In this document: piece by piece, positions 1 through 64,000 of the stretch | Numbering within the stretch: the first letter of the stretch is position 1 | Layout of the letters: each line of letters opens with the position of its first letter | Origin: Limnochorda pilosa | Lineage (GTDB): Bacteria; Bacillota; Limnochordia; Limnochordales; Limnochordaceae | DNA: 64,000 nucleotides | Direction: 5' to 3' | Assembly: GCF_001544015.1 (NCBI RefSeq) | Contig: NZ_AP014924.1 | Location: 1,054,001 to 1,118,000, forward strand | The notes under the pieces: model-generated | What the model was told of the DNA's origin: nothing | The model's database searches: none | What the model saw: the letters and a program-made list of their open reading frames with translations, nothing else | Position numbers and translations under genes: made by a program

Positions 1-1
1 T

Positions 2-145
2 TCTGGTGGCCTTCTGGTTGCCGACAACGCGATCAACCACCGAGACGCCCTGCAAGCCATGATTGAGGAAGCACTGGCCGACCCAAGGGTGGACGCCATG
101 GTTGTCCCCGTGGGCAAAGGAGAGTTGGTCTGTCGGAAGAGATGA
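2..145 (+). CDS. O-methyltransferase, C-terminal fragment (cut by window edge)
   Basis: The window opens inside a reading frame that ends at 145. The visible 47 residues include [28 protein letters not shown] and GELVCRK. This is the C-terminal beta-strand pair of class I SAM-dependent O-methyltransferases of the caffeoyl-CoA/YrrM type, where the ADN segment follows the metal site. The SAM-binding part lies outside the window, so the substrate cannot be inferred. Confidence 0.75.
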
Positions 146-221
146 GTCTGGCCGTTGACGTGTGTATATGCCGGCAATCGGCGCCGCTGATAGGATGCTG
201 GGCTGATGGAGGTGTTCCTCG

Positions 222-647
222 GTGGAGATTCGCCCGTTTGAACCCACGGATGAAGCTGCTGTGATCGCTCTCTGGGAGCGTTGCGAACTGACCCGGCCGT
301 GGAATGATCCCAGGAAAGATATCCGGCGCAAGCTCCACGTGTGCGCTGAACTCTTCCTGGTTGGAGAACGAGATGGGAAGATCATCGCCACTGTAATGGT
401 CGGTTATGAGGGACATCGCGGTTGGATCAACTACCTGGCTGTCGCGCCAGAACACCAGCGTCAAGGGTTCGGACGGATGATGATGGAGGAAGCGGAGCGC
501 CTGCTAGAAAGAGAGCGGTGCCCTAAGGTCAACCTTCAAGTCCGGGCCGAAAACCAAGCGGCAATTGAGTTTTACCAAAGGCTCGGGTATTCCGTCGACA
601 GGGTCATCAGTATGGGAAAGCGACTCGAAAATGACCACGTCAGGTGA
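222..647 (+). CDS. GNAT N-acetyltransferase, YpeA-like
   Basis: A 141-residue single-domain GNAT protein. It opens with MEIRPFEPTDEAAVIALWER and the conserved LTRPWNDP segment seen in the E. coli YpeA family. The acetyl-CoA binding loop is at residues 79-84 (QRQGFG, the R/Q-x-x-G-x-G motif). The C-terminal YQRLGY strand-helix is intact and length is normal for the family. The GTG start is supported by GGAGGTG seven bases upstream. It should transfer an acetyl group from acetyl-CoA to a small molecule or protein amine; the acceptor is unknown. It is probably cytosolic and may be co-transcribed with the next gene. Confidence 0.85.
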   Translation: MEIRPFEPTDEAAVIALWERCELTRPWNDPRKDIRRKLHVCAELFLVGERDGKIIATVMVGYEGHRGWINYLAVAPEHQRQGFGRMMMEEAERLLERERCPKVNLQVRAENQAAIEFYQRLGYSVDRVISMGKRLENDHVR

Positions 648-666
648 CCGTTGTCTGAGAGCACCC

Positions 667-1326
667 ATGAAGAGGTTCGTCGATCTCAGTCATACCGTGG
701 AGCATGGGATGGTCACCTACCCGGGACTCCCGGCTCCGCTCATCTGCGACTTCCTCAGCCGGGAAGAGTCGAAGACGCACTATGCCGAGGGGACGACCTT
801 CCACATAGGAAAGATCGAGATGGTCGCCAATACGGGCACGTATCTGGACTCGCCCTTTCACCGGTACGAGGACGGGCGGGACCTGGCCGACCTGGATCTC
901 GGGACGCTCGCAGACCTGGAGGGAGTGCTCTTCCGAGCCGACCCTCCGAAGCGGGCCATTGGTCCCGAGTTCTTCTCGGAAGCGGATGTTCGAGGCAAGG
1001 CCGTCCTGGTCCATACGGGCTGGGCCAGGCATTGGGGGTCGGAGCGGTACTTCGACGGTCACCCCTTTCTCACGGCGGAGGCCGCGGAGTGGCTGAAGGC
1101 CTCCGGTACCACCCTGGTGGGGATCGACTCGCTGAACATCGATGACACGTCGGGTGGGGAGCGCCCCGTGCATTCGATCCTGCTGGGTGCCGACATACCC
1201 ATCGTCGAACACATGTGCAACCTGGAGAGCCTGCCGGACGCGAGGTTCAGGTTTCACGCGGTCCCGGTCAAGGTGCGTCGTTTCGGCACGTTTCCGGTGC
1301 GCGCCTATGCCATCGTTGAGGGCTGA
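667..1326 (+). CDS. Cyclase/kynurenine formamidase-like hydrolase
   Basis: A 219-residue protein of the cyclase family, which includes KynB and isatin hydrolase and hydrolyses amides or lactams at a divalent metal site. The start MKRFVDLSHTVE matches family N-termini, so the ATG at 667 is preferred over upstream in-frame starts that overlap the acetyltransferase. The diagnostic metal motif HxGTHxDxPxH reads NTGTYLDSPFH at residues 55-65: the first His is Asn and the second is Tyr, while Asp61 and His65 remain. Part of the family carries this variant, so activity may persist with a different metal site. Substrate unknown. Confidence 0.8.
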   Translation: MKRFVDLSHTVEHGMVTYPGLPAPLICDFLSREESKTHYAEGTTFHIGKIEMVANTGTYLDSPFHRYEDGRDLADLDLGTLADLEGVLFRADPPKRAIGPEFFSEADVRGKAVLVHTGWARHWGSERYFDGHPFLTAEAAEWLKASGTTLVGIDSLNIDDTSGGERPVHSILLGADIPIVEHMCNLESLPDARFRFHAVPVKVRRFGTFPVRAYAIVEG

Positions 1327-1364
1327 CCGGCGCTACCCCAGAGGCGAATAGAGAGGGTGGGCCC

Positions 1365-1985
1365 ATGGCAGTAGAGATCCGGCTCGCTACCGCCCGCGAC
1401 GCCCGAGCCGTCGCCGACATCTACGGACCGATCGTAGCCTCTACGCCGATCTCCTTCGAGATCGAGCCACCGGACGAGCGGGAGATGCAGCGGCGAATCG
1501 AGCAGACGTTGCAGGTCTATCCGTGGATCGTCTGTGAACATGACGGTCGCATCATCGGCTACGCGTATGCCACGCAGCACCGGGCGCGTTCCGCGTATCA
1601 GTGGTCCGTCGACACGTCGGTCTACGTGCACTCGGACTTTCACCGCTGCGGCGTCGGCCGCGGGCTCTACACGTCCCTCTTCCAAATCCTCATCGCTCAG
1701 GGGTACTTCAACGCCTACGCGGGTATCACTCTGCCGAATCCGGGTAGCGTCGGTCTGCACGAATCGGTCGGATTCCGGCCCGTTGGCGTGTACCGAAGGG
1801 TCGGCTACAAGCTGGGCGCGTGGCATGACGTCGGCTGGTGGCACGCGGCGTTGCAGCCATCGGACTCCAGTCCTCGCCCGCCAGTGGTCCTCTCCAGGGT
1901 CCAGGACGACCCATCCTGGGATGCCCTGGTGAGGGCGGGGAAGTCGTGCATCCGCGGGGCCTTCCTGAAGCGCAGCGTGCCCTGA
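1365..1985 (+). CDS. GNAT N-acetyltransferase, ArsN1/phosphinothricin acetyltransferase-like
   Basis: A 206-residue GNAT enzyme resembling the Pat/ArsN1 group, which acetylates the amino group of glutamate analogues such as phosphinothricin or arsinothricin. Visible family features are IYGPIVASTPISFE near residue 20, ATQHRARSAYQWSVD near 70-83, the acetyl-CoA loop RCGVGRG at 94-100, GFRPVGVYRRVGYK and the terminal WHDVGWW. Residues after about 165 form an extension without recognisable domain. GAGAGGGTGGG precedes the ATG. A detoxification role is inferred from family; no arsenic genes are adjacent. Confidence 0.82.
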   Translation: MAVEIRLATARDARAVADIYGPIVASTPISFEIEPPDEREMQRRIEQTLQVYPWIVCEHDGRIIGYAYATQHRARSAYQWSVDTSVYVHSDFHRCGVGRGLYTSLFQILIAQGYFNAYAGITLPNPGSVGLHESVGFRPVGVYRRVGYKLGAWHDVGWWHAALQPSDSSPRPPVVLSRVQDDPSWDALVRAGKSCIRGAFLKRSVP

Positions 1986-2067
1986 CACGGCCTCCAGCCG
2001 AATCTTCGGCGAGCTGGCGTTGTTGACGTGGCGGGCGAGCTCGACGACACGATTGCGGGGTGGAGCG

Positions 2068-2312
2068 ATGGGTAGCGGTCGAGAGAACTCCTACGAGGTT
2101 CGCGTCGAATGGACCGGCAACCTGGGGCAAGGCACCACCGGGTATCGCGCCTATTCACGAGGTCACGAGATATCGGCCGCCGGTAAACCTGTCATCCCCG
2201 GTCGGCGGACCCAGCCTTTCGCGGAGACCCGGCCCGCTACAACCCCGAAGACCTCCTGGTCGCCGCGCTCTCGGCCTGCCACATGCTATGGTATCTGCAC
2301 CTGGGCGCGTGA
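2068..2312 (+). pseudogene. OsmC-family protein remnant (frameshifted, truncated)
   Basis: Starting at an ATG at 2068, the frame reads YEVRVEWTGNLGQGTTGYRAY, the N-terminal strand of OsmC/Ohr peroxidases. Near 2200 the homology moves to another frame, giving SADPAFRGDPARYNPEDLLVA followed by ALSACHMLWYLHLGA and a stop at 2310-2312. PEDLL.AALSACH is the classic OsmC motif with the peroxidatic Cys. The C-terminal half, including the second Cys, is absent. One frameshift and loss of the C-terminus make this a pseudogene. Confidence 0.8.
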
Positions 2313-2600
2313 CGACGCCGTCCTCGACGGAATACGGAGCTCCAGCGATCCCGTCATCCGCACGCGGGCAGCGGACGCGGTGGAGAAAGCCTCACGCCAG
2401 CGCCCCGAGCTTGCTGCAGCCCCACAAGACGACGTTGCTCCGTGAGATCGGCGCTCGACCAACAGGAAGTGCGGTGGCACCTGGCGCAGATGCTTCCAAG
2501 GCTTCGATCGACACCTGACCCCCGGTCTCAGGAGGCCCGTACGGTTCCTGCGAACACGCCCCCATGCCCTCAGGCGGCCCGGCCGAATAGGGATGCCACG
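2311..2600 (+). pseudogene. HEAT-repeat protein remnant (two frameshifts)
   Basis: Directly after the OsmC remnant, three frames together spell a HEAT-repeat segment. First comes SSDPVIRTRAADAVEKASRQRPE, here split at about 2400, then LLQPHKTTLLREI, then ALDQQEVRWHLAQMLPRLR near 2450-2505. The order and spacing match helical-repeat proteins in which each repeat carries an RxxAADA or EVRWHxAQ helix. No intact start or end is visible and the homology fades after 2520, so the fragment cannot encode a working protein. Confidence 0.7.
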
Positions 2601-2638
2601 CGGCAGGACGAACCCTATCGTAAGAGGGGGATTCCACG

Positions 2639-3505
<867 letters not shown>

Positions 3506-3538
3506 CGAAGATCACATCCACGAGAACGAACGAGCTTG

Positions 3539-3568
3539 TTGACATCCGGTGGGCACCATGTCTAAAAT
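3539..3568 (+). promoter_or_regulatory. Sigma-A type promoter for the FTR1 leader
   Basis: A perfect -35 box TTGACA (3539-3544) is separated by 18 bp from TAAAAT (3563-3568). Transcription would start near 3575, exactly where the structured leader begins. Confidence 0.75.
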
Positions 3569-3573
3569 GCCAC

Positions 3574-3682
3574 TGAGAGATCTTATCAGAAGGCGAGAGC
3601 GACTCTGATAGGAACCTCTCACAAGGAAGACGGAGTCCCAACAAGGTCGCGCTCCGCGTGGAGATGGCGCTTTTTTTGGGAC
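3574..3682 (+). promoter_or_regulatory. Structured 5' leader, candidate riboswitch/attenuator upstream of FTR1
   Basis: Just after the predicted transcription start lies a nested hairpin. The outer stem is TGAGAG (3574-3579) with CTCTCA (3616-3621), and the inner stem is TATCAGA (3584-3590) with TCTGATA (3604-3610). The inner stem encloses a GC-GAGA-GC tetraloop and a purine-rich asymmetric loop, and GGAAC sits on the 3' side. A terminator follows at 3648-3677. GTCCCAA (3635-3641) can pair with TTGGGAC (3676-3682), enclosing the terminator and consuming the end of its U-run. I could not match it to a riboswitch class. A metal ligand is plausible because the next gene is an iron permease. Confidence 0.5.
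3648..3677 (+). terminator. Intrinsic terminator inside the FTR1 leader
   Basis: A GC-rich imperfect hairpin (arms CGCGCTCC and GGAGATGGCGC, loop GCGT) is followed by seven T residues at 3671-3677. It lies about 135 bp before the FTR1 start codon, a normal place for an attenuator. From the terminator to the gene, further pairing is possible (TGAG 3709-3712 with CTCA 3742-3745, TAGCC 3716-3720 with GGCTA 3769-3773). Confidence 0.65.
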
Positions 3683-3812
3683 CGAATCCTGAGTGGCGTG
3701 GTAGGAATTGAGAGCTAGCCGGTTGCCGCGAAGCCGGGGAACTCAGCGCCTTCGTCGCCTGCCGCCAAGGCTATCGCCATCATAGGACCTGACGATCTGA
3801 GGAGGATCCCAC

Positions 3813-5366
3813 ATGGCATCTTCGGGCCGCACGAACCTTGTTAGGGCCACGCTGGCGCTGCTGGCGATCCTGAGTCTTGCCGCCCTCGCGGGTGGCCCCG
3901 CCGCTGGGGCCGAAGATCCGCGGGCTTCGCTGATGGCAGGAGTGGACCGGGCCCTCCAGGCGGCCGAGGCCGGGCGGATCGAGGAAGCAGCCGCCAGGTA
4001 CGACACCTTCCACGAGGTGTGGGAAGAGGTTGAGGACGGGCTCCATACGTCCAATCGCCACGGGTATGAGGCGATCGAAGCGGCCATTCGGGAGGTCCGG
4101 GTCCAACTCGCGGTGCAGCCGCCGCGATTCGATGCCCTCACCGATGCCCTGCTGAAACTGAAGACCGAGGTGGCCGAGTACGTTCCGGCAGGCACGGGCG
4201 CAGCGCAAGCGGGAAACGACCCGGCGGGCTCCACGGGCTCCCCCGCCTCAGACGAGGGCGGGCTCGGACGACTGGCAGTGCTTCTAGATCAGGCGGCGCG
4301 CGAGATCGACCAGGGCAAGGCCGGCGAGGCGCGGGAGCGGGTGGAAGCCTTCGTTGCCGCCTGGCCCGGGGTGGAGGGCGAGGTCCGCTCCCGCTCGCCT
4401 CGGGCGTACGAAGCCATCGAGCGCAATATGGCCCAGGTGATGGGCGCGCTGGCGTCGACGCCTCCGGACCTGGAGCGGGCGGGCAGCCTGGTGGCGGCGA
4501 TGGAGCAGGAGCTTGCCCCGATCGTAGCCCAGGCAGGCTCGTCGTACACCGCCTTCGATGCCGGCGTCGTCCTGCTGCGGGAGGGCCTGGAGGTGCTCCT
4601 TGTACTGCTCGCGCTGCTGGCCTTCCTGCAGCGGACCGGGCACGCGAAAGATCGTGTCTGGGTCTGGGGCGGAACCGCTGCAGGCGTGGCGGTGGCCGTG
4701 GGTCTGGGAGTCGCGCTCCGGAGCTTGCTCCAGGCGACCATGGCGGGGTGGGGCACCGAGATGGTGGAGGGCACGGCAGGGCTCGTTGCCGCGGGCCTCA
4801 TGCTCACCGTGGGTGCCTGGCTCCACGACAAGGCGAACCTGGCCCAGTGGAACGCGTACATCCAGAGCCAGGTGGGGCAGGCCCTGGCGCGGGGGAGCCT
4901 GATCTCCCTGGCCCTCATCGCCTTCCTGGCCGTGTTGCGGGAAGGGGCCGAGACCGTGGTCTTCTACATGGGCATGGCCGCGTCCATCGCGACCTCCCAG
5001 CTGGTGCTGGGGATCGCGGGCGCCTCCCTCCTCCTGGTGGCCGCAGGCGTGGCAGCCCTCCGGTTCGGCGCCCGCCTCCCGGTGCGCCCGCTCTTCCTGG
5101 TGGCCACCGTGCTCATCTACTACCTTGCTTTCAAGTTCACGGGACAGGCCATCCACGGGTTGCAGATCGCCCAGGAGCTTCCCGCGACCGCTCCCGGCTA
5201 CCTTCCTTCCATCAGCTTCCTGGGGATTCACCCCACCTGGGAAGGCGTCGCGGCTCAACTCGTCATGCTGGCCCTCATCGTTCTGAGCTGGATGCGGACC
5301 ACGTGGCGGGCGGCGGTCAAGCAAGCCAGGGTGCGAGCGGGGCTGGAGCCGGCGCATCGGAGCTGA
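3813..5366 (+). CDS. FTR1-family iron permease with extracytoplasmic N-terminal repeats
   Basis: A 517-residue protein. Residues 1-33 are a signal sequence. Residues 35-240 are soluble and contain two related helical units, RYDTFHEVWEEVED...RHGYEAIEAAI (63-92) and RVEAFVAAWPGVEG...PRAYEAIERNM (176-206), a duplication seen in long prokaryotic FTR1 proteins. The permease domain starts near 245. It carries the iron-binding REGLE motif at 256-260 and its counterpart REGAE at 376-380, as expected for Ftr1/EfeU permeases with seven membrane helices. AGGAGG precedes the ATG. It should import iron across the cytoplasmic membrane. Its leader suggests regulation at transcript level. Confidence 0.9.
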   Translation: MASSGRTNLVRATLALLAILSLAALAGGPAAGAEDPRASLMAGVDRALQAAEAGRIEEAAARYDTFHEVWEEVEDGLHTSNRHGYEAIEAAIREVRVQLAVQPPRFDALTDALLKLKTEVAEYVPAGTGAAQAGNDPAGSTGSPASDEGGLGRLAVLLDQAAREIDQGKAGEARERVEAFVAAWPGVEGEVRSRSPRAYEAIERNMAQVMGALASTPPDLERAGSLVAAMEQELAPIVAQAGSSYTAFDAGVVLLREGLEVLLVLLALLAFLQRTGHAKDRVWVWGGTAAGVAVAVGLGVALRSLLQATMAGWGTEMVEGTAGLVAAGLMLTVGAWLHDKANLAQWNAYIQSQVGQALARGSLISLALIAFLAVLREGAETVVFYMGMAASIATSQLVLGIAGASLLLVAAGVAALRFGARLPVRPLFLVATVLIYYLAFKFTGQAIHGLQIAQELPATAPGYLPSISFLGIHPTWEGVAAQLVMLALIVLSWMRTTWRAAVKQARVRAGLEPAHRS

Positions 5367-5413
5367 CAGCGGGCATCGTTGCCTCACAATGAAAAGGTAC
5401 TTGAGCGTGCTCC

Positions 5414-5442
5414 TTGTCACGCTCTGGCGCCTCTGCTACAAT
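5414..5442 (+). promoter_or_regulatory. Promoter of the thiamine transporter operon
   Basis: TTGTCA (5414-5419), a 17-bp spacer and TACAAT (5437-5442) lie directly upstream of the TPP aptamer. Confidence 0.75.
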
Positions 5443-5455
5443 GTAGGCGGCAATC

Positions 5456-5545
5456 AACGGGGAGCTCACACGAGTGGGCTGAGAGGATGGGTACTGTCCC
5501 ATCGACCCTTCGAACCTGCTCCGGGTAATGCCGGCGTAGGGAAAG
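5456..5545 (+). promoter_or_regulatory. TPP riboswitch (THI element)
   Basis: The aptamer shows the hallmark TPP core: GGGGAGC at the 5' side, CTGAGAGG (the pyrimidine-sensing T-loop region), GACCCTTCGAACCTG and CCGGGTAATGCCGGCGTAGGGAA. Downstream, a short hairpin at 5548-5565 precedes an intrinsic terminator. Thiamine pyrophosphate binding is expected to switch off the thiBPQ operon. Confidence 0.97.
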
Positions 5546-5582
5546 ACAGGCGGCGTTGCCGCCTGCGCCTCTCGCTGCCCCT

Positions 5583-5606
5583 CGCCTCCCCCAAGGAGGC
5601 GTTTTT
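5583..5606 (+). terminator. TPP riboswitch expression-platform terminator (overlaps thiB SD)
   Basis: CGCCTCC and GGAGGCG form a perfect 7-bp stem with loop CCCAA, followed by five T residues. The 3' arm contains AAGGAGG, the only good Shine-Dalgarno for the next gene, so the same hairpin could both terminate transcription and hide the ribosome binding site. Confidence 0.85.
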
Positions 5607-5609
5607 CGC

Positions 5610-6665
5610 GTGCGTATGCACCTCCGTCCCGCCCGGCTGGGGACTGCGCTCCTGGTCCTGGCCCTCCTCCTGGCCCTCGCACCGGCCGCCTGGACCCAGG
5701 GAAAGCCCCAGGTCATCGTCTACACCTACGACAGCTTCGCCTCGTGGGGTCCCGGCAAGTTCATCGAGGAACGGTTCGAGGCCCAGTACGACGCCGACCT
5801 GGTCCTGGTAGCCCCGGGTGACAGCGCCGAGATGCTCTCCCGCCTCATCCAGGAGCAGGAGGCAGGGGTCCGCCGGGCCGACGTCTTCATCGGCCTGGCA
5901 GACAGCGATCTGCCCCGGGCCCTTTCCCGGAACCTCTTCGAGCCCTACGACCCTGCCCGGATCCCGAACCTGGCCGGGGTGCCCGACGATCTCATGACCG
6001 ATCCATCGGGGCACGTCCTCCCCTTCGACCACGGCTACGTGACGCTCGTGTACAACAAGGAGAAGCTCGCCCCGGATCAGGTGCCCACCAGCTTCGAGCA
6101 GCTGGCGGATCCCCGCTTCCGCCGATCGCTCATCGCCATCGACCCCCGTACCTCCTCCCCCGGGCATGCCTTCCTCCTCTGGACCATCGCCCGCTATGGG
6201 GACCCGGGCTACCTGGAGTACTGGGAGCGGCTGCTCCCGAACCTGCTCACCATCGCAGGCGGATGGAGCGAAGCCTACGACATGTTCCTGAATGGCGAGG
6301 CGCCGATGGTGGTCTCGTACTCCACCGACACGGCGTACAGCGTCCTGGAGGAGGGGACGGACCGGCAGCAAGTGCTCCTCCTGGACGGAGAAGGGTATCG
6401 CCAGGTGGAGGGCATGGGGGTGGTGCGGGGCACCGCTCAACCTGAGCTGGCCCACGCCGTGCTCAACCTGGTCCTTTCACCCGAGGTACAGAGCCGGATC
6501 CCTACCACCAACTGGATGTTCCCGGTGAGCACGGCGGCGGAGCCTGATGAGACCTGGAGCCGCCATGCGGTCCAGCCGCCGCACCCGGTCTCCATCGCTC
6601 CTGAGGAGATCCAGGCGAACAACGCGCGCTGGCTTCGGGAGTGGGCCCGGGTCGTGAGCCGATGA
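5610..6665 (+). CDS. thiB: Thiamine ABC transporter, substrate-binding protein
   Basis: A 351-residue periplasmic or lipid-exposed binding protein. A signal peptide covers about residues 1-30 (hydrophobic core GTALLVLALLLALAPAA). The mature protein begins with QVIVYTYDSFASWGPG, the signature of the ThiB/TbpA family. EQEAGVRRADVFIGL and GWSEAYDMFLNGEAPMVVSY are further family segments. The GTG at 5610 is ten bases after AAGGAGG; ATG 5616 is an alternative. It should bind thiamine or its phosphates and deliver them to ThiPQ. It is the first gene of an overlapping three-gene operon under the TPP riboswitch. Confidence 0.92.
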   Translation: MRMHLRPARLGTALLVLALLLALAPAAWTQGKPQVIVYTYDSFASWGPGKFIEERFEAQYDADLVLVAPGDSAEMLSRLIQEQEAGVRRADVFIGLADSDLPRALSRNLFEPYDPARIPNLAGVPDDLMTDPSGHVLPFDHGYVTLVYNKEKLAPDQVPTSFEQLADPRFRRSLIAIDPRTSSPGHAFLLWTIARYGDPGYLEYWERLLPNLLTIAGGWSEAYDMFLNGEAPMVVSYSTDTAYSVLEEGTDRQQVLLLDGEGYRQVEGMGVVRGTAQPELAHAVLNLVLSPEVQSRIPTTNWMFPVSTAAEPDETWSRHAVQPPHPVSIAPEEIQANNARWLREWARVVSR

Positions 6666-8407
6666 GACCCTGGAGCGGCCTGGCTCGGGAGGGGCCCGGC
6701 TTGGTGCCGGGCCCTCTGCCCGGCCGGGCGGCGGGGCGGGGATGGGGGCATGGCGGGGGCGACCTCGCCCTGGCCGCGCTCCCGCTGGCCTTCCTGCTGA
6801 TCGTCTTCGCCTACCCCCTCTCCCTGGTCTTCGTGGAGGCCTTCACCGATCGGGGGCCGTATAGGGGCGTCGCCTTCACCCTCCAGCACGTGGCCGGGGT
6901 GCTATCGGACCCCTACGTGCACCGGCTCCTCGCCTTCACCGCCCGCCAGGCGCTCCTCTCGGCCCTGATGAGCCTGGCCATCGGGTTACCGGTGGCGTAC
7001 CTCTTCGTCCGGTACGACTTTCCCGGGAAATCTGCGCTTCGATCGGTGGTCCTGGTGCCCTTCGTGCTGCCGGCGGTCACGGTGGCGCTAGGATTCATCC
7101 TGGTCTTCGGCAACAACGGGGTGCTGAACCGCACGCTAGAAGCGCTCTTCGGCTTCCGGATCCCCGTTCTCTACAGCCTGCAGGGGATCGTGCTGGCCCA
7201 CGCGTTCTACAACGCGCCCCTGGTGGTGCGCACCGTGCACGCCACGTGGGAGTCCGTGGATCCCTCGTATCAAGAAAGCGCCCGGGCGCTGGGGGCGGGG
7301 CGGCTCCGAGCCTTCGCCACGGTTACGCTGCCCATGATCGCTCCCGGAGTGGTTACCGGCACGCTGCTGGCTTTCGTCTTCTCCTTCATGAGCTTTGCCA
7401 TCGTCCTCGCCCTTGGCGGCGCCCGCCTGGCCACCCTGGAGGTGGAGATCTTCACCCAGGTGCGGGTGCTGCTGGACTACGCCACGGGCGCGGCGCTGGC
7501 CCTGGTGGAGACCGTGCTTTCCCTCCTCCTCACCTACCTGTACCTTCGGGCCGAGGCGAGCCTGCGCACCCGCTGGCTGCCTGTGCGACGCCAGCCCACG
7601 GTGCCGCTCCGCCTCTCCTGGCGCCACGCGCCCCTCCTGGTGCTGGGGGCGCTGGCCGCGGCCTTCTTCGCGTCCCCGCTCGTGGCCGTGCTCTGGGATG
7701 CGCTCACCCACGGCGCCGGCGGCAGGTTCACCTTGCGATGGTTCCGGGCGGTCCTTGCCCCAGACTACGAGGCTCTGGCGGGCGACAGCCCGCTCCGCGC
7801 CGTATGGAACAGCCTCCGCTTCGGGGTCGCGACGGTGGGGCTTGCCGTGCCTCTGGGGCTCCTGGCCAGCCTCTTCCTCCGGGGCTCCCGAGCTGGTAGA
7901 CGCTGGCGCGAGCTCTTCGAGGTCATGGCCGTGGCGCCCCTGGGCGTCTCGGGCGTCGCCCTGGGGTTCGGGCTGCTGCGCGCCACGCTACGGCCACCCC
8001 TCGCAGGCGCGGGCGCAGCGTGGGCCATCGTGGCGGTGCACGCTCTGCTCGCGCTGCCCTTCGTCATCCGCACGATCCGCCCTGCCCTGGACGCGCTCCA
8101 TCCCTCGCTGGCCGAATCGGCCCGCTCGCTGGGGGCCTCCCGCTGGCGGGCCCTGCGGGAGGTGGAGCTGCCGCTGGTGGGCCGCTCGCTCCTGCTGGGA
8201 GCGGCCCTGGCCTTCTCCATCAGCTTCTCGGAAATGACGGCCACCATCGTGCTGGCACCGCCCGGGCTCTCCACCATGCCGCTCACCGTCTACCATCTGC
8301 TGGCGGCCCGGAGCTTCGGCGGCGCCTCGGCCATGGCGGTGCTCTTGATCCTGGTGACAGGGACGAGCTTCGTGCTCCTGGAACGGTTCGGAGGTGGGCG
8401 GCGGTGA
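6662..8407 (+). CDS. thiP: Thiamine ABC transporter, permease
   Basis: A 581-residue permease made of two fused BPD-type membrane domains, as usual for ThiP and FbpB. Each half has a cytoplasmic EAA loop: ESARALGAGRLRAF in the first and ESARSLGASRWRAL in the second, both contacting the ATPase. About twelve hydrophobic helices are visible. The ATG at 6662 overlaps the thiB stop as ATGA, implying translational coupling; further upstream in-frame starts would overlap thiB more. The residues before the first helix (about 35, Gly/Pro-rich) are longer than usual. Confidence 0.92.
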   Translation: MRPWSGLAREGPGLVPGPLPGRAAGRGWGHGGGDLALAALPLAFLLIVFAYPLSLVFVEAFTDRGPYRGVAFTLQHVAGVLSDPYVHRLLAFTARQALLSALMSLAIGLPVAYLFVRYDFPGKSALRSVVLVPFVLPAVTVALGFILVFGNNGVLNRTLEALFGFRIPVLYSLQGIVLAHAFYNAPLVVRTVHATWESVDPSYQESARALGAGRLRAFATVTLPMIAPGVVTGTLLAFVFSFMSFAIVLALGGARLATLEVEIFTQVRVLLDYATGAALALVETVLSLLLTYLYLRAEASLRTRWLPVRRQPTVPLRLSWRHAPLLVLGALAAAFFASPLVAVLWDALTHGAGGRFTLRWFRAVLAPDYEALAGDSPLRAVWNSLRFGVATVGLAVPLGLLASLFLRGSRAGRRWRELFEVMAVAPLGVSGVALGFGLLRATLRPPLAGAGAAWAIVAVHALLALPFVIRTIRPALDALHPSLAESARSLGASRWRALREVELPLVGRSLLLGAALAFSISFSEMTATIVLAPPGLSTMPLTVYHLLAARSFGGASAMAVLLILVTGTSFVLLERFGGGRR

Positions 8408-9621
8408 GCGGGCTCGAGCTACGGGGCCTGTCGAAGCGCTTCGGATCGACGGTGGCCGTGGAAGACCTTCACCTGACGGCCGCGCCCGGCGAGCTCGTGG
8501 CGCTTCTGGGGCCCTCGGGGTGCGGCAAGACCACCACCCTGCGGATGGTGGCGGGCTTCGAGCGCCCCGACGCGGGCCGGGTCCTGCTGGACGGCCGGGA
8601 CGTGACGGAACTACCCCCCGAGCGCCGGGGCGTGGGGATCGTCTTTCAGAACTACGCCCTCTTCCCCCACATGACCGTTGCCCAGAACATCGGGTACGGG
8701 CTGGCCGTACGGAGCATCGGAGCCCGAGAGCGCCGCCGCCGGGCCGAGGAGCTCCTGGCCCTGATGGGGCTCGAGGGCCTCGCGGGCCGCCGCCCCGAAG
8801 CCCTCTCGGCCGGGCAGCAGCAGCGGGTGGCCCTGGCCCGGGCTCTGGCGCCGGAGCCCCGGCTCCTGCTGCTGGATGAACCTCTGTCGGCCCTGGACGC
8901 GCCCGTGCGTCGCCACCTCCGGGCCGAGATCCGCCGGGTGCAGCAAGAACTCGGCATCACCACGCTCTACGTGACCCACGACCAGGAGGAGGCGCTGGCC
9001 ACGGCAGACCGCATCGCGGTCCTCCAGGCCGGGCGGCCAGAGCAAGTGGGGAGCCCCGAGGAGGTCTACCTGCGCCCCCGCTCTCCCTTCGTGGCCGCGT
9101 TCATCGGCAACGGAAACGTCTGGGAGACGACGGTGGAGGGGGAGGCGGGCGGCGGCCTGGTGGCCGTGAGGGTGGGGGACCAGCGGTGGCTCGTGCCCTG
9201 TCTGGAGCGAGCTCATGCGAAGCGATCCGATGAGGACGCTTCGATGACCTCGGCCGCTCCCGGCCCTGGTTCGACGGTCCACGTGGTGGTGCGTCCGGAG
9301 CGGCTCCGGCTGCAAGCCGGTGCTGAGGCCGCACCCGCAGACAACCGAGCGGGGGTGAACTGGGTGGAAGGCCGCCTCCGGGACGTGGAGTACCTGGGCC
9401 ATGCGGCCATGGTCCGGGCCGAGCTCGCTGGCCTGGAGGCGCGGGCCCTGGTGCCGGGCGAGCGGGCAGGGGAGCTCCGTCACCGCCGCGGCGAGGACGT
9501 TGTCTTCACCTTTGCGGCGGATGCGGCGTGGTTGGTGTGGAACGGCGGAGAGCGAGTCCTTCCGCCGGACGGCCTTCTCTCCGTACCGGCCAAGCCGCCT
9601 CTCCGAGAGCGCAGATCGTGA
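8404..9621 (+). CDS. thiQ: Thiamine ABC transporter, ATP-binding protein with TOBE extension
   Basis: A 405-residue ABC ATPase. Walker A GPSGCGKTT is at 36-44, followed by the Q-loop FQNYALFPHM, signature LSAGQQQR, Walker B LLLLDEPLSALD and switch VTHDQEEA. Unlike the compact ThiQ of E. coli (about 230 residues), it has a C-terminal part of some 170 residues that looks like the TOBE domain of PotA/FbpC-type ATPases. GTG at 8404 overlaps the thiP stop (GTGA). The riboswitch and gene order point to thiamine uptake; sequence alone would also allow iron or polyamine. Confidence 0.88.
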   Translation: MSGLELRGLSKRFGSTVAVEDLHLTAAPGELVALLGPSGCGKTTTLRMVAGFERPDAGRVLLDGRDVTELPPERRGVGIVFQNYALFPHMTVAQNIGYGLAVRSIGARERRRRAEELLALMGLEGLAGRRPEALSAGQQQRVALARALAPEPRLLLLDEPLSALDAPVRRHLRAEIRRVQQELGITTLYVTHDQEEALATADRIAVLQAGRPEQVGSPEEVYLRPRSPFVAAFIGNGNVWETTVEGEAGGGLVAVRVGDQRWLVPCLERAHAKRSDEDASMTSAAPGPGSTVHVVVRPERLRLQAGAEAAPADNRAGVNWVEGRLRDVEYLGHAAMVRAELAGLEARALVPGERAGELRHRRGEDVVFTFAADAAWLVWNGGERVLPPDGLLSVPAKPPLRERRS

Positions 9622-9628
9622 TCTCACG

Positions 9629-9637
9629 TGCTATAAT
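9629..9637 (+). promoter_or_regulatory. Extended -10 promoter without an obvious gene
   Basis: TG-C-TATAAT is a consensus extended -10 element right after thiQ, but no convincing plus-strand gene follows. The next intact gene is on the other strand. It may be the promoter of a deleted gene. Confidence 0.45.
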
Positions 9638-9731
9638 CGACACCGGAAAGAGGGGACGTCGCGCCGATGGCACCTCCTTGGGATCACCGCCAGCCTGACG
9701 GCGTGCACGGCCTTCTTACGGCCACAGTGCA

Positions 9732-9789
9732 CCGCGACCGGTACGTCCGACCTTCTTTCGTGCACGTCTTCGTGCACAACCGGTCGCGG
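9732..9789. repeat. Perfect 11-bp inverted repeat with nested GTGCAC repeat
   Basis: CCGCGACCGGT (9732-9742) is repeated in inverse as ACCGGTCGCGG (9779-9789). The 36-nt loop contains a second pairable element, GTGCAC-gtcttc-GTGCAC. It lies beyond the 3' end of the decayed minus-strand gene. Its role is unknown; a bidirectional terminator without U-run or a remnant of a mobile element are possible. Confidence 0.6.
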
Positions 9790-9809
9790 GCATCGTGTGA
9801 ACGGGGTCC

Positions 9810-10306
9810 GGCATCCTGGAACCTGCACCACGCCCAGGCAGAGGGCCAGGAGCGTGTCCAGGGCCAGGTGGCGCTCCTCCACCGGCTCCACGTGGACCGG
9901 CCGGTTCGCCACCCACCGGAGGTCGAAGGCGGAGCCCAGTTGGAGCCGGAGCCCGTGCATGCCCGCCTCGTCCACGGGGGCAGTGTGGGGCGCACCCGCC
10001 CCCGGCGCCGTCCAGCCAGAGGCTCACCGTGAGGCGCAGCCCGCTCCACTCGGTCTCCCGGTCCAGCCGGCGGCCGCCCAGGCGCACCCGGGCCCGCAGG
10101 CGGGGAGGGGGTGCCTGGCCATCCACGGCCCAGGCGGTGGCGTGTGCACCCTCGGCGAGCACGCTCCAGAGACCCGCCGTGGCGTAGCGCCGCACCCGGC
10201 CGTCGCCGTCGAACTGGGCCATCTGGACGGTGTTGGCCGCGTAGAGGATGCGACGGACGAGCTCGGTGGTTGCGTGGAACCGGCGGTCGGACCAGGTGTA
10301 GCGCAT
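9810..10306 (-). pseudogene. Unrecognised gene, frameshifted
   Basis: A minus-strand ATG at 10306 follows GGGGAGG and begins MRYTWSDRRFHATTELVRRI. The frame continues with good codon use to SLWLDGAGG near 10000. There the homologous-looking continuation moves to another frame (APVDEAGMHGLRLQLGSAFD...ERHLALDTLLALCLG) that runs to about 9810. One frameshift thus splits a protein of about 165 residues. I do not recognise the family; the pattern of short charged strands suggests a soluble beta-rich protein. Confidence 0.55.
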
Positions 10307-10404
10307 GGGCGTGCCTCCCCTTCCTTCTGCGGTGCCGCCGCTACCGTTCGTCGTCAAGCCCGGACCGACTCTTCACCGCTTACGTTCCTTAAGGCGCGCC
10401 GCGC

Positions 10405-11472
10405 TCATGAAGGTAGGATGGGCACGTCCATGGGCCGCCCCTCCCGGGCCGAAGCGTATACCGCCAGCACCAGTTCCAGGGCGTCGCGGGCCTCCTGGCC
10501 GCCCACAAGCGGCGGGCGAGCGGTCTGGAGGGCATCGAGGAAGTCGGCGATCTGGGCCCGATGGGCGGCCCAGCCTACGGCGGCCGGATCCGAGGTGCCC
10601 ACTCCGGCAGGGTCCCGCGCCTCCCAGGCGCCCGAGTGCGAGCCCGCGGCTTCCTCGGCCGCTTGCTCATCCTGGAGGTCGACGCGCTCCAGCCGGTCGT
10701 CCTCGATCACCGCGGTCCCCCCGGTACCGAAGAACTCCAGCCGCGTGGAGAGGCCGGGATAGGCGCTGGTGGTGCCCTGGATGGTGCCGAGCGCGCCGCT
10801 TTCGAACTCGACGATGGCCAGCCCCACGTCCTCCGCTTCGATGGCGTGGCTCGCGGTGAGGGTACGGCCGTACACCCGTCGGGGAGGCCCCATCATCCAA
10901 CGCAGCAGGTCGATGGTGTGGATCGACTGGTTGATGAGCGCCCCGCCGCCGTCCATGGCGTACGTCCCCCGCCACCCGCCCGCGTCGTAGTACTCCTGGG
11001 TGCGGTACCACTGCACCACGGCGTTGCCCAGGAAGAGACGGCCCAGCCGCCCGGTGCGGACCAGCTCGTGGACTTGCTGGGAGGCAGGGTCGAAGCGGTG
11101 CTGGAAGACCACGCCCAGGGTGACGCCGTCCTCCCGGCAAGCGGCGATGGCCCGATCCACCCGGGCGAGGCTGATGTCCAGAGGTTTCTCGCAGAGCACG
11201 TGCTTGCCCGCCCGGGCCGCCTCCACCACCAGGTCCGCGTGGGAGCCGCTGGGGGTGCAGAGGCTCACCACGTCCACGTCGTCCCGGCGCAGGAGGGCCC
11301 TGTAGTCCTCCTCCGCCACGCCGCCGAACCGCGCCTGGAGACCCTGGGCCCGTTCGAGGTGAGGATCCGAGAAGCCGACCAGCCGCGCCTCGGGCAGGGA
11401 CGCGTAGGCTTCCGCATGGAGCGGTCCGATGACGCCGCACCCGATGATGGCTACACCGAAGGGACGACTCAC
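10405..11472 (-). CDS. Gfo/Idh/MocA-family oxidoreductase
   Basis: A 355-residue NAD(P)-dependent dehydrogenase. The Rossmann loop GCGVIG is at residues 11-16, and the catalytic CEKPLD motif with Lys96 at 94-99. The C-terminal domain has GGWRGTYAMDGGGALINQSIHTID, including the His-Asp pair typical of inositol and glucose-fructose dehydrogenase relatives. GTG at 11472 follows AAGGGGGG and overlaps the stop of an upstream decayed isomerase/epimerase as GTGA. This places it in a former sugar or cyclitol catabolic operon. Substrate unknown, likely a polyol or sugar. Confidence 0.88.
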   Translation of the reverse strand: MSRPFGVAIIGCGVIGPLHAEAYASLPEARLVGFSDPHLERAQGLQARFGGVAEEDYRALLRRDDVDVVSLCTPSGSHADLVVEAARAGKHVLCEKPLDISLARVDRAIAACREDGVTLGVVFQHRFDPASQQVHELVRTGRLGRLFLGNAVVQWYRTQEYYDAGGWRGTYAMDGGGALINQSIHTIDLLRWMMGPPRRVYGRTLTASHAIEAEDVGLAIVEFESGALGTIQGTTSAYPGLSTRLEFFGTGGTAVIEDDRLERVDLQDEQAAEEAAGSHSGAWEARDPAGVGTSDPAAVGWAAHRAQIADFLDALQTARPPLVGGQEARDALELVLAVYASAREGRPMDVPILPS

Positions 11473-11801
11473 CCGATCGGCCCCCCTTCCCGAGCGCCGG
11501 GCGATCCGGCGGCATGGCCCGACCCCGATTCGACCTCGTCAACGACCCGCAGGAGCGCTTCCAGAGCCACCCGGGACGCCTCGATTTCAGGAGGGAGGCC
11601 GTCTCCGCCCGCGTGGCGGTGAAGCAAGCGAGTTCCGGATCTCCCCCGCCTGTTCCTTGGAGAGATCCGCCACGTTCACCCCGTTCACGGTGCGGAGCTC
11701 CAACTGCCGGATGCCGTACTCCTGGCGAACGCCAGGGCGGTGGCGAGATCCTGAGGCACCTCGTCGGTGATGGCGGCCAGCTGGCTTCGCAGTCTGCTTA
11801 C
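11469..11801 (-). pseudogene. Sugar phosphate isomerase/epimerase (TIM barrel), internally deleted
   Basis: Upstream of the oxidoreductase on the minus strand, the sequence reads LRSQLAAITDEVPQDLATAL, then after a frameshift REYGIRQLELRTVNGVN and VADLSKEQAGEIRNSLA. This is the N-terminal strand-helix of xylose-isomerase-like sugar phosphate isomerases. It passes abruptly, near 11640, to GLPPEIEASRVALEALLRVV, a typical C-terminal helix, whose stop overlaps the next gene's start. About 200 central residues are missing, and the start codon position reads GTA. Confidence 0.7.
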
Positions 11802-11877
11802 GGGATACCTCCTCGGCCGGTCCTTATCACACGACCAGGTCGGGCGTGGTCTGTCGCACGGATGGCGAACCTCCCCT

Positions 11878-13782
11878 TCATCCTACCAGGCCCGGAAGGA
11901 CGTTGACGAACCAGGGTACGTAGGTGACCAGGAGCAGGATCACAAGCATGGCCGGCCACAGGTACAGGAGGGCCCGGCTCGCCTGCTCGATGCGGGTGCT
12001 CCCGATGGCACAGCCCACGAAGAGAGCCGACCCCACCGGTGGCGTGGTGAGGCCCAGACCCAGATTGATGAGCATCACGATTCCGAAGTGGACCGGATCC
12101 ATATTGATGGGCGGCGCCGTCACGATGGGCAGCAGGACCGGCGTGAGAATGAGGATCAGGGGCGCCATGTCCATGACGGTTCCCAGGATCAAGAGAAGAA
12201 CGTTGATCATCAGGAGCAGGACGATGGCATTGTCGGAGATCGAAAGCAGGCCGGCGGCCAGCGTGCTCGGGATCCGCAGGTAGGCCATCAACCAGGCGAA
12301 CGCACTCGCCGCGGCGATCAGGAGGATCACAGTGGCAATCGTCTTCAGGGACTGGATGATGCTACGCCACAGCTTCTTCCAGGTTAGCTCCCGATAGATG
12401 AAGGCGGTTACCAGCAGGGCTGCCAGCGTGCCGATGGCCGCCGATTCGGTGGCTGTGAAGAAGCCGAAGGCGACTCCGCCGACGATGATGAGGCCGACGA
12501 ACATGGCCGGGACGGCGTCCACGAGGATTCGAAGGCTCTCCTTCAGCGGCGGACGCGGCTCAGAAGGATAGCCGCGGCGGACGGCGAGGATGTAGACGAC
12601 GACCAGGAGCGACAGCCCGATCATGATCCCCGGGATGTATCCGCTCAGGAAGAGGGCCCCGATGGAGACGCCCCCTGCAGCAAGGCTGTAGATAACCGCG
12701 TTGTGACTGGGAGGAATGATGATCCCCTGGGTAGAGCTGGCCACGGTGATGGCCACGCTGAAGTCATCGTCGTAGCCCTTCTTCTTCATCATGGGGATCA
12801 CGAGTGAGCCGGTGGCGCTCACGTCGGCCACGGCTGATCCAGAGGCACCCCCGAAGAGCATGGAGTCCACCACGTTCACCATGGCGAGTCCGCCGCGGAC
12901 CGGCCCGACCAGCACCCGGGCGACGTCCACGAACCGCTGCGCGATGCCGCCTTCAGCCATGATCTGGCCCGCCAGGATAAAGAAGGGGATGGCGAGGAGC
13001 GGGATGGAATTGACACCGTTAGCCATCCGCTGGCTCACGATGAGAAGGGGCAACCCAAGGTCCATGGTGGTCAGGAGGGCGGCCACGCCCAGGGCAACGG
13101 AAATGGGAACGCCAAGGAGCAGCATCACCACGAAGGAACCCAGCAGGATCCCAACGGGACCCGATAGCGCCTCCGGACCCAGGACGGCGAACGCTCCGAG
13201 AACGATGAGACCAACGCCCCCTAGAAGGACGGACCATATCAGACGGCGGTTTGCCTGGACCTCCTCGTCGTCGAGTTCCGGGGGCTTCCACGCGTTTCTC
13301 AGCGCGTAGAAGGTGATGAGCAGGCCGCCGACGGGGATGCCCATGTACATCCAGCCGATGGGCATCCCTGATGCGGAGAACGTCTGAAGCATGGTGCGCC
13401 GGGCCAGCTCGTAGCCATAGATCACCAGGTAGACACCGAAGGCGGCCACTACCAGCCAGACAGCCCCGAAAACGATTCCCCGCCACCGCCTGGGAAACTG
13501 GCGAACAAGCACGTCCATGGCCAGGTGCGCCCTGTCTCGGATACCGAGTCCGCTACCGATCATGGCCAGCCAGACCATCAGCACCAGGCTGACCTCTGAC
13601 GTCCACCGGGGCGAATGGATTCCAGGGATATAGCGGGCGATCACCTGCCAACTGATGACCAGCACGATGCCCACCAGGAGCCCGGCGCTCACCCCGTGGA
13701 TGGCCTGGGTGAAACGGATCTCGACCTTCCCGCTCAAGTGGCGGGGGGAAGCGGCGTCACCTGCTTGTTCGGTGGGTTGCAC
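11878..13782 (-). CDS. TRAP transporter, fused small and large membrane subunits (DctQM)
   Basis: A 634-residue membrane protein. Residues about 15-170 form the four-helix DctQ domain (FTQAIHGVSAGLLVGIVLV, PRWTSEVSLVLMVWLAMIGSG). The remainder is the DctM domain with repeated hydrophobic helices and the signatures FGGASGSAVADVSATG, ITVASSTQGIIIPPSHN and LGLTTPPVG. Fused QM proteins are common in sialic acid and C4-dicarboxylate-type TRAP systems. The GTG at 13782 has AGGAGG eight bases upstream. It uses an ion gradient to import an organic acid delivered by the DctP protein encoded just upstream. Confidence 0.9.
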   Translation of the reverse strand: MQPTEQAGDAASPRHLSGKVEIRFTQAIHGVSAGLLVGIVLVISWQVIARYIPGIHSPRWTSEVSLVLMVWLAMIGSGLGIRDRAHLAMDVLVRQFPRRWRGIVFGAVWLVVAAFGVYLVIYGYELARRTMLQTFSASGMPIGWMYMGIPVGGLLITFYALRNAWKPPELDDEEVQANRRLIWSVLLGGVGLIVLGAFAVLGPEALSGPVGILLGSFVVMLLLGVPISVALGVAALLTTMDLGLPLLIVSQRMANGVNSIPLLAIPFFILAGQIMAEGGIAQRFVDVARVLVGPVRGGLAMVNVVDSMLFGGASGSAVADVSATGSLVIPMMKKKGYDDDFSVAITVASSTQGIIIPPSHNAVIYSLAAGGVSIGALFLSGYIPGIMIGLSLLVVVYILAVRRGYPSEPRPPLKESLRILVDAVPAMFVGLIIVGGVAFGFFTATESAAIGTLAALLVTAFIYRELTWKKLWRSIIQSLKTIATVILLIAAASAFAWLMAYLRIPSTLAAGLLSISDNAIVLLLMINVLLLILGTVMDMAPLILILTPVLLPIVTAPPINMDPVHFGIVMLINLGLGLTTPPVGSALFVGCAIGSTRIEQASRALLYLWPAMLVILLLVTYVPWFVNVLPGLVG

Positions 13783-13887
13783 GGAGGTCGCCTCCTGGGG
13801 TCCTGCTCGAGGTGAACCGGCAAAGGAGTCCAAAACGAGAGGAGGCGCGGGGCCCGGCCATCCGGGCACCCGCCCCTGCACGACTCC

Positions 13888-14886
13888 CTACTTGGTGTCG
13901 AGGATCCGCTGCAGAAGGTCGCCGTAGGCCTTGCCGTATTTCTCGTAAAGCGGCCCCATGGCAGCCTGGAACTCCTCGACGTTCACATCGATGATCTCAG
14001 ACCCGGCGGCTTCCACGGCGCGACGGCTCTCGGCGACCAGGTCTCGCCAGAGGGCTGCCTGCACGGGCACACTGGCCAGCGCCGCCTCTCGGATCAAGTC
14101 CTGATCTTCACGGCTGAGCCGGTTCCAGGTCTGCAGGCTGATCATGACGATTTCGGGGACGCGAGCGTGCTGATCGAGACTGAAGTACGGCGCCACCTCG
14201 TAATGGCGAACCCCGCGCGGTCCGTAGGATGGGAAGTTGTTCTCCGCCCCGTCGATGGCCCCGGTTTGCAGTGCACTATAGACCTCCTCGTAGGCCATGG
14301 GGACGGGGCGTGCCCCGAGAGCTTCCATCATGTCCAGCACGACGCGGGACTGCTGGGTACGGATGCGCAGACCCTCCAAGTCCGCCACGTCCCGGATGGG
14401 CTTCTTGTTCGTATAGAAGCTGCGGCTGCCTGAGTCGTAATAGGCCAACCCGACGAGGCCGCTGCCCTTCAGCCCGTCCAGCAACTGCCGGCCGATGGGT
14501 CCCTGGACCACCTTCCACATGTGGGTCTCGTTTCGGAAGATGTACGGGAGGCTGTAGACGCCCATGGGTGCGTAGAACTCGCCCACCGGGCTGGTGGATG
14601 TGCGGACGATGTCGATGACACCCAACTGCACCTGCTCGATGGTGGACCGCTCGTCGCCCAACTGGCCGCCGGGATAGACTTCCATCCGAATACGGCCACC
14701 ACTGGCCGCCTCCAGGTAGTTCGCCATGAAGACGAGCCCCTGGACCGTTGGGTAATCGGGCGGCTGGTTGTCGGCGGCGCGAAGAACGATCTGTTGAGCG
14801 GAGACGAGGGTTGGGGAGAGGATTCCGGACAGTAACGCTACCACAGCCAGCGCAAGGATCGTCCTGGTAACCGTCCTACTTCGCAA
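13888..14886 (-). CDS. dctP: TRAP transporter substrate-binding protein (DctP family)
   Basis: A binding protein of 332 residues with a signal peptide (TILALAVVALLSGILSPTLVSA). Family marks are LRAADNQPPDYPTVQGLVFM, RIRMEVYPGGQLGDE near the first hinge, ADLEGLRIRT with the carboxylate-binding Arg region, and PMAYEEVYSALQTGAIDGAEN. The TTG at 14886 after GGGGCGAAAGGCG gives a compact signal peptide; longer starts add a non-hydrophobic leader. It delivers a carboxylate to the fused DctQM protein encoded 105 bp downstream. The substrate may be a sugar acid, given the divergent iol-type operon, but this is inference. Confidence 0.88.
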   Translation of the reverse strand: MRSRTVTRTILALAVVALLSGILSPTLVSAQQIVLRAADNQPPDYPTVQGLVFMANYLEAASGGRIRMEVYPGGQLGDERSTIEQVQLGVIDIVRTSTSPVGEFYAPMGVYSLPYIFRNETHMWKVVQGPIGRQLLDGLKGSGLVGLAYYDSGSRSFYTNKKPIRDVADLEGLRIRTQQSRVVLDMMEALGARPVPMAYEEVYSALQTGAIDGAENNFPSYGPRGVRHYEVAPYFSLDQHARVPEIVMISLQTWNRLSREDQDLIREAALASVPVQAALWRDLVAESRRAVEAAGSEIIDVNVEEFQAAMGPLYEKYGKAYGDLLQRILDTK

Positions 14887-15197
14887 CGCCTTTCGCCCCT
14901 TTCCGTCATCTTGCGGCGCAATACCTGTGGCACCGTCGCCAGGCTGCGTCGCTCCGACCGGCGCCTGCCGGAAGCGCCGACTTCTGCACAATCAATGAGT
15001 TCTCGCATCGCGGCCCATATCCTTCCGACTGTGTTGATATATGTTGCATAGCGGGCAGGAACGGACACATGGGTGAAGAATGCATCCTATGTTGGTGCAG
15101 GTCAACGTCGCTCTGGCGTGCTGCCGGAGAGCGCGAAAGCCGCTGTGCGGGTGCGTGACAGTGCCAGGTCATGCAACACCACGGTAGGAGGTCCGTC
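14887..15197. promoter_or_regulatory. Divergent intergenic region, dctP / deoR
   Basis: This 311-bp gap separates the minus-strand TRAP operon from the plus-strand iol-type operon and must hold both promoters. The only AT-rich island is around 15031-15050, with GTTG-ATATAT-GTTG as a 10-bp-spaced direct repeat (15033-15046), a possible regulator site. No coding sequence or clear -35/-10 pair was recognised. Confidence 0.35.
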
Positions 15198-16001
15198 ATG
15201 CTCGCCGTCGAGCGCAGGCAGCGGATGCTCGAACTGCTGCAGAAGCACCATCAGGTGGAGGTCCGGGAGGTTTCCCAGCTCCTGGGGGTCACGCCCGAGA
15301 CGGTACGTCGCGACCTCCGCCTGCTCGAGGAGGAAGGGATTCTCGAGCGGGTCCACGGGGGGGCGCGCCTGCTCGTCCCCGGCCAGGCCGCTCCCCCCTT
15401 CTCCGCCCGGAAGGTCGCCCACCTGGCCGAGAAGCGGGCCATCGCCCAGGAAGCCCTCCGGCGGCTCGAGGACGGTGACGCCGTCGCCCTCGACACGGGC
15501 ACCACGGTGCTGGAGCTGGCGCGGCGACTAGGCGAGCGGCATCTCTCGGTGCTCACCTACGGGATCACCCTTGCCCACGAGCTGGCCCGGTTCCCCCACC
15601 TGCGGGTGCACGTGGTGGGTGGGACCCTCTACCCCTCCGAGGAGACCCTGGTGGGGAGCGAGGCCGTGGGCGCCATCCGCCGCTTGCGGGTCGACAAGGC
15701 TTTCATGGCCTGTGCCGGCGTCGATGCCGAGTACGGGCTCACCGTCTCCAACTCGCTGGAAGCGGAGGTGAAGCGGGCGCTGGTGGCCAGCGCGGGGAAG
15801 GTCTACCTGCTGGCCGACTCGTCCAAGTTCCGGCGCCGGGGGCTCGTCTCCTACGCCCGGCTGGAGGAGATCGACGTGGTCATCACCGACGAGGGAATCG
15901 ACCCGGAAAGTGCGGAACTCGTGCGTGGGGCGGGTGTGGAGCTGATCGTGGCCCGCACGTCGCCCGGGAGCGACCACGCGGGGGAGGGGATGGAACGGTG
16001 A
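15198..16001 (+). CDS. DeoR-family transcriptional regulator, IolR-like
   Basis: A 267-residue regulator. An N-terminal winged helix-turn-helix (residues 3-55) ends in GVTPETVRRDLRLLEEEGILERVHGG, the DeoR signature. A C-terminal sugar-phosphate sensor domain with IAQEALRRLEDGDAVALDTGTTVLEL and VVGGTLYPSEETLVG follows. ATG at 15198 is seven bases after TAGGAGG. It is the first gene of an operon with IolB, a sugar kinase and an aldolase. By analogy with IolR it probably represses the operon until a phosphorylated intermediate binds. Confidence 0.9.
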   Translation: MLAVERRQRMLELLQKHHQVEVREVSQLLGVTPETVRRDLRLLEEEGILERVHGGARLLVPGQAAPPFSARKVAHLAEKRAIAQEALRRLEDGDAVALDTGTTVLELARRLGERHLSVLTYGITLAHELARFPHLRVHVVGGTLYPSEETLVGSEAVGAIRRLRVDKAFMACAGVDAEYGLTVSNSLEAEVKRALVASAGKVYLLADSSKFRRRGLVSYARLEEIDVVITDEGIDPESAELVRGAGVELIVARTSPGSDHAGEGMER

Positions 16002-16864
16002 ACCTGCGGATCCGTAAGCCGCTGGGCGACGGCCTCACGCCGCTGGTGGACCGCCCCATGGAGGGTATCGAGCGCATCCACCTGTTCACGCTCCGTCTCG
16101 GGCCGGGCCAGGCCTACACGTGGGAGGGCGAGCCGGGGCGGGAGAGCGGGCTGGTCCTCCTTCAGGGCGGGTTCGACCTTGAGGCCGGGGGGGAGCGCGT
16201 GGAGGGCCTGGGCCCGCGCCCCGACGTCTTCAGTGCCCCGGCCACCGCCGTCTACCTTCAGCCCGGTGCGGGTGCCCGGATCACCGCCGGCACCGAAGGG
16301 GTAGAACTGGCCGTGGCCACCGCCCCCGTGCCTGTGGGCACCGGAACGGGGAACGGCCGAACCGGCGGAGGGGTCCCAGGCCGAACCCATCAGATCGTGA
16401 CGCCTCAGGACATCATCACGCACCGGGGCCGCGGCGGGCCGCACTTCACCCGCGACGTCTTCGACGTCATCGGATCCCAGGTGCCGGCGGCCAGCCTCAT
16501 CGTGGGCGAGACCTTCAACCGGTCCGGCGAGTGGTCCAGCTACCCGCCCCACAAGCACGACCGGCATCGCCCACCTGAAGAGGTGAAGATGGAGGAGGTC
16601 TACTTCTTCCGTTTCCGGCCCCGCACGGGCTTCGCCCTCCAGCGGATCTACACGGAGGATCGAAGCGTGGACGAGGCGTACGTGGTGGAGCAGGACGACT
16701 GCATGCTCCTGCCGAAGGGATACCACCCCGTGGCGGCGGCTCCGGGGTACGTGGCCTACTACCTGTGGGTGCTGGCCGGCGAGGGGCGCGAGCTCCGGCC
16801 CTACGACGATCCCACCCACGCCTGGGTGGGGCGCGCGGGTGCGCCTCGCGACCTTCATGAATGA
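15998..16864 (+). CDS. iolB: 5-deoxy-glucuronate isomerase
   Basis: A 288-residue double-cupin protein of the IolB family, which converts 5-deoxy-D-glucuronate to 5-dehydro-2-deoxygluconate in myo-inositol catabolism. The C-terminal cupin has the motif YPPHKHDRHRPP followed by EEVYFFRF, with metal-ligand His and Glu residues, and later QDDCMLLPKGYHP. Length is close to the usual 270. The GTG at 15998 overlaps the regulator's stop as GTGA. It is followed by a kinase and an aldolase suited to the next two steps. Confidence 0.92.
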   Translation: MNLRIRKPLGDGLTPLVDRPMEGIERIHLFTLRLGPGQAYTWEGEPGRESGLVLLQGGFDLEAGGERVEGLGPRPDVFSAPATAVYLQPGAGARITAGTEGVELAVATAPVPVGTGTGNGRTGGGVPGRTHQIVTPQDIITHRGRGGPHFTRDVFDVIGSQVPAASLIVGETFNRSGEWSSYPPHKHDRHRPPEEVKMEEVYFFRFRPRTGFALQRIYTEDRSVDEAYVVEQDDCMLLPKGYHPVAAAPGYVAYYLWVLAGEGRELRPYDDPTHAWVGRAGAPRDLHE

Positions 16865-18329
16865 AGGATCCGCCGGCACCTGGCAGGCTCTGGCCGAGGA
16901 GGCGGTGGCCGGGAGCCGCCAGGCCCTCCCGCAGGCGGGCGGCGCCGCCCTCGCCTTCCACTCGGTGGCCGACGGGCTGGTCCACCTGGACGGACCGCGG
17001 GTGGCCCGCCTGGTGGCAGGTGCCGGGGGAGAGGCCGTTGCCGCCCCGCTCCTGGACCAGCCCCGGCCGCCGAAGGCGCTTCACTCCCCCAAGGACCTGG
17101 TCGCGGCCCTCCTCTTCTCGCTCCAGCGGGGCCAGGCGCTCCAGCGGATGATCGTTCACGCCCCGCTGCACCGCTGGCTGCAGGAGGTGCTCGGTTACGA
17201 CGAGCTCCGCCTGGGCGGGACCTCGGCCAACATGGCGGTGGCCGTGGCCAGCCTCGGCATCGATCCCACCATCGTCTACGCCTACCCACCCAGCCGGCGG
17301 GTGGCCTCCCTCTTTCCGCCGCTCCCGGGCCTACGCGCCTTCACCGGCAGGCCTGGCAACCCGCTCCTCCCCGTGAGCGACTGGGCGGGCAGCCTGCCGC
17401 GTGATGAGTCTCCCGAGTCGCCCCTCCACTGGATCCTGGAGTACGGACCGGAGATGGAGGTGCAGGTGGGTTCGCTGCGGCTCCGGCCGCCGCGGGCCAA
17501 CCGGTTCATCGCCGGGTGGAACCCCGCCAACCGCCGCCTCCGGCTGGAGCCGGCGTTCGTGGACGGCCTGGAGCGGGAGGCGGGAAGGCTCGGGTTCTTC
17601 TTCCTTTCAGGCTACCACATCCTGGCCGAAGGGGATGAGGGGGGCGAAGCAGGGTTTACCGAGGCCGTCGGATCTACGGCCACCCTGGTCGACCGGGTGC
17701 GCCGGGCGAACCCCAGGGTGACCGCGCACCTGGAGATGGCCTCCATCGGGAGCGAGGCGGTGCGCCGGGAGGTTCTGACGCGAGTCGTTCCCCGGGTCTC
17801 GAGCGTGGGGATGAACGAGGCCGAGTTGGAGACGATCGCGGCAGACCTGGGAATCCCCTGGTTTAGCCCAGGGAGCGGCGCAGACCGCCTGGCCCGTCTG
17901 GTTCGCGCCACGCTGGAGGTCTCCCGGGTAACCGGTCTTCGGCGGATGCACGTGCACGATCTCGGCAACTACGCGATCGTCCTGGGCGGTGGTCAGGACG
18001 AGGGTGAAGCCGTCGCTGCTCGCGCCGGCCTCCTCTTCGCCGGGGCGGTAGCGGCGGCCCGGGCGCGGACCGGCGAGCTCTCCCCCAGGAGCGGCCAGGA
18101 CAGCCTCGCGGAGCCCTTCTCGCCCGAAGGGCTCCGGAGGTTGGAGCGCCTGGATGAAGTCCTGGCCGAGAAGGGCGCGGAACGGCGTGGCCCCGGGATC
18201 TGGCGGCTGACCGAGCGGTGGATCGTCGCGGTCCCCAGCCGGGTGGTGGAGAGGCCCAGGCGCACCGTGGGCTTGGGGGACACGATCTCCGCTTCCGCCC
18301 TTCTGGCGGAGACGGCGCTGCGGCGCTGA
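16857..18329 (+). CDS. ADP-dependent sugar kinase (ADP-GK/PFK family), probable IolC substitute
   Basis: A 490-residue protein of the ADP-dependent glucokinase/phosphofructokinase family. Key marks are LGGTSANMAVAVASLG, the metal-binding NxxE in VGMNEAELETIAADLG, HVHDLGNYAIV, and the catalytic GxGD in VGLGDTISASAL near the C-terminus. Such kinases use ADP as phosphoryl donor and are best known from archaea. The position between IolB and an aldolase suggests it phosphorylates 5-dehydro-2-deoxygluconate, the step done by ATP-dependent IolC elsewhere. The ATG at 16857 overlaps the iolB end; GTG 16839 is possible. No good SD is seen, so coupling to iolB is likely. Confidence 0.75.
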   Translation: MNEGSAGTWQALAEEAVAGSRQALPQAGGAALAFHSVADGLVHLDGPRVARLVAGAGGEAVAAPLLDQPRPPKALHSPKDLVAALLFSLQRGQALQRMIVHAPLHRWLQEVLGYDELRLGGTSANMAVAVASLGIDPTIVYAYPPSRRVASLFPPLPGLRAFTGRPGNPLLPVSDWAGSLPRDESPESPLHWILEYGPEMEVQVGSLRLRPPRANRFIAGWNPANRRLRLEPAFVDGLEREAGRLGFFFLSGYHILAEGDEGGEAGFTEAVGSTATLVDRVRRANPRVTAHLEMASIGSEAVRREVLTRVVPRVSSVGMNEAELETIAADLGIPWFSPGSGADRLARLVRATLEVSRVTGLRRMHVHDLGNYAIVLGGGQDEGEAVAARAGLLFAGAVAAARARTGELSPRSGQDSLAEPFSPEGLRRLERLDEVLAEKGAERRGPGIWRLTERWIVAVPSRVVERPRRTVGLGDTISASALLAETALRR

Positions 18330-18428
18330 TCCGGCCGCAACGATGCCGGCCTTGGAGACGGCGGCGCTTGGAAACCGCGAAGACTCGACACGTCTGGATG
18401 GACGTCTGGAATCAGGAGGAAGGCACCT

Positions 18429-19496
18429 GTGCACCCCAACGAGGAGACGTCGCCCCACACCCTTCCGTACGCGCCACCCAAGACCCCATTCGAGACGCGG
18501 AGGTTCCTGCCGGAGGAGCTCTTTGGCCAGATCACGGAAGTGCGGGTGCGCCAGCCGGAGCTGATCCGGCGTCTGGCCGCCTCCCGGCTCCGGCGCCAAG
18601 AGCTCACCCTGGACGGCCGTCTCGCGCTGGTGGCGGCGGACCACCCGGCCCGGCGGGTGACGTCCGCGGCCGGGGACCCCTACGCCATGGCGGATCGCTT
18701 CCAGTACGTGGGGCGGGTGGCGCGGGCGCTGGCTGCTCCTGGCGTGGACGGGGTGATGGCCACCGCCGACGTGGTGGAGGAGCTTCTGGTCCTGGACCAC
18801 CTCTTCCGCCGATCCGGGCGCCCCGGTTTCCTGGAGGGCAAGGTGATCGTGGGCAGCGGCAACCGGAGCGGCCTGCGAGGCGCCCGCTTCGAGCTGGACG
18901 ACCGCCCCACGGGCTACACGCCCGACTGGGCCCAGGCCATGGGGCTCGACGGGCTCAAGGTGCTGATCCGCATCGACCTCCAGGAACGCGACTCGGTGGC
19001 CACCCTGGCCCGGATCGCAGCCGAGGTGCGGGAAGCTCAGGCCCGCGACCTGCCTGTCTTCGTCGAGTTCCTGCCCGGGCGCATGACGCCCGAGGGCTTC
19101 CGGGTGGAGGCGACGGTCGAGGCGCTCATGGAGGCGGCCGGGGTGGCCGCCGCGCTGGGGGGCACCAGCGCCCGCACCTGGCTGAAGCTCCCCTACGTGG
19201 AGGGCTACCCGCGGATCGCCCGGGCCACGACCCTGCCCATCCTCATGCTGGGCGGGGAGACGGAGGCCACCCCCGTTCCGGTGCTGGAGGACTTCGCCCG
19301 GGGGATGGGCGCAGGCCCCACCGTGCGGGGGGTCATGGTAGGCCGCAACGTGCTCTTTCCGGGCACCGACGACCCCCTGGCCGTGGCCGGCGCCGTGGCC
19401 CGGATCGTCCACGACGGCGCCTCCGCGGCCGAGGCGCTGGACGTCCTGCATGTCCTGCGGGGCCGGGGCCTCCGGAGCGGCACCCGGACCTCCTAG
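18429..19496 (+). CDS. Cgl0159-family (beta/alpha)8-barrel aldolase
   Basis: A 355-residue TIM-barrel protein related to Cgl0159-type and DeoC/FBA-like aldolases found in inositol clusters. Segments typical of the family are LDGRLALVAADHPARRVT, VIVGSGNRSGLRG, GLDGLKVLIRIDL, the strand WLKLPYVEGYPRIA with a candidate Schiff-base Lys, and PILMLGGETEAT near the phosphate site. GTG at 18429 follows AGGAGGAAGG. It probably cleaves the phosphorylated deoxy-keto acid made by the preceding kinase, taking the role of IolJ. It ends the operon. Confidence 0.8.
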   Translation: MHPNEETSPHTLPYAPPKTPFETRRFLPEELFGQITEVRVRQPELIRRLAASRLRRQELTLDGRLALVAADHPARRVTSAAGDPYAMADRFQYVGRVARALAAPGVDGVMATADVVEELLVLDHLFRRSGRPGFLEGKVIVGSGNRSGLRGARFELDDRPTGYTPDWAQAMGLDGLKVLIRIDLQERDSVATLARIAAEVREAQARDLPVFVEFLPGRMTPEGFRVEATVEALMEAAGVAAALGGTSARTWLKLPYVEGYPRIARATTLPILMLGGETEATPVPVLEDFARGMGAGPTVRGVMVGRNVLFPGTDDPLAVAGAVARIVHDGASAAEALDVLHVLRGRGLRSGTRTS

Positions 19497-19499
19497 CTC

Positions 19500-19894
19500 C
19501 AGCGGAAGGTAACGCCCATCACGTGGGCCGTGCCCGGACGACCCGCGCCCCGGAGTGCACCTCCGGAGCGGAGCCCTGGGGGACCGGCCGGAGCACCGCC
19601 GGCCCAAGGGAGACGGCCGGGCCCCTCGGGGACCCCCAGGGTGCTCCCAAGAGGCGGGCGAGCTCCCGGTAGCGGCCAGCCGCGGCCACCGGGTCGGGGA
19701 CGGGCCAGCGGAGCTCCGCCAGGTGTACGGGCTCCGAAGACGCGCCGGTGGCCGCCGCCCTCGCCAGGAAGCCGAGCTCGGGCAGGGTGGCCCGCCGCTC
19801 TTCGTAGAGCGGCGGACTCGAGCGCGAGGTAGGCAGCGCCCGCACGCGCCGGGCCTTCGGGGCGGAACCTGTCAAGAGTGATGTCCCAATGAAC
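19500..19894 (-). pseudogene. Decayed minus-strand gene, unrecognised
   Basis: Two frames join into one plausible protein: HWDITLDRFRPEGPARAGAA then, after a shift near 19810, LYEERRATLPELGFLARAAA and ELRWPVPDPVAAAGRYRELA. The latter part resembles the PDP-x-AAA-xRY pattern of VOC or glyoxalase-like domains, but not strongly. No start codon with a ribosome site is seen upstream of 19894. It separates the iol operon from the next plus-strand genes. Confidence 0.4.
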
Positions 19895-19993
19895 CGAGAG
19901 GAGGTCCTCCGGTTGACAGGCCTGGGCGCGTCCGCCCGGGAAGGTACCCGGGACAAGACGCGGTGAGACTCTCGGGCTGGGAGGGATCAGGCC

Positions 19994-20332
19994 GTGTTCT
20001 GGGAGTCCATGGCAGATCGCATCACCCCGGAGGCGGTAGTCGCCTTTGCAGTGGGGCTGCTGGGGGTCCTGGTGGGAACCCAGGCCGCGCTCCGCTGGGG
20101 CTACACCCACGCCTACGAGTTCGGCCGGTGGTTGGCCCGACGGCTTCCCGGCCACGCCATCGAGCACTTCCTGGCCGAGCAGGCGCGGGGGCTCCACGAC
20201 GGGCTCGAGGCGGACCATTCCGACGCGACCCTGGACGCGCAGGTCGTCCAGGAACCGCAGGGGTCCGGCCGGGTCACGACCCTCACGCTCACCTTGCGCC
20301 CGAAGGAGGTGGTGACAGGGCCTCGAAGTTAG
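19994..20332 (+). CDS. Small membrane protein of unknown function
   Basis: A 112-residue protein starting at GTG 19994 after GGGAGGGATC. Residues 14-33 (AVVAFAVGLLGVLVGTQAAL) form one membrane helix, followed by a conserved-looking YTHAYEFGRWLARRLPGHAIEHFLAEQ helix and a C-terminal acidic/beta segment. Signal anchoring with a cytoplasmic or external tail cannot be decided. It lies five bases before the pyroglutamyl peptidase start, so the two are probably co-transcribed. I do not recognise a family. Confidence 0.6.
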   Translation: MFWESMADRITPEAVVAFAVGLLGVLVGTQAALRWGYTHAYEFGRWLARRLPGHAIEHFLAEQARGLHDGLEADHSDATLDAQVVQEPQGSGRVTTLTLTLRPKEVVTGPRS

Positions 20333-20337
20333 GCACC

Positions 20338-21054
20338 ATGAGCACTACCGTGCTGGTTACCGGTTTCGAGCCGTTCCTCACGTTTCCCGTCAATCCCAGC
20401 GGCCAGATCGCTGCGGCCCTGGACGGTGAGGCGCTGGGTACGGGCCGGGTGGTGGGGCGGGTACTCCCCGTGGCCTACGAACGCGCGGGGGAGATGGTGG
20501 AGGCACTCCTCGACGAGCTCCGCCCCGATGCCGTGGTGGCCCTTGGGCTCGCCGCCGGGCGAGAGCGGATCTGCTTCGAGCGAGTGGCCATCAACTGCAT
20601 GGACGGCGAGGTGGACAACCAGGGCGTCCGCCACCAGGACGAGCTCATCGATCCCCAGGGGCCGGCCGCCTACTTCACCACCCTGCCGATCCGGGCCATG
20701 GAGGAACAGCTTCGGGCCGAGGCGATCCCCGCCGCCATCTCGAACACGGCCGGAACCTACCTCTGCAACTACGTGATGTACCGGCTCCTCCACCACCTGA
20801 GCCGCACTGGCCGACGGATCCCGGCTGGTTTCGTCCACCTGCCCGCGTCCCACGATCTGGCCGTCGCCCTGGAGCGGCCGGTACCGAGCTGGCCCGCGGA
20901 CGACCTGAAACGCGCCACTGAACGATCCGTGGAAGCATTGCTTGGGTGGATGGCGACTTCCTCATCCACGGGGCCGTCTTCGGAGCCGCGGAACACGCCA
21001 CATGGGCATGCTCTACGGTGGGGAAGGGGGCGAGGGTATGCTCACCCGCATTGA
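20338..21054 (+). CDS. pcp: Pyroglutamyl-peptidase I
   Basis: A 238-residue C15 cysteine peptidase that removes N-terminal pyroglutamate. It opens with VLVTGFEPF (substrate pocket). The catalytic triad is visible as Glu in GRERICFERVAIN, Cys in NTAGTYLCNYVMY and His in GFVHLPASHD. Typical enzymes have about 215 residues; the last 30 here are low-complexity and run into the start region of the next gene, overlapping it by 17 bp. The ATG at 20338 fits the family N-terminus; a weak ribosome site suggests coupling to the preceding small gene. Confidence 0.92.
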   Translation: MSTTVLVTGFEPFLTFPVNPSGQIAAALDGEALGTGRVVGRVLPVAYERAGEMVEALLDELRPDAVVALGLAAGRERICFERVAINCMDGEVDNQGVRHQDELIDPQGPAAYFTTLPIRAMEEQLRAEAIPAAISNTAGTYLCNYVMYRLLHHLSRTGRRIPAGFVHLPASHDLAVALERPVPSWPADDLKRATERSVEALLGWMATSSSTGPSSEPRNTPHGHALRWGRGRGYAHPH

Positions 21055-22408
21055 GATCGATGGCTTCAAGAGTTTCTCGGGTTTCGGTCTGGACATTGCT
21101 CCTTTCGAGGTGATCCTTGGTCCTAACGCTTCAGGTAAGTCAAATCTCTTCGACGCCATTCGACTGCTATCTCGGCTTGCAGACACCGACCTGCGTACAG
21201 CCGTGAAGGGCCTACGTGGGGAACCTCATGAGCTTTTCCGCCGGCTACCTGATGGAACCCCAAGTGCCCGCATGGCGTTTGCTATCGAGGTTCTTCTTCA
21301 TCCCACGGTAACGGATCCATGGGGCGCGACCAAACCTATCTCGCACTCGCGGGTCCGATACGAGGTTGAGATCGAGCGGCGCCGTGATGCACGGGGAATC
21401 GAACGTCTGGTCGTCGCACGAGAGGACGCACGTCCCATCCTCAGCACGCACGATACGTGGAGGCCGGGGGGCCGGGATCTTTCGCCGCAGTTCCGGCAGG
21501 CGTTCATGAAGTACGGTCGCCGAACGCCATGGCTGTCCACGGTCGAGACTGAAGGTGTACCAAGCTTCCAGATTCACCAGGATGGGCGCGCTGGTCGCAA
21601 GCGACCGGCAGAGGCTGCAGAGGCAACAGTTCTCTCGAGCATCACCAGCGCTGAGTTCCCACACCTTTACTCGCTACATGAGGAGCTTCGTTCGTGGCGT
21701 TTTATTCAGCTCGATCCAGCTGCACTACGGCGGCCCAGCCCGGTGACCGCCTCCGATGAGTTGGAACCTGACGGTTCGAACCTCGCTACTGTTCTGGCGC
21801 GAATCAAGGCCGAGACAGCAACAACGGTACAGCCAAAGGGGATGCTGGCAGATATCGTCGCCGACCTCACGGCCTTGATTCCAGGCGTCGTTGATGTAAG
21901 CGTGGAAGAAGACCGACGCAACCGTGAGTACCGCATCGACGTCGCCATGAGGGGCGGCCCGCCGTTCAGCTCCAGGGTCATCTCCGACGGAACGCTGCGA
22001 ATCCTTGCGCTCCTGACCCTGCTTCACGATCCCAAGCAACGAGGTCTGGTCTGCTTCGAGGAACCCGAGAACGGGGTTCACCCCGCGCGCTTGAAGGAGC
22101 TCATCAAGCGCCTGCGAGCCTTGGTCACTGATCCCTCGATCCCCGAGCTCGATGACACCGATGCTCTCTCGCAAATCCTTGTCAACAGTCACTCGCCCGT
22201 CGTGCTCTCCGCCCTGGGTGATGACCAAGCTTTGTTTTCTGACCTGGTGGCAGAGGTTGATCCGCACGAGAAAACGGTCTCGTACAAGACGCGTATTCGT
22301 CCCATCGAGCCTGAGGACCAGGGCGAACTGTGGCTGGATGATTCACGCTCCTATGTGAGCCGGTACGAAGCAGAACGATACTTGTCCACGGCAGTCAGGG
22401 AGTACTGA
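21038..22408 (+). CDS. AAA_21/ABC-type ATPase of a predicted two-gene defence module
   Basis: A 456-residue SMC/OLD-like ATPase. It begins LTRIEIDGFKSFSGF, with Walker A GPNASGKSN at 28-36, an inserted coiled or lid region of about 250 residues, Walker B LVCFEEPENGVHP and the sensor His in ILVNSHSPVVLS. This arrangement belongs to AAA_15/AAA_21 ATPases that pair with TOPRIM-like effectors. ATG 21038 follows GGGGAAGGGGGCGAGGG. The next gene, a DUF4276 protein, starts four bases after the stop. Base composition is less GC-rich than the neighbours, hinting at acquisition by transfer. An anti-phage role is inferred. Confidence 0.8.
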   Translation: MLTRIEIDGFKSFSGFGLDIAPFEVILGPNASGKSNLFDAIRLLSRLADTDLRTAVKGLRGEPHELFRRLPDGTPSARMAFAIEVLLHPTVTDPWGATKPISHSRVRYEVEIERRRDARGIERLVVAREDARPILSTHDTWRPGGRDLSPQFRQAFMKYGRRTPWLSTVETEGVPSFQIHQDGRAGRKRPAEAAEATVLSSITSAEFPHLYSLHEELRSWRFIQLDPAALRRPSPVTASDELEPDGSNLATVLARIKAETATTVQPKGMLADIVADLTALIPGVVDVSVEEDRRNREYRIDVAMRGGPPFSSRVISDGTLRILALLTLLHDPKQRGLVCFEEPENGVHPARLKELIKRLRALVTDPSIPELDDTDALSQILVNSHSPVVLSALGDDQALFSDLVAEVDPHEKTVSYKTRIRPIEPEDQGELWLDDSRSYVSRYEAERYLSTAVREY

Positions 22409-22411
22409 GTC

Positions 22412-23092
22412 GTGCGCTTCCTTGGCCTCGCCCTCTTCGCTGAGGGACCCACCGACTACCGATTCCTGGGACCGTTGCTCCGACGGGTTACGGAGGACCT
22501 GTGCCTGAGAGAGGCATCGGAGTCCGTTGAGATCACCGAAGTGCTCGCGTTGGTCAGGTCCAGGGAATCGGCAAGCCTCCCGCGTGAGCTCCAGATCCTT
22601 GACGCGATGCGCCGCGCCTCTGGAGCGTTCTCACTGCTTTTCATACACGCCGATGGTTCGGGGGATCCCGTGGCCGCGCGGAAGCATCAGGTACAACCTG
22701 CGATAAGCCGCATCTTGGAGCACGGGGGCCCCTCGGGCGTGGGAGCCGTTCCGGTGATTCCCGTCAGGGAGACCGAAGCGTGGGCCCTTGTCGATGGACA
22801 AGCCCTTCGTCGGGCTTTCGGCACAAGCCTTGATGATGCTGAGCTCGGACTTCCCCCGCGACCAGCAGACGTGGAGAGGATCCCGGACCCGAAGGCTGCG
22901 CTGGACCATGCATGCCGCATCGCGATCGGCGCGGGGCACAGGCGAAGGCGTCGCGCTGCGGCGTTCTTGGAGGCTATAGCCGAGTCCCTCTCCCTTGACC
23001 GGTTGCAGCAGGTTCCCGCCTTTCGCCAGTTCGAACAAGACCTACGCGATGGCCTTGAGATTCTGCGCGTGCTACGAGGAGCGCACGGGTGA
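22412..23092 (+). CDS. DUF4276 TOPRIM-like protein, partner of the AAA ATPase
   Basis: A 226-residue protein of DUF4276 type. The N-terminal strand RFLGLALFAEGPTDYRFLGP carries the conserved Glu11 and ends in a helix, like the Glu of TOPRIM nucleases (OLD, RloB). IHADGSGDPVAARK near residue 75 supplies acidic residues, and PVIPVRETEAWALVD is a family hallmark. GTG at 22412 is almost directly after the ATPase stop, so the pair is translated together. In comparable pairs the TOPRIM-like subunit is the nuclease or toxin effector; here this is inference. Confidence 0.75.
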   Translation: MRFLGLALFAEGPTDYRFLGPLLRRVTEDLCLREASESVEITEVLALVRSRESASLPRELQILDAMRRASGAFSLLFIHADGSGDPVAARKHQVQPAISRILEHGGPSGVGAVPVIPVRETEAWALVDGQALRRAFGTSLDDAELGLPPRPADVERIPDPKAALDHACRIAIGAGHRRRRRAAAFLEAIAESLSLDRLQQVPAFRQFEQDLRDGLEILRVLRGAHG

Positions 23093-23170
23093 TGTTACGT
23101 GCCAGGCTCTCTGGCCAGGTAGAGTGAGTCACGGTTGTGCGGTTCCCAGGAGCCGGCTTACCTGCTCCGC

Positions 23171-23983
23171 TCACCCGCCAACGGTCCTGAGCAGATGGGA
23201 TACCCTTTCCGCTGCGGCCAGGACTTCGGGCGCCAGGGTGCTCACCCGGTCGGCCGTCAACCGGGACGAGGGCGCCGAAAGGCTGAGCGCAGCCACCACC
23301 TCGCCCTGACGGTCACGGATGGGTGCCGCGATGCACCGCACCCCGAGCTCCCGTTCCTCGTTGTCGACCGCGTAGCCCTGGTCCCGGATCGCGTCCAGCT
23401 CCCGGTGAAGCTCGGTGCGGCGTGTGAGCGTGTTGGGGGTGTAGTGGGTCCAGGGACCGGGCCCCATCACCCCGTCCACCTCCTCGGGTGAGAGCCATGC
23501 CAGGAGGATCTTGCCCACGCCGGTACAGTGGAGGGGCGTACGGGCGCCGATCTGAGTGAACATGCGCAGGAGCTGCTGTCCCTCCGCCTGGGCGACGTAG
23601 ACGGCGTCCGATCCGTCGCGCACGGCCAGGTTCACGGTCTCCCCCAGGTCCCGGGCCAGATCCTTCATCACCGGCAGGGCCAGCTCGTTCAGGCGGAGCC
23701 GAGGCAGGAAGGCGCTGCCCACCTCGAAGGCTCGTACGCCCACGTGGTAGCGGCCTGTTTCGTCGGAGGGCTGGACGAACCGGCGGGACCTCAACGTTTC
23801 CAGCAGGCGGTAGGCCGTGCTGACGGGCAAGCGCACGCGCTCGGCGATCTCGCTCAGGGTGAGGCCGGGCTGGTCGGTCAGGGCTTCCAGGATGGAAAGG
23901 CCCCGGTCGAGCGCCCGCACGCCTCCGCTCTGGGTCCGGGTCCGGCGGCGCCCGCCCCGGCGGGCCGTAGGTTCCGGCATCAT
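23171..23983 (-). CDS. IclR-family transcriptional regulator
   Basis: A 270-residue regulator. After a basic RRGGRRRTRTQ tail it has the IclR winged helix (RALDRGLSILEALTDQPGLT, LSEIAERVRLPVSTAYRLLETL). The effector domain follows, with LHCTGVGKILLAWL and IRDQGYAVDNEERELGVRCIA typical of the family. Two adjacent ATG codons follow GGGGGAAGAG; the second (23980) has slightly better spacing. It is divergent from malate synthase, and IclR controls glyoxylate-bypass genes in enterobacteria, so it probably regulates that gene and itself through the palindrome at 24008-24023. Confidence 0.9.
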   Translation of the reverse strand: MMPEPTARRGGRRRTRTQSGGVRALDRGLSILEALTDQPGLTLSEIAERVRLPVSTAYRLLETLRSRRFVQPSDETGRYHVGVRAFEVGSAFLPRLRLNELALPVMKDLARDLGETVNLAVRDGSDAVYVAQAEGQQLLRMFTQIGARTPLHCTGVGKILLAWLSPEEVDGVMGPGPWTHYTPNTLTRRTELHRELDAIRDQGYAVDNEERELGVRCIAAPIRDRQGEVVAALSLSAPSSRLTADRVSTLAPEVLAAAERVSHLLRTVGG

Positions 23984-24007
23984 CTCTTCCCCCTTCACTT
24001 CAGCCCG

Positions 24008-24023
24008 TTTCCGTATAACGAAA
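24008..24023. promoter_or_regulatory. Candidate IclR operator
   Basis: TTTCCGTATAACGAAA is a near-palindrome (TTTC, TATA and GAAA symmetric) 14 bp upstream of the -35 box of the malate synthase promoter and within the IclR 5' region. Size and position suit an IclR-type site. Confidence 0.45.
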
Positions 24024-24037
24024 ATACCATCTATCTG

Positions 24038-24066
24038 TTGACAAAGCAAGCGCGCGGGGGTATCTT
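24038..24066 (+). promoter_or_regulatory. Promoter of malate synthase
   Basis: Perfect TTGACA (24038-24043), 17-bp spacer, TATCTT (24061-24066), 45 bp upstream of the ATG. Confidence 0.75.
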
Positions 24067-24110
24067 TTTAGCGAAAACTCAGCATCACACCAGAGGTGGG
24101 GGGCGCTTCC

Positions 24111-25706
24111 ATGGTGACCCTGGAGGGGATCGACGTTCGAGGCCCGGTGGAGGGCCCGTTCAAGGAGATCCTGACACCTGACGCCCTGGCCTTCGTGGCG
24201 GGGCTTCACCGGGAGTTCAATCCCCGGCGGGAGGAGCTCCTCCGCCGGCGGGCCGGGCGCCAGGCCCGCTTCGATGCTGGCGAGCTGCCCGACTTCCTGC
24301 CCGAGACCCGCTCCGTCCGGGAAGGCGACTGGAAGGTGGCGCCCATCCCCCCGGCCCTCCAGGACCGCCGGGTTGAGATCACCGGTCCCGTGGACCGCAA
24401 GATGATGATCAACGCCCTCAACTCCGGGGCGAAGGTCTTCATGGCCGACTTCGAGGACGCCCACTCGCCCACGTGGGCCAACACCCTGCAGGGGCACGTC
24501 AACCTAATCGACGCGATCGAGCGGACCATCGCGTTCACCAGCCCCGAAGGGAAGCAGTACCGGCTGAACGAGGAGGTGGCCGTGCTCCTGGTGCGGCCCC
24601 GGGGCTGGCATCTCGTGGAGAAGCACGTCCTGGTCGACGGCAGCCCCATCTCCGCCTCCCTCTTCGACTTCGGTCTCCACCTCTTCCACAACGCCCGGCG
24701 CCTCATGGACCGGGGCAGTGGGCCCTACTTCTACCTGCCCAAGCTGGAGAGTCACCTGGAGGCCCGGCTCTGGAACGACGTCTTCAACGCCAGCCAGGAC
24801 CGGCTGGGGATCCCCCGGGGTACCATCCGCGCTACGGTCCTCATCGAGACGATCCTGGCCGCCTTCGAGATGGAAGAGATCCTCTACGAGCTGCGGGACC
24901 ACTCGGCCGGCCTCAACGCCGGGAGGTGGGACTACATCTTCAGCGTCATCAAGAAGTTCCGGAACCGGCCCGACTTCCTCCTCCCCGACCGGGCCCAGGT
25001 GACCATGACCGTCCCCTTCATGCGGGCCTACACCGAGCTCCTGGTGAAGACCTGTCACCGCCGGGGCATCCACGCGATCGGCGGCATGGCGGCCTTCATC
25101 CCCAGCCGGCGGGATCCCGAGGTGAACGAGAGGGCCCTGGCAGGCGTTCGGGACGACAAGCTGCGGGAGGCGGGCGACGGTTTCGACGGCACCTGGGTCG
25201 CCCACCCGGACCTGGTGCCCGTGGCGATGGAGGTCTTCGACGCCCGGCTGGGGGAGCGGCCGCACCAGCTCGACCGCCTGCGGGAAGAGGTGCAGGTGAC
25301 CGCCCAGAACCTGCTGGACGTGCGGGTCCCCGGCGGCAGCATGACCGAGGCGGGCGTGCGCAACAACGTGAGCGTGGCCATCCAGTACCTGGAGTCCTGG
25401 CTGCGGGGCGTGGGCGCGGCCGGCATCTTCAACCTCATGGAGGACGCGGCCACCGCCGAGATCGCCCGCTCCCAGGTGTGGCAGTGGCTTCGCCACGGGG
25501 CAACCCTGGCCGACGGGCGCCGCTTGAGCCGGGACCTGGTCCGTGCCTTCGAAGAGGAGGAGCTGGCCAAGGTGCGCCAGGCGGTGGGCGACGACCTCTT
25601 CGGGCGGGGGCGGTTCGACGAGGCCCGGGCGCTCTTCGAGCGGGTGGCCGTCGCTGCCGAGTTCGCCGAGTTCCTGACGATCCCGGCCTACGAGCTGATC
25701 GACTAG
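24111..25706 (+). CDS. aceB: Malate synthase A
   Basis: A 531-residue enzyme condensing glyoxylate with acetyl-CoA to malate. It shows the malate synthase signature [20 protein letters not shown] (Mg and catalytic loop), [58 protein letters not shown], and the C-terminal catalytic Asp region [19 protein letters not shown]. Length matches the A isoform. ATG 24111 is preferred; GTG 24096 lies within the ribosome site GGTGGGGGG. No isocitrate lyase is nearby, so glyoxylate may come from another source such as glycolate or purines. Control by the divergent IclR protein is likely. Confidence 0.95.
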
Positions 25707-26077
25707 GTGCACATCTGCACGAAGCTGGTGGTGAGGCCCGGGGGGCGCTACCAAGTCGCCCTTTTGGCCTCCTACCGTTGGTCTTCGTGCCGCGTGTCGC
25801 GCGGAGACCTGGCCATCACGTCGCGGTCTGGGCGGACTGCCGGCAGGAGTAGGAGGTCTGGGCTGCGTCGGTGGCTCAGTGAGCCCTCCCTTCCTCACCC
25901 AGCCTTCCTCAAGTGGCTTGCGCCTGGCCCTGCTCATGGTCGTCCGCCGCCTCGCTGGACGTCTCCACCCCGGCATCGTCAGACCAGGATCGGGCCGCCG
26001 CAAGGAGAAAGATGGGTAGGAGAACGCCCTGCGTCGCGGGCGAGCCCGCCCGTCGGGCGTGAGCGAGGGCGGTGGCC
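25707..26077. other. Intergenic region without recognised features
   Basis: These 371 bp follow malate synthase. A short GTGCA-CATC-TGCAC inverted repeat lies right at the stop. Otherwise I see no gene, promoter of good quality or strong terminator. Confidence 0.4.
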
Positions 26078-26890
26078 ATGACGACCGACGAGCTCGATCC
26101 CTCTCGCGGGTCTGAGGAGCCGGGGTTTCCTGAGATCCCGCTGGATCCCGCTTCGGACACCGTGCGACCAAGCACCCTGGGCGGTGGGGGCAAGGGTACC
26201 CTGGGTGCGGCGCCGGGCGATCCCGTCGTGGAGGCGCTGGCCCGCCGGCTCGCCGGACGGCCCCGACGCCTGCTGGGATGGGACCACTACGTGCGCACCG
26301 CCGTCCTGCTGCCATTGGTGACCGTGGGTGGCGAGTGGCACCTCCTCTTCGAGGTCCGCTCGGAGACGCTCAAGCGCCAGCCGGGGGAGGTCTGCTTCCC
26401 CGGCGGCCACCTGGAAGCGGGGGACCGGAACCCCCGGGCGGCCGCGGTCCGGGAGACGGGCGAGGAGCTCAACCTGGAGGCCGGCGACGTCGAGGTCCTG
26501 GGTGATCTGGACGTGCTCATCACCCCGTGGCGGCTGGTGGTCTACCCTCACGTGGGCGTCCTGCGGGATCCCGGGAGCATCCGGCCTGCACGGTCGGAGA
26601 TCGCCCACGTCTTCACGGTGCCGCTGGAGGAGGCCCTCGCAGCCCGGCCCGAGAGGCACGAGGTCGACATCGTCGTCACTCCCCGCGAGGACTTCCCCTT
26701 CGACAAGATCCCCCACGGGCGCGCCTACCCCTGGCGGCGGGCGGTCCACCCCGAGCTCTTCTTCCAGTTTCGAGGCCACGTGGTCTGGGGCCTGACGGCC
26801 TTGATCCTGGAGCATTTCCTGTCTCTCCTGCGGGCGGGGGCCCCCGACGCAGCAGCGCCCGGCGTCCCCGGAAGGGAGGGGTTCCGTTGA
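26078..26890 (+). CDS. Nudix hydrolase, CoA pyrophosphatase (NudL)-like
   Basis: A 270-residue Nudix protein. After a low-complexity N-terminus of about 45 residues, the fold begins with VRTAVLLPLV, followed by RQPGEVCFPGGHLEAGD and the Nudix box ending AAAVRETGEELNL, with the metal-binding RE..EE residues. FPGG before the box is the CoA-hydrolase (UPF0035) pattern. It should cleave a nucleoside diphosphate linkage in CoA or a related compound. The ATG at 26078 has AGGG eight bases upstream; GTG 26072 is alternative. Its stop overlaps the start of a macro-domain gene, linking it with ADP-ribose chemistry. Confidence 0.85.
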   Translation: MTTDELDPSRGSEEPGFPEIPLDPASDTVRPSTLGGGGKGTLGAAPGDPVVEALARRLAGRPRRLLGWDHYVRTAVLLPLVTVGGEWHLLFEVRSETLKRQPGEVCFPGGHLEAGDRNPRAAAVRETGEELNLEAGDVEVLGDLDVLITPWRLVVYPHVGVLRDPGSIRPARSEIAHVFTVPLEEALAARPERHEVDIVVTPREDFPFDKIPHGRAYPWRRAVHPELFFQFRGHVVWGLTALILEHFLSLLRAGAPDAAAPGVPGREGFR

Positions 26891-27474
26891 AGGTGACCGT
26901 TTCCGGCCGGACCCTCGAGTGCGTTCGGGGCGACATCACCGCCCAGCGGGACATGACCGCGGTGGTCAACGCGGCCAATGCGGAGCTGATGCCGGGTGGG
27001 GGCGTGGCTGGAGCCATCCACCGGGCCGCCGGTGCCGGCCTCGCCCAGGAGTGTCGCCCCCTGGCGCCCATCCGGCCTGGGCAGGCGGTCATCACCGGCG
27101 GGCATGATCTGCCCAACCGGTACGTCATTCACTGTCTGGGGCCCGTCTACGGGGTGGACGAGCCGGCCGCGGAGCTCCTGGCGGCCTGCTACCGGAACGC
27201 CTTGAGGCTGGCCGAGGAGCGCGGCATCGACTCGGTGGCCTTCCCGGCCCTCTCCACGGGAGCCTTTGGCTACCCTCTGGAGGAGGCAGCCCGGGTGGCC
27301 CTGAAAACCGTGACTGAGGAGGCGCCCAGGCTGCGGTCGGTGCGGCGGATCCGCTTCGTGCTCTGGGGCGCGGAGGCCCTGAGCGTCCACGAGGCGGTGC
27401 TGGCCCGCCTGGCCGGCGGCTCGCCGGAGGGTGTCGGAGACGAGGGTACGGAAGAGCGACGGGGGCAGGATTGA
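26887..27474 (+). CDS. Macro-domain ADP-ribose/O-acetyl-ADP-ribose hydrolase
   Basis: A 195-residue macro-domain protein of the YmdB/MacroD-like class. Motifs in order are CVRGDITAQRDMTAVVNAAN, AELMPGGGVAGAIHRAAG (binding of the distal ribose), ITGGHDLPNRYVIHCLGPVYG, and FPALSTGAFGYPLEEAARVAL (phosphate loop). It should deacetylate O-acetyl-ADP-ribose or remove ADP-ribose from proteins. TTG at 26887 after GGGAGGGG overlaps the Nudix stop as TTGA. The C-terminal 20 residues are polar and overlap the peptidase leader region. Confidence 0.9.
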   Translation: MKVTVSGRTLECVRGDITAQRDMTAVVNAANAELMPGGGVAGAIHRAAGAGLAQECRPLAPIRPGQAVITGGHDLPNRYVIHCLGPVYGVDEPAAELLAACYRNALRLAEERGIDSVAFPALSTGAFGYPLEEAARVALKTVTEEAPRLRSVRRIRFVLWGAEALSVHEAVLARLAGGSPEGVGDEGTEERRGQD

Positions 27475-27527
27475 GCCATTCCCAGTTCGGGCGCCGGAGC
27501 ATCCGGACAGCCCGAGAGGAGGTCCTC

Positions 27528-29603
27528 ATGTCCAAGCGCGGCATCGAAAGCAGAGACCTGCTGAAGCTCCGCCTCATCGGCGACGTGGACGTCTCGCCCG
27601 ATGGGCACCAGGTGGTGGCGGTGGTGCAGGAGGTGAACGAGAAGGAGAACACGTACAAGCGCACCCTGCACCTCTGGCGACAGGGTGATGAGCTCAGGCC
27701 CTTCACCTCGGGAGAGAACGACACGCACCCCCGCTTCAGCCCCGACGGGAGCTGGATCGGCTTCATCTCCAAGCGGAGCGGCCAGCCGCAGCTCTGGCGG
27801 ATCCCCGTGCACGGCGGCGAGGCCCAGCAGGTGACCCGTATCGAGGGCGGCATCAGCGACTTCGCCGTCTCGCCCGACGGGCGGCGCATCGCCGTCCTGG
27901 CCAGCCTCGACGCGAAGGGCGTCCAGGCCGAGAAGAGCGAGAAGGAAAAGGAGAAGGAGCTGGAGGAGGACCTCTACCGCAAGTTCACCAAGGACGTGAA
28001 GGTCATCGAGCACCTCTACCACAAGCTGGACGGGGAGGGCTTCTACCGGGACCGGGCGCCCCAGGTGGTGGTGGTGAACGCCGACGGCTCCGAGCCCCGC
28101 CAGCTCACGGAGCTCCCGTACCGCTACGAGGGCCTGGCCTGGTCCCCCGACGGCCGGGAGATCTACACGGCGGTCAACCGGGAGCCCGACTTCGACCAGC
28201 ACCCGGACCGCAAGCACGTCTGGGCCATCCCTGTGGACGGGGGCGGGCCCCGGCGGCTGAGCCCGCTGGAGTTCTGGGCCGCCAACCCCAACCCTTCACC
28301 CGACGGTACCCGGATCGCCTTCATGGCCAACGACTCCCGGGAGCTGGGGTACGACACCACCAAGCTCTACGTGGTGGACCGGGACGGCCAGGGTCTCCAG
28401 TGCCTCACCGCCGATCTGGACCGGACCATGGGCAACGCCGTCGTCACGGACATGGTGGGCCCGGCCCGGGGCGACCTGCAGTGGACGCCCGACGGCCGCG
28501 CCCTTTACCTGCTCTCCTCAGCCTCCGGGTTCACCGAGGTGCTGCGGGTGGATGCCGAAAGCGGGCGGGCCGAGGTGGCGGCGGGCTCCGGCCGGGCGGT
28601 CCACTCCTTCCGGCTGGACGCGGCCGGGCGGGTTCTCGCCTACGCCGGCGCGACGCTGGAGGGCCCGGGCGAGCTCTATCTTGTCGAGGACGGCCGGGAG
28701 GAGCGCCTGAGCACGCTGAACGACGCCTTCTTCCGGGAGGTGGCCGTTTCGGTCCCCGTCCGCTTCGAGGCCAGGGCCGAAGGGGGCCCGCCGGTGGAGT
28801 GCTGGGCCGTCGCCCCGCTGCCGGGCGGGCGGCCCATGGAACCCGGCCGGAAGGCGCCCGCCATCCTGGAGATCCACGGCGGGCCCATGGCCATGTACTC
28901 GCCGGCCTACTTCTTCGAGTTCCAGCTTCTGGCGGCCCAGGGTTGGGGCGTGGTCTTCACCAACCCCCGGGGTTCTCAGGGCTACGGGGAGGCCTTCTGC
29001 AAGGCGATCCGCGACCGCTGGGGCGAGAAGGACGCAGCCGACGTCATGGCGGGCCTGGACGAGGCGATCCGGCGCTTCGACTGGATCGACCCGGAGCGCC
29101 TGGGCGTCACGGGCGGCTCCTACGGCGGCTACATGACCAACTGGATCGTGGGCCACACGGATCGCTTCAAGGCGGCGGTGAGCGGGCGGAGCGTGGCCGA
29201 GTGGCGGACCATGATCGGCACCAGCGACTTCGGCTGGACCGAGGTGGAGCGGGCCGGCGGCGTCTATCCGTGGGGCCGCGACGACGAGTGGTACCGCCAG
29301 CAGAGCCCCATCACCTATGCTGAGAACGTCAGCACGCCGCTCCTCATCGAGCACCAGGAAGGCGACCTGCGCTGCCCCATCAACCAGGGAGAGGCGTTCT
29401 TCACCGCGGTGAAGGCCACGGGGAAGGCGCCGGTGCGCTTCGTCCGCTACCCCGACGAGTTCCACGGCATGAGCCGTACGGGCAAGCCGTGGCACCGGGT
29501 GCACCGGCTGGACGAGATCGTGCGGTGGCTTGGCCGGTATCTGGAGGGGCGGGAGGAGAAGGCCCCCGAGCAAGGAGAGCAAAGGGCCGAGGCGGCGTCG
29601 TAG
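27528..29603 (+). CDS. S9-family peptidase (acylaminoacyl peptidase-like)
   Basis: A 691-residue serine peptidase. Residues up to about 400 form a WD40-like beta-propeller with repeats such as DVSPDGHQVVAV, RFSPDGSWIGFIS, AVSPDGRRIAVLA, AWSPDGREIYTAV and PSPDGTRIAFMA. A charged EKSEKEKEKELEED loop is inserted. The alpha/beta-hydrolase domain has the catalytic triad Ser531 (GGSYGGY), Asp613 (EGDLRCP) and His646 (DEFHGMS). ATG 27528 follows GAGAGGAGG. No signal peptide is seen, so it acts in the cytosol, trimming oligopeptides. It probably ends the Nudix-macro operon. Confidence 0.93.
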   Translation: MSKRGIESRDLLKLRLIGDVDVSPDGHQVVAVVQEVNEKENTYKRTLHLWRQGDELRPFTSGENDTHPRFSPDGSWIGFISKRSGQPQLWRIPVHGGEAQQVTRIEGGISDFAVSPDGRRIAVLASLDAKGVQAEKSEKEKEKELEEDLYRKFTKDVKVIEHLYHKLDGEGFYRDRAPQVVVVNADGSEPRQLTELPYRYEGLAWSPDGREIYTAVNREPDFDQHPDRKHVWAIPVDGGGPRRLSPLEFWAANPNPSPDGTRIAFMANDSRELGYDTTKLYVVDRDGQGLQCLTADLDRTMGNAVVTDMVGPARGDLQWTPDGRALYLLSSASGFTEVLRVDAESGRAEVAAGSGRAVHSFRLDAAGRVLAYAGATLEGPGELYLVEDGREERLSTLNDAFFREVAVSVPVRFEARAEGGPPVECWAVAPLPGGRPMEPGRKAPAILEIHGGPMAMYSPAYFFEFQLLAAQGWGVVFTNPRGSQGYGEAFCKAIRDRWGEKDAADVMAGLDEAIRRFDWIDPERLGVTGGSYGGYMTNWIVGHTDRFKAAVSGRSVAEWRTMIGTSDFGWTEVERAGGVYPWGRDDEWYRQQSPITYAENVSTPLLIEHQEGDLRCPINQGEAFFTAVKATGKAPVRFVRYPDEFHGMSRTGKPWHRVHRLDEIVRWLGRYLEGREEKAPEQGEQRAEAAS

Positions 29604-29689
29604 GAACCTGCGCGGTTCCCTCGGGTCGCAAGATGGTTCCGGGGGCAGGTGGGTCGTGCCCGCCCTGCGCGTGTCCCGTGTGTCGTCAA

Positions 29690-29720
29690 AACGCCCACCG
29701 GTCTACGGCCGGTGGGCGTT
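29690..29720. terminator. Bidirectional terminator
   Basis: AACGCCCACCGG (29690-29701) pairs perfectly with CCGGTGGGCGTT (29709-29720) over 12 bp with a 7-nt loop, flanked by A and T runs on both sides. It lies between the convergent S9 peptidase and beta-barrel genes. Confidence 0.85.
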
Positions 29721-29802
29721 TCGGCACGCGGAGGGCAGCTACCGCCCGCCGCCCGAGCATCCTCGTGCGGCTGTCCGGGCCCGTCAGGGCCCGGACGCCG
29801 CA

Positions 29803-30873
29803 TCAGAACCCGACCGACGCCTCCACCATCACGTCCTTCACCTGGAAGGGATCGCTCGCGAAGCCGATGCCGGCATTGACGCTCCCCACCAGGAAGCCCA
29901 CGCCCACACCGGCCCGGAGGCTGGCCAGATCCGATGGGGCGGCGCCCGCGTCCAGCGGCTGGATGTAGCCGCCCCGCAGCGCGAGGACTCCCAGCAGGCG
30001 GTACTCCGCCCCCACGTGGAGGAACTTCTGGCTGTCCACGTCGGCCGCCACCGTGAGCCCCAGGATCGGCGGAGTCACCTGGACCCCCGCCTGGAACGAG
30101 GGCTTGGGGGGTTCGAGCGCCTCGCCCTCCCAGGCGAAGGTGTTCACCACGTCGTGGGCCACCAGCCCGGCCGAGATCCACGGCGTCAGCTTCGCCTTCA
30201 GGCCCAGGTCCACCCCGAAGCCGCTGCCGGAGTTCTGGAGGGGGTCGCTTCCGGACGTCCACTCGTAGTGCTGCCCCGCGTAGTAGCTGGCCGCCGCACC
30301 TACCCGGAGGGAGCCGAGGGCGGGGATGCCCACCACGGGGATGCCCACGCCGGCCCGGACCGGAACGACCAGTCTGTACTCGGCCGTGGCGCTGGTGCTG
30401 GTGCTACTGGCCGTCGCCACGCCCTGGGCGCCCACGCCCAGCGCGGCCGGCCCGAGACCCACGGCCGCCAGCGCGCTCAGGGGGACGTCGATGGGCTCTT
30501 TCGCGAGATCGTTGAGCTTGGTTGTATCCTTGTCCTTCAGCGCCTGGCCTAGCGCGATGAGGTCGGCCACCTGGCCCAGGTTCTGTCCGCCCAGGGCGGC
30601 GTAGACCTGCAGGTGCTGCTCACCGAGGGCCGCCGGGTTCCAGTAGAGGGCCGAAGGGTCGCTGACCACCGCCACGTAGGCGCCGCCCATACCGTAGGCC
30701 CTGGCTCCGGGAGCCGGGCCGGGGAAGGCCTCCTGCGCCCAGACAGGCGTCCCGAGGGTGAGCTCGACCCCGATCACCAGCAGCAGCACCAGGGCCACGT
30801 GGAACCACCGGCGGGGCCCCGAAAAGGTGGCCTCAACCGTGCCGTTCACCGAAGCGGAAAACCCTCTTGCCAT
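29803..30873 (-). CDS. PorV/UPF0164-like outer-membrane beta-barrel candidate
   Basis: A 356-residue exported protein. A signal peptide of about 45 residues has the core VALVLLLVIGVELTL and ends PVWAQ. The mature N-terminus carries PGARAYGMGGAYVAVVSDPSALYWNPAALG, split here for length; this MGGA.VA..DP.A.YWNPA pattern is the hallmark of the UPF0164/PorV/FadL-like barrels. Repeated amphipathic strands follow and the chain ends VEASVGF, with a terminal Phe as in BAM-inserted outer-membrane proteins. The start at 30873 is chosen for AAGGGG upstream, though spacing is long; ATG 30897 is alternative. Convergent with the S9 peptidase. Confidence 0.72.
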   Translation of the reverse strand: MARGFSASVNGTVEATFSGPRRWFHVALVLLLVIGVELTLGTPVWAQEAFPGPAPGARAYGMGGAYVAVVSDPSALYWNPAALGEQHLQVYAALGGQNLGQVADLIALGQALKDKDTTKLNDLAKEPIDVPLSALAAVGLGPAALGVGAQGVATASSTSTSATAEYRLVVPVRAGVGIPVVGIPALGSLRVGAAASYYAGQHYEWTSGSDPLQNSGSGFGVDLGLKAKLTPWISAGLVAHDVVNTFAWEGEALEPPKPSFQAGVQVTPPILGLTVAADVDSQKFLHVGAEYRLLGVLALRGGYIQPLDAGAAPSDLASLRAGVGVGFLVGSVNAGIGFASDPFQVKDVMVEASVGF

Positions 30874-31067
30874 CGCCGAAACACGCCCCTTCCTCATGCA
30901 GACGAGCCGGTTGTTGAACGCCGAGCAGATGGACGTTACGCCTCTCTACACTTCGGCGGTGCAGGTTCGTCAGTTTAGCAACGCCTCCAGCATCGCGTCG
31001 CCCGCTTACCGAAACCTTACGGGGGGCAATCTGAAGCCGGGCGCCACAACCTTCGTCTTGTGGAAGG

Positions 31068-31089
31068 ATCCTCCTCTGGAGGATAGAAT
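31068..31089 (+). promoter_or_regulatory. Hairpin overlapping a -10-like element
   Basis: ATCCTCC (31068-31074) and GGAGGAT (31078-31084) form a 7-bp palindrome with TCT loop; its right end merges with TAGAAT (31084-31089), a possible -10 box of the following ABC operon. No good -35 at 17 bp is seen. It could be an operator. Confidence 0.4.
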
Positions 31090-31128
31090 CCCGGAGCGGG
31101 GAGGCTAAGGGAAACGGATGCACAGCCG

Positions 31129-32097
31129 CTGATCCAAACCTTCGACCTGACCAAGACCTACGGCCGGCTGCGGGCGGTGGAGGAGCTGAACCTCACCGTC
31201 CGGAGGGGCTGGATCTATGGGTTCCTGGGGCCCAACGGCGCGGGCAAGACCACCGCGATGGGCATGATCATGGGCCTGGTGCGGCCCACGCGCGGCCGCG
31301 TGGAGCTTTTCGGTGAACCGGTGGGCGCGGGCACCCATCACGTCTACCGGCGCATCGGGGCGGTGGTGCAGGGGCCCGTCTTCTACCCGTACCTTTCCGC
31401 GCACGACAACCTCCGCGTTCTGGCAGAGGTGACAGGCAGGGTGGGGCCCCCACGGATCGCCGCGGCGTTGGATCGGGTGGGTCTGCTCGATCGGGCCCGC
31501 GACCGCTTCAGCACCTTCTCGTTGGGCATGAAGCAGCGACTGGCCCTGGCGGCGGCGTTGCTCCACGAGCCCGAGCTCCTGGTGCTGGACGAGCCCACCA
31601 ACGGTCTGGATCCGGCGGGCATGCACGAGGTGCGGGAGCTGATCCGCTCCCTCGCCCGAGAGGGGAAGACCATCTTTCTCTCGAGCCACCTGCTGCACGA
31701 GGTAGAGCAGCTCTGCGACCACGTGGGGATCATCCAGGGAGGCCGCCTGGTGCTGGAGGGCTCGGTGGAGGATCTGGCCCAAGCGGCGCGGGGCTTCCGC
31801 CTGGAACTGGGAACGCACGAGGAGGCCCGCCGGGCCCTGGAACGGCTGCAAGGGCTCCCCTGGGTGAGGCAGGCGTCCCTCAACGGCATGGGACTCAACG
31901 GGAACGGCGGCGTCCGTCTGGATCCCACCCGGACCCTCTGGGTGGAGGCGGCGGCGGACCAGGGGGCGCGCCTTACCGAGAGCCTGGCCGAGGCGGGACT
32001 CTTCGTCACCGCCCTCGTTCCCGTGCAGGCCAGCCTCGAAGACTTCTTCCTGGAGGTGACCTCCCATGGAGACGTGGCGGCGCCTCCTGTACGCTGA
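31129..32097 (+). CDS. ABC-2 type exporter, ATP-binding protein
   Basis: About 322 residues. The ABC core runs from LIQTFDLTKTYGRLRAVEEL with Walker A GPNGAGKTT, signature FSLGMKQRLALAAAL, Walker B LLVLDEPTNGLDP and switch SSHLLHEVEQL. A C-terminal domain of about 90 residues follows, as in drug/lantibiotic exporters. The start is problematic: the expected N-terminal strand begins at a CTG (31129), while the good ATG at 31118, seven bases after AAGGG, opens a frame that stops after four codons. A one-base deletion near the start, or a non-standard start, is likely. It works with the permease encoded next. Confidence 0.8.
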   Translation: MIQTFDLTKTYGRLRAVEELNLTVRRGWIYGFLGPNGAGKTTAMGMIMGLVRPTRGRVELFGEPVGAGTHHVYRRIGAVVQGPVFYPYLSAHDNLRVLAEVTGRVGPPRIAAALDRVGLLDRARDRFSTFSLGMKQRLALAAALLHEPELLVLDEPTNGLDPAGMHEVRELIRSLAREGKTIFLSSHLLHEVEQLCDHVGIIQGGRLVLEGSVEDLAQAARGFRLELGTHEEARRALERLQGLPWVRQASLNGMGLNGNGGVRLDPTRTLWVEAAADQGARLTESLAEAGLFVTALVPVQASLEDFFLEVTSHGDVAAPPVR

Positions 32098-33004
32098 AGC
32101 CGTCAAGCTCCGCCGGCTGCGGCTGATCTGGATCGCGCTGGGGCTCCTGCTCCTCTTCGTAGGGCTCGCGTACTACCTGAGCTACGAGGGCTACCAGACC
32201 ATCCTGGATCGGATGCGGGCCGAGGGCGGGCCCGCGCCGGGGCTCCAGGCCGTGGCCGCCCGGGCCTACTTCCTGAACCTGCTCAAGCAGATGATCACCC
32301 TGCCCCGGGCGGTGGACGTGGCCTTCAGCGTCCTCCAGTTCCCCGGCTTCCTCATGATCACCCTGGTGGCCGCGGCCGTGGTGGGGAACGAGTTTGCCTG
32401 GGGCACGGTCCAGCAGAACCTGATGCGGGGGGCCACCCGGCCCACCTTCCTCACGGCCAAGCTCACCGCAGTGGCCCTGGTGGTGCTCCTCTTCATGGCC
32501 GCCGGCCTCGCGGCGGGGATCGTGGCCGGCGGCATCACAGGCTCGGCCGTCTCGGGCTGGAGCTGGTCGTGGGCCACGGGCCGGTTCTGGCTCGACGTCC
32601 TGGGGCTCCTGGGGCGGCTGGCGCTCATCAACGGCGTTTACGCCGCCATGGCGGTGATGCTTTCGATCCTCTTCCGCTCCACCGCCATCGGGGTGGGAGC
32701 GACCGTGATCTACCGCTTCTTCGAGGGCGTGGCGGGGCTCTTCCTGGGGCAGACGAGCCGGTGGATCGGCCACGTCTACCCCTACCTCATCAGCAGCGGC
32801 CACCTGGCCCTCACCGCGGACCGGACGGTCATCTTCATGGGGGGCGGGCCCGGCGGCCCGAGCAGCCCCGGAGGGCCCGGTGGCCCCGAGATCGCCTTTC
32901 AGAAGCTGCTTCCCTTCCCGGACGCCGTCTGGCTCATGACCGGCTTCCTGGCCCTCTTCGTGGCGGTGAGCTACCTGCGGTTCCAGCGGCAGGATCTGCT
33001 GTAG
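32066..33004 (+). CDS. ABC-2 type exporter, permease
   Basis: A 312-residue membrane protein with about six helices. The first is IWIALGLLLLFVGLAYYL, preceded by the amphipathic ETWRRLLYAEAVKLRRLR. A central ITLVAAAVVGNEFAWGTVQQNLMRG segment is typical of ABC-2 permeases (GxEf..GT...l). A GGGPGGPSSPGGPGGP loop precedes the last helix. ATG 32066 follows GGAGG and overlaps the ATPase end by 32 bp. It probably exports a peptide or hydrophobic compound. Confidence 0.85.
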   Translation: METWRRLLYAEAVKLRRLRLIWIALGLLLLFVGLAYYLSYEGYQTILDRMRAEGGPAPGLQAVAARAYFLNLLKQMITLPRAVDVAFSVLQFPGFLMITLVAAAVVGNEFAWGTVQQNLMRGATRPTFLTAKLTAVALVVLLFMAAGLAAGIVAGGITGSAVSGWSWSWATGRFWLDVLGLLGRLALINGVYAAMAVMLSILFRSTAIGVGATVIYRFFEGVAGLFLGQTSRWIGHVYPYLISSGHLALTADRTVIFMGGGPGGPSSPGGPGGPEIAFQKLLPFPDAVWLMTGFLALFVAVSYLRFQRQDLL

Positions 33005-33071
33005 CCGGAAGCAGGCCGAACTCCGTCCCGAGGTCCTTCGCTCCCCACGCCGGCGGTGCACCAAAGGTCCC

Positions 33072-33100
33072 TTGACGCCCATACTACCGCTGTAGTATAT
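33072..33100 (+). promoter_or_regulatory. blaI promoter with BlaI-type operator
   Basis: ATACTAC-CGCT-GTAGTAT (33081-33098) is a perfect palindrome of the TACTAC-N4-GTAGTA class bound by BlaI/MecI. It overlaps the spacer and -10 of a promoter with TTGACG at 33072-33077 and GTATAT 17 bp later. Autorepression of the blaI operon is expected. Confidence 0.85.
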
Positions 33101-33122
33101 CTGGGGGCGGGGGGAGTGCAGA

Positions 33123-33536
33123 GTGCCAGCAAGCGGTCCGGACCGAGCCGAACTGGGTCCGCTGGAAGCCGAGGTCATGCGAGCCGTCTGGGACCTGGGC
33201 GAGGTCCAGGTGGAGGATGTCCACCGGCGCCTGAGGGAGGAACGCGAGATCGCCTACACCACCGTCATGACGGTGATGGCGCGCTTGGCTGAGAAGGGTT
33301 TCCTGAAGCGCCGCAAAGACGGCCGTGCCTACGTTTACCGTGCCCGGGTCGCCCGCGAGCAGGCCGCTCGGGGCAGCCTCCGGCAGTGGGTCCAGCGTTA
33401 CTGGGGCGAGGCGCTGGTTCCTGCTGTGAGCATGCTGCTCGGTGGCGAGAGGCTGCGGCGCGAGGACGTGGAGGCGCTCCGCCGGCTGATCGACAGCCTG
33501 GCTCCTGAGGAGGGCCCGCAGCATGGCGACCGCTGA
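33123..33536 (+). CDS. BlaI/MecI-family transcriptional repressor
   Basis: A 137-residue winged-helix regulator. LGPLEAEVMRAVWDLGEVQVEDV, AYTTVMTVMARLAEKGFLKRR and DGRAYVYRARVARE are the DNA-binding core, followed by a C-terminal dimerisation and cleavage region. GTG at 33123 is downstream of its own palindromic operator. The next gene, an M56 peptidase, overlaps by 14 bp, so the pair resembles BlaI-BlaR1: the peptidase would inactivate the repressor on a membrane signal. The same operator recurs at 34480 before a second ABC exporter. Confidence 0.92.
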   Translation: MPASGPDRAELGPLEAEVMRAVWDLGEVQVEDVHRRLREEREIAYTTVMTVMARLAEKGFLKRRKDGRAYVYRARVAREQAARGSLRQWVQRYWGEALVPAVSMLLGGERLRREDVEALRRLIDSLAPEEGPQHGDR

Positions 33537-34440
33537 GTTTTCCACCCTGCTGCTCTGGCTCGGGGCGTTCACCGTGATCCTGGCCGACGTCCTGTTGATC
33601 GTGCGCGTGGCCGGTCCTTTCAGCCCTCCGAGGACGCGTCAGGCATGGTTGCTCACACCTTTCGGCTTCGCGATGCTCTCAGCCCTGCTCACACCCGCGA
33701 GGTGGCTCGCCCTCGGGCTGCTCGGCCTGGCTGTCATCGTGCACGGAGCCGGGCACCTCGCGTGGCTGCGTGGGCTGGGTGGCGCCATCGGCTCAGCCCC
33801 GGACGGGCCCGTCGCGCGGGTCGAAGCCCTGCGCCGACGGTGGCAGGTGCAGTGCAGGGTGCGGGTCTGCGTGGACCGCACCGAGGGGGCGTCACCTGCC
33901 ATGCTGGGTCTCTGGCAGCAGACCCTGGTCTTGCCGGGTGGCTGGGAATCGCGGTCGGACGACAGGGAGTTCGAGGCCGTCGTCGCGCATGAGCTGGCCC
34001 ACGCCGAACGACGCGATCCACTGCGGATCTGGCTCCTGGGCCTGCTTCGAAGCCTCTTGGGGTGGCATCCCCTCGCTCGCAGAGCACTGGACCACCTGGC
34101 GCTCGAGATCGAGCTGGAGGCGGACCGGCAGGCGGCCTCGTGGCTGGACGACAGACGCGCCTACGCCCTCGCCCTGGCTCGGTGGGCGGACCAGGCGGAG
34201 GCGGCAGCCCGGTCCGGCGCGGGTGCAAGGCTGGCCGGACGGCCCCGGACCCTCCTCATCCGCCTGCGGGTCCTTCTCGACCCGACTTCGCCGGCGCCCC
34301 ACCTCTCACTGCCGCGGCCCCTGGCCGCCCTGGATCGACGGTCGCGACGGGGGCCTGGGCGCGAGCTGCCGGCCGCCTTCGCCCTGGCCTACCAGGGGTT
34401 CTGGCTGGCTCTCTTCGAGGTCGCGAGGCGTCTCTGGTAA
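33523..34440 (+). CDS. M56-family (BlaR1-like) membrane metalloprotease lacking a sensor domain
   Basis: A 305-residue membrane protein. Two or three N-terminal helices (LLLWLGAFTVILADVLLIV, ALGLLGLAVIVHGAGHLA) precede a cytoplasmic zinc protease with HELAH at residues 156-160 and ELEADRQAASW as the third-ligand region. A last hydrophobic segment near the C-terminus is present. The large extracellular beta-lactam sensor of BlaR1 is missing, so the signal must be sensed by the membrane part or by a partner. It overlaps blaI and presumably cleaves or destabilises that repressor. Confidence 0.85.
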   Translation: MATAEFSTLLLWLGAFTVILADVLLIVRVAGPFSPPRTRQAWLLTPFGFAMLSALLTPARWLALGLLGLAVIVHGAGHLAWLRGLGGAIGSAPDGPVARVEALRRRWQVQCRVRVCVDRTEGASPAMLGLWQQTLVLPGGWESRSDDREFEAVVAHELAHAERRDPLRIWLLGLLRSLLGWHPLARRALDHLALEIELEADRQAASWLDDRRAYALALARWADQAEAAARSGAGARLAGRPRTLLIRLRVLLDPTSPAPHLSLPRPLAALDRRSRRGPGRELPAAFALAYQGFWLALFEVARRLW

Positions 34441-34479
34441 CGGGGTAGCGCGCGGCCCAAGGGGTTTGGCGCGACCTAA

Positions 34480-34499
34480 ATTACTACATGTGTAGTAAT
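34480..34499. promoter_or_regulatory. Second BlaI-type operator
   Basis: ATTACTAC-ATGT-GTAGTAAT is a perfect 8+8 palindrome with the same TACTAC/GTAGTA core as the operator before blaI. It lies 23 bp before the PH/ABC fusion gene, placing that exporter in the BlaI regulon. Confidence 0.85.
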
Positions 34500-34522
34500 A
34501 TCGTACGTGAGGAGGGTCGTCC

Positions 34523-35956
34523 ATGGGGTCTTCCCTGCGACGGTTCAGCTACGACAAGAAGGCGTCGTCCCTGCGGGGGCTGATTCTGGGCCTGGTCGCC
34601 CTGCTTGGTGTCGACGCGATCGTGATCGCAGGGCTCGCGCTCATCGTGCCGGGGCCCTGGAAGATGGTCGTGGTCGGGGGCGGTCTCGCTCTGTCGGGGT
34701 GGGGGTACCTCTTGCTGACGGGCGTCCTGCGGACCCACCACACCCTGGACGAGGGGTCCCTTCGGTTGGCGTACGGCCGGTTTCGGCTCGTGGTCCCGTT
34801 GGGAACCATCGCCGGGGCCAGGCACCAGACGTCCGACGCACCGGGAGACGGAGCGACCCGGGTAGGTCGCCTTTCCGGGCCCACCCTGGAACCGGTGTAC
34901 CGGCCCGAGGACGATGCCCTCTACATCCTTCCCGACCGCCACAGGCTCGTCGCCGTCGACCTCTCCCAGACCCTCCGGTGCCGTATCCCGAAGCAAGGGC
35001 CTGTGGAGTTCACGAGGATCGTCCTTAGCCTCGACGAGCCGGAGAGCTTCCTGGCGGCACTGGAAGGGCTGGGCGTCCCGGTGGAAGCGGCGGCGGGGAG
35101 TGGAGGACGGCGCCGTCGGCTGGCCGGGGCTCCTCGTAGCCAGGCGCCGGTGCAGGCGCTGGATGCACTCGCCGGTGCTCCGGCTGCCCTTGAGGTGCAT
35201 CGGCTCGTGAAGCGCTACGGCGACGACGCCGCCGTGCGCGGCTTGAGCCTGGTCCTCAGAAGCGGCGAGGTCCTGGCCTTCTTGGGCAGCAATGGGGCGG
35301 GCAAGACCACGACCCTCAGGATGATTGCGGGCCTCCTTCGACCGACCTCGGGGCGTGTGCGGGTGCTGGGCCGGGACGTTTGGGACCGGGGTCGTGAGGT
35401 CCGCCGGCTGCTGGGATACGTTCCGGACGTGCCGTTCCTCCACGAATGGCTCACGGCGCGTGAGTTCCTGTGGCTGGTGGCCGGTCTGTACGGCCTCCCG
35501 AGAACGGCGGCGCGCCAGCAGGCCGAGGCTTTGCTGGAGAGGCTCAGCATGGAATCCTACGCGGACCAGCTCATCCGCACGTTCTCGCTTGGCATGAAAC
35601 GCAAGACGGCGCTCGCCGCCGCCCTCATGCACCACCCGAAGGTCCTGCTGCTCGACGAGGTGACCAACGGCCTGGACCCCCGGGCCGCCCGGGAGGTCAG
35701 GGACTTGGTCGCACAGCTCGCTCGCGAAGGGACTGCTGTGCTTCTCGCAACCCATCATCTCGACGTCGCCGAAGGGCTGGCGCACCGCATTGCGATCATC
35801 GATGGTGGGTCCCTGTGCGCGATGGGATCGATGGACGAGCTACGCCAGTCCGGCCAAGGGCCAGACACGAGCCTGGAGGAGATCTTCCTGGCCCTGACCA
35901 CGGCCCGGGGCGGGGCCGGTACGGGACCTCGCGCGGAGGAGGTGCCCTCACGGTGA
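34523..35956 (+). CDS. PH-like membrane domain fused to ABC ATPase (exporter)
   Basis: A 477-residue fusion. Residues 1-70 contain two membrane helices (LILGLVALLGVDAIVIAGLAL, MVVVGGGLALSGWGYLLLTG). Residues 72-185 resemble a bacterial PH domain (HTLDEGSLRLAYGRFRLVVPL, ALYILPDRHRLVAVDL). An ABC ATPase starts near 222, with Walker A GSNGAGKTT at 255-263, signature FSLGMKRKTALAAAL, Walker B VLLLDEVTNGLDP (DEV instead of DEP) and switch ATHHLDVAE. Tethering an ATPase to a membrane PH-like module is unusual. It is preceded by a BlaI operator and followed by an overlapping permease gene. Confidence 0.8.
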   Translation: MGSSLRRFSYDKKASSLRGLILGLVALLGVDAIVIAGLALIVPGPWKMVVVGGGLALSGWGYLLLTGVLRTHHTLDEGSLRLAYGRFRLVVPLGTIAGARHQTSDAPGDGATRVGRLSGPTLEPVYRPEDDALYILPDRHRLVAVDLSQTLRCRIPKQGPVEFTRIVLSLDEPESFLAALEGLGVPVEAAAGSGGRRRRLAGAPRSQAPVQALDALAGAPAALEVHRLVKRYGDDAAVRGLSLVLRSGEVLAFLGSNGAGKTTTLRMIAGLLRPTSGRVRVLGRDVWDRGREVRRLLGYVPDVPFLHEWLTAREFLWLVAGLYGLPRTAARQQAEALLERLSMESYADQLIRTFSLGMKRKTALAAALMHHPKVLLLDEVTNGLDPRAAREVRDLVAQLAREGTAVLLATHHLDVAEGLAHRIAIIDGGSLCAMGSMDELRQSGQGPDTSLEEIFLALTTARGGAGTGPRAEEVPSR

Positions 35957-37461
35957 TGGATGCCACGGCCTGGCGGGTGCTTGCGGGTATGGAGCTGCGG
36001 GCGCGGTGGAACCGTTCGTGGCGGTTCTCCCCGTTCCGTTCGGGGGTGTGGGTCCTGCTGGCCGAGGTGGGTCTGCTGGCGGTCCTCCTCTGGAAGGGTA
36101 AGACCATCACCTTGCCGTATGCGGATCTCTCTCCCTTCTCCTTCGTGGTGGTTCAGGCCGCGCTATGGGGCATGGCCAGGGATTTCCTGCGCGAACGCGA
36201 GGAGCTCTTCGCTCGGCCGCACTCGGCCCTGGTGCACCTGTCCCCGGCGCAGCCTGCGTCGGTGATCGTGGGCCAGACTCTGGCCGACATCCCGGAGAAG
36301 ATGTGGGAGCAGCTGTTGGCAACCGTCGCGGTGGTGATGCTCTTCCCGGTGGAGGGTGGCCCGTGGCAGGCGGGTCTGCTCTGGGCCGTCGGCGTGACCG
36401 CCGGCAGCCTGGGTGGGCTCAGCGGCCTGATGGCGGTGATTCTCTGGACACGCTGGGCACCCCGAGTCGTGGCTGCTGCCACGGTTGTAGTGGCGGGCTC
36501 CGTGGTGGGTGCCGGGGTCTACGCAGCCTACCTCGCCGCGTCCGGGTTTCCGGATGCGTCCGTGCTGGCCGCGCTGAGGCGCCCGCAGGGGTGGCTACCC
36601 GCCACCCTGGTGGCCGTGTTGGCTCCGGGCTCCCTTCTGGCCGGGGGCCTGCTGCTCCATCCTGGCTGGATCGGACGTCTGCTGAGCGACACCTGGCTGT
36701 CGTCCCGAGAGGCGATGGCCCGTGACGGCCGGCGGAGGCGTCCGCGATGGCCGTCGCCGCTTCGGGGCGCCGTAGGAGCCATCCACGCCTCGGGGTGGCT
36801 CCAGGTAGCCCGGAACCCATTCAGCCTCATGCGCCTGGGTTTCTGGATCATCGGGCTCCTGGCCCTTGTGCGTTTCATGCCCGGGCTGGCCCACGCCTTG
36901 CCACTGGGCCGCGAACTCCTGGGCACCAGCCTCGGGGTGGGGTTGGCCTTCGTGGTGGGTGGTGAGGTGGCTGCAGCGGTCTTCGATGCGGACGGTCCAA
37001 CGGCTGCCTGGTATCGCGTCGCAGGCGCGCGCCCCGCCGGCATCCTGTGGGGCAAGCTGTGGGTGGCGGCTCCGCTCGCGGCCACGGCGGCCTTGAATGC
37101 GTGGGTCGTCGTCTCGGTCGCGGGAGCGGGGGCCGAAGAACAGCTTCGGGCAGCCATGACCGCCGGCGGTCTCGGTCTGGGCACGACGCTGGTCATGGTG
37201 GGCGTTGCCGCGGCGGGAGCGAGGTTCACCGGGGGCCAGGAAGATACGGAGGATGATCTGATGTCTGCCGCCCTTGAACAGGTCCCCCGGTCCGCCACGT
37301 CCTGGCTGGCGCTCCTGGCCGGCGTCGCCTATGCGGTTCTCGGGTCGTGGTGCCTCGCGAGCCGCGGCTCCGACAAGATGCTCGCCACTACGGCTCTCCT
37401 CTTTCTCCCGGTGGTCGCCGTGGGCTTGGGCGGGATGGTGCTGCGAAGGAAGCTCCCGTAG
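35953..37461 (+). CDS. ABC exporter permease, large
   Basis: A 502-residue membrane protein with ten or more hydrophobic segments. It begins with an amphipathic region (WRVLAGMELRARWNRSWRFSP), then a helix GVWVLLAEVGLLAVLLW; helices near the end include LLGTSLGVGLAFVVGGEVAAAVF and LATTALLFLPVVAVGLGGMVL. The internal FDADGPTAAWYRVAGARPAGILWGK resembles the coupling region of ABC-2 permeases. GTG 35953 overlaps the ATPase stop (GTGA) after GGAGGAGG. It should form the pore for the PH-fused ATPase; cell-envelope defence is suggested by BlaI control. Confidence 0.8.
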   Translation: MMDATAWRVLAGMELRARWNRSWRFSPFRSGVWVLLAEVGLLAVLLWKGKTITLPYADLSPFSFVVVQAALWGMARDFLREREELFARPHSALVHLSPAQPASVIVGQTLADIPEKMWEQLLATVAVVMLFPVEGGPWQAGLLWAVGVTAGSLGGLSGLMAVILWTRWAPRVVAAATVVVAGSVVGAGVYAAYLAASGFPDASVLAALRRPQGWLPATLVAVLAPGSLLAGGLLLHPGWIGRLLSDTWLSSREAMARDGRRRRPRWPSPLRGAVGAIHASGWLQVARNPFSLMRLGFWIIGLLALVRFMPGLAHALPLGRELLGTSLGVGLAFVVGGEVAAAVFDADGPTAAWYRVAGARPAGILWGKLWVAAPLAATAALNAWVVVSVAGAGAEEQLRAAMTAGGLGLGTTLVMVGVAAAGARFTGGQEDTEDDLMSAALEQVPRSATSWLALLAGVAYAVLGSWCLASRGSDKMLATTALLFLPVVAVGLGGMVLRRKLP

Positions 37462-37576
37462 GAGCGCGGGGCTGGTGCGGCCCGCGAGGTGGTCAAGCTG
37501 GCACGCCGGCCCATCGTGCGATAGAATCGAGTCAGGGCGAAGTTCGAAGTCTCTGAATCCAAGGGCGGGGTCGCGT

Positions 37577-38572
37577 ATGCTGCAGGGGATCGCCGTCCTC
37601 GACACGGGCGGCGCGATCACTCGCCAGGTGCGGTTGCTGAAAGCTCATCCCACCACCTTCGTAACCCTCCATCCGCCGGCACGCACCTACCGCTTCTTCC
37701 TCCACCACGCCCAGCTGCCGCGCTTGGCCCGGAGGCTCTCCCCGGTCCTGGGACGGGTGACCTTCCTTGGAACCGGGGAGTACCATCACCTGACGGCCGC
37801 GTTGCTGCACGCCGTTGCGTCCGCTGCGGAGGTGCGTCCCGCTGCGGTCGCCCGTGCGGCCTTCGGAGCCTATGGAACCTCAGCTGCGGAGAGCGCCCGT
37901 CCTCCAGGCATGGGGCTGGTGGTGCTCGACGCCCACCCCGAGTGGAGCATCGCTCCGGCGGGGTACGTCCACTGCGGGTCCTGGCTGCCCCACGTGCTCT
38001 CCCAGCCCTGGCTCCGGGCGGTGGCCCTGGTGGGGGTGGGAGCCCTTGAGACCCAAGGGATGCTGGACCCCAGGGTCCTTTTCGGGGTACAGACGGCGGT
38101 GCGTTCGGGGCGGTTGAGCGTCCATCCTGCCCGCCGGTCCACCGCCCGGGCGATCGCGCAGGCCTTTGGTCCGGTCGACGTCCCGGCCTCGTTGGAGGAT
38201 GGGGTGGACGCCGTTGTGGCCGATGTCCTCACCTTCCTGGGGCCTGGGCCCGCCTACCTTTCCATCGACAAGGACGTGGTTGCGCCCGAGGAGCTCCCGA
38301 ACGCCTGGGGCGGCGGCGAGCTCAGCGTGGGGGAGACCTTGCGACTCGTCGAAGGTCTCCTGGCAGGAGGGCTCGAGCCTGCAGGGGCCGACGTGTGCGG
38401 CGAGTGGGAGCCCAGCTTCGGCTTCGCCGGCCGCACGGATCCCGTGCTCCTGAGGCACGAGGCGTTCAACCTGCGCCTGCTGGAGCGGCTGCTGCCAGGG
38501 CGGGCGGCGCCGCGGGCAGGGGGCAGGCGTCACGCGGGGGCCGAGGAGACAGAGCGGACCCTGTCCCGGTGA
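37577..38572 (+). CDS. Ureohydrolase (arginase/agmatinase)-fold protein with divergent metal motifs
   Basis: A 331-residue protein with the arginase-family layout: GTGEYHHL at 65-72 in place of GGDHS, DAHPEW at 118-123 in place of DAHxD, and SIDKDVVAPEELPNAWGGGE from 229 in place of SxDxDxxDP with the downstream G-G-E/L. The Asp-His and Asp-x-Asp pairs persist, so a metal cluster can form, but the changes around it point away from arginine or agmatine. The C-terminal 25 residues are low-complexity. It stands alone between the BlaI-controlled exporter and a toxin-antitoxin pair. Confidence 0.72.
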   Translation: MLQGIAVLDTGGAITRQVRLLKAHPTTFVTLHPPARTYRFFLHHAQLPRLARRLSPVLGRVTFLGTGEYHHLTAALLHAVASAAEVRPAAVARAAFGAYGTSAAESARPPGMGLVVLDAHPEWSIAPAGYVHCGSWLPHVLSQPWLRAVALVGVGALETQGMLDPRVLFGVQTAVRSGRLSVHPARRSTARAIAQAFGPVDVPASLEDGVDAVVADVLTFLGPGPAYLSIDKDVVAPEELPNAWGGGELSVGETLRLVEGLLAGGLEPAGADVCGEWEPSFGFAGRTDPVLLRHEAFNLRLLERLLPGRAAPRAGGRRHAGAEETERTLSR

Positions 38573-38767
38573 AAGCCTGCGGCCGCACGCCGAGCAAGCA
38601 TGGAAGCCTTCCCCGCTACTGAGGGGGCTGGCAAGCCATGCGGTGCGCCAGCGGATGGGGCACGACGCGCCTGGCGTTGCCACGGCGAGGTGGGGCTGGT
38701 ATCCTGGTGGCATGGAGCCAACGGGGTGTTGGTGCGCCATCGGAGCGGGTTTTCGGAGGGTGTTCAG

Positions 38768-39157
38768 GTGAGACGTGACATGGGCGAAGGCGCCTTCCAG
38801 GAGTATGTCTCCGGCTGGAAGCGGCGTCTGGAGGCTCGAGAAGCGGCTCGCCGCGAGCGTACCAGGGTGGCCTGGGCCGAGGCGCGCCGTCTCGCGTCGA
38901 TCCTGAAGCGCGACTTCGGGGCCACCGAGGTCCAGGTGTTCGGATCCCTGGCGCTGGACGCGAAAGGGGTCAAGCGCTTCCGCGAAGACTCGGACATCGA
39001 CCTCGCCGTCCGCGGAGTTCGGCCGGACCAGTTCTTTCAGGCAACCGGACGTCTACTGAGCGAGTCCGCCTTTTCGGTGGATCTGGTGGACATGGACGAC
39101 TGTGCGCCGGAGTGGCGGGCACGGATCGCCAGGGAAGGGGTGACCCTGGATGCGTGA
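38768..39157 (+). CDS. MntA-like nucleotidyltransferase antitoxin
   Basis: A 129-residue minimal nucleotidyltransferase. VQVFGSLAL (FGS at 58-60) and EDSDIDLAVRG (Asp76, Asp78) form the GSx10DxD catalytic motif; the third acidic residue lies in VDLVDMDD. The N-terminal 45 residues are a charged helix. GTG 38768 follows GGAGGG. It overlaps the HEPN gene by 8 bp. In characterised MntA/HepT pairs the antitoxin AMPylates the HEPN ribonuclease. Confidence 0.82.
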   Translation: MRRDMGEGAFQEYVSGWKRRLEAREAARRERTRVAWAEARRLASILKRDFGATEVQVFGSLALDAKGVKRFREDSDIDLAVRGVRPDQFFQATGRLLSESAFSVDLVDMDDCAPEWRARIAREGVTLDA

Positions 39158-39659
39158 AGCTGCAGCTCTCAGACGGCTCGCTTCCGAGATTGCGACGGCT
39201 CTGGGAGAAGTTGAGACCATCACCCAGGAAGGGGAGGAATTGGCCGCGTCCCTCCCCGCCATGGAGACTCCGAAGCGCCCAACGCTCCGTGCACTCGGAA
39301 GCGTGCTGCATGACTTCTATACTGCCGTGGAGGATGTGTTCGAACTCATCGCCGCCGATCTGGACGGGGGAGTTCCGACGACCTCCGACTGGCATCGCCG
39401 CTTGTTGAGGAGCATGGAGGAACCCGTGAAGGAAGTGCGCCCCAGGGTGATCTCGCCGGAGTTGGGGGTCCAACTGAGGGACTACCTTGGCTTTCGTCAT
39501 GTGTTCCGGAACGTCTACGGGCATCGTCTCGAATGGACGAGAATGATGCCGTTGGTGGAGGGCCTTCCCGCGCTGAGCATCAGGTTCAGGGCGGAGGCCG
39601 AGGAGTTCTGCCGCCACCTGGAAGCCCTGGCCGACCGACTCGAGGGAGAGACGCCCTAA
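39150..39659 (+). CDS. HepT-like HEPN ribonuclease toxin
   Basis: A 169-residue all-helical protein. The HEPN motif Rx4H is visible as RNVYGH at residues 120-125, preceded by RDYLGFRHVF, which is the usual helix before the active site. VLHDFYTAVEDVFELIAADL matches the central HEPN helix. Its start lies inside the MntA gene, so synthesis is coupled. Predicted RNase toxin neutralised by the upstream nucleotidyltransferase. Confidence 0.8.
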   Translation: MREAAALRRLASEIATALGEVETITQEGEELAASLPAMETPKRPTLRALGSVLHDFYTAVEDVFELIAADLDGGVPTTSDWHRRLLRSMEEPVKEVRPRVISPELGVQLRDYLGFRHVFRNVYGHRLEWTRMMPLVEGLPALSIRFRAEAEEFCRHLEALADRLEGETP

Positions 39660-39822
39660 GCACGTGTCCTTGAAGTGCAGCCCGAACGGCCAATGGGCTC
39701 AGTCATCCGAGACCTCCGCCGCACCCTCGCCGGCGCCTCGCACGCGGCCCGGGAACTCCTGCTCCAGGCCGGATGAGCGGTGGGCCCATCTCGATTCCCG
39801 TGACCGGAGTGGTCGGTGGCCG

Positions 39823-40110
39823 TCAATCCGAGTGGTTGCCTGCCAGGATGTCCAGCAGCACCTTGACGGCGACGCCTCGCTGGGCGGGGTGCCGCATGGA
39901 AATCTCGGGATGGATCTCATATCGGTTTCGGCGCCCCACTCGATGGCGGGTGATGTATCCCTCTGCCTCCAGATCGTCCAAGAGGCGTTGTGCAGAGCGC
40001 TCCGTGATCCCCACGATCTCGCTGATCTCACGGGTGGTGATCATGCGGTTTTCCGCAACACACAACAACACCTGTGCATGGTTTGTCAAGAAGGTCCAGG
40101 ATCCAGTCAA
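39823..40110 (-). CDS. Small winged-helix transcriptional regulator (probable SbtA operon regulator)
   Basis: A 95-residue single-domain regulator: TNHAQVLLCVAENRMITTRE, then ISEIVGITERSAQRLLDDLE (recognition helix), then EGYITRHRVGRRNRYEI (wing). It looks like an ArsR/MarR-type wHTH without an effector domain. TTG at 40110 follows GGGAGGGGAG. It lies 64 bp downstream of the bicarbonate transporter on the same strand, so the two are likely co-transcribed. It may bind the 9-bp inverted repeat upstream of the transporter. Confidence 0.78.
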   Translation of the reverse strand: MTGSWTFLTNHAQVLLCVAENRMITTREISEIVGITERSAQRLLDDLEAEGYITRHRVGRRNRYEIHPEISMRHPAQRGVAVKVLLDILAGNHSD

Positions 40111-40174
40111 CCCTTTCTCCCCTCCCAGTCCACTCGATCCGCGCGTGTACCTGGAGGTCTCCTCCTTCCGGCCA

Positions 40175-41224
40175 TCAGAACAGGTCCGTCAGAAAGCGAG
40201 ACAGGTGGTAGTAGAGAGGGATCCCGACGATCACGTTGAACGGGAACGTGATTCCCAGTGACATCGTCAGGTACAGCGAAGGATTCGCCTCCGGCAACGC
40301 CATCCTCATCGCGGCGGGTACGGCAATGTAGGACGCACTCCCCGAAAGGACGGCCAGCAACGTGGTTCCACCAAGCGTCAGATCGAGGAGCGCGCCGGCG
40401 ATTGCTCCCGCCAAGCCTCCAAACACCGGCATCAGCACCCCGAACAGGGAGAGCGGCACCCCGAGTCTACGGAATTCCCCCAGACCACGACCGGCAACCA
40501 GTCCCATCTCCAGGAGAAAGAAGGTGAGAACCCCCTTGAACGGATCGACCAAGACGGGCTTCACGATCGAGAGGCCTCTATCTCCGGTAGCGAAGCCGAT
40601 GAGGAGGCTCCCAGTGAGAAGTACGATACTGCTGTTCAGAAACACTTCCCGCACAAGGGCTTGGTTCAATCCCAGCCCCGGCCAGAACCCCTTGCCCGCA
40701 ACCTCTGATGAGAAGCGCCATGAGTGGGCCGATGTTGCGGCGACGTGCGGTTGGGGCAAGCGCCCATATCGGCGGGCGAGAAAGATGCCAGAGGCGATGG
40801 CGGGCGATTCCATCACGGCCATGAGTGCAACCATGAACGGTTCATAGGGGACCCCCATGCCACTCAAGAACGCCGTGGCCGTGACGAACGTGACAGCACT
40901 GATTGAACCATACTGCGCGGCGATGGCGGCTGCGTTGGTCGCATCGGTTATGTTCCTCAGGATGATGAAGGCAATGACGGGGAACAGGAGGCCGAATCCG
41001 GCACCAACCGTACCGGCAGACAGTACTTTGGGAGTGATTCCCGATCGAGCCAAGTTGACGCCGCCCTCGAACCCGATCGCAATAAGGAGATAGAGCAGCA
41101 GGCCTCTTGCCACGTCCCTCGGGAATTCAAGATCCGATCTGACGATGCTCGCCAGGACTCCCAAGAAGAAGAACAAGATGAGCGGGCTCAGCAAGTTCTC
41201 GTGAACAGTCGAAAGCAGTTGCAC
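40175..41224 (-). CDS. sbtA: SbtA-like sodium-dependent bicarbonate transporter
   Basis: A 349-residue membrane protein with about ten helices. SbtA features are SPLILFFFLGVLASIVRSDLE, LLLYLLIAIGFEGGVNLA, the half-helix motif AAQYGSISAVTFVTA and its counterpart VLSGSASYIAVPAAMRMALP. SbtA imports bicarbonate with sodium and occurs in cyanobacteria and many other bacteria. GTG 41224 follows GAGGTG. No PII-like sbtB is seen; instead a small winged-helix regulator follows. A central loop (about 165-195) is polar. Confidence 0.88.
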   Translation of the reverse strand: MQLLSTVHENLLSPLILFFFLGVLASIVRSDLEFPRDVARGLLLYLLIAIGFEGGVNLARSGITPKVLSAGTVGAGFGLLFPVIAFIILRNITDATNAAAIAAQYGSISAVTFVTATAFLSGMGVPYEPFMVALMAVMESPAIASGIFLARRYGRLPQPHVAATSAHSWRFSSEVAGKGFWPGLGLNQALVREVFLNSSIVLLTGSLLIGFATGDRGLSIVKPVLVDPFKGVLTFFLLEMGLVAGRGLGEFRRLGVPLSLFGVLMPVFGGLAGAIAGALLDLTLGGTTLLAVLSGSASYIAVPAAMRMALPEANPSLYLTMSLGITFPFNVIVGIPLYYHLSRFLTDLF

Positions 41225-41264
41225 GGGATCACCTCGTGGCGGCTCGGGCGAAGTACGTCTCACA

Positions 41265-41290
41265 ATAACACGATATATGTGTCGTGTTAT
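41265..41290. promoter_or_regulatory. Palindromic operator upstream of sbtA
   Basis: ATAACACGA (41265-41273) and TCGTGTTAT (41282-41290) are a perfect 9-bp inverted repeat with an 8-bp AT-rich spacer, 41 bp before the transporter start. The site is strikingly AT-rich for this region and probably overlaps the promoter; the co-encoded winged-helix protein is the likely ligand. Confidence 0.75.
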
Positions 41291-41496
41291 CGGCTTCACC
41301 AATTGTACATGGCCCTCCTCCCAGAGTCAACAGGCTCAGTTGCCCCCAGGGAAATGGCATCACCTGTAGGCAGAGCCGATAGGCGCCAGCACCTAACAGA
41401 CATTGACAGTCCGGCGAGGCCGGGATGCCGGTCACAGCACTTGGGGAAGAGCATGTTCGGGGGCCCTGTAATGGAAATCGACGCGGCCAGGGTCTG

Positions 41497-41618
41497 CCTC
41501 CTCGCGAGCTCCCTTGCGAGGAGGGTGAGGAAACCTGGGCGGAGGGTGACAGGCCGGCGCCCTTCCGCAAGCGCCGGTGAGTGTGGCAGAATGGAGGTAC
41601 GGACCGTGGAGGTTGCCA
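41497..41618 (+). other. Three consecutive inverted repeats, candidate structured RNA
   Basis: The 480-bp gap between sbtA and the racemase gene has no protein gene. It contains CCTCCTCGC/GCGAGGAGG (41497-41505 with 41516-41524), CCGGCGC/GCGCCGG (41554-41560 with 41571-41577) and TGGCA/TGCCA (41584-41588 with 41614-41618), separated by purine-rich stretches (GGTGAGGAAACC, GGAGGGTGACAGG). Both main loops are 10 nt. It could be a leader or a small RNA; no known class was recognised. Confidence 0.35.
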
Positions 41619-41771
41619 GACAGATGCACCCGATGCCACCCAGGGCCCCGCTCGCGACCTGTAAGGGTCGGTGAGGCCATGGCAGACTGCGTCATCACCG
41701 GGCATGCTGCGCCGATCGTTCGCCTGCAAGGGTGGTGAGCCAAGCAGGTGATCCACCCAGGAGGTGGCCGC

Positions 41772-42899
41772 GTGTATTGCGACGCCATCTGTCTCCGCGA
41801 GGTGACCCTCCCGCTCCTCCGGCCCTTCGAGAGTTCGGCCTCCCGCACGGTGCGCCGGCGCTTCGTGCTGGTGGAGGCGATGGCGGGCGGGCTCTCCGGC
41901 TGGGGTGAGTGCGTTGCCCAGGAGGCTCCGTACTACACGGAGGAGACGGTGGAGACCGCCTGGCACATCCTCCGGGACTTCCTCGCGCCCGCTGTGCTGA
42001 ACGCGGCGGAGGTGGACCCCCGCAGCCTGCCTGCGCGGTTCCGGCTGGTGAAGGGCCACCCGATGGCCAAAACTGCCCTGGAGACCGCCTTGTGGGACCT
42101 CACCGCCCGGGCCGAGGGCGAATCGCTGGCAGGGAGGTGGGGAGCGGGCCGCCCCACCGTGCCGTCCGGAGTGAGCGTGGGGATGGCTCCCGGCCTCGAC
42201 GCCCTCTTCCGGGAGATCGACGGCTACCTGGAGCAGGGCTACCGGCGGGTCAAGGTGAAGGTCGGTCCCGGCCGGGACGTGGCCGTGGTGCGGGCGCTGC
42301 GGGAGCGCTACGGCGCCATCCCCCTCATGGTCGACGCCAACGGCGCCTACGGCTCCGAGGACCTGCCCGTCCTCCTGGAGATGGACGGCTACGACCTCAT
42401 GATGATCGAGGAGCCGCTGCGGGGCGGGGACCTCCTGGCTTACCCGAGCCTGCAGGAGCGGCTGAAGACGCCCATCTGCCTGGACGAGTCGCTGCGGGGC
42501 GCGGCCGACGTGCGGCGGGCGGCCGAGCTGGGCGCGTGCCGGGTGGTGAACCTGAAGCCCGGCCGTGTGGGCGGGCCGTCGGAGGCGCTTGAGGTGGAGG
42601 GAGTCTGTCGGGAACGGGGGCTCGACCTCTGGGTGGGCGGCATGCTCGAGTCCGGCGTGGGGCGGGCGCTCAACCTGATCCTGGCCGCCCTGCCCGGTGT
42701 GACCTTGCCGGGCGACACCTCCGCGAGCGACCGCTACTACGCCCGCGACCTGGTGACCGAGCCCGCCCGCCTCCAGCCCGACGGCACCGTGCCCGTGCCC
42801 CAGGGACCGGGCCTGGGCATCGAGGTGGACCGGGAGTACCTGGACAGGGTGAGCGGGCGCGTCGAATGGATCCGGCCCACCGGACGGCGGGAACCGTGA
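41772..42899 (+). CDS. Enolase-superfamily o-succinylbenzoate synthase / N-succinylamino acid racemase
   Basis: A 375-residue enzyme of the muconate lactonizing subgroup. The catalytic KxK is in RRVKVKVGPG, metal ligands in PLMVDANGAY, MIEEPLRG and CLDESLRG, and the second Lys in NLKPGRVGG. LRPFESSASRTVRRRFVLVE and GWGECVAQEAPYYTEETVET place it in the MenC type 2/NSAR group. GTG at 41772 is seven bases after AGGAGG; an upstream GTG adds the ribosome site itself. No other menaquinone gene is nearby, and peptide transport genes lie next, so racemase or dipeptide epimerase activity is as likely as menaquinone synthesis. Confidence 0.82.
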   Translation: MYCDAICLREVTLPLLRPFESSASRTVRRRFVLVEAMAGGLSGWGECVAQEAPYYTEETVETAWHILRDFLAPAVLNAAEVDPRSLPARFRLVKGHPMAKTALETALWDLTARAEGESLAGRWGAGRPTVPSGVSVGMAPGLDALFREIDGYLEQGYRRVKVKVGPGRDVAVVRALRERYGAIPLMVDANGAYGSEDLPVLLEMDGYDLMMIEEPLRGGDLLAYPSLQERLKTPICLDESLRGAADVRRAAELGACRVVNLKPGRVGGPSEALEVEGVCRERGLDLWVGGMLESGVGRALNLILAALPGVTLPGDTSASDRYYARDLVTEPARLQPDGTVPVPQGPGLGIEVDREYLDRVSGRVEWIRPTGRREP

Positions 42900-42912
42900 G
42901 CGCTCGCCGGGC

Positions 42913-43869
42913 TCAGCGGCCGGCTCTGGGGTCCAGCGCGTCGCGCAGGCCGTCCCCCAGCAGGTTGAAGGCCACCACCGCCACCACGATGGCCAGCCCC
43001 GGGATGAGGCTGATCCAGGGAGCCACCGCGAAGTAGCTGAAGCCACGGGCGATCATCAGGCCCCACTCGGGGGCCGGGGGCTGCGCACCCAGCCCCAGGA
43101 AGCCCAGCGCCGCCGCGTCCAGGATCGCGACGCCGATGGAGAGGGTCCCCTGGACGATCAGGGGCGTCAGGCTGTTGGGCAGGATGTGCCGGAAGAGGGT
43201 CCGCATGCTTCCCGCACCGATGGCCCGGCTGGCGGAGACGTACTCCTGCTCCCTCAGCGAGAGGACCATGCTCCGCGTCAGCCGTGTGTAGATGGGGATC
43301 TGCACCACGCCGATGGCCAGGATCGTGTTGAAGATGCCCGGTCCCATGGCGGCCACGATGGCGATGGCCAGGAGCATGGAGGGAAAGGCGAGAAGGATGT
43401 CGCTCACCCAGCTGATGAAGGTGTCGGCCCAGCGGCCGAGGTAGCCCGCGATCAAGCCCATGACGGTGCCCAGCACGAGCCCCACACCCACCGCGAGCAC
43501 CCCCACCCGCAGGCTGATGGCGGCACCGTGCCACACCCGGTTCAGGATGTCCCGGCCGAGCTCGTCGGTTCCCATGGGGTGCTCGACGGAGGGCGGGTTG
43601 AGCCGCGCACGAAGGTTCCGATCCGTGGCCGGGTCATAGGGGGCGAGGATGGGAGCCAGCAAGGCCATGCCCACCAGGAGCGCCACCATGGACAATCCCA
43701 CCATCCCGGACCGCGACCTCCGCAAGCGGCGCCAGGCTTGGGCGCGCGGGCTCAGGCTGCCCAACCCTCCAGGAATGTCCCGTACCGAGGCCGCGGCCAC
43801 GCCTGGTTCCTCGGCTCCCATGGCAGGTTCCTCGGCTTCCACGACGCCTCTTCCTGCCTTCACGTCCAT
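42913..43869 (-). CDS. Peptide/nickel-type ABC transporter permease (DppC-like)
   Basis: A 318-residue permease. An N-terminal soluble tail of about 50 residues precedes the first helix (GMVGLSMVALLVGMALLAPIL). The DppC landmarks follow: HPMGTDELGRDILNRVWHGA, the EAA-like loop YVSASRAIGAGSMRTLFRHI, and AALGFLGLGAQPPAPEWGLM. ATG 43869 is preceded by a GGTTGGGGGA stretch. It partners with the DppB-like gene 22 bp upstream and the binding protein before that. No ATPase genes of this system are in the window. Confidence 0.9.
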   Translation of the reverse strand: MDVKAGRGVVEAEEPAMGAEEPGVAAASVRDIPGGLGSLSPRAQAWRRLRRSRSGMVGLSMVALLVGMALLAPILAPYDPATDRNLRARLNPPSVEHPMGTDELGRDILNRVWHGAAISLRVGVLAVGVGLVLGTVMGLIAGYLGRWADTFISWVSDILLAFPSMLLAIAIVAAMGPGIFNTILAIGVVQIPIYTRLTRSMVLSLREQEYVSASRAIGAGSMRTLFRHILPNSLTPLIVQGTLSIGVAILDAAALGFLGLGAQPPAPEWGLMIARGFSYFAVAPWISLIPGLAIVVAVVAFNLLGDGLRDALDPRAGR

Positions 43870-43891
43870 TCCCCCAACCTCGCGGACTTCC

Positions 43892-44947
43892 TCAGTCGTA
43901 ACGGATGCGCGGGTCGAAGAACGCGTACGAGATGTCCACCAGCGTGTTGACCAGGACGTAGAGGGTCGCGATGAGGAGGGTGCCGCCCTGGACGATGGGA
44001 TAGTCCCGGGCGCCGATGGCGTCGTAGATCCACTTGCCCATACCCGGCCAGTTGAAGATGGTCTCGGTGAGGATCGCACCCGTAAGGAGGCTTCCGAAGC
44101 TGAGGCCGATCACGGTGATCACCGGCAGCATCGCGTTCTTGATCGCATGGCGCCAGGTGACCGCCCTGTCCATGAGACCCTTGGCCCGGGCCGTGCGGAT
44201 GTAGTCCTGGTTCAGTACCTCCAGCATCGCGCCCCGGGTCATGCGGGCCACGGTGGCGGTGGGGATGGTCCCCAGGGCGACGGCCGGCAGCACCAGGTGG
44301 CGGAGCGCGTCCCAGGCGGCGGTCCAGTGACCTTGCAGGATGCTGTCCAGGATGAGGAACCCGGTGATGCGGTCCACGTTCACGCCTGCGGCCGTGCGCC
44401 CCGAAGGTGGCAGCCAGCCCAGGTTCACGGCGAAGACGTAGATGAAGAGCATGCCCAGCCAGAAGATGGGGATGGCCACGCCGATGAGGGACGCGGTGGT
44501 GACGGCCACGTCGACGGTGGAGTTCTTGCGAACCGCGGCCAGCACCCCGGCCGGGATGCCGATGAGCAGCGCCACGACCATGCCGCCCACGGCCAGCTCG
44601 AAGGTGGCCGGGAAGCGGGCGGCCAGCTCCGTGGCCACGTCCACCCGGGTGAAGATCGATGTCCCAAGGTTTCCCCGCACGATGCTGCCGAGGAAGGCGA
44701 AGAACTGGCTGTCCACCAAGGCCGCCGGGTTTCCCGAACGGGTGAAAGCGCCCATGTTGAAGAAGAGCGGCCTGTTCAGGTTCAGCTGCTCCTGCAGCCT
44801 GGCGATGGACGCTGGCGTGGCGCGCTCGCCCAGCATGACGATCGCCGGGTCGCCGGGGATCAGGTGCACGAGGGTGAAGACCAGAAGGCTCATCCCGAGG
44901 AGCACCGGGACGAGGCCGAGAATGCGCCGCACCACGTATGCCGTCAT
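43892..44947 (-). CDS. Peptide/nickel-type ABC transporter permease (DppB-like)
   Basis: A 351-residue permease starting YVVRRILGLVPVLLGMSLLVF with HLIPGDPAIVMLG, the standard DppB N-terminus. The EAA loop is YIRTARAKGLMDRAVTWRHA, and the terminal FNWPGMGKWIYDAIGARDYP is typical. It forms the translocation pore with DppC. It lies 107 bp downstream of the substrate-binding protein gene. Confidence 0.92.
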   Translation of the reverse strand: MTAYVVRRILGLVPVLLGMSLLVFTLVHLIPGDPAIVMLGERATPASIARLQEQLNLNRPLFFNMGAFTRSGNPAALVDSQFFAFLGSIVRGNLGTSIFTRVDVATELAARFPATFELAVGGMVVALLIGIPAGVLAAVRKNSTVDVAVTTASLIGVAIPIFWLGMLFIYVFAVNLGWLPPSGRTAAGVNVDRITGFLILDSILQGHWTAAWDALRHLVLPAVALGTIPTATVARMTRGAMLEVLNQDYIRTARAKGLMDRAVTWRHAIKNAMLPVITVIGLSFGSLLTGAILTETIFNWPGMGKWIYDAIGARDYPIVQGGTLLIATLYVLVNTLVDISYAFFDPRIRYD

Positions 44948-45054
44948 GACCGGGCCATCGCTCCCGCTCCGTCAGGGTCGTGCGCACGGGGCACCGCCTG
45001 GTGGCGGCGCTCCGCGCGCGGAACCGTGCACCGGCCTTCCACCCGACACCGGAC

Positions 45055-46629
45055 CTACCTTGGAACGCTCACGTAGTTGAGGTTCTCCGAGCTCCCCAGG
45101 GGGCTGGGAACCCACCCCTCCACACCGCGCAGGGTCGCGTGCAGCGGGTTGTTGTGCGCGAAGGGGATCATGGCCAGATCCTCACGCACGGCCTCCTGGA
45201 CCTGGGCGTAGAGAGCCGCCCGCTCTTCGGGGAGGGGCGCGGTGCGCGCCTGCATCAGGAGCGACCGTACCTGGGGGGCGTCCCACCCGAGGGACTGCGG
45301 CGCCCGCGGCCCGAAGAAGGTGAAGAGGTAGTTGTCGGGATCCGGGTAGTCGGGGCTCCATCCCAGCATGTACATGGGGAACTTGCCCCGGAGGTAGTCG
45401 GAGAGGTAGGTGCCCCAGTCCTCGGTCTGCAGCCGCACCCGGATGCCCACGTCGGCCAGGTAGCTGGCGATGGCCTCGGCGATGGGCTGCGGCGCGGGGA
45501 AGTACGGCCGCGAGACCGGCATGTACCAGAACTCGGTCTCGAAGCCGTTGGGGTAGCCGGCCTCCGCGAGGAGCCGGCGGGCCTGGGCTGGATCGTAGGA
45601 GGGGTCCGTCACGCCCTCGGACCGCCCCCACATGGCCGGTGGGACGAACTGATCCGCCGCCGAGCCCAGGCCGGCGTAGAAGGCGTCCACGATGGCCTGC
45701 TTGTCGATGGCCATGGCGATGGCCTGCCGTACCCGGAGGTCGTCCAGCGGCTCGTGGGCCTGATGGAAGGCCACGTAGCCGATGTTCAGCCCCTTCTGGA
45801 GGACCGGCTCGAGGTTGGCCTCGCGCTGGAGGACCGGGTAGTCTTCGGGCGAGAGCTCCACCGCGATGTGAACGGCCCCGGCCCGCAGCTCGGCCAGGCG
45901 GGAGGTGGGCTCGGGAATGCCGCGGAAGACGATGCCGTCGACCTTGGCCTTCTGACCCCAGTAGTCGTCGTTGCGGCGGAGGATCACCCGGTCGCCGATG
46001 ATCCACCGCTCGAACGTGAAGGGACCGGTGCCGACGGGGCCGTACTCGGGCGTTCCGTAGCGGTCGGGGTCCTTCATGACGGCCGTGGGGCTGTCGATCT
46101 GGAGGTAGATGGCCGCGACCATGGCGGGGAAGAAGCCCACCGAGTCGGTGAGGTGGAAGCGGACGGTGTGTTCGTCCACCACCTCGATCTCGCCCAGCAC
46201 GTTTTCGTCCTTGAACCCGCCGAAGACGTACTCGAAGCCGGCGTAGCCCTTGCCCTCGCCGCGGTAGGGGTGCTGGGGATCGTCCCAACGCTCGAAGTTG
46301 AACTTGACGGCCTCCGCGTTGAAGGGGGTTCCATCATGGAACCGAACGCCCCGGCGGAGGTAGAAGGTCCAGACGGTGGAGTCCGCGTTGGCCGCCCACC
46401 GCTCGGCGAGCGCGGGGGCCAGGTTGGCCGTGCCCGGCTCAAAACCCACCAGCGGTTCGGTGATCTGGTAGGCCACCCGGAGCGAGTTGCCGTCCTGGGC
46501 CGATGCCGAGTCGAGCGTGACCGGAAGCCCGCTCTGCGCGTAGATGAGGGTCTGGGCCGTCGCGGAGGCCGGGGTGAAGAGCAGCACGGCCGCCAGCGCG
46601 AGCGCCGCAAGCCAGATCGAACGCCTCAA
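45055..46629 (-). CDS. ABC transporter substrate-binding protein, family 5 (peptide/nickel type)
   Basis: About 524 residues. A signal peptide RRSIWLAALALAAVLLFTPA is followed by the family 5 start TLIYAQSGLPVTLDSASAQD. Landmarks are LAPALAERWAANADSTVWTF, RRGVRFHDGTPFNAEAVKFN (the SBP_bac_5 signature), GTGPFTFERWIIGDRVIL and VRQAIAMAIDKQAIV. TTG at 46629 follows GGGGAGG by ten bases; from the ATG at 46662 this ribosome site would be translated as PRRGG, so TTG is favoured. First gene of the importer operon. Confidence 0.9.
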   Translation of the reverse strand: MRRSIWLAALALAAVLLFTPASATAQTLIYAQSGLPVTLDSASAQDGNSLRVAYQITEPLVGFEPGTANLAPALAERWAANADSTVWTFYLRRGVRFHDGTPFNAEAVKFNFERWDDPQHPYRGEGKGYAGFEYVFGGFKDENVLGEIEVVDEHTVRFHLTDSVGFFPAMVAAIYLQIDSPTAVMKDPDRYGTPEYGPVGTGPFTFERWIIGDRVILRRNDDYWGQKAKVDGIVFRGIPEPTSRLAELRAGAVHIAVELSPEDYPVLQREANLEPVLQKGLNIGYVAFHQAHEPLDDLRVRQAIAMAIDKQAIVDAFYAGLGSAADQFVPPAMWGRSEGVTDPSYDPAQARRLLAEAGYPNGFETEFWYMPVSRPYFPAPQPIAEAIASYLADVGIRVRLQTEDWGTYLSDYLRGKFPMYMLGWSPDYPDPDNYLFTFFGPRAPQSLGWDAPQVRSLLMQARTAPLPEERAALYAQVQEAVREDLAMIPFAHNNPLHATLRGVEGWVPSPLGSSENLNYVSVPR

Positions 46630-46755
46630 CGTCCTGTCGCCTCCCCTGCGTGGTGTCGACATGATGCTGCGCCTCTGTGGCACCGCTCTTCTGACGGTAC
46701 CGTATGGGAAGTACAGAATCGAGCATCCCCGAGGGCAAAGTCCGAGGATTCCCGA

Positions 46756-46761
46756 ATTATA
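46756..46761 (-). promoter_or_regulatory. -10 box of the peptide importer operon
   Basis: On the minus strand TATAAT stands about 125 bp before the binding-protein start, in a gap otherwise GC-rich. The -35 region (TGGACG at 17 bp) is weak. Confidence 0.5.
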
Positions 46762-46842
46762 CGGTTCGCTGCACGAACGTCCATCCCTTCCGCCTCGTCC
46801 CTACGGAGGCGCGCCCCGCGGAGTGCATCACGCCAGCGGCCG

Positions 46843-47670
46843 TCAGTACAGCACCATCGTACCCCGCTCGCGGGCCAGCCGCTCGCACCGGTGGACGTTC
46901 AAGCAGGCGAGGGCGAAGCACGCCGCGGAGACGAGCAGCGCGAGCCCCAGCTCCCGCCCGACCTGCGGCAGGGTCGCCCCGTCCAGCAGGACGAGGCGGA
47001 AGACGTGCAGGGACCACGTCAGCGGGATGGCGGCCGAGACGACCTGCATCCAACCCGGCAGCAGGTGGACGGGGAATCGGACGCCCCCGAAGAAGTTGAG
47101 GGGCGGCTGCAGGATGCTCACGTAGGCCGAGAAGTCCCGGGCGAAGAGCATCTGTCCGTTCAGCAGGGTGCCCCAGGCCAGGCCAGGCACCACCACGGCC
47201 GCGAAGGCCACGAGGATCATGCCCGGATGGGCCGGGTGCCACTCCCCGAGCCAGACGAGCGCCCCGAGGAGGAAGGTCGCGTAGAGGTACACCGTGCGCA
47301 CCAGGCCGCCGGCTGCCGCGCCGATCAGCAGGGCGAAGCGGCTGGCCGGTGTCATGTACTGGATCTCGAGCGTTCCGCCGAAACGCTCCATCTGCGTCAT
47401 CCCCATGGCGGCCCAGAGCAGCCGCTGGAAGAGGGTGAACCCGAAGAAGCCGGTCAGGAGGAAGAGGGCCAGGCTCTGGCCGCTGTTCCCGGCCTGCCAC
47501 GGAACGCGGATGCCTTCCTGGAGGAAGGGCTTGAACATGTAGTACGCGGTCGCAAACTGGAGGGCGGGGTAGAGCGCCTCCGTCGTGGCGTTGGCGGGCT
47601 TTCCCCAGTAGGCGCGCATCTGCTTGTACGCCTCGGCCCGGACCACCCGGAAGAAGTGCCGCACCTTCAC
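46843..47670 (-). CDS. ABC-2 exporter permease (second subunit)
   Basis: A 275-residue protein with about six helices. It starts VKVRHFFRVVRAEAYKQMRA, then helices such as ALFLLTGFFGFTLFQRLLWA, and has MERFGGTLEIQYMTPASRFA, the cytoplasmic loop of ABC-2 permeases of the daunorubicin/nodulation type. GTG 47670 overlaps the ATPase stop (GTGA). With the ATPase and the other permease upstream it forms a heteromeric exporter. Confidence 0.85.
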   Translation of the reverse strand: MKVRHFFRVVRAEAYKQMRAYWGKPANATTEALYPALQFATAYYMFKPFLQEGIRVPWQAGNSGQSLALFLLTGFFGFTLFQRLLWAAMGMTQMERFGGTLEIQYMTPASRFALLIGAAAGGLVRTVYLYATFLLGALVWLGEWHPAHPGMILVAFAAVVVPGLAWGTLLNGQMLFARDFSAYVSILQPPLNFFGGVRFPVHLLPGWMQVVSAAIPLTWSLHVFRLVLLDGATLPQVGRELGLALLVSAACFALACLNVHRCERLARERGTMVLY

Positions 47671-48692
47671 GCGCTCGTCGTGCCCCCCTTCGACGCACGA
47701 TTCCCGTGCGGAACGCCGTTTCCCTCGGCGATCGCGACGATCGCGTCCTCCAGGGACGGCTCCTCGCTCTCCACCCGCAGCACCCGGCGCCCCGGACCCG
47801 ACACCGCCTCCACCAGGATGGGCGTCACGTCCTCCTTGCCTCGCACGCCGATGGTGACCAGCCCGTCGGCCAGCGAGACGTCCGCCTGGAGCCCGAGGTC
47901 GGTCAGGAGGCTGCGGAGCTTGCCCGAGGAGGCCTCGTCCCAGCCGCTGGCCGTCACCCGGGTGACGCGCTCGCCCCCCGTCAAGGCCTTGATGGCCTGG
48001 GGCGGCCCCTCGGCCACCAGCTCCCCCCGGTCCAGGACGTAGACATGGTCGCAGAGCTCCTCCACCTCGAACATGTAGTGGGAGGTGAGGAGGACGCCCC
48101 GGCCGTGCTCCTGGGCCAGGTCGCGGGTCATCCGGCGCAGCTGCCGGGCGATGGGGGCGTCCAGTCCCAGGGTCGGCTCGTCCATGAAGAGGTAGCGGGG
48201 GTCGTTCAGAAGCCCCCGGGCGATCTGCAGGCGCTGCTTCATGCCCTTGGAATACTTCTCCACGGGCGTGTCGGCCGCATCCTGAAGCCCCACGACCTCG
48301 AGCAGCTCCTCGGTGCGCCGGCGGAGCAGGCTCGACTCTATGTCGTAAAGCTGGCCGAAGTACCACAGGTTCTCCCGGCCCGTGAGCCGCCCGTAGATGG
48401 CCCGTTCGCCTCCGGCGATGAGGTTGATCAGGGGCCGCACCCTGGCCGGCTCCCGCGCCACGTCGATGCCGTCCAGGAGCACCCTGCCCCGGGTGGGGAG
48501 CAGCAGGGTCGCGAGCATCTTGATGGTGGTGGTCTTCCCGGCCCCGTTCACGCCCAGCAGGCCCGTGATCCGGCCGGGAGGGACCTCGAAGGAGAGGTCG
48601 TTCACGGCCTGCTTCTCTTCCCACTCCCGCCGCCAGGGCGGCCCCTTGCGGCCGAGCCGGAAGACCTTGGTCAGGTGCTCTGCCACGATCAT
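47667..48692 (-). CDS. ABC-2 exporter, ATP-binding protein (DrrA/NatA-like)
   Basis: A 341-residue ATPase. MIVAEHLTKVFRLGRKG is followed by an insertion rich in W and charged residues, then Walker A GVNGAGKTT, signature YSKGMKQRLQIARGL, Walker B YLFMDEPTLGLDA and SHYMFEVEELCD. The C-terminal 100 residues form a regulatory domain as in DrrA. It lies between the two permease genes with a 48-bp gap upstream and a 4-bp overlap downstream. Confidence 0.9.
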   Translation of the reverse strand: MIVAEHLTKVFRLGRKGPPWRREWEEKQAVNDLSFEVPPGRITGLLGVNGAGKTTTIKMLATLLLPTRGRVLLDGIDVAREPARVRPLINLIAGGERAIYGRLTGRENLWYFGQLYDIESSLLRRRTEELLEVVGLQDAADTPVEKYSKGMKQRLQIARGLLNDPRYLFMDEPTLGLDAPIARQLRRMTRDLAQEHGRGVLLTSHYMFEVEELCDHVYVLDRGELVAEGPPQAIKALTGGERVTRVTASGWDEASSGKLRSLLTDLGLQADVSLADGLVTIGVRGKEDVTPILVEAVSGPGRRVLRVESEEPSLEDAIVAIAEGNGVPHGNRASKGGTTSA

Positions 48693-48740
48693 GCGCTTCG
48701 CCTCCCCCCGATGCCCCCAGGATCCGCCCCCAGCCCCGGC

Positions 48741-49565
48741 TCAGGCGGTCTGCTCCATGACCCGCCCCACCACGCGGCCCAGCAGCACCCCGCCCAGACC
48801 GGTGTAGACGATCCCCAGCACCAGGAGGGAGACCAAGTCCGGGAGGATCCCTCCGACGCCGACTCCCGCCAGGGTGGCTGCCCGCAGGGCCCTGAGCGAC
48901 GGGGTGAGGGGAATGACCTCGGCGACCACCTGCGCCGCCCTCGGCAGGTACCCCACGGGGAAGAGGACCCCGCAGAGCAGCTGCATGAGCGAGAAGGCCG
49001 CGGCCTCCACCACCACCCGGTCGCGGACGGACAGGATGACGGCCGCCAGCACCAGGCTGAGCCCATAGAGTCCCACGAACGAAGCGGCCAGGGCGGCGGC
49101 CACCGCCGGGAGAGGGACCGCGGGCAGCTCGAGCCCGATCGACAGCGCCACCACGACCAGCACCACCGACACCTCCACGGCGGAGTAGAGCGCCGAGAAG
49201 AGCACGCACCCCAGGTGGTAGGCCAGACGGGGAACGCCCATCATCGTCATGACCGGGAGCGTGCCCTCCCAGTGCTCCACGAGGAAGGTGCGCACCGGGT
49301 AGAGGAGGCGCGTCGCGAACAGGTAGACGAGGACGCCCACGGTGAGGTAGCTCATGTACCGGTCGGTGCCCGCCAGCGCGGCGAACTCCTCCGTAATCCG
49401 ACCGGCGAAGACGGTATGGTAGAGGAAGTAGCCGATCAGCAGGGTGAAGAGGGACGCCATCCCCGTGCTCAGGAAGAAGCTCACCCGATAGGCGCGCAGA
49501 TTCACGTACCACTCGCGGACGAGCACCGCGCGTACGGTCCGCAGCAGCCGCAAGGAAGCCCGCAT
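48741..49565 (-). CDS. ABC-2 exporter permease (first subunit)
   Basis: A 274-residue membrane protein with six helices. RLLRTVRAVLVREWYVNLRA precedes the first helix SFFLSTGMASLFTLLIGYFL; later EHWEGTLPVMTMMGVPRLAY resembles the coupling loop of the other permease, and LLCGVLFPVGYLPRAAQVVAE is typical of NodJ/DrrB-like proteins. ATG 49565 follows GAGGGTGAGAG. It is the first gene of the exporter operon. Confidence 0.85.
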   Translation of the reverse strand: MRASLRLLRTVRAVLVREWYVNLRAYRVSFFLSTGMASLFTLLIGYFLYHTVFAGRITEEFAALAGTDRYMSYLTVGVLVYLFATRLLYPVRTFLVEHWEGTLPVMTMMGVPRLAYHLGCVLFSALYSAVEVSVVLVVVALSIGLELPAVPLPAVAAALAASFVGLYGLSLVLAAVILSVRDRVVVEAAAFSLMQLLCGVLFPVGYLPRAAQVVAEVIPLTPSLRALRAATLAGVGVGGILPDLVSLLVLGIVYTGLGGVLLGRVVGRVMEQTA

Positions 49566-49754
49566 GGCTCTCACCCTCGTGCGAGCAAGGAGATTCCTAC
49601 TACTTCGGCAGGGTACGGGTCGGTTCCTGGTAGACGTTATCGTTTCGTGCTCGTCAGCAATGGAGGCTGCGACCTGAGCGCTAGAAGATGGAAGCAAGGC
49701 AGGGGCTGTAGGCTCCCGGCCCTCTTGCGGAGCGGCCTCGCCCCCTCACGCCCG

Positions 49755-51824
49755 CTAGAACGACAGCGCTGCCGCCAGGCGCTCGAGCGCCCGCATCAGG
49801 TGGCGGTAGTAGGTGGCCCGGCTCAGGTGCAGGTCCGAAGCGATCAGATCCGGCGCCCGCTCGTGAACGAAGGTCTGGCGGAGGAGCTCCGCGTCGCGGG
49901 CGGTGAATGGGAGGGGGGGCCGCTCCTGACCCTCGAAGATCTTCTGGAACTTCGCACGCAAGGAGGGCCCGTCCATGTGGAGCACGGCGGGGACCGGGCT
50001 CAGCTGCCAGGTGGCTGGGTCGTGCCAGGCCTTGAGGAGGTTCCGCAACGCCGGCGCGCTGAGGGCCTCGGTCTTGCCGGGCCCCACCGCCGGGCCATCC
50101 GTCTCTTCCAGGAAGGACAGGACCCACGGCCCGAAGCGCCCGCCCCGGAGGTCCAGCTCGTAGAGGCGCCCCGGCGGGGGCTCGGAGGCGCCGGGAGGCT
50201 TCACGTCCTGGCGTTCGATGAACCCGAGCCGGCCCAGGAGGTGCTGGAGTGCAGGATGCGTGGCGGTGAGCAGGGCCCGGGCGCCCTCACCCAGGTGGGC
50301 GAGCCCGTCGCGCATCAGGAGGCCCACCAGCTCATCCTCGGCCAACCCGGGGCCCGAAGAATCCTGGCCGGACCCGGTGACGCCCACCATCAGGGCCAGG
50401 TAGGTATCGGCCGCGTCGGCGGGCAGGGTCGCCAGCCGGTGGTACTCCTCCGGCAGGTGCCGGGCGAGCGCGCCGGGTTCAACCGCGTCGAGGAGCGCGA
50501 CGGATCGGTCGTAGAGGAGCACCGTGGCCAGGAAGGCCAGGGGCTCGCCCCGCTCCCCCAGCACCACGCGCACCCCCTGGGGGAAGCGCTCCACGACCTG
50601 GGTGAGCAGGTCACGGTAACGGCGGCCGCCTCGGAGCTCGAAGGGTTGCCTGCCCCAGCCATCGGCCAGCGGGTGCAGGGCGGGAAGGTCGCGCGGGGTG
50701 GCTGTGCGGAGCGACCCGGCAAAGGACGCCGAGAGGGTCGCGTAGGCGTCGTCGGAGGGAAGGGTGTCGGCACAGACCGTCAGGAGCGACGCGGCGATGG
50801 ACCGCCGCCTCTCCTTGCGGGCGGTATCCAGTCGCCGGATGAGGACCTGCACCGCCTGCCTCCTCAGGCGGCGGAACCTCTCGGCGTCCCGCTCGCGCAG
50901 GTCGGCCAGCAGGTGTTGGCGGGCCACGTCGTGCAGGCGGAAGCCCGACGCGAGCGCCTGAACGAAGGAGAGCCTCGCCAGGGCCAGGAGATGCTCTCCG
51001 GACGGAGACTCCTCGAGGACCCGGCGAAAGAGCTCCGGATCGGCCTCAGGCACCACCGTGAGCACGTCGAGCAGCGGTTCGAGCCGGGTGCCGGCGGTCT
51101 CGCGCAGGAGGGCCGCACTCACCTGGCGGGCGGCTTCCTGGGTGACCTGGTCCACCGCCTCCGGATGGAGGGGGAAGGCATCGGCCGCCAGGGCGACCGC
51201 CAGGGGTTGGCCTCCGGTTCCACGGACCAGGGCTCCGATCTGGCGGGCGGGGATCCCCACGCGCTGCAGGTACTCCGCGGCTTCGGCCGGGGTCCACGAG
51301 TCGAGGGGCATGTGCCGCACCCGCGGGCGCCAGCCGGGGTCGGTCCGCCATGGGTCCGTGAGCGCCTGTCGGGAGGCCACCACCAGGAGCTGCCCTACGG
51401 CCGGCAACCCGGTCAAGAAGGACTCCCAGAGCCACCCGTACAGGGGCTGGAGCGCCTCGTAGTTGTCGACGCACCAGACGAACCGTCCTCCTGGCTGGGT
51501 CGGGAGCACGCTGGCAAGCACCTGGTCGACGGTGGGGCGACCCCCGAGACCCAGGATCGCGCCCAGATAAGCGAGAAAGCCCACCGGGGTGGGCGTGCAC
51601 GCCCGCCCGTCGATCCAGACGCCGGTGACGCCCCGGTGACGGGCGCGCTCCAGCATCTGGAGCAGGAGCGTCGACTTGCCGATACCCCCCATCCCCGTCA
51701 CGTAGAAGACGCGGGTGGGAGCCTCGGCCGTTGCGAGCCACTGATCCAGGGCGGCAAGCTCTGCCGCGCGGCCCACGAAGAGGCAGCTGCGCTCGCGCGC
51801 AATCGAGACGGAAAGCGGTTCCAC
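49755..51824 (-). CDS. STAND-type AAA ATPase with C-terminal HTH, putative transcriptional activator
   Basis: A 689-residue protein. CLFVGRAAELAALDQWL precedes Walker A GMGGIGKST at 44-52 and Walker B FVWCVDNYE, as in MalT/AfsR-like STAND NTPases. A winged helix and alpha-helical sensor region follow. The C-terminus FTARDAELLRQTFVHERAPD...LHLSRATYYRHLMRALERL looks like a sigma-4/LuxR-like helix-turn-helix. GTG 51824 follows GGGGGATCG. It lies between an ABC exporter and a cytochrome P450, all on the minus strand, and may activate one of them. The ligand is unknown. Confidence 0.75.
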   Translation of the reverse strand: MEPLSVSIARERSCLFVGRAAELAALDQWLATAEAPTRVFYVTGMGGIGKSTLLLQMLERARHRGVTGVWIDGRACTPTPVGFLAYLGAILGLGGRPTVDQVLASVLPTQPGGRFVWCVDNYEALQPLYGWLWESFLTGLPAVGQLLVVASRQALTDPWRTDPGWRPRVRHMPLDSWTPAEAAEYLQRVGIPARQIGALVRGTGGQPLAVALAADAFPLHPEAVDQVTQEAARQVSAALLRETAGTRLEPLLDVLTVVPEADPELFRRVLEESPSGEHLLALARLSFVQALASGFRLHDVARQHLLADLRERDAERFRRLRRQAVQVLIRRLDTARKERRRSIAASLLTVCADTLPSDDAYATLSASFAGSLRTATPRDLPALHPLADGWGRQPFELRGGRRYRDLLTQVVERFPQGVRVVLGERGEPLAFLATVLLYDRSVALLDAVEPGALARHLPEEYHRLATLPADAADTYLALMVGVTGSGQDSSGPGLAEDELVGLLMRDGLAHLGEGARALLTATHPALQHLLGRLGFIERQDVKPPGASEPPPGRLYELDLRGGRFGPWVLSFLEETDGPAVGPGKTEALSAPALRNLLKAWHDPATWQLSPVPAVLHMDGPSLRAKFQKIFEGQERPPLPFTARDAELLRQTFVHERAPDLIASDLHLSRATYYRHLMRALERLAAALSF

Positions 51825-51950
51825 CGGCGATCCCCCGGGCGCTCACCGCAAGGGAAGCGAAGCGCCCATAATGGAACCGGTTCGCTATAAAGGCGCGGCC
51901 TCCTTCCTCGTCAGGTACGAGCGTCGCGACGACACGACCCGCCTGCCGAC

Positions 51951-53168
51951 CTACGCCCGCCACGCAACGGGCAGCGCCTCCAGGGCGCGAAAGGCCATGT
52001 TGGCGACGTATCGGGGCTCTTCCCGAAGCGCGAGGACGGGAAGCCTGGGCAAGAGGCTGGCGAAGGCGATCTCGGCCTCGAGCCGGGCGAGGCCGGCGCC
52101 GACGCAGTAGTGGATCCCGTGGCCGAAGGCCAGGTGGTTGTTGGGGGTCCGCCCCACGTCGAGCTGGTCCGGATCCGGGAACGAACCGGGATCCCGGTTG
52201 GCGGAGCCCAGCACGAGGAAGACCCCGGTGCCCCGTTCGAAGGGCACGCCGCCCACCTCCGCCGGCCGGGCACAGTGCCGGGCCGTCATCTGGACGGGTG
52301 AATCGTAGCGCAGGAGCTCCTCGACAGCCAGGGGCAGGAGCTCGGGGGAACGGCGGAGCCGCTCAACCTGGTCCGGGTTCTTCAGGAGCGCGTAGGTTCC
52401 GTTGGCGATCAGGTTCACCGTCGTCTCATGGCCGGCGGTGAGCAGCATGATGGCGGTGCCGATCACCTCATCGTGGGTCAGTCGGTTTCCGTCCTCCTCG
52501 GCGGCGAGAAGGGCACTGAGGAGGTCCTCTCGCGGCGAGCGCCGCCGCTCGTCGAGCAGCCTCCGCATGTAGCCGGCCATCTCGAGGGCGGCCCTGGGTG
52601 ATTCGGGGGGTACGTCGTCGATGGACCAGGCCCCGAGGAAGGCGGCGATCAGCTGGGCCCAGCCTCGGAAGAGCTCCCGGTCCTCGTCCGGGGCGCCCAG
52701 GAGCCTCGCGATCACCATGACGGGCAGCGGGGAGGCGAAGTCGCGCAGCAGGTCGAACGTGCTCTGCCCGGCCACCCGGTCCAGAAGGGCCTCAGCTGTC
52801 TTCTGGATGAAACCGGCCATCTCCTGGACCGTTCGCGGCGTGAACGCCTTGCTCACCAGCGCCCGCAGGCGGGTGTGGTCGGGCGGGTCCCGCAGGAGCA
52901 TCCAGGTGGCGAAGATCTGCTGAATCGGCAGCATCTCCTCCCGGACGGGGAGTTCCCGCCCGGCGTTCCGGGCCTGCCGGACGAAAGCGGGGCTCTTCAG
53001 CACCGCGCCCACGTCGTCGTAGCGGAAGAGCATGCGGACGGGAAAGCCAAACCCCGGCACCTCGTAGACGGGGGCTCTCTCCCGCATGAGCCGGTAGACG
53101 CTGTAGCGCTCCTGAAGCAGTGCCTCGCTGTTGGGGTCGAACAGGACGGCCGCATCGGCCATGGCCAT
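51951..53168 (-). CDS. Cytochrome P450
   Basis: A 405-residue soluble class I P450 of the bacterial CYP107/109-like type. The I-helix oxygen-binding motif is AGHETT, the K-helix ExxR lies in AVEELLRYDSPVQ, and the heme loop FGHGIHYCVGAGLARLE contains the axial Cys. DPPDHTRLRALVSKAFTPR is the C-helix region. ATG 53168 follows GGAGAGAGG. Redox partners are not in the window. Substrate unknown; oxidation of a lipid or secondary metabolite is likely. Confidence 0.95.
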   Translation of the reverse strand: MAMADAAVLFDPNSEALLQERYSVYRLMRERAPVYEVPGFGFPVRMLFRYDDVGAVLKSPAFVRQARNAGRELPVREEMLPIQQIFATWMLLRDPPDHTRLRALVSKAFTPRTVQEMAGFIQKTAEALLDRVAGQSTFDLLRDFASPLPVMVIARLLGAPDEDRELFRGWAQLIAAFLGAWSIDDVPPESPRAALEMAGYMRRLLDERRRSPREDLLSALLAAEEDGNRLTHDEVIGTAIMLLTAGHETTVNLIANGTYALLKNPDQVERLRRSPELLPLAVEELLRYDSPVQMTARHCARPAEVGGVPFERGTGVFLVLGSANRDPGSFPDPDQLDVGRTPNNHLAFGHGIHYCVGAGLARLEAEIAFASLLPRLPVLALREEPRYVANMAFRALEALPVAWRA

Positions 53169-53299
53169 CGTCCTCTCTCCGTGGGACGGACGCGCACCCC
53201 ACAGGGTGCACGTCCCGGGGATGAAGCGCTTCGCTCGAAGATCATGATAGGGCGGGTGGGGCGAGGAAGGGTCTCAATATCGTCTCAACGTTGTGCGGG

Positions 53300-53540
53300 A
53301 GGGCCTCCACTCGGGCGGACAGGCAAGTTTCGGATGCGTACTCTCACTTGGCTACGGGCGAGCAGGGTCCCAAAGCCCGTGTCGGCGGAGACGATGACTC
53401 GGTCCTCGCCTTGAAGCGGAGAATCTCTAGATCCGACGCGGCTGCGAGGCCACATCCCTGACGTGCAGGACGTCGTGCCCGGCACTCCGGAGGCTCTGTC
53501 CGACCAGAGGCGAGAGGGCGTGGTCGATGAGGAACCTCAT
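53300..53540 (-). pseudogene. DUF5615 PIN-like toxin remnant
   Basis: From ATG 53540 the minus strand reads MRFLIDHALSPLVGQSLRSA then GHDVLHVRDVASQ, the DUF5615 PIN-like N-terminus, before a premature stop. After a frameshift the chain continues EDRVIVSADTGFGTLLAR, including the conserved SADTDFGTLL region. One frameshift and a stop inactivate it. It overlaps a DUF433 remnant as ATGA, the usual antitoxin-toxin layout. Confidence 0.8.
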
Positions 53541-53615
53541 GTCTGGTTCACGACGGGGAGCTGTCGCTCGTCGACCGCCAACGCAGCGAAGAGCAATGCC
53601 TCGCGGATCTCCTCG
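53537..53615 (-). pseudogene. DUF433 antitoxin remnant
   Basis: The last codons before the DUF5615 start read AREAEEIREALLFAALAVDERQLPVV, split here as EIREALLFAALAVDERQLP. This is the C-terminal helix of DUF433 antitoxins. Upstream sequence no longer resembles the family, so only the 3' end remains. Confidence 0.65.
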
Positions 53616-53746
53616 GCTTCCCGGGCGATGTCAGTGCACGGACCACAAACGTGGTCCTGATGCGTCGATGTGTGACCCCTGTCACGGAACGCCCGCCGGA
53701 CTCCTGCCAGAATGGCAGCAAGATCCCGCAGGAGGAGGCGGATTCC

Positions 53747-54361
53747 ATGAGACGAACGATCAAGTCACTGGTTGGGTTGTTGGTGGCGGCCATGATGGTC
53801 GCGGTAACGGCCGGCCACGCGCTGGCGGATGAGGGGGCACAGGCCTCCCTCGAGTGGGAGGAGTCGGCGGGCTTCCATCTCGCGGCCCATCCGCAGGCGA
53901 CCGCGAGCCTGCGCATCGTCTCCGACGATCGGATGACGCTGGAGGCCATGCTCGCAGTGATGAGCCGGTTGACGGCGGAAGCACAGGCCCGCCTGGCCCT
54001 GCGCCTGCAGGCCGAGGCTCAGGTGGCCGCCGGGAGTGGCGCGGTCAGGGCCGGCGGCACGGTGCAGGTGGATGCCGATACGGCGCTTGTGCTGCTCGCC
54101 CGCATCGATGTCCCGGTGAGGCAGCAGGTAGAGGCGGAGATGGGGGTCCAGGAGCGCGCCGGTACGTCGGGCAGGGTGGATGCCGGCGCCCGCAGCACGG
54201 CGACGGGAGCCGCCCGCGGGCATGCCGCAGCCGACGGCACAGCTTCGGGTCAGGCGGCCGCCGAGGCAGACCTCGGGACGGAAGGCCGTGCCGGTGACTC
54301 CGGGACGTCCGTGACCGTGTCGGTCCAGGGTGAGGCCGACGCGAAGGTGGACGTGCCGTAG
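53747..54361 (+). CDS. Secreted protein of unknown function
   Basis: A 204-residue protein with a clear signal peptide (MRRTIKSLVGLLVAAMMVAV to GHALA). The mature part is rich in Ala, Gly, Thr and charged residues, with a helical LEAMLAVMSRLTAEAQARLAL stretch and repetitive QVEAEMGVQ / AAEADLGTEG / VQGEADAKVDVP elements. No Cys and no known domain. ATG follows GGAGGAGG. It lies 66 bp upstream of a FecR-domain protein gene, probably in one operon. Confidence 0.7.
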   Translation: MRRTIKSLVGLLVAAMMVAVTAGHALADEGAQASLEWEESAGFHLAAHPQATASLRIVSDDRMTLEAMLAVMSRLTAEAQARLALRLQAEAQVAAGSGAVRAGGTVQVDADTALVLLARIDVPVRQQVEAEMGVQERAGTSGRVDAGARSTATGAARGHAAADGTASGQAAAEADLGTEGRAGDSGTSVTVSVQGEADAKVDVP

Positions 54362-54427
54362 CGCGTCTCGGTGCGGGTCGGCCGTGGCGAGCACAAGACC
54401 AGCCTGCCCATGCCGGGGGTGAGGAGC

Positions 54428-55306
54428 ATGTACAGGGATTCGAACCGCAGGCCCGGCCGGATCGGGCTGCTCCTCCTCGTTGTCGTACTCGCTGCGGCCG
54501 CCGTGGTCGCGGGGGCGAAGGGGGCCGGGGAAGACGGAGCTCCCGGTGAACCCGCTTCCATGGCGCGTGTGGACAGACTGCGCGGGAAGGTCGAGTGGCG
54601 CCCGGATGGGGCGTCGAGGTGGGAGCCGGCCAGCCCCGGCATGGTTCTCAGCCTCGGCGACTGGGTGCGCACCGTGGGGAAGGGCAGCTTCGTCGAGATC
54701 GCCTATCCAGCGCAGCAGGCTCGCCTCCTGGTGGAGGCCGACACGCTCCTGCAGGTCGGCGGGTCTTATCGGAGCATTCCGGAGGCGGCGACAGGTGCGT
54801 CGCGGGGCGAGGAGGGGGTGCCGGCCTTCCGCGCCGCGTTGCTGCGCGTGGGCGCTCTGTGGGCCGAGGTAGCGTCCCGAGTCAGCCGCGTCTTGCGGTT
54901 CGAGATCGCAACCCCCACGGCCGTAGCGGGCGTTCGCGGGACGCAGTTCCGCCTCGAGGTAGACGAGGACGGTGGGACGCGTCTTCTCGTCCGGGAAGGC
55001 CTGGTGGAGCTGGCGACCCCGTCGGGGAAGGTGCTGGTCGGTGCAGGGGAAGAGGCCAGTACGAACGGGGGCGGCCTGCGGGTGCGGGGACGCGTGACGG
55101 ATTCCCTGTCGAACCTGGCCCGTGAAGCAGACGACACGGTGGACGAGTGGACGGAGCGCCTGATGCGGGCCGGGGACGCCGTCGTGCCCGACACCGACTC
55201 CCTGCTGGGCGAAGGCCCGGAGGCTCTCTCCGACGAGGTCCCCTCAGACACCCCCGTTCTCTCCGACGACGAGGCCAGCAACGATGATGTTCTGCCAGAG
55301 GAGTGA
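54428..55306 (+). CDS. FecR-domain extracytoplasmic protein
   Basis: A 292-residue protein. One hydrophobic helix (GLLLLVVVLAAAAVVAGA, residues 13-30) anchors or exports it. The FecR domain reads VDRLRGKVEWRPDGASRWEP, MVLSLGDWVRTVGKGSFVEI and IATPTAVAGVRGTQFRLEVD, the core of FecR-like proteins. The C-terminal 90 residues are acidic (VLSDDEASNDDVLPEE). There is no sigma factor or TonB receptor nearby, so this is the structural FecR type, not an anti-sigma factor. ATG 54428 follows GGGGGTGAGGAG; ATG 54410 is possible. Confidence 0.8.
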   Translation: MYRDSNRRPGRIGLLLLVVVLAAAAVVAGAKGAGEDGAPGEPASMARVDRLRGKVEWRPDGASRWEPASPGMVLSLGDWVRTVGKGSFVEIAYPAQQARLLVEADTLLQVGGSYRSIPEAATGASRGEEGVPAFRAALLRVGALWAEVASRVSRVLRFEIATPTAVAGVRGTQFRLEVDEDGGTRLLVREGLVELATPSGKVLVGAGEEASTNGGGLRVRGRVTDSLSNLAREADDTVDEWTERLMRAGDAVVPDTDSLLGEGPEALSDEVPSDTPVLSDDEASNDDVLPEE

Positions 55307-55505
55307 GCCCCGCGCCATCCCCTCGCGGCACACCCCATCCAAACGGATGAGCCCGGTGTGGGTGTTCCGGAGGATGGGAAGTGCGAAACCGGCGTCGGAC
55401 AACGTGGCAGATAGGCAGCCTGGTGAAACCCGTCTCGGAATGATAGGATGGAGGAGATGAATCGCGAGAACCGCGAGGACGAACGGCCACCGGAGGGATG
55501 GCAAC

Positions 55506-55697
55506 ATGCGCTTGGGACCCATGGAACTGGTGGTCATCCTGGTCCTGGTGCTCCTGATCGTGGGACCCGGCAAGCTGCCGCAGCTCGCCAAGGCCGCAGG
55601 CGAGGCGATCGCCGGGTTCCGCAAGCAGACCGACGACCTCCGCAAGGAGATCGACGAGACCGTCGAGGAAGTGAAGAAGCCCAGCAATCCGTCCTGA
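55506..55697 (+). CDS. tatA: Twin-arginine translocase subunit TatA/TatE
   Basis: A 63-residue protein: a short N-terminus with the membrane helix ELVVILVLVLLIVGPGKLP, the FGP-like hinge here GPGKLP, and an amphipathic helix QLAKAAGEAIAGFRKQTDDL with an acidic tail. Size and layout are those of TatA, which forms the translocation pore for folded proteins. ATG follows GGAGGG. TatC is not in the window. Confidence 0.9.
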   Translation: MRLGPMELVVILVLVLLIVGPGKLPQLAKAAGEAIAGFRKQTDDLRKEIDETVEEVKKPSNPS

Positions 55698-55738
55698 AGG
55701 CGGACGGCACGATTCCGCCTTGTCGTCCCGTGACCCTC

Positions 55739-55758
55739 CCTGACACGCAGCTGTCAGG
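55739..55758. repeat. 7-bp inverted repeat after tatA
   Basis: CCTGACA-CGCAGC-TGTCAGG is a perfect hairpin 42 bp after the tatA stop, without a T-run. It may be a weak terminator or an operator. Confidence 0.45.
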
Positions 55759-55817
55759 CACCCGGGAGCAGAATGGGACCGCGGGTTGAAGCTCGAGCCG
55801 CGGGGAGGGGAGCACGG

Positions 55818-56066
55818 GTGAATCTCTTCGATTGGGGACGCGACACGAGAACGACCTTGTGCGTTGCCGAGTTCCGTGTGAAGGAACTGCGACGGGAAGC
55901 GGAAAACGAGAGGCTGGCGCGAGTGGCTGCCCACCGGGCACGAATGGGAGCGGGACGCTGGAGCAACGTGCCGCGATGGCTGGCGGTTCGGCTTCTGCGA
56001 AGGGCCCCCCGCGCGGCGCGGGCTTTCGAGAGCACTGCAACAGCAGTCCCTCGGGGGCTGGTGTGA
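55818..56066 (+). CDS. Small basic hypothetical protein
   Basis: An 82-residue frame starting at GTG 55818 after GGGGAGGGGAG. It reads NLFDWGRDTRTTLCVAEFRV then a charged helix (KELRREAENERLARVAAHRA) and an Arg-rich tail. No membrane helix or known domain. The good ribosome site and absence of a competing gene support it, but composition bias in GC-rich DNA could produce it by chance. Ends four bases before the SDR gene. Confidence 0.4.
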   Translation: MNLFDWGRDTRTTLCVAEFRVKELRREAENERLARVAAHRARMGAGRWSNVPRWLAVRLLRRAPRAARAFESTATAVPRGLV

Positions 56067-56070
56067 TCTC

Positions 56071-56813
56071 ATGCGGGGCAAGGTGGCCATCGTCACCGGG
56101 GGAGCCGACGGGATCGGGCTCGCCGTCGCCACCCGGCTGGCGCAGGAAGGCGCGCGCGTGGTCATCGCCGACATCGACGAAGAAGCAGGCGAAGAGGCAG
56201 TTGGCGACCTTCGGCAAGGCGGGAGCCAGGCAGAAGCGATTCGCGTCGCCGTCGCCAAGGAAGCCGACGCGGAAAAGATGGTCGCCTTCACCGAACGGCG
56301 TTTCGGAGGCCTCGACATCTTGGTCAACAATGCCGGAGGGATGTGGGGCCCATCCTTCCCGGAGTGCACGCCCAAGGGGTGGGGTCGGGTGCTGGACGTC
56401 AACCTGCGGGGCGTGATGCTCGCGACGCAACTCGCGCTCCCGGCCATGCGCCGGCGGGGCGGGGGCGCCATCGTGAACATGGCGTCCATGGCGGGTGTAG
56501 GTACGCTGCCGCATGCCGATCCTGAGTACGCAGCGGCCAAGGCGGGCGTCGTGCGCTTCACCACGACCCTTGCGCCGCTGAGTGTGAGGGAAGGTATTAG
56601 GGTGAACGCCATCTGCCCTGGCTGGGTGGAGGGTCCATGAGCCCAGAGGAACGCCGGAAGGCGGCGCCGCCCGTTCTGATCCAGCCAGGTGACCTGGCTG
56701 ACCTCGTCGTGCGGATGCTCACCGGCGACGACCTCGCAGGGCGTGTGGCCGTATGGCCGGATGGGGAAACGTGGCGGCTGTTGCCTGCGACTTCCGCTTG
56801 GCACGCGGGCTGA
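56071..56813 (+). pseudogene. SDR-family oxidoreductase, frameshifted near the C-terminus
   Basis: The first frame (56071-56640) is a short-chain dehydrogenase: cofactor loop TGGADGIG at 9-16, NNAG, catalytic Ser region NMASMAG and YAAAK, ending in CPGWVEGP. The stop there overlaps ATG 56637 of a second frame that runs to 56813 and encodes SPEERRKAAPPVLIQPGDLA then DLVVRMLTGDDLAGRVAVW, the normal C-terminal part of such enzymes. About ten residues of the substrate loop and the reading frame were lost. The two parts could still be made separately, but an active enzyme is unlikely. Confidence 0.75.
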
Positions 56814-57093
56814 GGCGGAAGGTCGAACTCGAGGCGATCAGGTTGCTCCTTGCCGTAGGCGCCGCCCCCCGCGTCAGGAGTGCGGGCTCCACGAACAACC
56901 TTCCCTGGCTCGTGCCTCGATTCGTGGGACGCTTCACCGGTCCCGGCTCGCGGCCTCGATGAAGTCGTAGCGATACGGGAGCCGGTGCGCGCTCCCATCC
57001 GTTGCGCCGGGGGAGATGGCCTGCTATCCTGGTGCACGAGGTGGGCGCGTTCCCGTGTGAGGCCGCGGCGGGGCGGCAAGGGGGGAGACGAGG

Positions 57094-58509
57094 ATGCTCC
57101 TGGCGCTGGAGAGCATCTTCGAGGCGAACAGGCCGCTGATCATCTTCGCGTACGGGCTCGTCTTCTTCGTGCTCGGGCTGGCCATCGCGCTCCAGTCCCG
57201 TCGCCACAGCCGGCTGGCCCTCGCCCGAAGCCTCAACTGGCTGGCCACCTTCGGCTTCATCCACGCCTTCTACGAGTGGGGCGCCCTCTTCATCCCCATC
57301 CAGGCCACGTACCTGCCGGAACCCTTCGTGGACCTCCTCTGGTCGCTGCACTTGGGCCTGCTGGCCATCTCGTTCGCCTGCCTCTTCCAGTTTGGCGTGG
57401 AGATGCTGAGACCTCTGAAGCCCCGGTGGTCCGTGCTTGCATGGCTCCCAGCCATTCTCCTGACCCTGTGGGCGCTGGCGGCAATGCTCCACCTGGGGTT
57501 GAGAGCCCACGACTTCCTGGCCTGGAGGGTGCCTGCCGGCATCTGGGCCCGATACCTCCTGGGCTTTCCGGGGGCGCTGCTCACGGCCTACGGCCTTCGA
57601 AGGCAGGCCTACGAGCTGATCGCGCCCATCGCCGAGCCGGGCGTGGTGGGCACCTTGCGCCAGGCAGGGCTCGCACTGGCCGGCTACGCCTTCTTCGGGG
57701 GGCTGGTGGTGCCGCCGGCGGAGTTCTTCCCGGCGAACGTACTCAACACGGCGGCACTCGAAGCGCTCCTGGCTGTCCCCGTTCCGGTCTACCGGAGCCT
57801 GCTCGGGCTGACGCTGACCTGGTCCATCGTCCGTGCCTTGGAGGTTTTCGAGGTCGAGGCGGACCGGCGGATCCGGGAGATGGAGGAGAGACAGATCCTG
57901 GCCGCCGAGCGGGAGCGTATCGGCCGGGACCTGCACGACCGGACGCTCCAGCTGGTGTTCGCCGCCGGGCTGTTGATCAAGTCGGGCCGCCGGGCGCTCG
58001 ACGACGCGCATCCATCCGCTGTGCCGCTGGATCAGGCCGTGCGCCAGTTGGACGAGGCTGCCCGCGACATCCGTGACCACATCGGCCAGCTTCGGGCCGA
58101 AGCCCACGCGTGCAACCTGAGGGATGGGCTCCTGCAGCTGTGCCGGGAGAGGAGTCTCTCCTCTGTGATCCAGGTGGACGTGAAGCTGGACCTGCCCCCG
58201 GATCATCCCATACCTCCCGCCGAGGCAGGGCACCTGTTGGCCATCGCGAGCGAGGCCCTGAGCAACGCGGCCCGCCACAGCCGGGCCTCCCGGGTCGACC
58301 TCGAGGCCCGGGCGAGTGCAGATGGGCTCGAACTCCTCATCGTCGACAACGGCGTGGGCCTGCCGGAGGGGCACACCGCGGGCCACGGGTTACGGAACAT
58401 GCGGGAACGGGCGTGGGTCTTGGGAGGGAGTTTCGAGATCCGCCGCCGGCCCGAGGGAGGAACCTCGGTCCGCGTGACGGTTCCGCGAGGGGAGAATGGC
58501 GCTGCCTGA
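57094..58509 (+). CDS. NarL-type sensor histidine kinase
   Basis: A 471-residue membrane kinase. Residues 1-255 contain six or seven helices (from LIIFAYGLVFFVLGLAIAL) with no extracellular domain, so sensing is probably within the membrane. The HisKA_3 domain has ERERIGRDLHDRTLQLVF with phospho-acceptor His281. The ATPase domain has LLAIASEALSNAARHSRAS (N box), VDNGVGLPEG and GHGLRNMRERA. ATG follows GGGGGGAG. The response regulator gene overlaps its 3' end by 14 bp. Confidence 0.93.
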   Translation: MLLALESIFEANRPLIIFAYGLVFFVLGLAIALQSRRHSRLALARSLNWLATFGFIHAFYEWGALFIPIQATYLPEPFVDLLWSLHLGLLAISFACLFQFGVEMLRPLKPRWSVLAWLPAILLTLWALAAMLHLGLRAHDFLAWRVPAGIWARYLLGFPGALLTAYGLRRQAYELIAPIAEPGVVGTLRQAGLALAGYAFFGGLVVPPAEFFPANVLNTAALEALLAVPVPVYRSLLGLTLTWSIVRALEVFEVEADRRIREMEERQILAAERERIGRDLHDRTLQLVFAAGLLIKSGRRALDDAHPSAVPLDQAVRQLDEAARDIRDHIGQLRAEAHACNLRDGLLQLCRERSLSSVIQVDVKLDLPPDHPIPPAEAGHLLAIASEALSNAARHSRASRVDLEARASADGLELLIVDNGVGLPEGHTAGHGLRNMRERAWVLGGSFEIRRRPEGGTSVRVTVPRGENGAA

Positions 58510-59167
58510 CGTGCGCGTGCTGATCGTGGACGACCACCACGTGGTCCGCCTGGGTCTGCGGGCCCTCCTCGAGGGCGAGCCGGGCCTGGAGGTGGTGGGT
58601 GAGGCGGCGGACGGGGAGCAGGCCCTCTCGGCGACGGAGAGGCTCCGGCCCGACGTGGTGGTCATGGACGTGCGGCTTCCCGGGCGCAGCGGGACGGACG
58701 TCTGCGGGGAGATCGTCCGCCGCTGGCCGCAGACCCATGTGATCATGCTGACCTCCTACCTCGACGAGGATCTGGTGCTTCAGGCGCTGATGGCCGGGGC
58801 TGAGGGGTACGTGTTGAAGCAGCTTGAGGGAGATGCTCTCCTGAAGGCCATCCAGGCGGTCGCCCGGGGAGACGCCGTACTTGACGCTGCCACCATGCGC
58901 CGGCTGGTGGCCAGGGTCCGCAGAGCGGAGGGCGATAGCGACCGGGCCGCCTTCCGCGACCTTTCCGAGCGCGAGCTGAGCGTGCTGCGGCTGATCGCCG
59001 AGGGGATGACCAACGCGGAGATCGCCCGCGTCCTCTCCCTGAGCGAGAAGACGGTGGGCAACCACGTGAGCACCATCCTTGGCAAGCTGGGCCTCAACAA
59101 CCGCATCCAGGCGGCGACCCACGCGGTCCGCCACCACATCGAGCGCCATGCGCCCGGCCCCGCGTAA
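58496..59167 (+). CDS. NarL/FixJ-family response regulator
   Basis: A 223-residue regulator. The receiver domain has the acidic pair Asp12-Asp13 (VLIVDDHHVVRLGLRALLEG) and phospho-acceptor Asp58 in VVVMDVRLPGRSG. The output domain is a LuxR-type helix-turn-helix, LSERELSVLRLIAEGMTNAE then LSLSEKTVGNHVSTILGKL. It is the partner of the overlapping kinase. Targets are unknown; the convergent membrane genes are candidates. Confidence 0.94.
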   Translation: MALPDVRVLIVDDHHVVRLGLRALLEGEPGLEVVGEAADGEQALSATERLRPDVVVMDVRLPGRSGTDVCGEIVRRWPQTHVIMLTSYLDEDLVLQALMAGAEGYVLKQLEGDALLKAIQAVARGDAVLDAATMRRLVARVRRAEGDSDRAAFRDLSERELSVLRLIAEGMTNAEIARVLSLSEKTVGNHVSTILGKLGLNNRIQAATHAVRHHIERHAPGPA

Positions 59168-59202
59168 CTGGGAGGGGCGCAACAAGCTCCAGGAAACAGG
59201 AA

Positions 59203-59237
59203 GGGCCCGCCGGCCGAACACACCCGCCGGCGGGCCC
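59203..59237. terminator. Strong hairpin between convergent genes
   Basis: GGGCCCGCCGG (59203-59213) pairs perfectly with CCGGCGGGCCC (59227-59237), loop 13 nt. It lies between the response regulator and the convergent membrane protein gene. There is no T-run. Confidence 0.65.
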
Positions 59238-59256
59238 TCCGGGTTGGGTATCGTCG

Positions 59257-59592
59257 TTACTCGAAGAGCTCGAACACCGGCGGGAACGTGAGCAGCAGGC
59301 CCACCACGATGAGCCACAGGGTGACGGAGAGGATCCGCCCCAGGTCCACGTCCTGCTCCCGGTACCGGTTGCTCAGCACCTTCCAACTGACGAGCCAGGC
59401 GAGGACGGCGATGCCGGTCTTGCCCGTCAGGGGGCCGGCAGGGTTCCACCAGTTCAGGAGCCCGCCCAGGCCGTGGAAGACGACGGCTCCCGTGGTCATG
59501 AGCCCGAGCACGAGGCTTCCGATCCCGCTGGCCAGCAGCGCGGCCGCGGCCGGCCCGTTGGTCACCTTTTGCCCGGCCTTCACGGTCACCAT
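59257..59592 (-). CDS. Small membrane protein, unknown
   Basis: A 111-residue protein with three hydrophobic segments (AAAALLASGIGSLVLGLMTT; TGKTGIAVLAWLVSWKVL; LSVTLWLIVVGLLLTFPPVF). A single His sits in AVVFHGLGG. ATG follows GAGGGTG. It lies 67 bp downstream of the next membrane protein on the same strand, so both are likely one operon. I do not recognise the family. Confidence 0.7.
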   Translation of the reverse strand: MVTVKAGQKVTNGPAAAALLASGIGSLVLGLMTTGAVVFHGLGGLLNWWNPAGPLTGKTGIAVLAWLVSWKVLSNRYREQDVDLGRILSVTLWLIVVGLLLTFPPVFELFE

Positions 59593-59659
59593 GCGATCAC
59601 CCTCTTTCCGGAGTCTCGAACAGCAGAGTCTCGAGCCAGGCGAAGCGCATCCGGGGCGG

Positions 59660-60190
59660 TCAGATGACGGGAGCCACCTTCGTGATCAGGGCGCCGAAGA
59701 GGCCGGCCACCGCCGCCGTGGCGAAGGCCAGGATGAAGACGATCATGACGCCCTTCCGGAGCCGCTCGTCCTTGACCAGCTGATCCCCGTACTTCCAGAC
59801 GACATAGGCGACCGCCGTGGCCAGGATCGGCGCGAACCAGGCGACGTGTTCCTTCCACTCCATACCGAACCGGTGCCAACTGGCCGTGGACGGGTCGGAG
59901 AGGAGAAGCGAACGAGGGAACCCCGAAAGGTCCGCTCCCTCCGGGGGCTGCGCCCGGTACCAGGGGTAGACGACGTAGGTACCGGAGATCACGGTGAGCC
60001 ACGCGACCACGGCCATCACCGTGGTTCCCAGGTTCAGCCTACGGATGCGCTCGCGGATGCCGTCGACAGTGACCAGCTCCGGTCTGAGGCTGTAAAGGCC
60101 GGCCAGGCCACCGGCGAAGGCGAGAAGGAAGAGTGCGCCGAGGCCCATCCCGTGGACGACGCCCCAGAACTCCCTTACCCCGAGTGACAT
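59660..60190 (-). CDS. Four-helix membrane protein with conserved-looking His residues, unknown
   Basis: A 176-residue protein. Helices run at about 12-33 (VVHGMGLGALFLLAFAGGLA), 54-75, 117-137 (HVAWFAPILATAVAYVVW) and 151-172. His residues lie at helix ends (VVHGMG; ASWHRFGMEWKEHVAW), which would suit heme or quinone binding, but this is inference. ATG 60190 follows GGAGGGAGG. The 5' untranslated region contains an 8-bp hairpin. First gene of a two-gene operon. Confidence 0.7.
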   Translation of the reverse strand: MSLGVREFWGVVHGMGLGALFLLAFAGGLAGLYSLRPELVTVDGIRERIRRLNLGTTVMAVVAWLTVISGTYVVYPWYRAQPPEGADLSGFPRSLLLSDPSTASWHRFGMEWKEHVAWFAPILATAVAYVVWKYGDQLVKDERLRKGVMIVFILAFATAAVAGLFGALITKVAPVI

Positions 60191-60207
60191 GTGCCTCCCT
60201 CCAGTCT

Positions 60208-60230
60208 CGAGCGTGCCCGCTGCACGCTCG
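60208..60230. repeat. 8-bp inverted repeat in 5' region
   Basis: CGAGCGTG (60208-60215) and CACGCTCG (60223-60230) are perfectly complementary around a 7-nt loop, 18 bp upstream of the 60190 gene start. Possible operator or RNA hairpin. Confidence 0.5.
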
Positions 60231-60468
60231 GGTATCCACTGCGGGCCGTGCTGGCAGGCAGCCGGCCCCATCTGCATCGTATCCCGAGATCGACGAAGAC
60301 CACGAGAGGAAGACTCCCTGTTGTCGGTAGGTACGCTTCCCTCGATTCCAAAGGTCCAGCACCGCCGTGAGGTCCACGGGGGATGCCTCTCCTGCGCCCG
60401 TGGTGGTAGAATGGACCCGTCGGAGACGCAGCGGGCGACAGGCCGGGAGCCGGAGGGGTGGACGGTCG

Positions 60469-61755
60469 GTGCGGGCGTTGCACGGACAGGCGGCTAGGTC
60501 GGTGCGGGAAGACCGCCGGGCGATCACCTTCATTGTGTTGCTGGGCGTGGTCAGCCTCTTCGCGGACATGACCTACGAGGGGGCCCGGAGCGCGACGGGG
60601 CCCTTCCTGCTCACCCTGGGGGCCAGCGCCGGCGCGGTGGGGGTGGTGGCGGGCCTCGGGGAGTTCGTGGGTTACTGCGTCCGCCTGCTCTCGGGGCTCC
60701 TCACGGACCGCCTGGGCCGCTACTGGGTGCTCACGGGCGTGGGGTATGCCGTCAACCTGCTGGCGGTGCCCCTGCTGGCCCTGGCGGGACGGTGGGAGGT
60801 GGCGGCCTCCCTGGTGGTGCTGGAACGGCTGGGCAAGGCGATCCGCACCCCGTCCAGGGACGTGATGCTCTCCTTCGCCAGCTCCCGGGTGGGGCGGGGC
60901 TTCGGCTTCGGGCTCCACGAAGCCCTGGATCAGGTGGGGGGCGTGGTCGGCCCGCTCCTGGTGGCAGGGGCGCTCTTCGCCGGCGACGGGTATCAGCGAG
61001 GATTCGCGATCCTGGTGGTACCGGCGCTCCTGGCCCTGACCACCCTCACCGCCGCGCGCTTCATCTTCCCGGTACCGAGCCGGTTCGAGAAGGAGGGCGA
61101 GACGGGTCAGGTCGAGGCGCGTGGCCCAGAAGCAGGCGCGGTGGACCGTGCGGGTGAGGCCGGCCGATCGGCTCCCCAGGCACGGGCCGCAGGCATGCGG
61201 TCGCTCAGTCGTCGCTTCTGGCTCTACGTGGGCTTTAGTGCTGCGGCCACCGCGGGCTTCGCGCACTTCCAGTTGATCTCCTTCCATATCAAGTCCCTGG
61301 GGCTCATGAGCGACCCGCTGATCCCCGTGAGCTTCGCGGTGGCCATGGGGGTGGACGCCCTGGCGGCGCTGGCCATCGGCCGCATCTACGATCGGGTGGG
61401 CCTTACCGCGGTCCTGGCGTTGCCTCTGGGGACCATCCCTGCGACCGTCCTGGCTTTCGGGGGTACCGCCGCCTCCGCCTGGGCCGGTCTGGTGGTCTGG
61501 GGCCTGGTGCTGGGCGTTCAGGAGACCATCATGAGGGCCGCCATCGCGGACCTCACCCCGGCGGCGGTGCGGGGCACGGCGTACGGTGTCTTCCATGCCG
61601 CCTTCGGTGCGGCCTGGTTTCTGGGCAGCACAGCCATGGGCTTCCTCTACGACGTGTCCATCCCGGCGGTGATCGCTTTCTCGGTGATGGCCCAGGTCGT
61701 GGCCATCGTCGTGCTCCTTGCCCTTCGGCGCGAGCCGGGCGAGCCGGCCTACTGA
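60469..61755 (+). CDS. MFS transporter
   Basis: A 428-residue permease with twelve predicted helices. The loop 2-3 motif appears as LLSGLLTDRLGRYWVLTGVG, and its counterpart in the second half as LAIGRIYDRVGLTAVLALPL. A long polar loop separates the halves (EKEGETGQVEARGPEAGAVD). GTG 60469 follows GGAGGGG by ten bases; GTG 60502 is alternative. It resembles Bcr/EmrD-unrelated MFS proteins annotated only generally; substrate unknown. Divergent from the two small membrane protein genes. Confidence 0.85.
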   Translation: MRALHGQAARSVREDRRAITFIVLLGVVSLFADMTYEGARSATGPFLLTLGASAGAVGVVAGLGEFVGYCVRLLSGLLTDRLGRYWVLTGVGYAVNLLAVPLLALAGRWEVAASLVVLERLGKAIRTPSRDVMLSFASSRVGRGFGFGLHEALDQVGGVVGPLLVAGALFAGDGYQRGFAILVVPALLALTTLTAARFIFPVPSRFEKEGETGQVEARGPEAGAVDRAGEAGRSAPQARAAGMRSLSRRFWLYVGFSAAATAGFAHFQLISFHIKSLGLMSDPLIPVSFAVAMGVDALAALAIGRIYDRVGLTAVLALPLGTIPATVLAFGGTAASAWAGLVVWGLVLGVQETIMRAAIADLTPAAVRGTAYGVFHAAFGAAWFLGSTAMGFLYDVSIPAVIAFSVMAQVVAIVVLLALRREPGEPAY

Positions 61756-61849
61756 AGGGTCGCCGGCCGCACCCACTTCAACGGGCTCGGCGGCAGCGCG
61801 GCCGCCAGCAAGACGGTGGCGAGCCCCCGGCACCTCGAACCCTCTGGCC

Positions 61850-62312
61850 TCACGGGCCCCTCTGGGCCAGCACCAGCTGCTTCACGCCGCCGGGGCGGTC
61901 CTCCACCCGGACGTCCTCGTAGCCTGCCCGTTCCAGCCACGCCCGGTACTCGGCCTCGCTCCGGACGCCGCCCTGGTGGGTGGAGAGGAGCATCTGCAGG
62001 GCGAAGAGAGGCGCCCGGGGGGATCGGCCTCGCACGAAGTCGTTGATGGCGACCATGCCGCCCACGGGCTGACGCTCCCGCAGGCGGGTCAGGAGCGCGA
62101 CGTTCTCCTCGGCCCCGTAGATGTGGGTGACGTTGCCGAGGTAGGCCAGGTCGAAGGGGCCCTCGGGCAACACCTCCAGGAAGTCCCCGGGGAAGGAGGT
62201 GACGCCCGGCCACTCCCGTCCCTGGGCCCGGTTGAGATCGAGCACGCCGGGAAGGTCCTGCAGCACCGGCGCTCGAGGCAAGGCGATCTGGAGCGTCGTG
62301 GGTATCAGCCTG
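61850..62312 (-). pseudogene. SAM-dependent methyltransferase, 5'-truncated
   Basis: The minus strand encodes the second half of an O-methyltransferase-type domain: LQDLPGVLDLNRAQ, FPGDFLEVLPEGPFDLAYLG, NVTHIYGAEENVALLTRLRE, GGMVAINDFVRGRSPRAPLF and the C-terminal YEDVRVEDRPGGVKQLVLAQ. The N-terminal half with the SAM-binding GxGxG is missing; the frame upstream of 62312 becomes non-homologous, where the promoter of the next gene lies. A deletion fused the two. Confidence 0.7.
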
Positions 62313-62323
62313 CCCGTTCCCCG

Positions 62324-62352
62324 TTGAGCGCAGCGGGGGGACCGTGTACAAT
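62324..62352 (+). promoter_or_regulatory. Promoter of the AbrB-family transporter
   Basis: TTGAGC (62324-62329), 17-bp spacer, TACAAT (62347-62352), about 107 bp before the start codon. Confidence 0.65.
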
Positions 62353-62458
62353 CGACCCGTGGAGGGAGGGGTCCCTCGCGACCACGACCAAGGCCTCCGT
62401 GCGGCAGAGCAGGGAAGGCCCCCATCAGACCGCCAGCCATCGGGCCCGCTCGACGGCC

Positions 62459-63538
62459 ATGTCCTCGTTGGTCTCGCTGCCGGGCGTGCTCGCCCTGGCC
62501 GCCCTGGCCGGCTGGGCGGCCGATCGCTTCGCCCTGCCTGCCGGTTGGATGCTCGGCGCGATCGTGGCCGGTCTGGGCCTCGCGCTCACCCGGGAGCGCG
62601 CCCCCGCCGTACCGGCTGCCCTGCAGCGCATCGCGCTGGCGGCCATCGGGGTGCGCCTTGCCTCCACGGTGGATCCCGGCATCTGGCCGCTCCTGGGGAC
62701 CGTCGCGCCTGCGCTCTTGATCTTCACGGCCGGTCTCCTGGCGGCCAGCGTCGGGGCAGGGTTGCTTCTGGCGCGGGTGGCGGGAGTGCCCAGGGCCACC
62801 GGGGTACTGGCCTTCGTTCCAGGAGGGGCGTCGGCCATGGTGGCCATGAGTGGCGACGTCGGGGCGGACCCGCGTTTCGTGGCCACGGTGCAGTACGTGC
62901 GACTGGTCGTGGTCGTCCTCAGCGCGCCCTTGCTCGCCGCCCTTGCCGTGTGGGCCGGCGGAGGAGCGGAGATGGCCGCGATTCCTGGGGTCTCTCGGCC
63001 GATGATCGCCGCCGGTGTGGCTGGCGGTTCCTCGGTTTCGGGTGCCCTGGTGCCGCACGCGGTCACCTACGGGGCCCTGATCGGAGGGCTGGTGCTGAAC
63101 CGCCGGCTTCCCATTCCCGCCGGTGGGATCCTGCTACCGCTCGTGCTCCTTCTCGGAGCGACCCTGGCAGGATGGCCCCACGCGCCTTTGCCGGCGTTCC
63201 TGGGGCAGGGGGCGTTTGTGGTGCTGGGGCTATGGGTGGGCCTCCAGTTCGACCGCCCCTCGCTGCGGCGGGCGGGCATCGCAGCGGTATGGGCGGCTGG
63301 GCTCACGCTGGCACTGGTGGGTATCGCCCTGGTGCTGGGATTCGGGATCCACTTGGAGACGGGAATGGCTTTGGAGACGGCCCTGCTGGGTACGACCCCC
63401 GGTGCGATCGACACCATGACCGCCATCGCGCTGGATCTTTCCCGCGAGCCGGCTCTGGTGCTGGCCATGCAGCTCTTCCGCATGCTGGCCGCGGTCGTCG
63501 TGGGGCCGGCGGTGGTCCGGGCTCTGGCCGGACCCTGA
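62459..63538 (+). CDS. AbrB-family membrane transporter (duplicated AbrB domain)
   Basis: A 359-residue membrane protein with about ten helices in two related halves. LPAGWMLGAIVAGLGLAL and PIPAGGILLPLVLLLGATLAG are the repeated AbrB_dupl entry helices; GVLAFVPGGASAMVAMSGDVGADPRFVA and LGTTPGAIDTMTAIALDL are the paired pore motifs. Members are predicted permeases or regulators, sometimes named ammonia monooxygenase-like, without proof. No strong ribosome site precedes ATG 62459; GTG 62399 is an upstream alternative. Confidence 0.82.
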   Translation: MSSLVSLPGVLALAALAGWAADRFALPAGWMLGAIVAGLGLALTRERAPAVPAALQRIALAAIGVRLASTVDPGIWPLLGTVAPALLIFTAGLLAASVGAGLLLARVAGVPRATGVLAFVPGGASAMVAMSGDVGADPRFVATVQYVRLVVVVLSAPLLAALAVWAGGGAEMAAIPGVSRPMIAAGVAGGSSVSGALVPHAVTYGALIGGLVLNRRLPIPAGGILLPLVLLLGATLAGWPHAPLPAFLGQGAFVVLGLWVGLQFDRPSLRRAGIAAVWAAGLTLALVGIALVLGFGIHLETGMALETALLGTTPGAIDTMTAIALDLSREPALVLAMQLFRMLAAVVVGPAVVRALAGP

Positions 63539-63681
63539 GCCCGGGGCGGGTACGTCAGCAGCTCCGGATCCTCGGCGATCCCCAGAGCGATTCGCCGGAA
63601 GAGCGGCGAGGCCTCGCATTCCCGCTCCGCGAAGTTCCGGACTCGGCGGGCCACAGCCGCGAGGTCGTCCTTGGAGGGCAT
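63538..63681 (-). pseudogene. DUF2332 protein, N-terminal fragment
   Basis: ATG 63681 opens DDLAAVARRVRNFAERECEA then SPLFRRIALGIAEDPELLTY, the conserved DUF2332 N-terminus (RxFAxxEC..SPLYxxLAxGIAxDPELL). The homology stops after about 48 residues; the frame then runs through the antisense of the transporter gene. A truncation at the transporter's 3' end is clear. Confidence 0.75.
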
Positions 63682-63752
63682 CAGAGGTTCATTCTCCCGT
63701 TCCGCGAGTAGAGCAGCCAGGAAGAGGGCGTCGTGCCACGCTGGCCGGCGAT

Positions 63753-64000
63753 CTACGCCCCGATTTCCCGGGCAAGGACCAAGCGCAGGATCTCGGAGGT
63801 GCCCTCGCCGATCTCCATCAGGCGCACGTCGCGCCAGTAGCGTTCGACGGGGACGTCCCGCATGTAGCCGGCGCCGCCGTGGATCTGGATGGCCTGGTTG
63901 GCGGCCCGGGTCGCCGCCTCGGAGGCGAAGAGCTTGGCCATGGCCGCCTCCTGGCGGTAGGGGCGCTTCTGGTCCTTGAGCCAGGCCGCGCGGAGGTAGG
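63753..64000 (-). CDS. Acyl-CoA dehydrogenase, C-terminal part (cut by window edge)
   Basis: The last 82 codons of an acyl-CoA dehydrogenase: [40 protein letters not shown] and [20 protein letters not shown]. QIHGGxGY and the EGTSEI motif are specific to the FAD-binding C-terminal helical domain. The N-terminal part is beyond the window. Confidence 0.93.

Follow-up and report, generated by a model that had tools for sequence, protein, structure and literature searches.

The locus considered here raises the question of whether the ~150-base stretch between a promoter and an iron-importer gene in Limnochorda pilosa is a regulatory leader, and, if so, by what means it might act. It lies in a window of 64,000 nucleotides (the whole stretch of DNA analysed), drawn from the single 3.82 Mb contig of this genome; the genus is represented by one other genome. 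The control of bacterial iron uptake is classically attributed to the repressors Fur and DtxR, together with small RNAs. A first-pass annotation of the window had proposed a new metal riboswitch with a terminator switch.

The leader of the FTR1 gene

The leader in the window (henceforth W) and the gene following it display these features:

3539..3568, plus strand: promoter TTGACA-18-TAAAAT, an 11/12 match to the consensus
3574..3621, plus strand: 5' hairpin (hairpin 1) of 6 bp + 10 bp with a GAGA loop, beginning at about the expected transcription start
3629..3638, plus strand: GACGGAGTCC, the 5' side of helix B, with moderate conservation (GAC-NNN-GTCY in three of four leaders)
3646..3677, plus strand: terminator-like hairpin with U7 tract, of moderate strength, obtained by folding
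3664..3699, plus strand: most conserved core, GGCGCTTTTTTTG-RGAYYGAATCC-N-RAGT, from comparison of four leaders
3679..3682, plus strand: GGAC, which pairs with GTCC at 3635-3638 and forms the 3' side of helix B
3800..3805, plus strand: Shine-Dalgarno sequence AGGAGG of the FTR1 gene
3813..5366, plus strand: FTR1/EfeU-family iron permease of 517 aa with an N-terminal extension

The near-perfect promoter and the nested hairpin directly after it are present as the first-pass annotation had described them. The hairpin couples a UGAGAG/CUCUCA stem to a 10-bp UCUUAUCAGA/UCUGAUAGGA helix, and only two G-C pairs close its GAGA loop. The leader (3574-3690) folds at -47.5 kcal/mol, with a z of -3.5 relative to shuffled sequence; its 5' half alone has a z of -4.6, a stability reached by none of 500 shuffles. 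The seven U ascribed to a terminator are likewise found (T residues at 3671-3677), but the hairpin preceding them is only moderate (about -8 to -11 kcal/mol) and goes undetected in a simple scan for consensus terminators. The stem GTCCCAA (3635-3641)/TTGGGAC (3676-3682), which had been taken to compete with this hairpin, in fact encloses it and is compatible with it; hence, there is no competition between the two. The sequence suggests a truly competing pairing, in which GACUCUG (3601-3607, in the 3' arm of hairpin 1) would join CGGAGUC (3631-3637) and so engage part of the GACGGAGTCC segment. A pseudoknot between the hairpin loop at 3595-3603 and the terminator arm at 3646-3654, complementary by eye at eight of nine positions, was dropped because it is seen in the window alone.

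The assignment of the downstream gene to the FTR1 family is upheld by a match above the Pfam cut-off for PF03239; its closest relatives in our search are mainly from Bacilli, with 42-45% identity over the best segments. The gene upstream (2639-3505) codes for a ClpP-like SDH-type membrane serine protease (PF01972) with no obvious link to iron. Further downstream, a TPP riboswitch (RF00059, 59.1 bits; 5448-5601) precedes a thiamine-type ABC transporter operon, and a terminator-like hairpin at 5583-5601 comes after the riboswitch.

Four homologous leaders precede iron-uptake genes

A DNA search of the class with 3530-3700 recovered its best outside match in the genus mate (M1; L012, minus strand). 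This match is modest on its own (E 0.002); the locus repeats the surroundings of the W promoter, TTGACATC and TCTAAAATG, identically and also has GAGAGA and GCGCTTTTTTTG-GA--GAATCC. A second copy in the genome of L. pilosa itself (F; L123, minus strand) was found by a pattern with one mismatch, and a second copy in the genus mate (M2; L085, plus strand) was seen on reading upstream of related binding proteins and recovered independently by a pattern search. Three of the four (W, M1 and F) were located via their DNA and not via their genes.

All four leaders are followed by iron-uptake genes, which belong to three families: FTR1/EfeU after W; an FbpA-type protein after F, most closely related among solved structures to periplasmic proteins that bind ferric iron (7w3w, E 8e-88); an iron-siderophore binding protein (Peripla_BP_2) with a FecCD permease after M1; and another Peripla_BP_2 + FecCD operon after M2. 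The association with metal genes anticipated for relatives of W thus holds in every copy, as does the consistent association with one type of gene that is looked for in riboswitches. At M1 (1530-1479 on the minus strand) the core lies only ~25-35 nt 5' of the likely ATG of the binding-protein gene. This ATG lacks a good Shine-Dalgarno sequence, and an alternative TTG start within the U-tract, with AGGAGGG upstream of it, is possible.

In line with the by-eye comparison of the first-pass annotation, W matches no RNA family in Rfam: no family of Rfam 15 (NiCo, yybP-ykoY, M-box, S-box and ydaO included) reaches its gathering threshold there, and Rfam is also negative at the M1 and M2 loci. Matches to W at E up to 10 are confined to three chance ones (a snoRNA, a CRISPR repeat and an lncRNA). 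Across the class (73 genomes), a sequence model of the core (R1) retrieves the four leaders with E-values of 2e-6 to 6e-6, the next match being an unrelated sequence at 0.007; as R1 was trained on the same four, the informative outcome is that no others appeared. A longer model (R2) scores the four leaders at 67-72 bits, and nothing else in ~400 genomes of the phylum exceeds 19.5 bits; neither this set nor the class yielded a fifth copy. Similar blocks at L105, at L126-L131 and in the weak R2 matches were treated as chance in view of their low scores and the lack of iron genes where their context was read. The block at L105 (1501-1526, GCGCTTTCTTTATGAGATCGGAATCCAAG), from another family, resembles the core and is situated between speD and a sigma-factor gene, with no iron gene nearby.

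Constant spacing and a shared core

In each of the four leaders, GAAT(C/T)C lies exactly 145 nt from the -35 box, and no gaps are needed to align them, although the middle of the leader is only ~40-50% identical among the copies. For most pairs and segments, including those in the middle, hardly any shifted register reaches the identity seen in the true one; identity in the true register is at background for some pairs with M2 and for W-F at idx 36-80 (idx numbers the positions from the start of the -35 box, window 3539 being idx 0). The four leaders share a common ancestry. A coding explanation was rejected, with no reading frame open in all four, as was a short ORF in W and M1, which starts within the -10 box and would fall outside the transcript from the leader promoter.

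Conservation rises at the promoter, peaks at idx 120-160 (57-66% mean pairwise identity) and subsides to background past ~idx 200. Since it extends past the U-tract, the latter lies inside the conserved element and is not its end. The family core, GGCGCUUYUUU...RGAYYGAAUYC..AGU, is placed around and 3' of the U-tract, outside the 5' hairpin, and the sequence of this hairpin is not conserved in F, M1 and M2.

Helices and hairpin strength across the copies

Two helices emerge from the comparison. In all four copies, helix B joins idx 95-99 to idx 140-144 over a span of 40 nt; 95% of its cells are paired, and besides G-C to G-U changes there is one compensatory change, C-G to U-A in M1. The second helix (idx 62-66 with 88-92) shows compensatory changes between M1 and F; in W the corresponding arm is the 3' arm of hairpin 1, for which the above pairing of 3601-3607 with 3631-3637 is available. 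Together they have 87.5% of cells paired, as against at most 52.5% when slid, and four pairs changed on both sides; as both helices were chosen on these same four sequences, this pairing evidence is suggestive only, and with four sequences from two genomes the covariation is weak. A helix between the U-tract and a purine run (idx 85-91 with 132-138) was at the top of the helix scan and was distrusted as being of low complexity.

The hairpin before the U-tract is strong in M1 (-16 kcal/mol), moderate in W, and weak in M2 (-5.4 kcal/mol) and F (-4.3 kcal/mol); in M2 the U-tract is interrupted as well. A strong G+C-rich hairpin directly before the U-tract, as in a terminator attenuator, is thus not a feature shared by all four members. 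The stability of the 5' half is above chance in two of the leaders and not in the other two; the full M1 leader does not surpass shuffled sequence in stability, and the preferred fold of M2 lacks helix B. In sum, the stems of the family are weakly conserved. Of the metal riboswitch with a terminator switch envisaged at first, what stands is an unrecognised leader linked to iron in all copies; with weakly conserved stems, an uneven hairpin, the strongest conservation at and past the U-tract, and the restriction to one genus, the remainder is a possibility only.

Proposed iron-responsive control by the leader, and alternatives

The family of leaders is real and apparently undescribed, and its role as a cis-acting iron-control leader is well supported. 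The ~150-base stretch between promoter and importer gene is a member of this small family, whose copies occur in two related bacteria, each before a different iron-uptake gene; it is hence probably an undescribed switch for the control of iron. It likely acts through RNA. The best explanation, to which we would give an even chance, is that W belongs to a set of four homologous leaders, restricted to the genus, that regulate iron-uptake genes in cis by an alternative-fold mechanism. We infer as the simplest model a three-way switch between hairpin 1, the upstream GAC..GUC pairing and the long U-tract hairpin: the leader would be transcribed from its own promoter and its RNA would fold into alternative structures. 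With plentiful iron, the long U-tract hairpin (helix B, 3635-3638/3679-3682, around the terminator-like stem) would cut or slow transcription of the importer; under iron shortage, pairing of the GAC..GUC segment with the upstream 3' arm of hairpin 1 would let transcription continue. This direction of control is derived from the import function of the genes. Candidates for the signal are Fe2+, some other molecule linked to iron, and an RNA-binding protein that responds to iron. Against the switch model, the best-conserved bases lie 3' of the U-tract, where a plain terminator needs nothing, and the fixed length of the leader is not explained by it.

The ligand-specific form of this explanation is a true riboswitch, in which Fe2+ or an iron-linked metabolite would bind directly to the leader RNA, which would then switch transcription or translation. 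The iron association of all copies, the own promoter, the constant length and the core conserved past the U-tract are in its favor; however, the members have no clear conserved aptamer fold, their above-chance stability is uneven, and the family is confined to one genus. A new class of riboswitch that turns off iron import in this lineage through direct sensing of iron, as an RNA counterpart of Fur/DtxR control, is unlikely in our estimate. The presence of one short block, GGAYYGAAUYC, conserved amid variable sequence in several mRNAs of related function is also what one would expect if an iron-dependent RNA-binding protein or small RNA recognised the core and controlled read-through, translation or stability. 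No such partner is known, however, and the homology and fixed length span the whole leader, which exceeds the needs of a seed site; we view this as a credible option, albeit on the unlikely side.

Control at the level of DNA appears distinctly improbable. Here the core, at ~+90 to +125, would be an operator for a repressor, such as the single DtxR-family protein, which blocks elongation or acts with the promoter at a fixed spacing. The constant 145-nt distance, the one DtxR-family gene per genus genome and the perfect dyad GGATTGAATCC in M2 (the others being partial) agree with such an operator, but the copies in W (GGACCGAATCC) and F are poor dyads, and every copy has the 40-nt pairing of helix B. 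It is also very unlikely that there is no regulation by the leader at all, i.e., that a homologous promoter and 5' UTR with an mRNA-stabilising 5' hairpin was merely spread by duplication. Hairpins at the extreme 5' end are known to stabilise mRNA, and the terminator-like hairpin is weak in two of the four copies; nevertheless, the copies precede three families of iron-uptake genes in two genomes, and neutral drift to 40-50% identity without any change in length is improbable.

Repressor boxes and relationship to known systems

With the patterns used, no Fur box was detected at the four leader promoters, and one is present at three FTR1 promoters of Bacilli. Likewise, no clear TTAGG-N-CCTAA (DtxR/IdeR-type) box is seen at the four promoters, just two-mismatch matches of the kind expected by chance. 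In neighbouring families of the order, such boxes adjoin the -10 at five of seven promoters of related binding proteins (upstream of the iron binding-protein genes at L078, L079, L080, L081 and L084). The two genus genomes have a single DtxR-family gene each, and members of family f4 have two or three (L174-L187); the lower-scoring second gene co-occurs with the TTAGG boxes. The absence of boxes and the single DtxR gene fit a lineage-specific change of iron control; a DtxR with a different operator sequence would also be compatible with the four promoters.

These systems are among the closest to the leader family. The siderophore-uptake promoters of DtxR/IdeR type in the same order serve genes that include orthologues of the M1 binding protein (64-68% identity) and distant relatives; unlike the leader family, they carry TTAGG-N-CCTAA next to the -10 and have no leader. 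The Fur-controlled FTR1/EfeU permeases of Bacilli are homologous to that of W, but their promoters have a Fur box and no such leader. By architecture, the family resembles intrinsic-terminator attenuators in having its own promoter, a 5' hairpin and a U-tract hairpin before the gene, and differs in the position of its U-tract, within the conserved element, and in the inconsistent strength of its hairpin.

Among riboswitches, the czcD (NiCo) class (RF02683) is comparable as a metal-linked leader upstream of transport genes, and has been reported to respond to Fe2+ (Xu and Cotruvo, 2020, as cited in PMC9971707 and PMC9294342). It is the only class so reported in the literature examined (PMC9294342; PMC9971707), and its ligand is debated (PMC9294342; PMC9971707). 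It precedes putative cation efflux genes (PMC9294342), whereas the leaders described here precede importers and do not match its Rfam model. The yybP-ykoY manganese riboswitch is likewise a leader of metal homeostasis and can act via antitermination (PMC9294342); it is associated with manganese tolerance or efflux genes, in contrast to the iron importers and lack of an Rfam match of the present family. A literature search of incomplete coverage found no link between FTR1 and a bacterial riboswitch.

The four defined sequences are available for a direct test of iron sensing by the leader. Where relatives rely on standard repressor boxes, a leader confined to iron importers would signify a changed regulatory logic in this lineage.

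Follow-up and report, generated by a model that had tools for sequence, protein, structure and literature searches.

We examined a 64,000-nucleotide stretch of the Limnochorda pilosa genome (the window), in which a first-pass annotation had described an inositol (iol) operon with an ADP-dependent kinase in place of IolC. The four genes it had listed were all found, in the same order on the forward strand and tightly spaced. The first encodes a DeoR-family transcriptional regulator (15198..16001, + strand; PF00455 and PF08220, DeoRC E 5e-50), which reached no NCBIfam equivalog cut-off and whose ATG near 15198 comes shortly after a Shine-Dalgarno-like GGAGG. Next come a KduI/IolB-family isomerase, here called IolB2 and predicted to be a hexuronate aldose-ketose isomerase (15998..16864, +; PF04962, E 2e-69), and an ADP-dependent kinase, predicted to act on a ketouronate (16857..18329, +; PF04587, E 1e-57). 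The open reading frame of the kinase spans 16839-18329 and opens at a GTG at 16839; the ATG at 16857 is the likelier start and overlaps the isomerase stop by 8 bases. The fourth gene encodes a Cgl0159-type class I aldolase, a predicted ketouronate-1-phosphate aldolase (18429..19496, +; PF22649, E 2e-73), with AGGAGGAAGG preceding its GTG start at 18429. A promoter and terminator scan returned none of either.

Three further genes lie on the reverse strand. These encode the TRAP transporter substrate-binding protein DctP, a predicted hexuronate importer (13888..14991, -; PF03480, NF037995), a fused TRAP permease DctQ-DctM (11878..13881, -; PF04290, PF06808), and an IolG-like Gfo/Idh/MocA dehydrogenase (10405..11472, -; 181.7 bits for TIGR04380, cut-off 355), possibly a feeder enzyme. 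The DctP protein is 47-52% identical to DctP proteins adjoining clusters of IolB2 and tagaturonate reductase (UxaB) in L139, L140, L142, L146 and L151, and the dehydrogenase has relatives of 42-51% identity in the ADP-kinase clusters L047, L049, L077, L079 and L082.

The kinase and its active site

The window kinase belongs to PF04587 together with solved homologues (195.7 bits, gathering score 27) and lies below every NCBIfam equivalog cut-off (161 versus 408 bits for TIGR02045; 148 versus 387 and 143 versus 554 for ADP-glucokinases). Its predicted model (pLDDT 89.2) matched 6xio with Z 45.3 and an rmsd of 2.2 over 451 residues, placing it in the large-lid fold, and 6c8z with Z 48.2. With ADP-glucokinases (ADP-GK) and ADP-phosphofructokinases (ADP-PFK) it shares this fold, D45, R222, D481 and the catalytic motifs GXGD (here GLGD), NxxE and HxE. 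Leucine at the second GXGD residue is reported for ADP-dependent members (PMC5931981, in the part available) and is present here; ADP is the predicted phosphoryl donor.

The substrate site is different. In the available part of PMC7948494, which describes only glucokinase, phosphofructokinase and bifunctional members of the family, the phosphate of fructose-6-phosphate (F6P) is contacted in ADP-PFK by N32, N34, E90, K179, N181 and Q244. All six are replaced in the window kinase, with P195 at K179, and its group differs from ADP-GK/ADP-PFK by N32->H, N34->V/T, E90->Q, Q116->T, K179->A/P, N181->H, R212->N and Q244->H, as well as by the placement of the window kinase in a catabolic operon with an aldolase. 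Specificity for glucose or F6P, which would have spoken against the first-pass proposal, is not suggested by these residues, which appear to fit neither sugar. In the window kinase, H41, Q102, T128, H197, N228 and H260 are predicted to form part of a pocket for the sugar acid. A second PF04587 copy in the same genome, at 1321555 (L044), carries K, N and R, as PFK-type enzymes do.

The altered-site signature was present in 33 of the 35 clade-2 kinases, in an alignment of 44 rows left from 51 after removal of 7 duplicates. On a tree from which five more rows were removed (L092 and L094, incomplete; L060-L062, a third type), linkage to an aldolase changed three times, so that a one-clade origin of the linked kinases is not supported. 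No aldolase or transketolase lies near 23 of the 35, and 5/35 are beside a transketolase; substrates may therefore differ among clade-2 kinases, a point against the hexuronate reading.

A divergent IolB-like isomerase

The window isomerase scored 205.5 bits for the IolB equivalog TIGR04378, marginally above the cut-off of 205. Among 398 genomes of the phylum, the top eight matches to this model scored 324-376 bits and the next 243. For comparison we took 30 of the 34 matches of 142-243 bits from other genomes (without G341, G149, G375 and G319), giving 30 IolB2 regions that are not all from separate genomes (two are from G298 and three from G114), together with three of the eight genuine IolB regions; in this comparison the IolB reference of L079 is in the wrong frame and the genuine row L113 is misread. 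In a tree constructed with the L079 frame corrected and without L113, L110 and L107, the window isomerase fell outside the genuine-IolB clade (support 100/100) and did not group with the IolBs of IolD-containing clusters. It carries G170, T172 and W257 of IolB2, whereas genuine IolBs have V, V and N at these positions.

Genomic context separated the two groups as well. IolD was beside IolB2 in 0/30 regions versus 3/3 genuine IolB regions. UxaB adjoins IolB2 in 10 of the 30 regions (683 versus a cut-off of 359 in L137); all ten genomes have tagaturonate reductase over the cut-off, and none of the ten has UxaC. IolB2 relatives also neighbour altronate dehydratase-like genes. Because it stands beside tagaturonate reductase in these genomes lacking UxaC, IolB2 most likely replaces UxaC as hexuronate isomerase, a prediction from sequence and context; counting against the hexuronate reading, 14/30 IolB2 regions hold neither UxaB nor an aldolase. 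A member of this Pfam family in Escherichia coli, KduI, contributes to the conversion of galacturonate and glucuronate (PMC3578941, in the part available). The name 5-deoxy-glucuronate isomerase is likely a misnomer for IolB2, since the TIGR04378 cut-off of 205 sits within its score range.

Related clusters and the remainder of the genome

The order IolB2, ADP-kinase, aldolase is repeated in other lineages. Kinase with isomerase, or kinase with a Cgl0159/DhnA-type aldolase, is seen again in the ADP-kinase clusters of L064, L066, L047/L071 and L077/L079/L082 (the last three close relatives, counted as one lineage); because of this recurrence, the arrangement is more than chance. Elsewhere the kinase slot is filled by PF00365 (PFK-type) kinases (L144, L162) or FGGY kinases (L141, L145, L160). 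Several ADP-kinase/IolB2 clusters include IolG-like genes, and clade-2 kinases also occur beside GH4 genes. Among 13 further genomes with IolB2 or kinase clusters devoid of UxaB, none had UxaB over its cut-off, and IolD exceeded its own in none of the 6 genomes with related kinase-aldolase clusters. The L064 genome has UxaC and tartronate semialdehyde reductase over their cut-offs. A heparinase II/III-like gene in L047 raised the idea of an unsaturated uronate as substrate, which we dropped on chemical grounds, since cleavage of the resulting 3-deoxy diketo compound could not give dihydroxyacetone phosphate (DHAP).

The window aldolase (244.3 bits for PF22649, gathering score 27) shares 47-52% identity with aldolases that accompany an ADP-kinase or IolB2 in other regions. 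Its closest solved relative, 3fok (phmmer E 6e-55), is labelled 'uncharacterized protein Cgl0159'. The Cgl0159 gene sits in a corynebacterial inositol cluster, which leans towards an inositol-derived substrate, and the lower inositol pathway of Corynebacterium has this aldolase family in common with the window. The predicted activity is cleavage of a ketose phosphate to DHAP.

In L077/79/82 the cluster is followed by a glyoxylate/hydroxypyruvate-reductase-family gene and then glycerate kinase. L. pilosa has a reductase of this family, a GyaR homologue at genome positions 266402-267376, 60.8% identical to that of L077 (413.7, under the family cut-off of 455). It is adjoined by a xylose-isomerase-like gene (267373-268293) that is 47% identical to the gene after the aldolase in L064 and whose protein is 37-40% identical to the fusion domain carried by the L143/L145 aldolases. 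A PIG-L-type deacetylase also lies near this reductase gene. Glycerate kinase is present in the genome (488 bits).

The complete genome holds no IolC over the TIGR04382 cut-off; the best candidate, at 3165476 (L046), reached 162 versus 300 bits and was rejected, and the window kinase had no match to this model. A normal IolC elsewhere, which would have undercut the first-pass view, is thus not found, and the PF04587 kinase indeed occupies the IolC slot, flanked by an IolB-family isomerase and an aldolase. IolE (24.8 versus 290 bits) and IolD (233 versus 715 bits) are absent from the complete genome; the IolD candidate at 1326627 (L044), lying beside carB-like and serA-like genes as read from the open reading frames, is probably an acetolactate synthase. 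UxaC and Mannitol_dh_C proteins (the UxaB/UxuB family) each gave zero hits in the complete genome, and a ketouronate would therefore have no recognised reductive exit.

A proposed phosphorylating hexuronate pathway

Together, these observations suggest, with a probability of roughly two in three, that the core of a hexuronate pathway with a phosphorylation step is encoded at this locus. The TRAP transporter would import a hexuronate of the galacturonate or glucuronate type, and IolB2 would isomerise it to tagaturonate or fructuronate. The kinase would then use ADP to phosphorylate the ketouronate at its terminal hydroxymethyl group, yielding ketouronate 1-phosphate and AMP, and the aldolase would split the product into DHAP and tartronate semialdehyde. 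The second operon, with its xylose-isomerase-like protein and reductase, would convert the C3 acid to glycerate, which the glycerate kinase encoded elsewhere could phosphorylate to 2-phosphoglycerate. A non-deoxy C3 product is preferred over malonate semialdehyde because reductase and glycerate kinase end the related operon in L077/79/82. The gene identities, their linkages, which pathway genes are present or absent and the changed active site are observed directly; from them we infer all of the reactions and their stereochemistry, the carbon that is phosphorylated and ADP as donor. For the IolG-like dehydrogenase and the proteins resembling xylose isomerase, the scheme offers no secure role.

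Several known systems resemble parts of this route. The lower myo-inositol pathway (IolB-IolC-IolJ) likewise proceeds from aldose acid to ketose acid, kinase and DHAP-forming aldolase, with an isomerase family common to both; here, however, IolD and IolE are absent, IolB2 is divergent, a PF04587 kinase replaces IolC, and the predicted substrate is not deoxygenated, so that tartronate rather than malonate semialdehyde would result. The Ashwell pathway (UxaC-UxaB-UxaA-KdgK-Eda) also begins with hexuronate to tagaturonate or fructuronate, but the genome lacks both UxaC and UxaB/UxuB; IolB2 would take the place of UxaC, and the ketouronate would be phosphorylated and split rather than reduced and dehydrated. 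In Lactobacillus suebicus, too, a galacturonate-derived C6 sugar acid is the substrate of a kinase, but it is mannonate, phosphorylated after reduction and passed to the phosphoketolase pathway, with neither a ketouronate phosphate nor an aldolase step in the available part of the source (PMC6978723). The Thermotoga maritima inositol pathway shares an unusual phosphoryl donor and a route through tagaturonate; its kinase TM0415, however, is a PPi-dependent enzyme with a smaller lid, from the wider ribokinase superfamily, and was assayed on myo-inositol (PMC5931981, in part).

A Thermotoga-like route would start from inositol or another polyol, with IolG-type oxidation, ring opening to 5-keto-L-gluconate and IolO-like epimerisation to tagaturonate, followed by the ADP-kinase and aldolase, leaving IolB2 as a side entry for galacturonate. 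The last two compounds before the kinase are T. maritima intermediates (PMC5931981, in part), IolG-like genes recur in the clusters, and L077 has an IolO-like TIM barrel. This protein is far under its cut-off (120.7 versus 300 bits), with weaker matches in L064 (50.3 bits) and L. pilosa (34.6 bits), and a ring-opening enzyme was not identified; we regard this route as unlikely. A non-uronate ketose, such as a glycoside-derived sugar or amino-sugar acid cleaved to DHAP and another aldehyde, would accord with the transketolase, GH4 and heparinase-like neighbours and the deacetylase, but IolB2 is linked with tagaturonate reductase in 10 regions, and with a TRAP protein like that of the window, which makes this reading quite improbable.

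The myo-inositol operon first envisaged, with the kinase acting on 5-dehydro-2-deoxygluconate and the aldolase giving DHAP and malonate semialdehyde, draws on the isomerase score just above the IolB cut-off, the nearby IolG-like gene, the lack of IolC over its cut-off and the occurrence of Cgl0159 aldolases in corynebacterial inositol clusters. It conflicts with the missing IolE and IolD, here and (for IolD) in all six related genomes, with the isomerase outside the genuine clade, with IolB2 being linked to tagaturonate reductase and never to IolD, and with glycerate kinase in related operons. We consider it very unlikely: the idea of a kinase replacement survives, the iol assignment does not, and 5-dehydro-2-deoxygluconate is probably not the substrate, the related reductase and glycerate kinase fitting a non-deoxy C3 product. 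An ordinary ADP-dependent glucokinase or phosphofructokinase in the operon by chance has family and fold in its favour, yet is scarcely credible given the six replaced phosphate contacts, the separate PFK-like copy and the isomerase and aldolase neighbours found in several lineages.

Turning back to the hexuronate pathway, a 2019 review lists isomerase and oxidative routes in bacteria and, in the part available, none via a ketouronate phosphate (PMC6353982). Open-access searches found nothing on ketouronate kinases or ketouronate 1-phosphates, no paper with tartronate for hexuronate with tartronate semialdehyde and DHAP, and none for the ADP-kinase terms. For IolB-like or KduI-like proteins with tagaturonate since 2014, the titles and abstract openings of the matches listed did not describe the route, and for ADP-dependent 5-dehydro-2-deoxygluconokinase with inositol only a 2005 kinase classification, available in part, was returned. 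The text of a Limnochordia paper (PMC11456536) contains none of "ADP-dependent", "inositol", "galacturon-" and "glucuron-".

Galacturonate and glucuronate are among the commonest sugar acids, and L. pilosa appears to degrade sugar acids of the pectin type by a route absent from the searched open-access literature, in which a keto-sugar-acid is probably phosphorylated by an ADP-using kinase before cleavage by an aldolase. On balance, we are inclined to see an undescribed ketouronate-1-phosphate pathway in which PF04587 ADP-kinases, PF00365 PFK-type enzymes (perhaps PPi-using) and FGGY kinases have each independently taken the kinase step, ADP-dependent phosphorylation of a ketouronate is a new activity for the ADP-kinase family, and IolB2 commonly replaces UxaC in Bacillota. 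If true, this would give the ADP-kinase family a third substrate class and would change the annotation of its bacterial members.

The gene cluster and the inositol pathway

Four genes at 15198-19496 on the forward strand, overlapping or separated by short gaps, encode in order a DeoR-family regulator, a KduI/IolB-family protein, a PF04587 (ADP-dependent family) kinase and a Cgl0159-type aldolase, which confirms the tight packing described in the first-pass annotation. The likely start codon of the kinase gene, ATG 16857, gives an 8-base overlap with the end of the isomerase gene. Divergent from the cluster, on the opposite strand, are genes for the DctP (13888-14991) and fused DctQM (11878-13881) of a TRAP transporter and an IolG-like dehydrogenase (10405-11472). 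Shortly downstream of the aldolase gene, two adjoining genes (20942-23092) match the PADLOC candidate defence system HEC-01 (HEC-01A, 661.8 bits; HEC-01B, 272.9 bits), and at 23171-25706 a regulator resembling, by eye, the IclR family is divergent from malate synthase A (833 bits).

The cluster had been annotated as an iol operon in which an ADP-dependent kinase replaces IolC. The L. pilosa genome, a single contig of 3,817,036 bases with a listed completeness of 99.95%, contains no IolC (best 162 versus a cut-off of 300), IolE (24.8 versus 290) or IolD (233 versus 715) above cut-off, and IolD was likewise not found above cut-off in any of the six genomes holding related kinase-aldolase clusters. 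Across 398 genomes of the phylum, TIGR04378 matches fell into two groups, eight at 324-376 bits and, below a gap, a second set whose top score is 243 bits; the window protein, at 205.5 bits, belongs to the lower group. In a tree of 41 proteins, the six genuine IolBs formed one clade (100/100) that excluded it. All six carry V170, V172 and N257; the second type, IolB2, compared using the 21 proteins from UxaB or aldolase clusters, has G at 170 (21/21), T at 172 (19/21) and W at 257 (21/21). IolD was present in all three genuine IolB regions examined and in none of 30 IolB2 regions. Given an isomerase outside the genuine IolB clade and a genome without IolD or IolE above cut-off, an iol operon is most likely the wrong pathway; the proposed kinase replacement stands in form. 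The curated TIGR04378 cut-off of 205 bits lets many IolB2 proteins through as 5-deoxy-glucuronate isomerase, genuine IolBs scoring at least 324 in this sample.

IolB2 and the kinase-aldolase slot

UxaB (tagaturonate reductase) lies close to IolB2 in 10 of the 30 IolB2 regions. All ten also hold an altronate/galactarate dehydratase-family gene, and several regions hold candidates for KDG kinase and aldolase together with a TRAP transporter, the DctP proteins being 47-52% identical to that of the window; the UxaB of region L137 scored 683 (cut-off 359). Because tagaturonate reductase is above cut-off in all ten genomes and the uronate isomerase UxaC was found in none, IolB2 is the obvious candidate for the missing uronate isomerase. 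A precedent for the chemistry is E. coli KduI, of the same Pfam family, described as aiding conversion of galacturonate and glucuronate (PMC3578941). The 14 IolB2 regions with neither UxaB nor aldolase do not fit.

The L. pilosa genome has no UxaC and no member of the UxaB/UxuB family. Among 13 comparison genomes (six with ADP-kinase clusters, seven with IolB2 but without UxaB nearby), tagaturonate reductase was above cut-off in none and UxaC was present in one. Most clusters of these genomes and the window hold a kinase and an aldolase instead of UxaB: an ADP-kinase with an aldolase of the Cgl0159 or DhnA type (window, L064, L047/L071, L077/L079/L082) or, in L066, of the class II FBA type, a FGGY kinase with a class II (L141, L160) or Cgl0159 aldolase (L145), and a kinase of the PRK14072 (diphosphate-dependent PFK) group with a Cgl0159 aldolase (L144:470-1681, L162:4679-5902), possibly a PPi-dependent ketouronate kinase. 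In L143, IolB2 and aldolase are present and no kinase was seen; in L153 (G190), IolB2 has neither. Since unrelated kinases and unrelated aldolases occupy the slot, the pattern argues that kinase-then-aldolase is what selection keeps.

The kinase active site

The kinase model (pLDDT 89.2) matches the ADP-kinase family over its full length (6c8z, Z 48.2, rmsd 5.3; 6xio, Z 45.3, rmsd 2.2, 451 residues). The F6P contacts of 6xio listed in PMC7948494 were transferred to the window kinase through a HMMER alignment. All six phosphate contacts are altered (N32 to H41, N34 to V43, E90 to Q102, K179 to P195, N181 to H197, Q244 to H260), as are Q116 (T128) and R212 (N228), and catalytic D36, R206 and D471 are retained as D45, R222 and D481. 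The second GXGD residue is Leu; Ile or Leu there is described as typical of ADP-dependent superfamily members (PMC5931981). This altered pocket is common to 33 of 35 kinases of the group containing the window kinase (clade 2), and K, N and R are retained in six PFK-type kinases, with the split between the two fully supported. The genome encodes two further PF04587 paralogues. One (L044, 1321555-1322973) carries PFK-type residues and is among those six kinases; the other (L045, 3495965-3497347) is a variant of clade 2 in which three pocket positions are occupied by E, N and Q.

Neighbours of the 35 clade-2 kinases include an aldolase in seven cases, a transketolase in five (L056, L085, L088, L089, L091; the set includes the complete genome of Athalassotoga saccharophila, Thermotogota) and neither in 23, so clade 2 may have more than one substrate. 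The tree did not recover the aldolase-linked kinases as a single clade.

A predicted glycerate branch and pathway

In L077, L079 and L082, which are closely related to one another, the kinase is followed, almost without gaps, by a glyoxylate/hydroxypyruvate reductase relative and a glycerate kinase (in L077, 447.8 versus a cut-off of 455 and 490.6 versus 168). In L. pilosa, unlike these, the two are at separate sites: the reductase at about 266402-267376 (60.8% identical to that of L077) and the glycerate kinase at 2971892 (488 bits). Overlapping the reductase gene is a xylose-isomerase-like gene (about 267373-268293), whose product is 47% identical to that of the gene after the L064 aldolase and 37-40% identical to the domain fused before the aldolase in L143 and L145; it could convert tartronate semialdehyde to hydroxypyruvate or epimerise a ketouronate. 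The operon's regulator is of GntR type, with UxuR and ExuR matches below threshold. A PIG-L-type deacetylase gene, bacillithiol deacetylase-like but below cut-off, lies near this operon (L176:4503-5405), and a further one, by eye, adjoins the IolB2 gene of another Limnochordales genome (L153:10386-11165). The L064 genome has UxaC, lacks UxaB and, on the UxaC contig, encodes a tartronate semialdehyde reductase above both cut-offs (423.8 versus 397; 366.5 versus 340.75).

The 5-dehydro-2-deoxygluconate substrate first proposed would yield malonate semialdehyde. A glycerate end agrees with cleavage of a phosphorylated, non-deoxy ketouronate into DHAP and tartronate semialdehyde. A live alternative is the Thermotoga inositol route, which runs through 5-keto-L-gluconate and tagaturonate; an IolG-like dehydrogenase, which does not fit, is frequent in kinase/IolB2 clusters and may be an entry point for inositols or glycosides. 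Our searches of the open-access literature found neither a phosphorylating hexuronate pathway nor an ADP-dependent ketouronate kinase. Together, the locus looks like such a phosphorylating hexuronate route, in which the ketouronate (tagaturonate or fructuronate) would be the substrate of a predicted ADP-dependent kinase.
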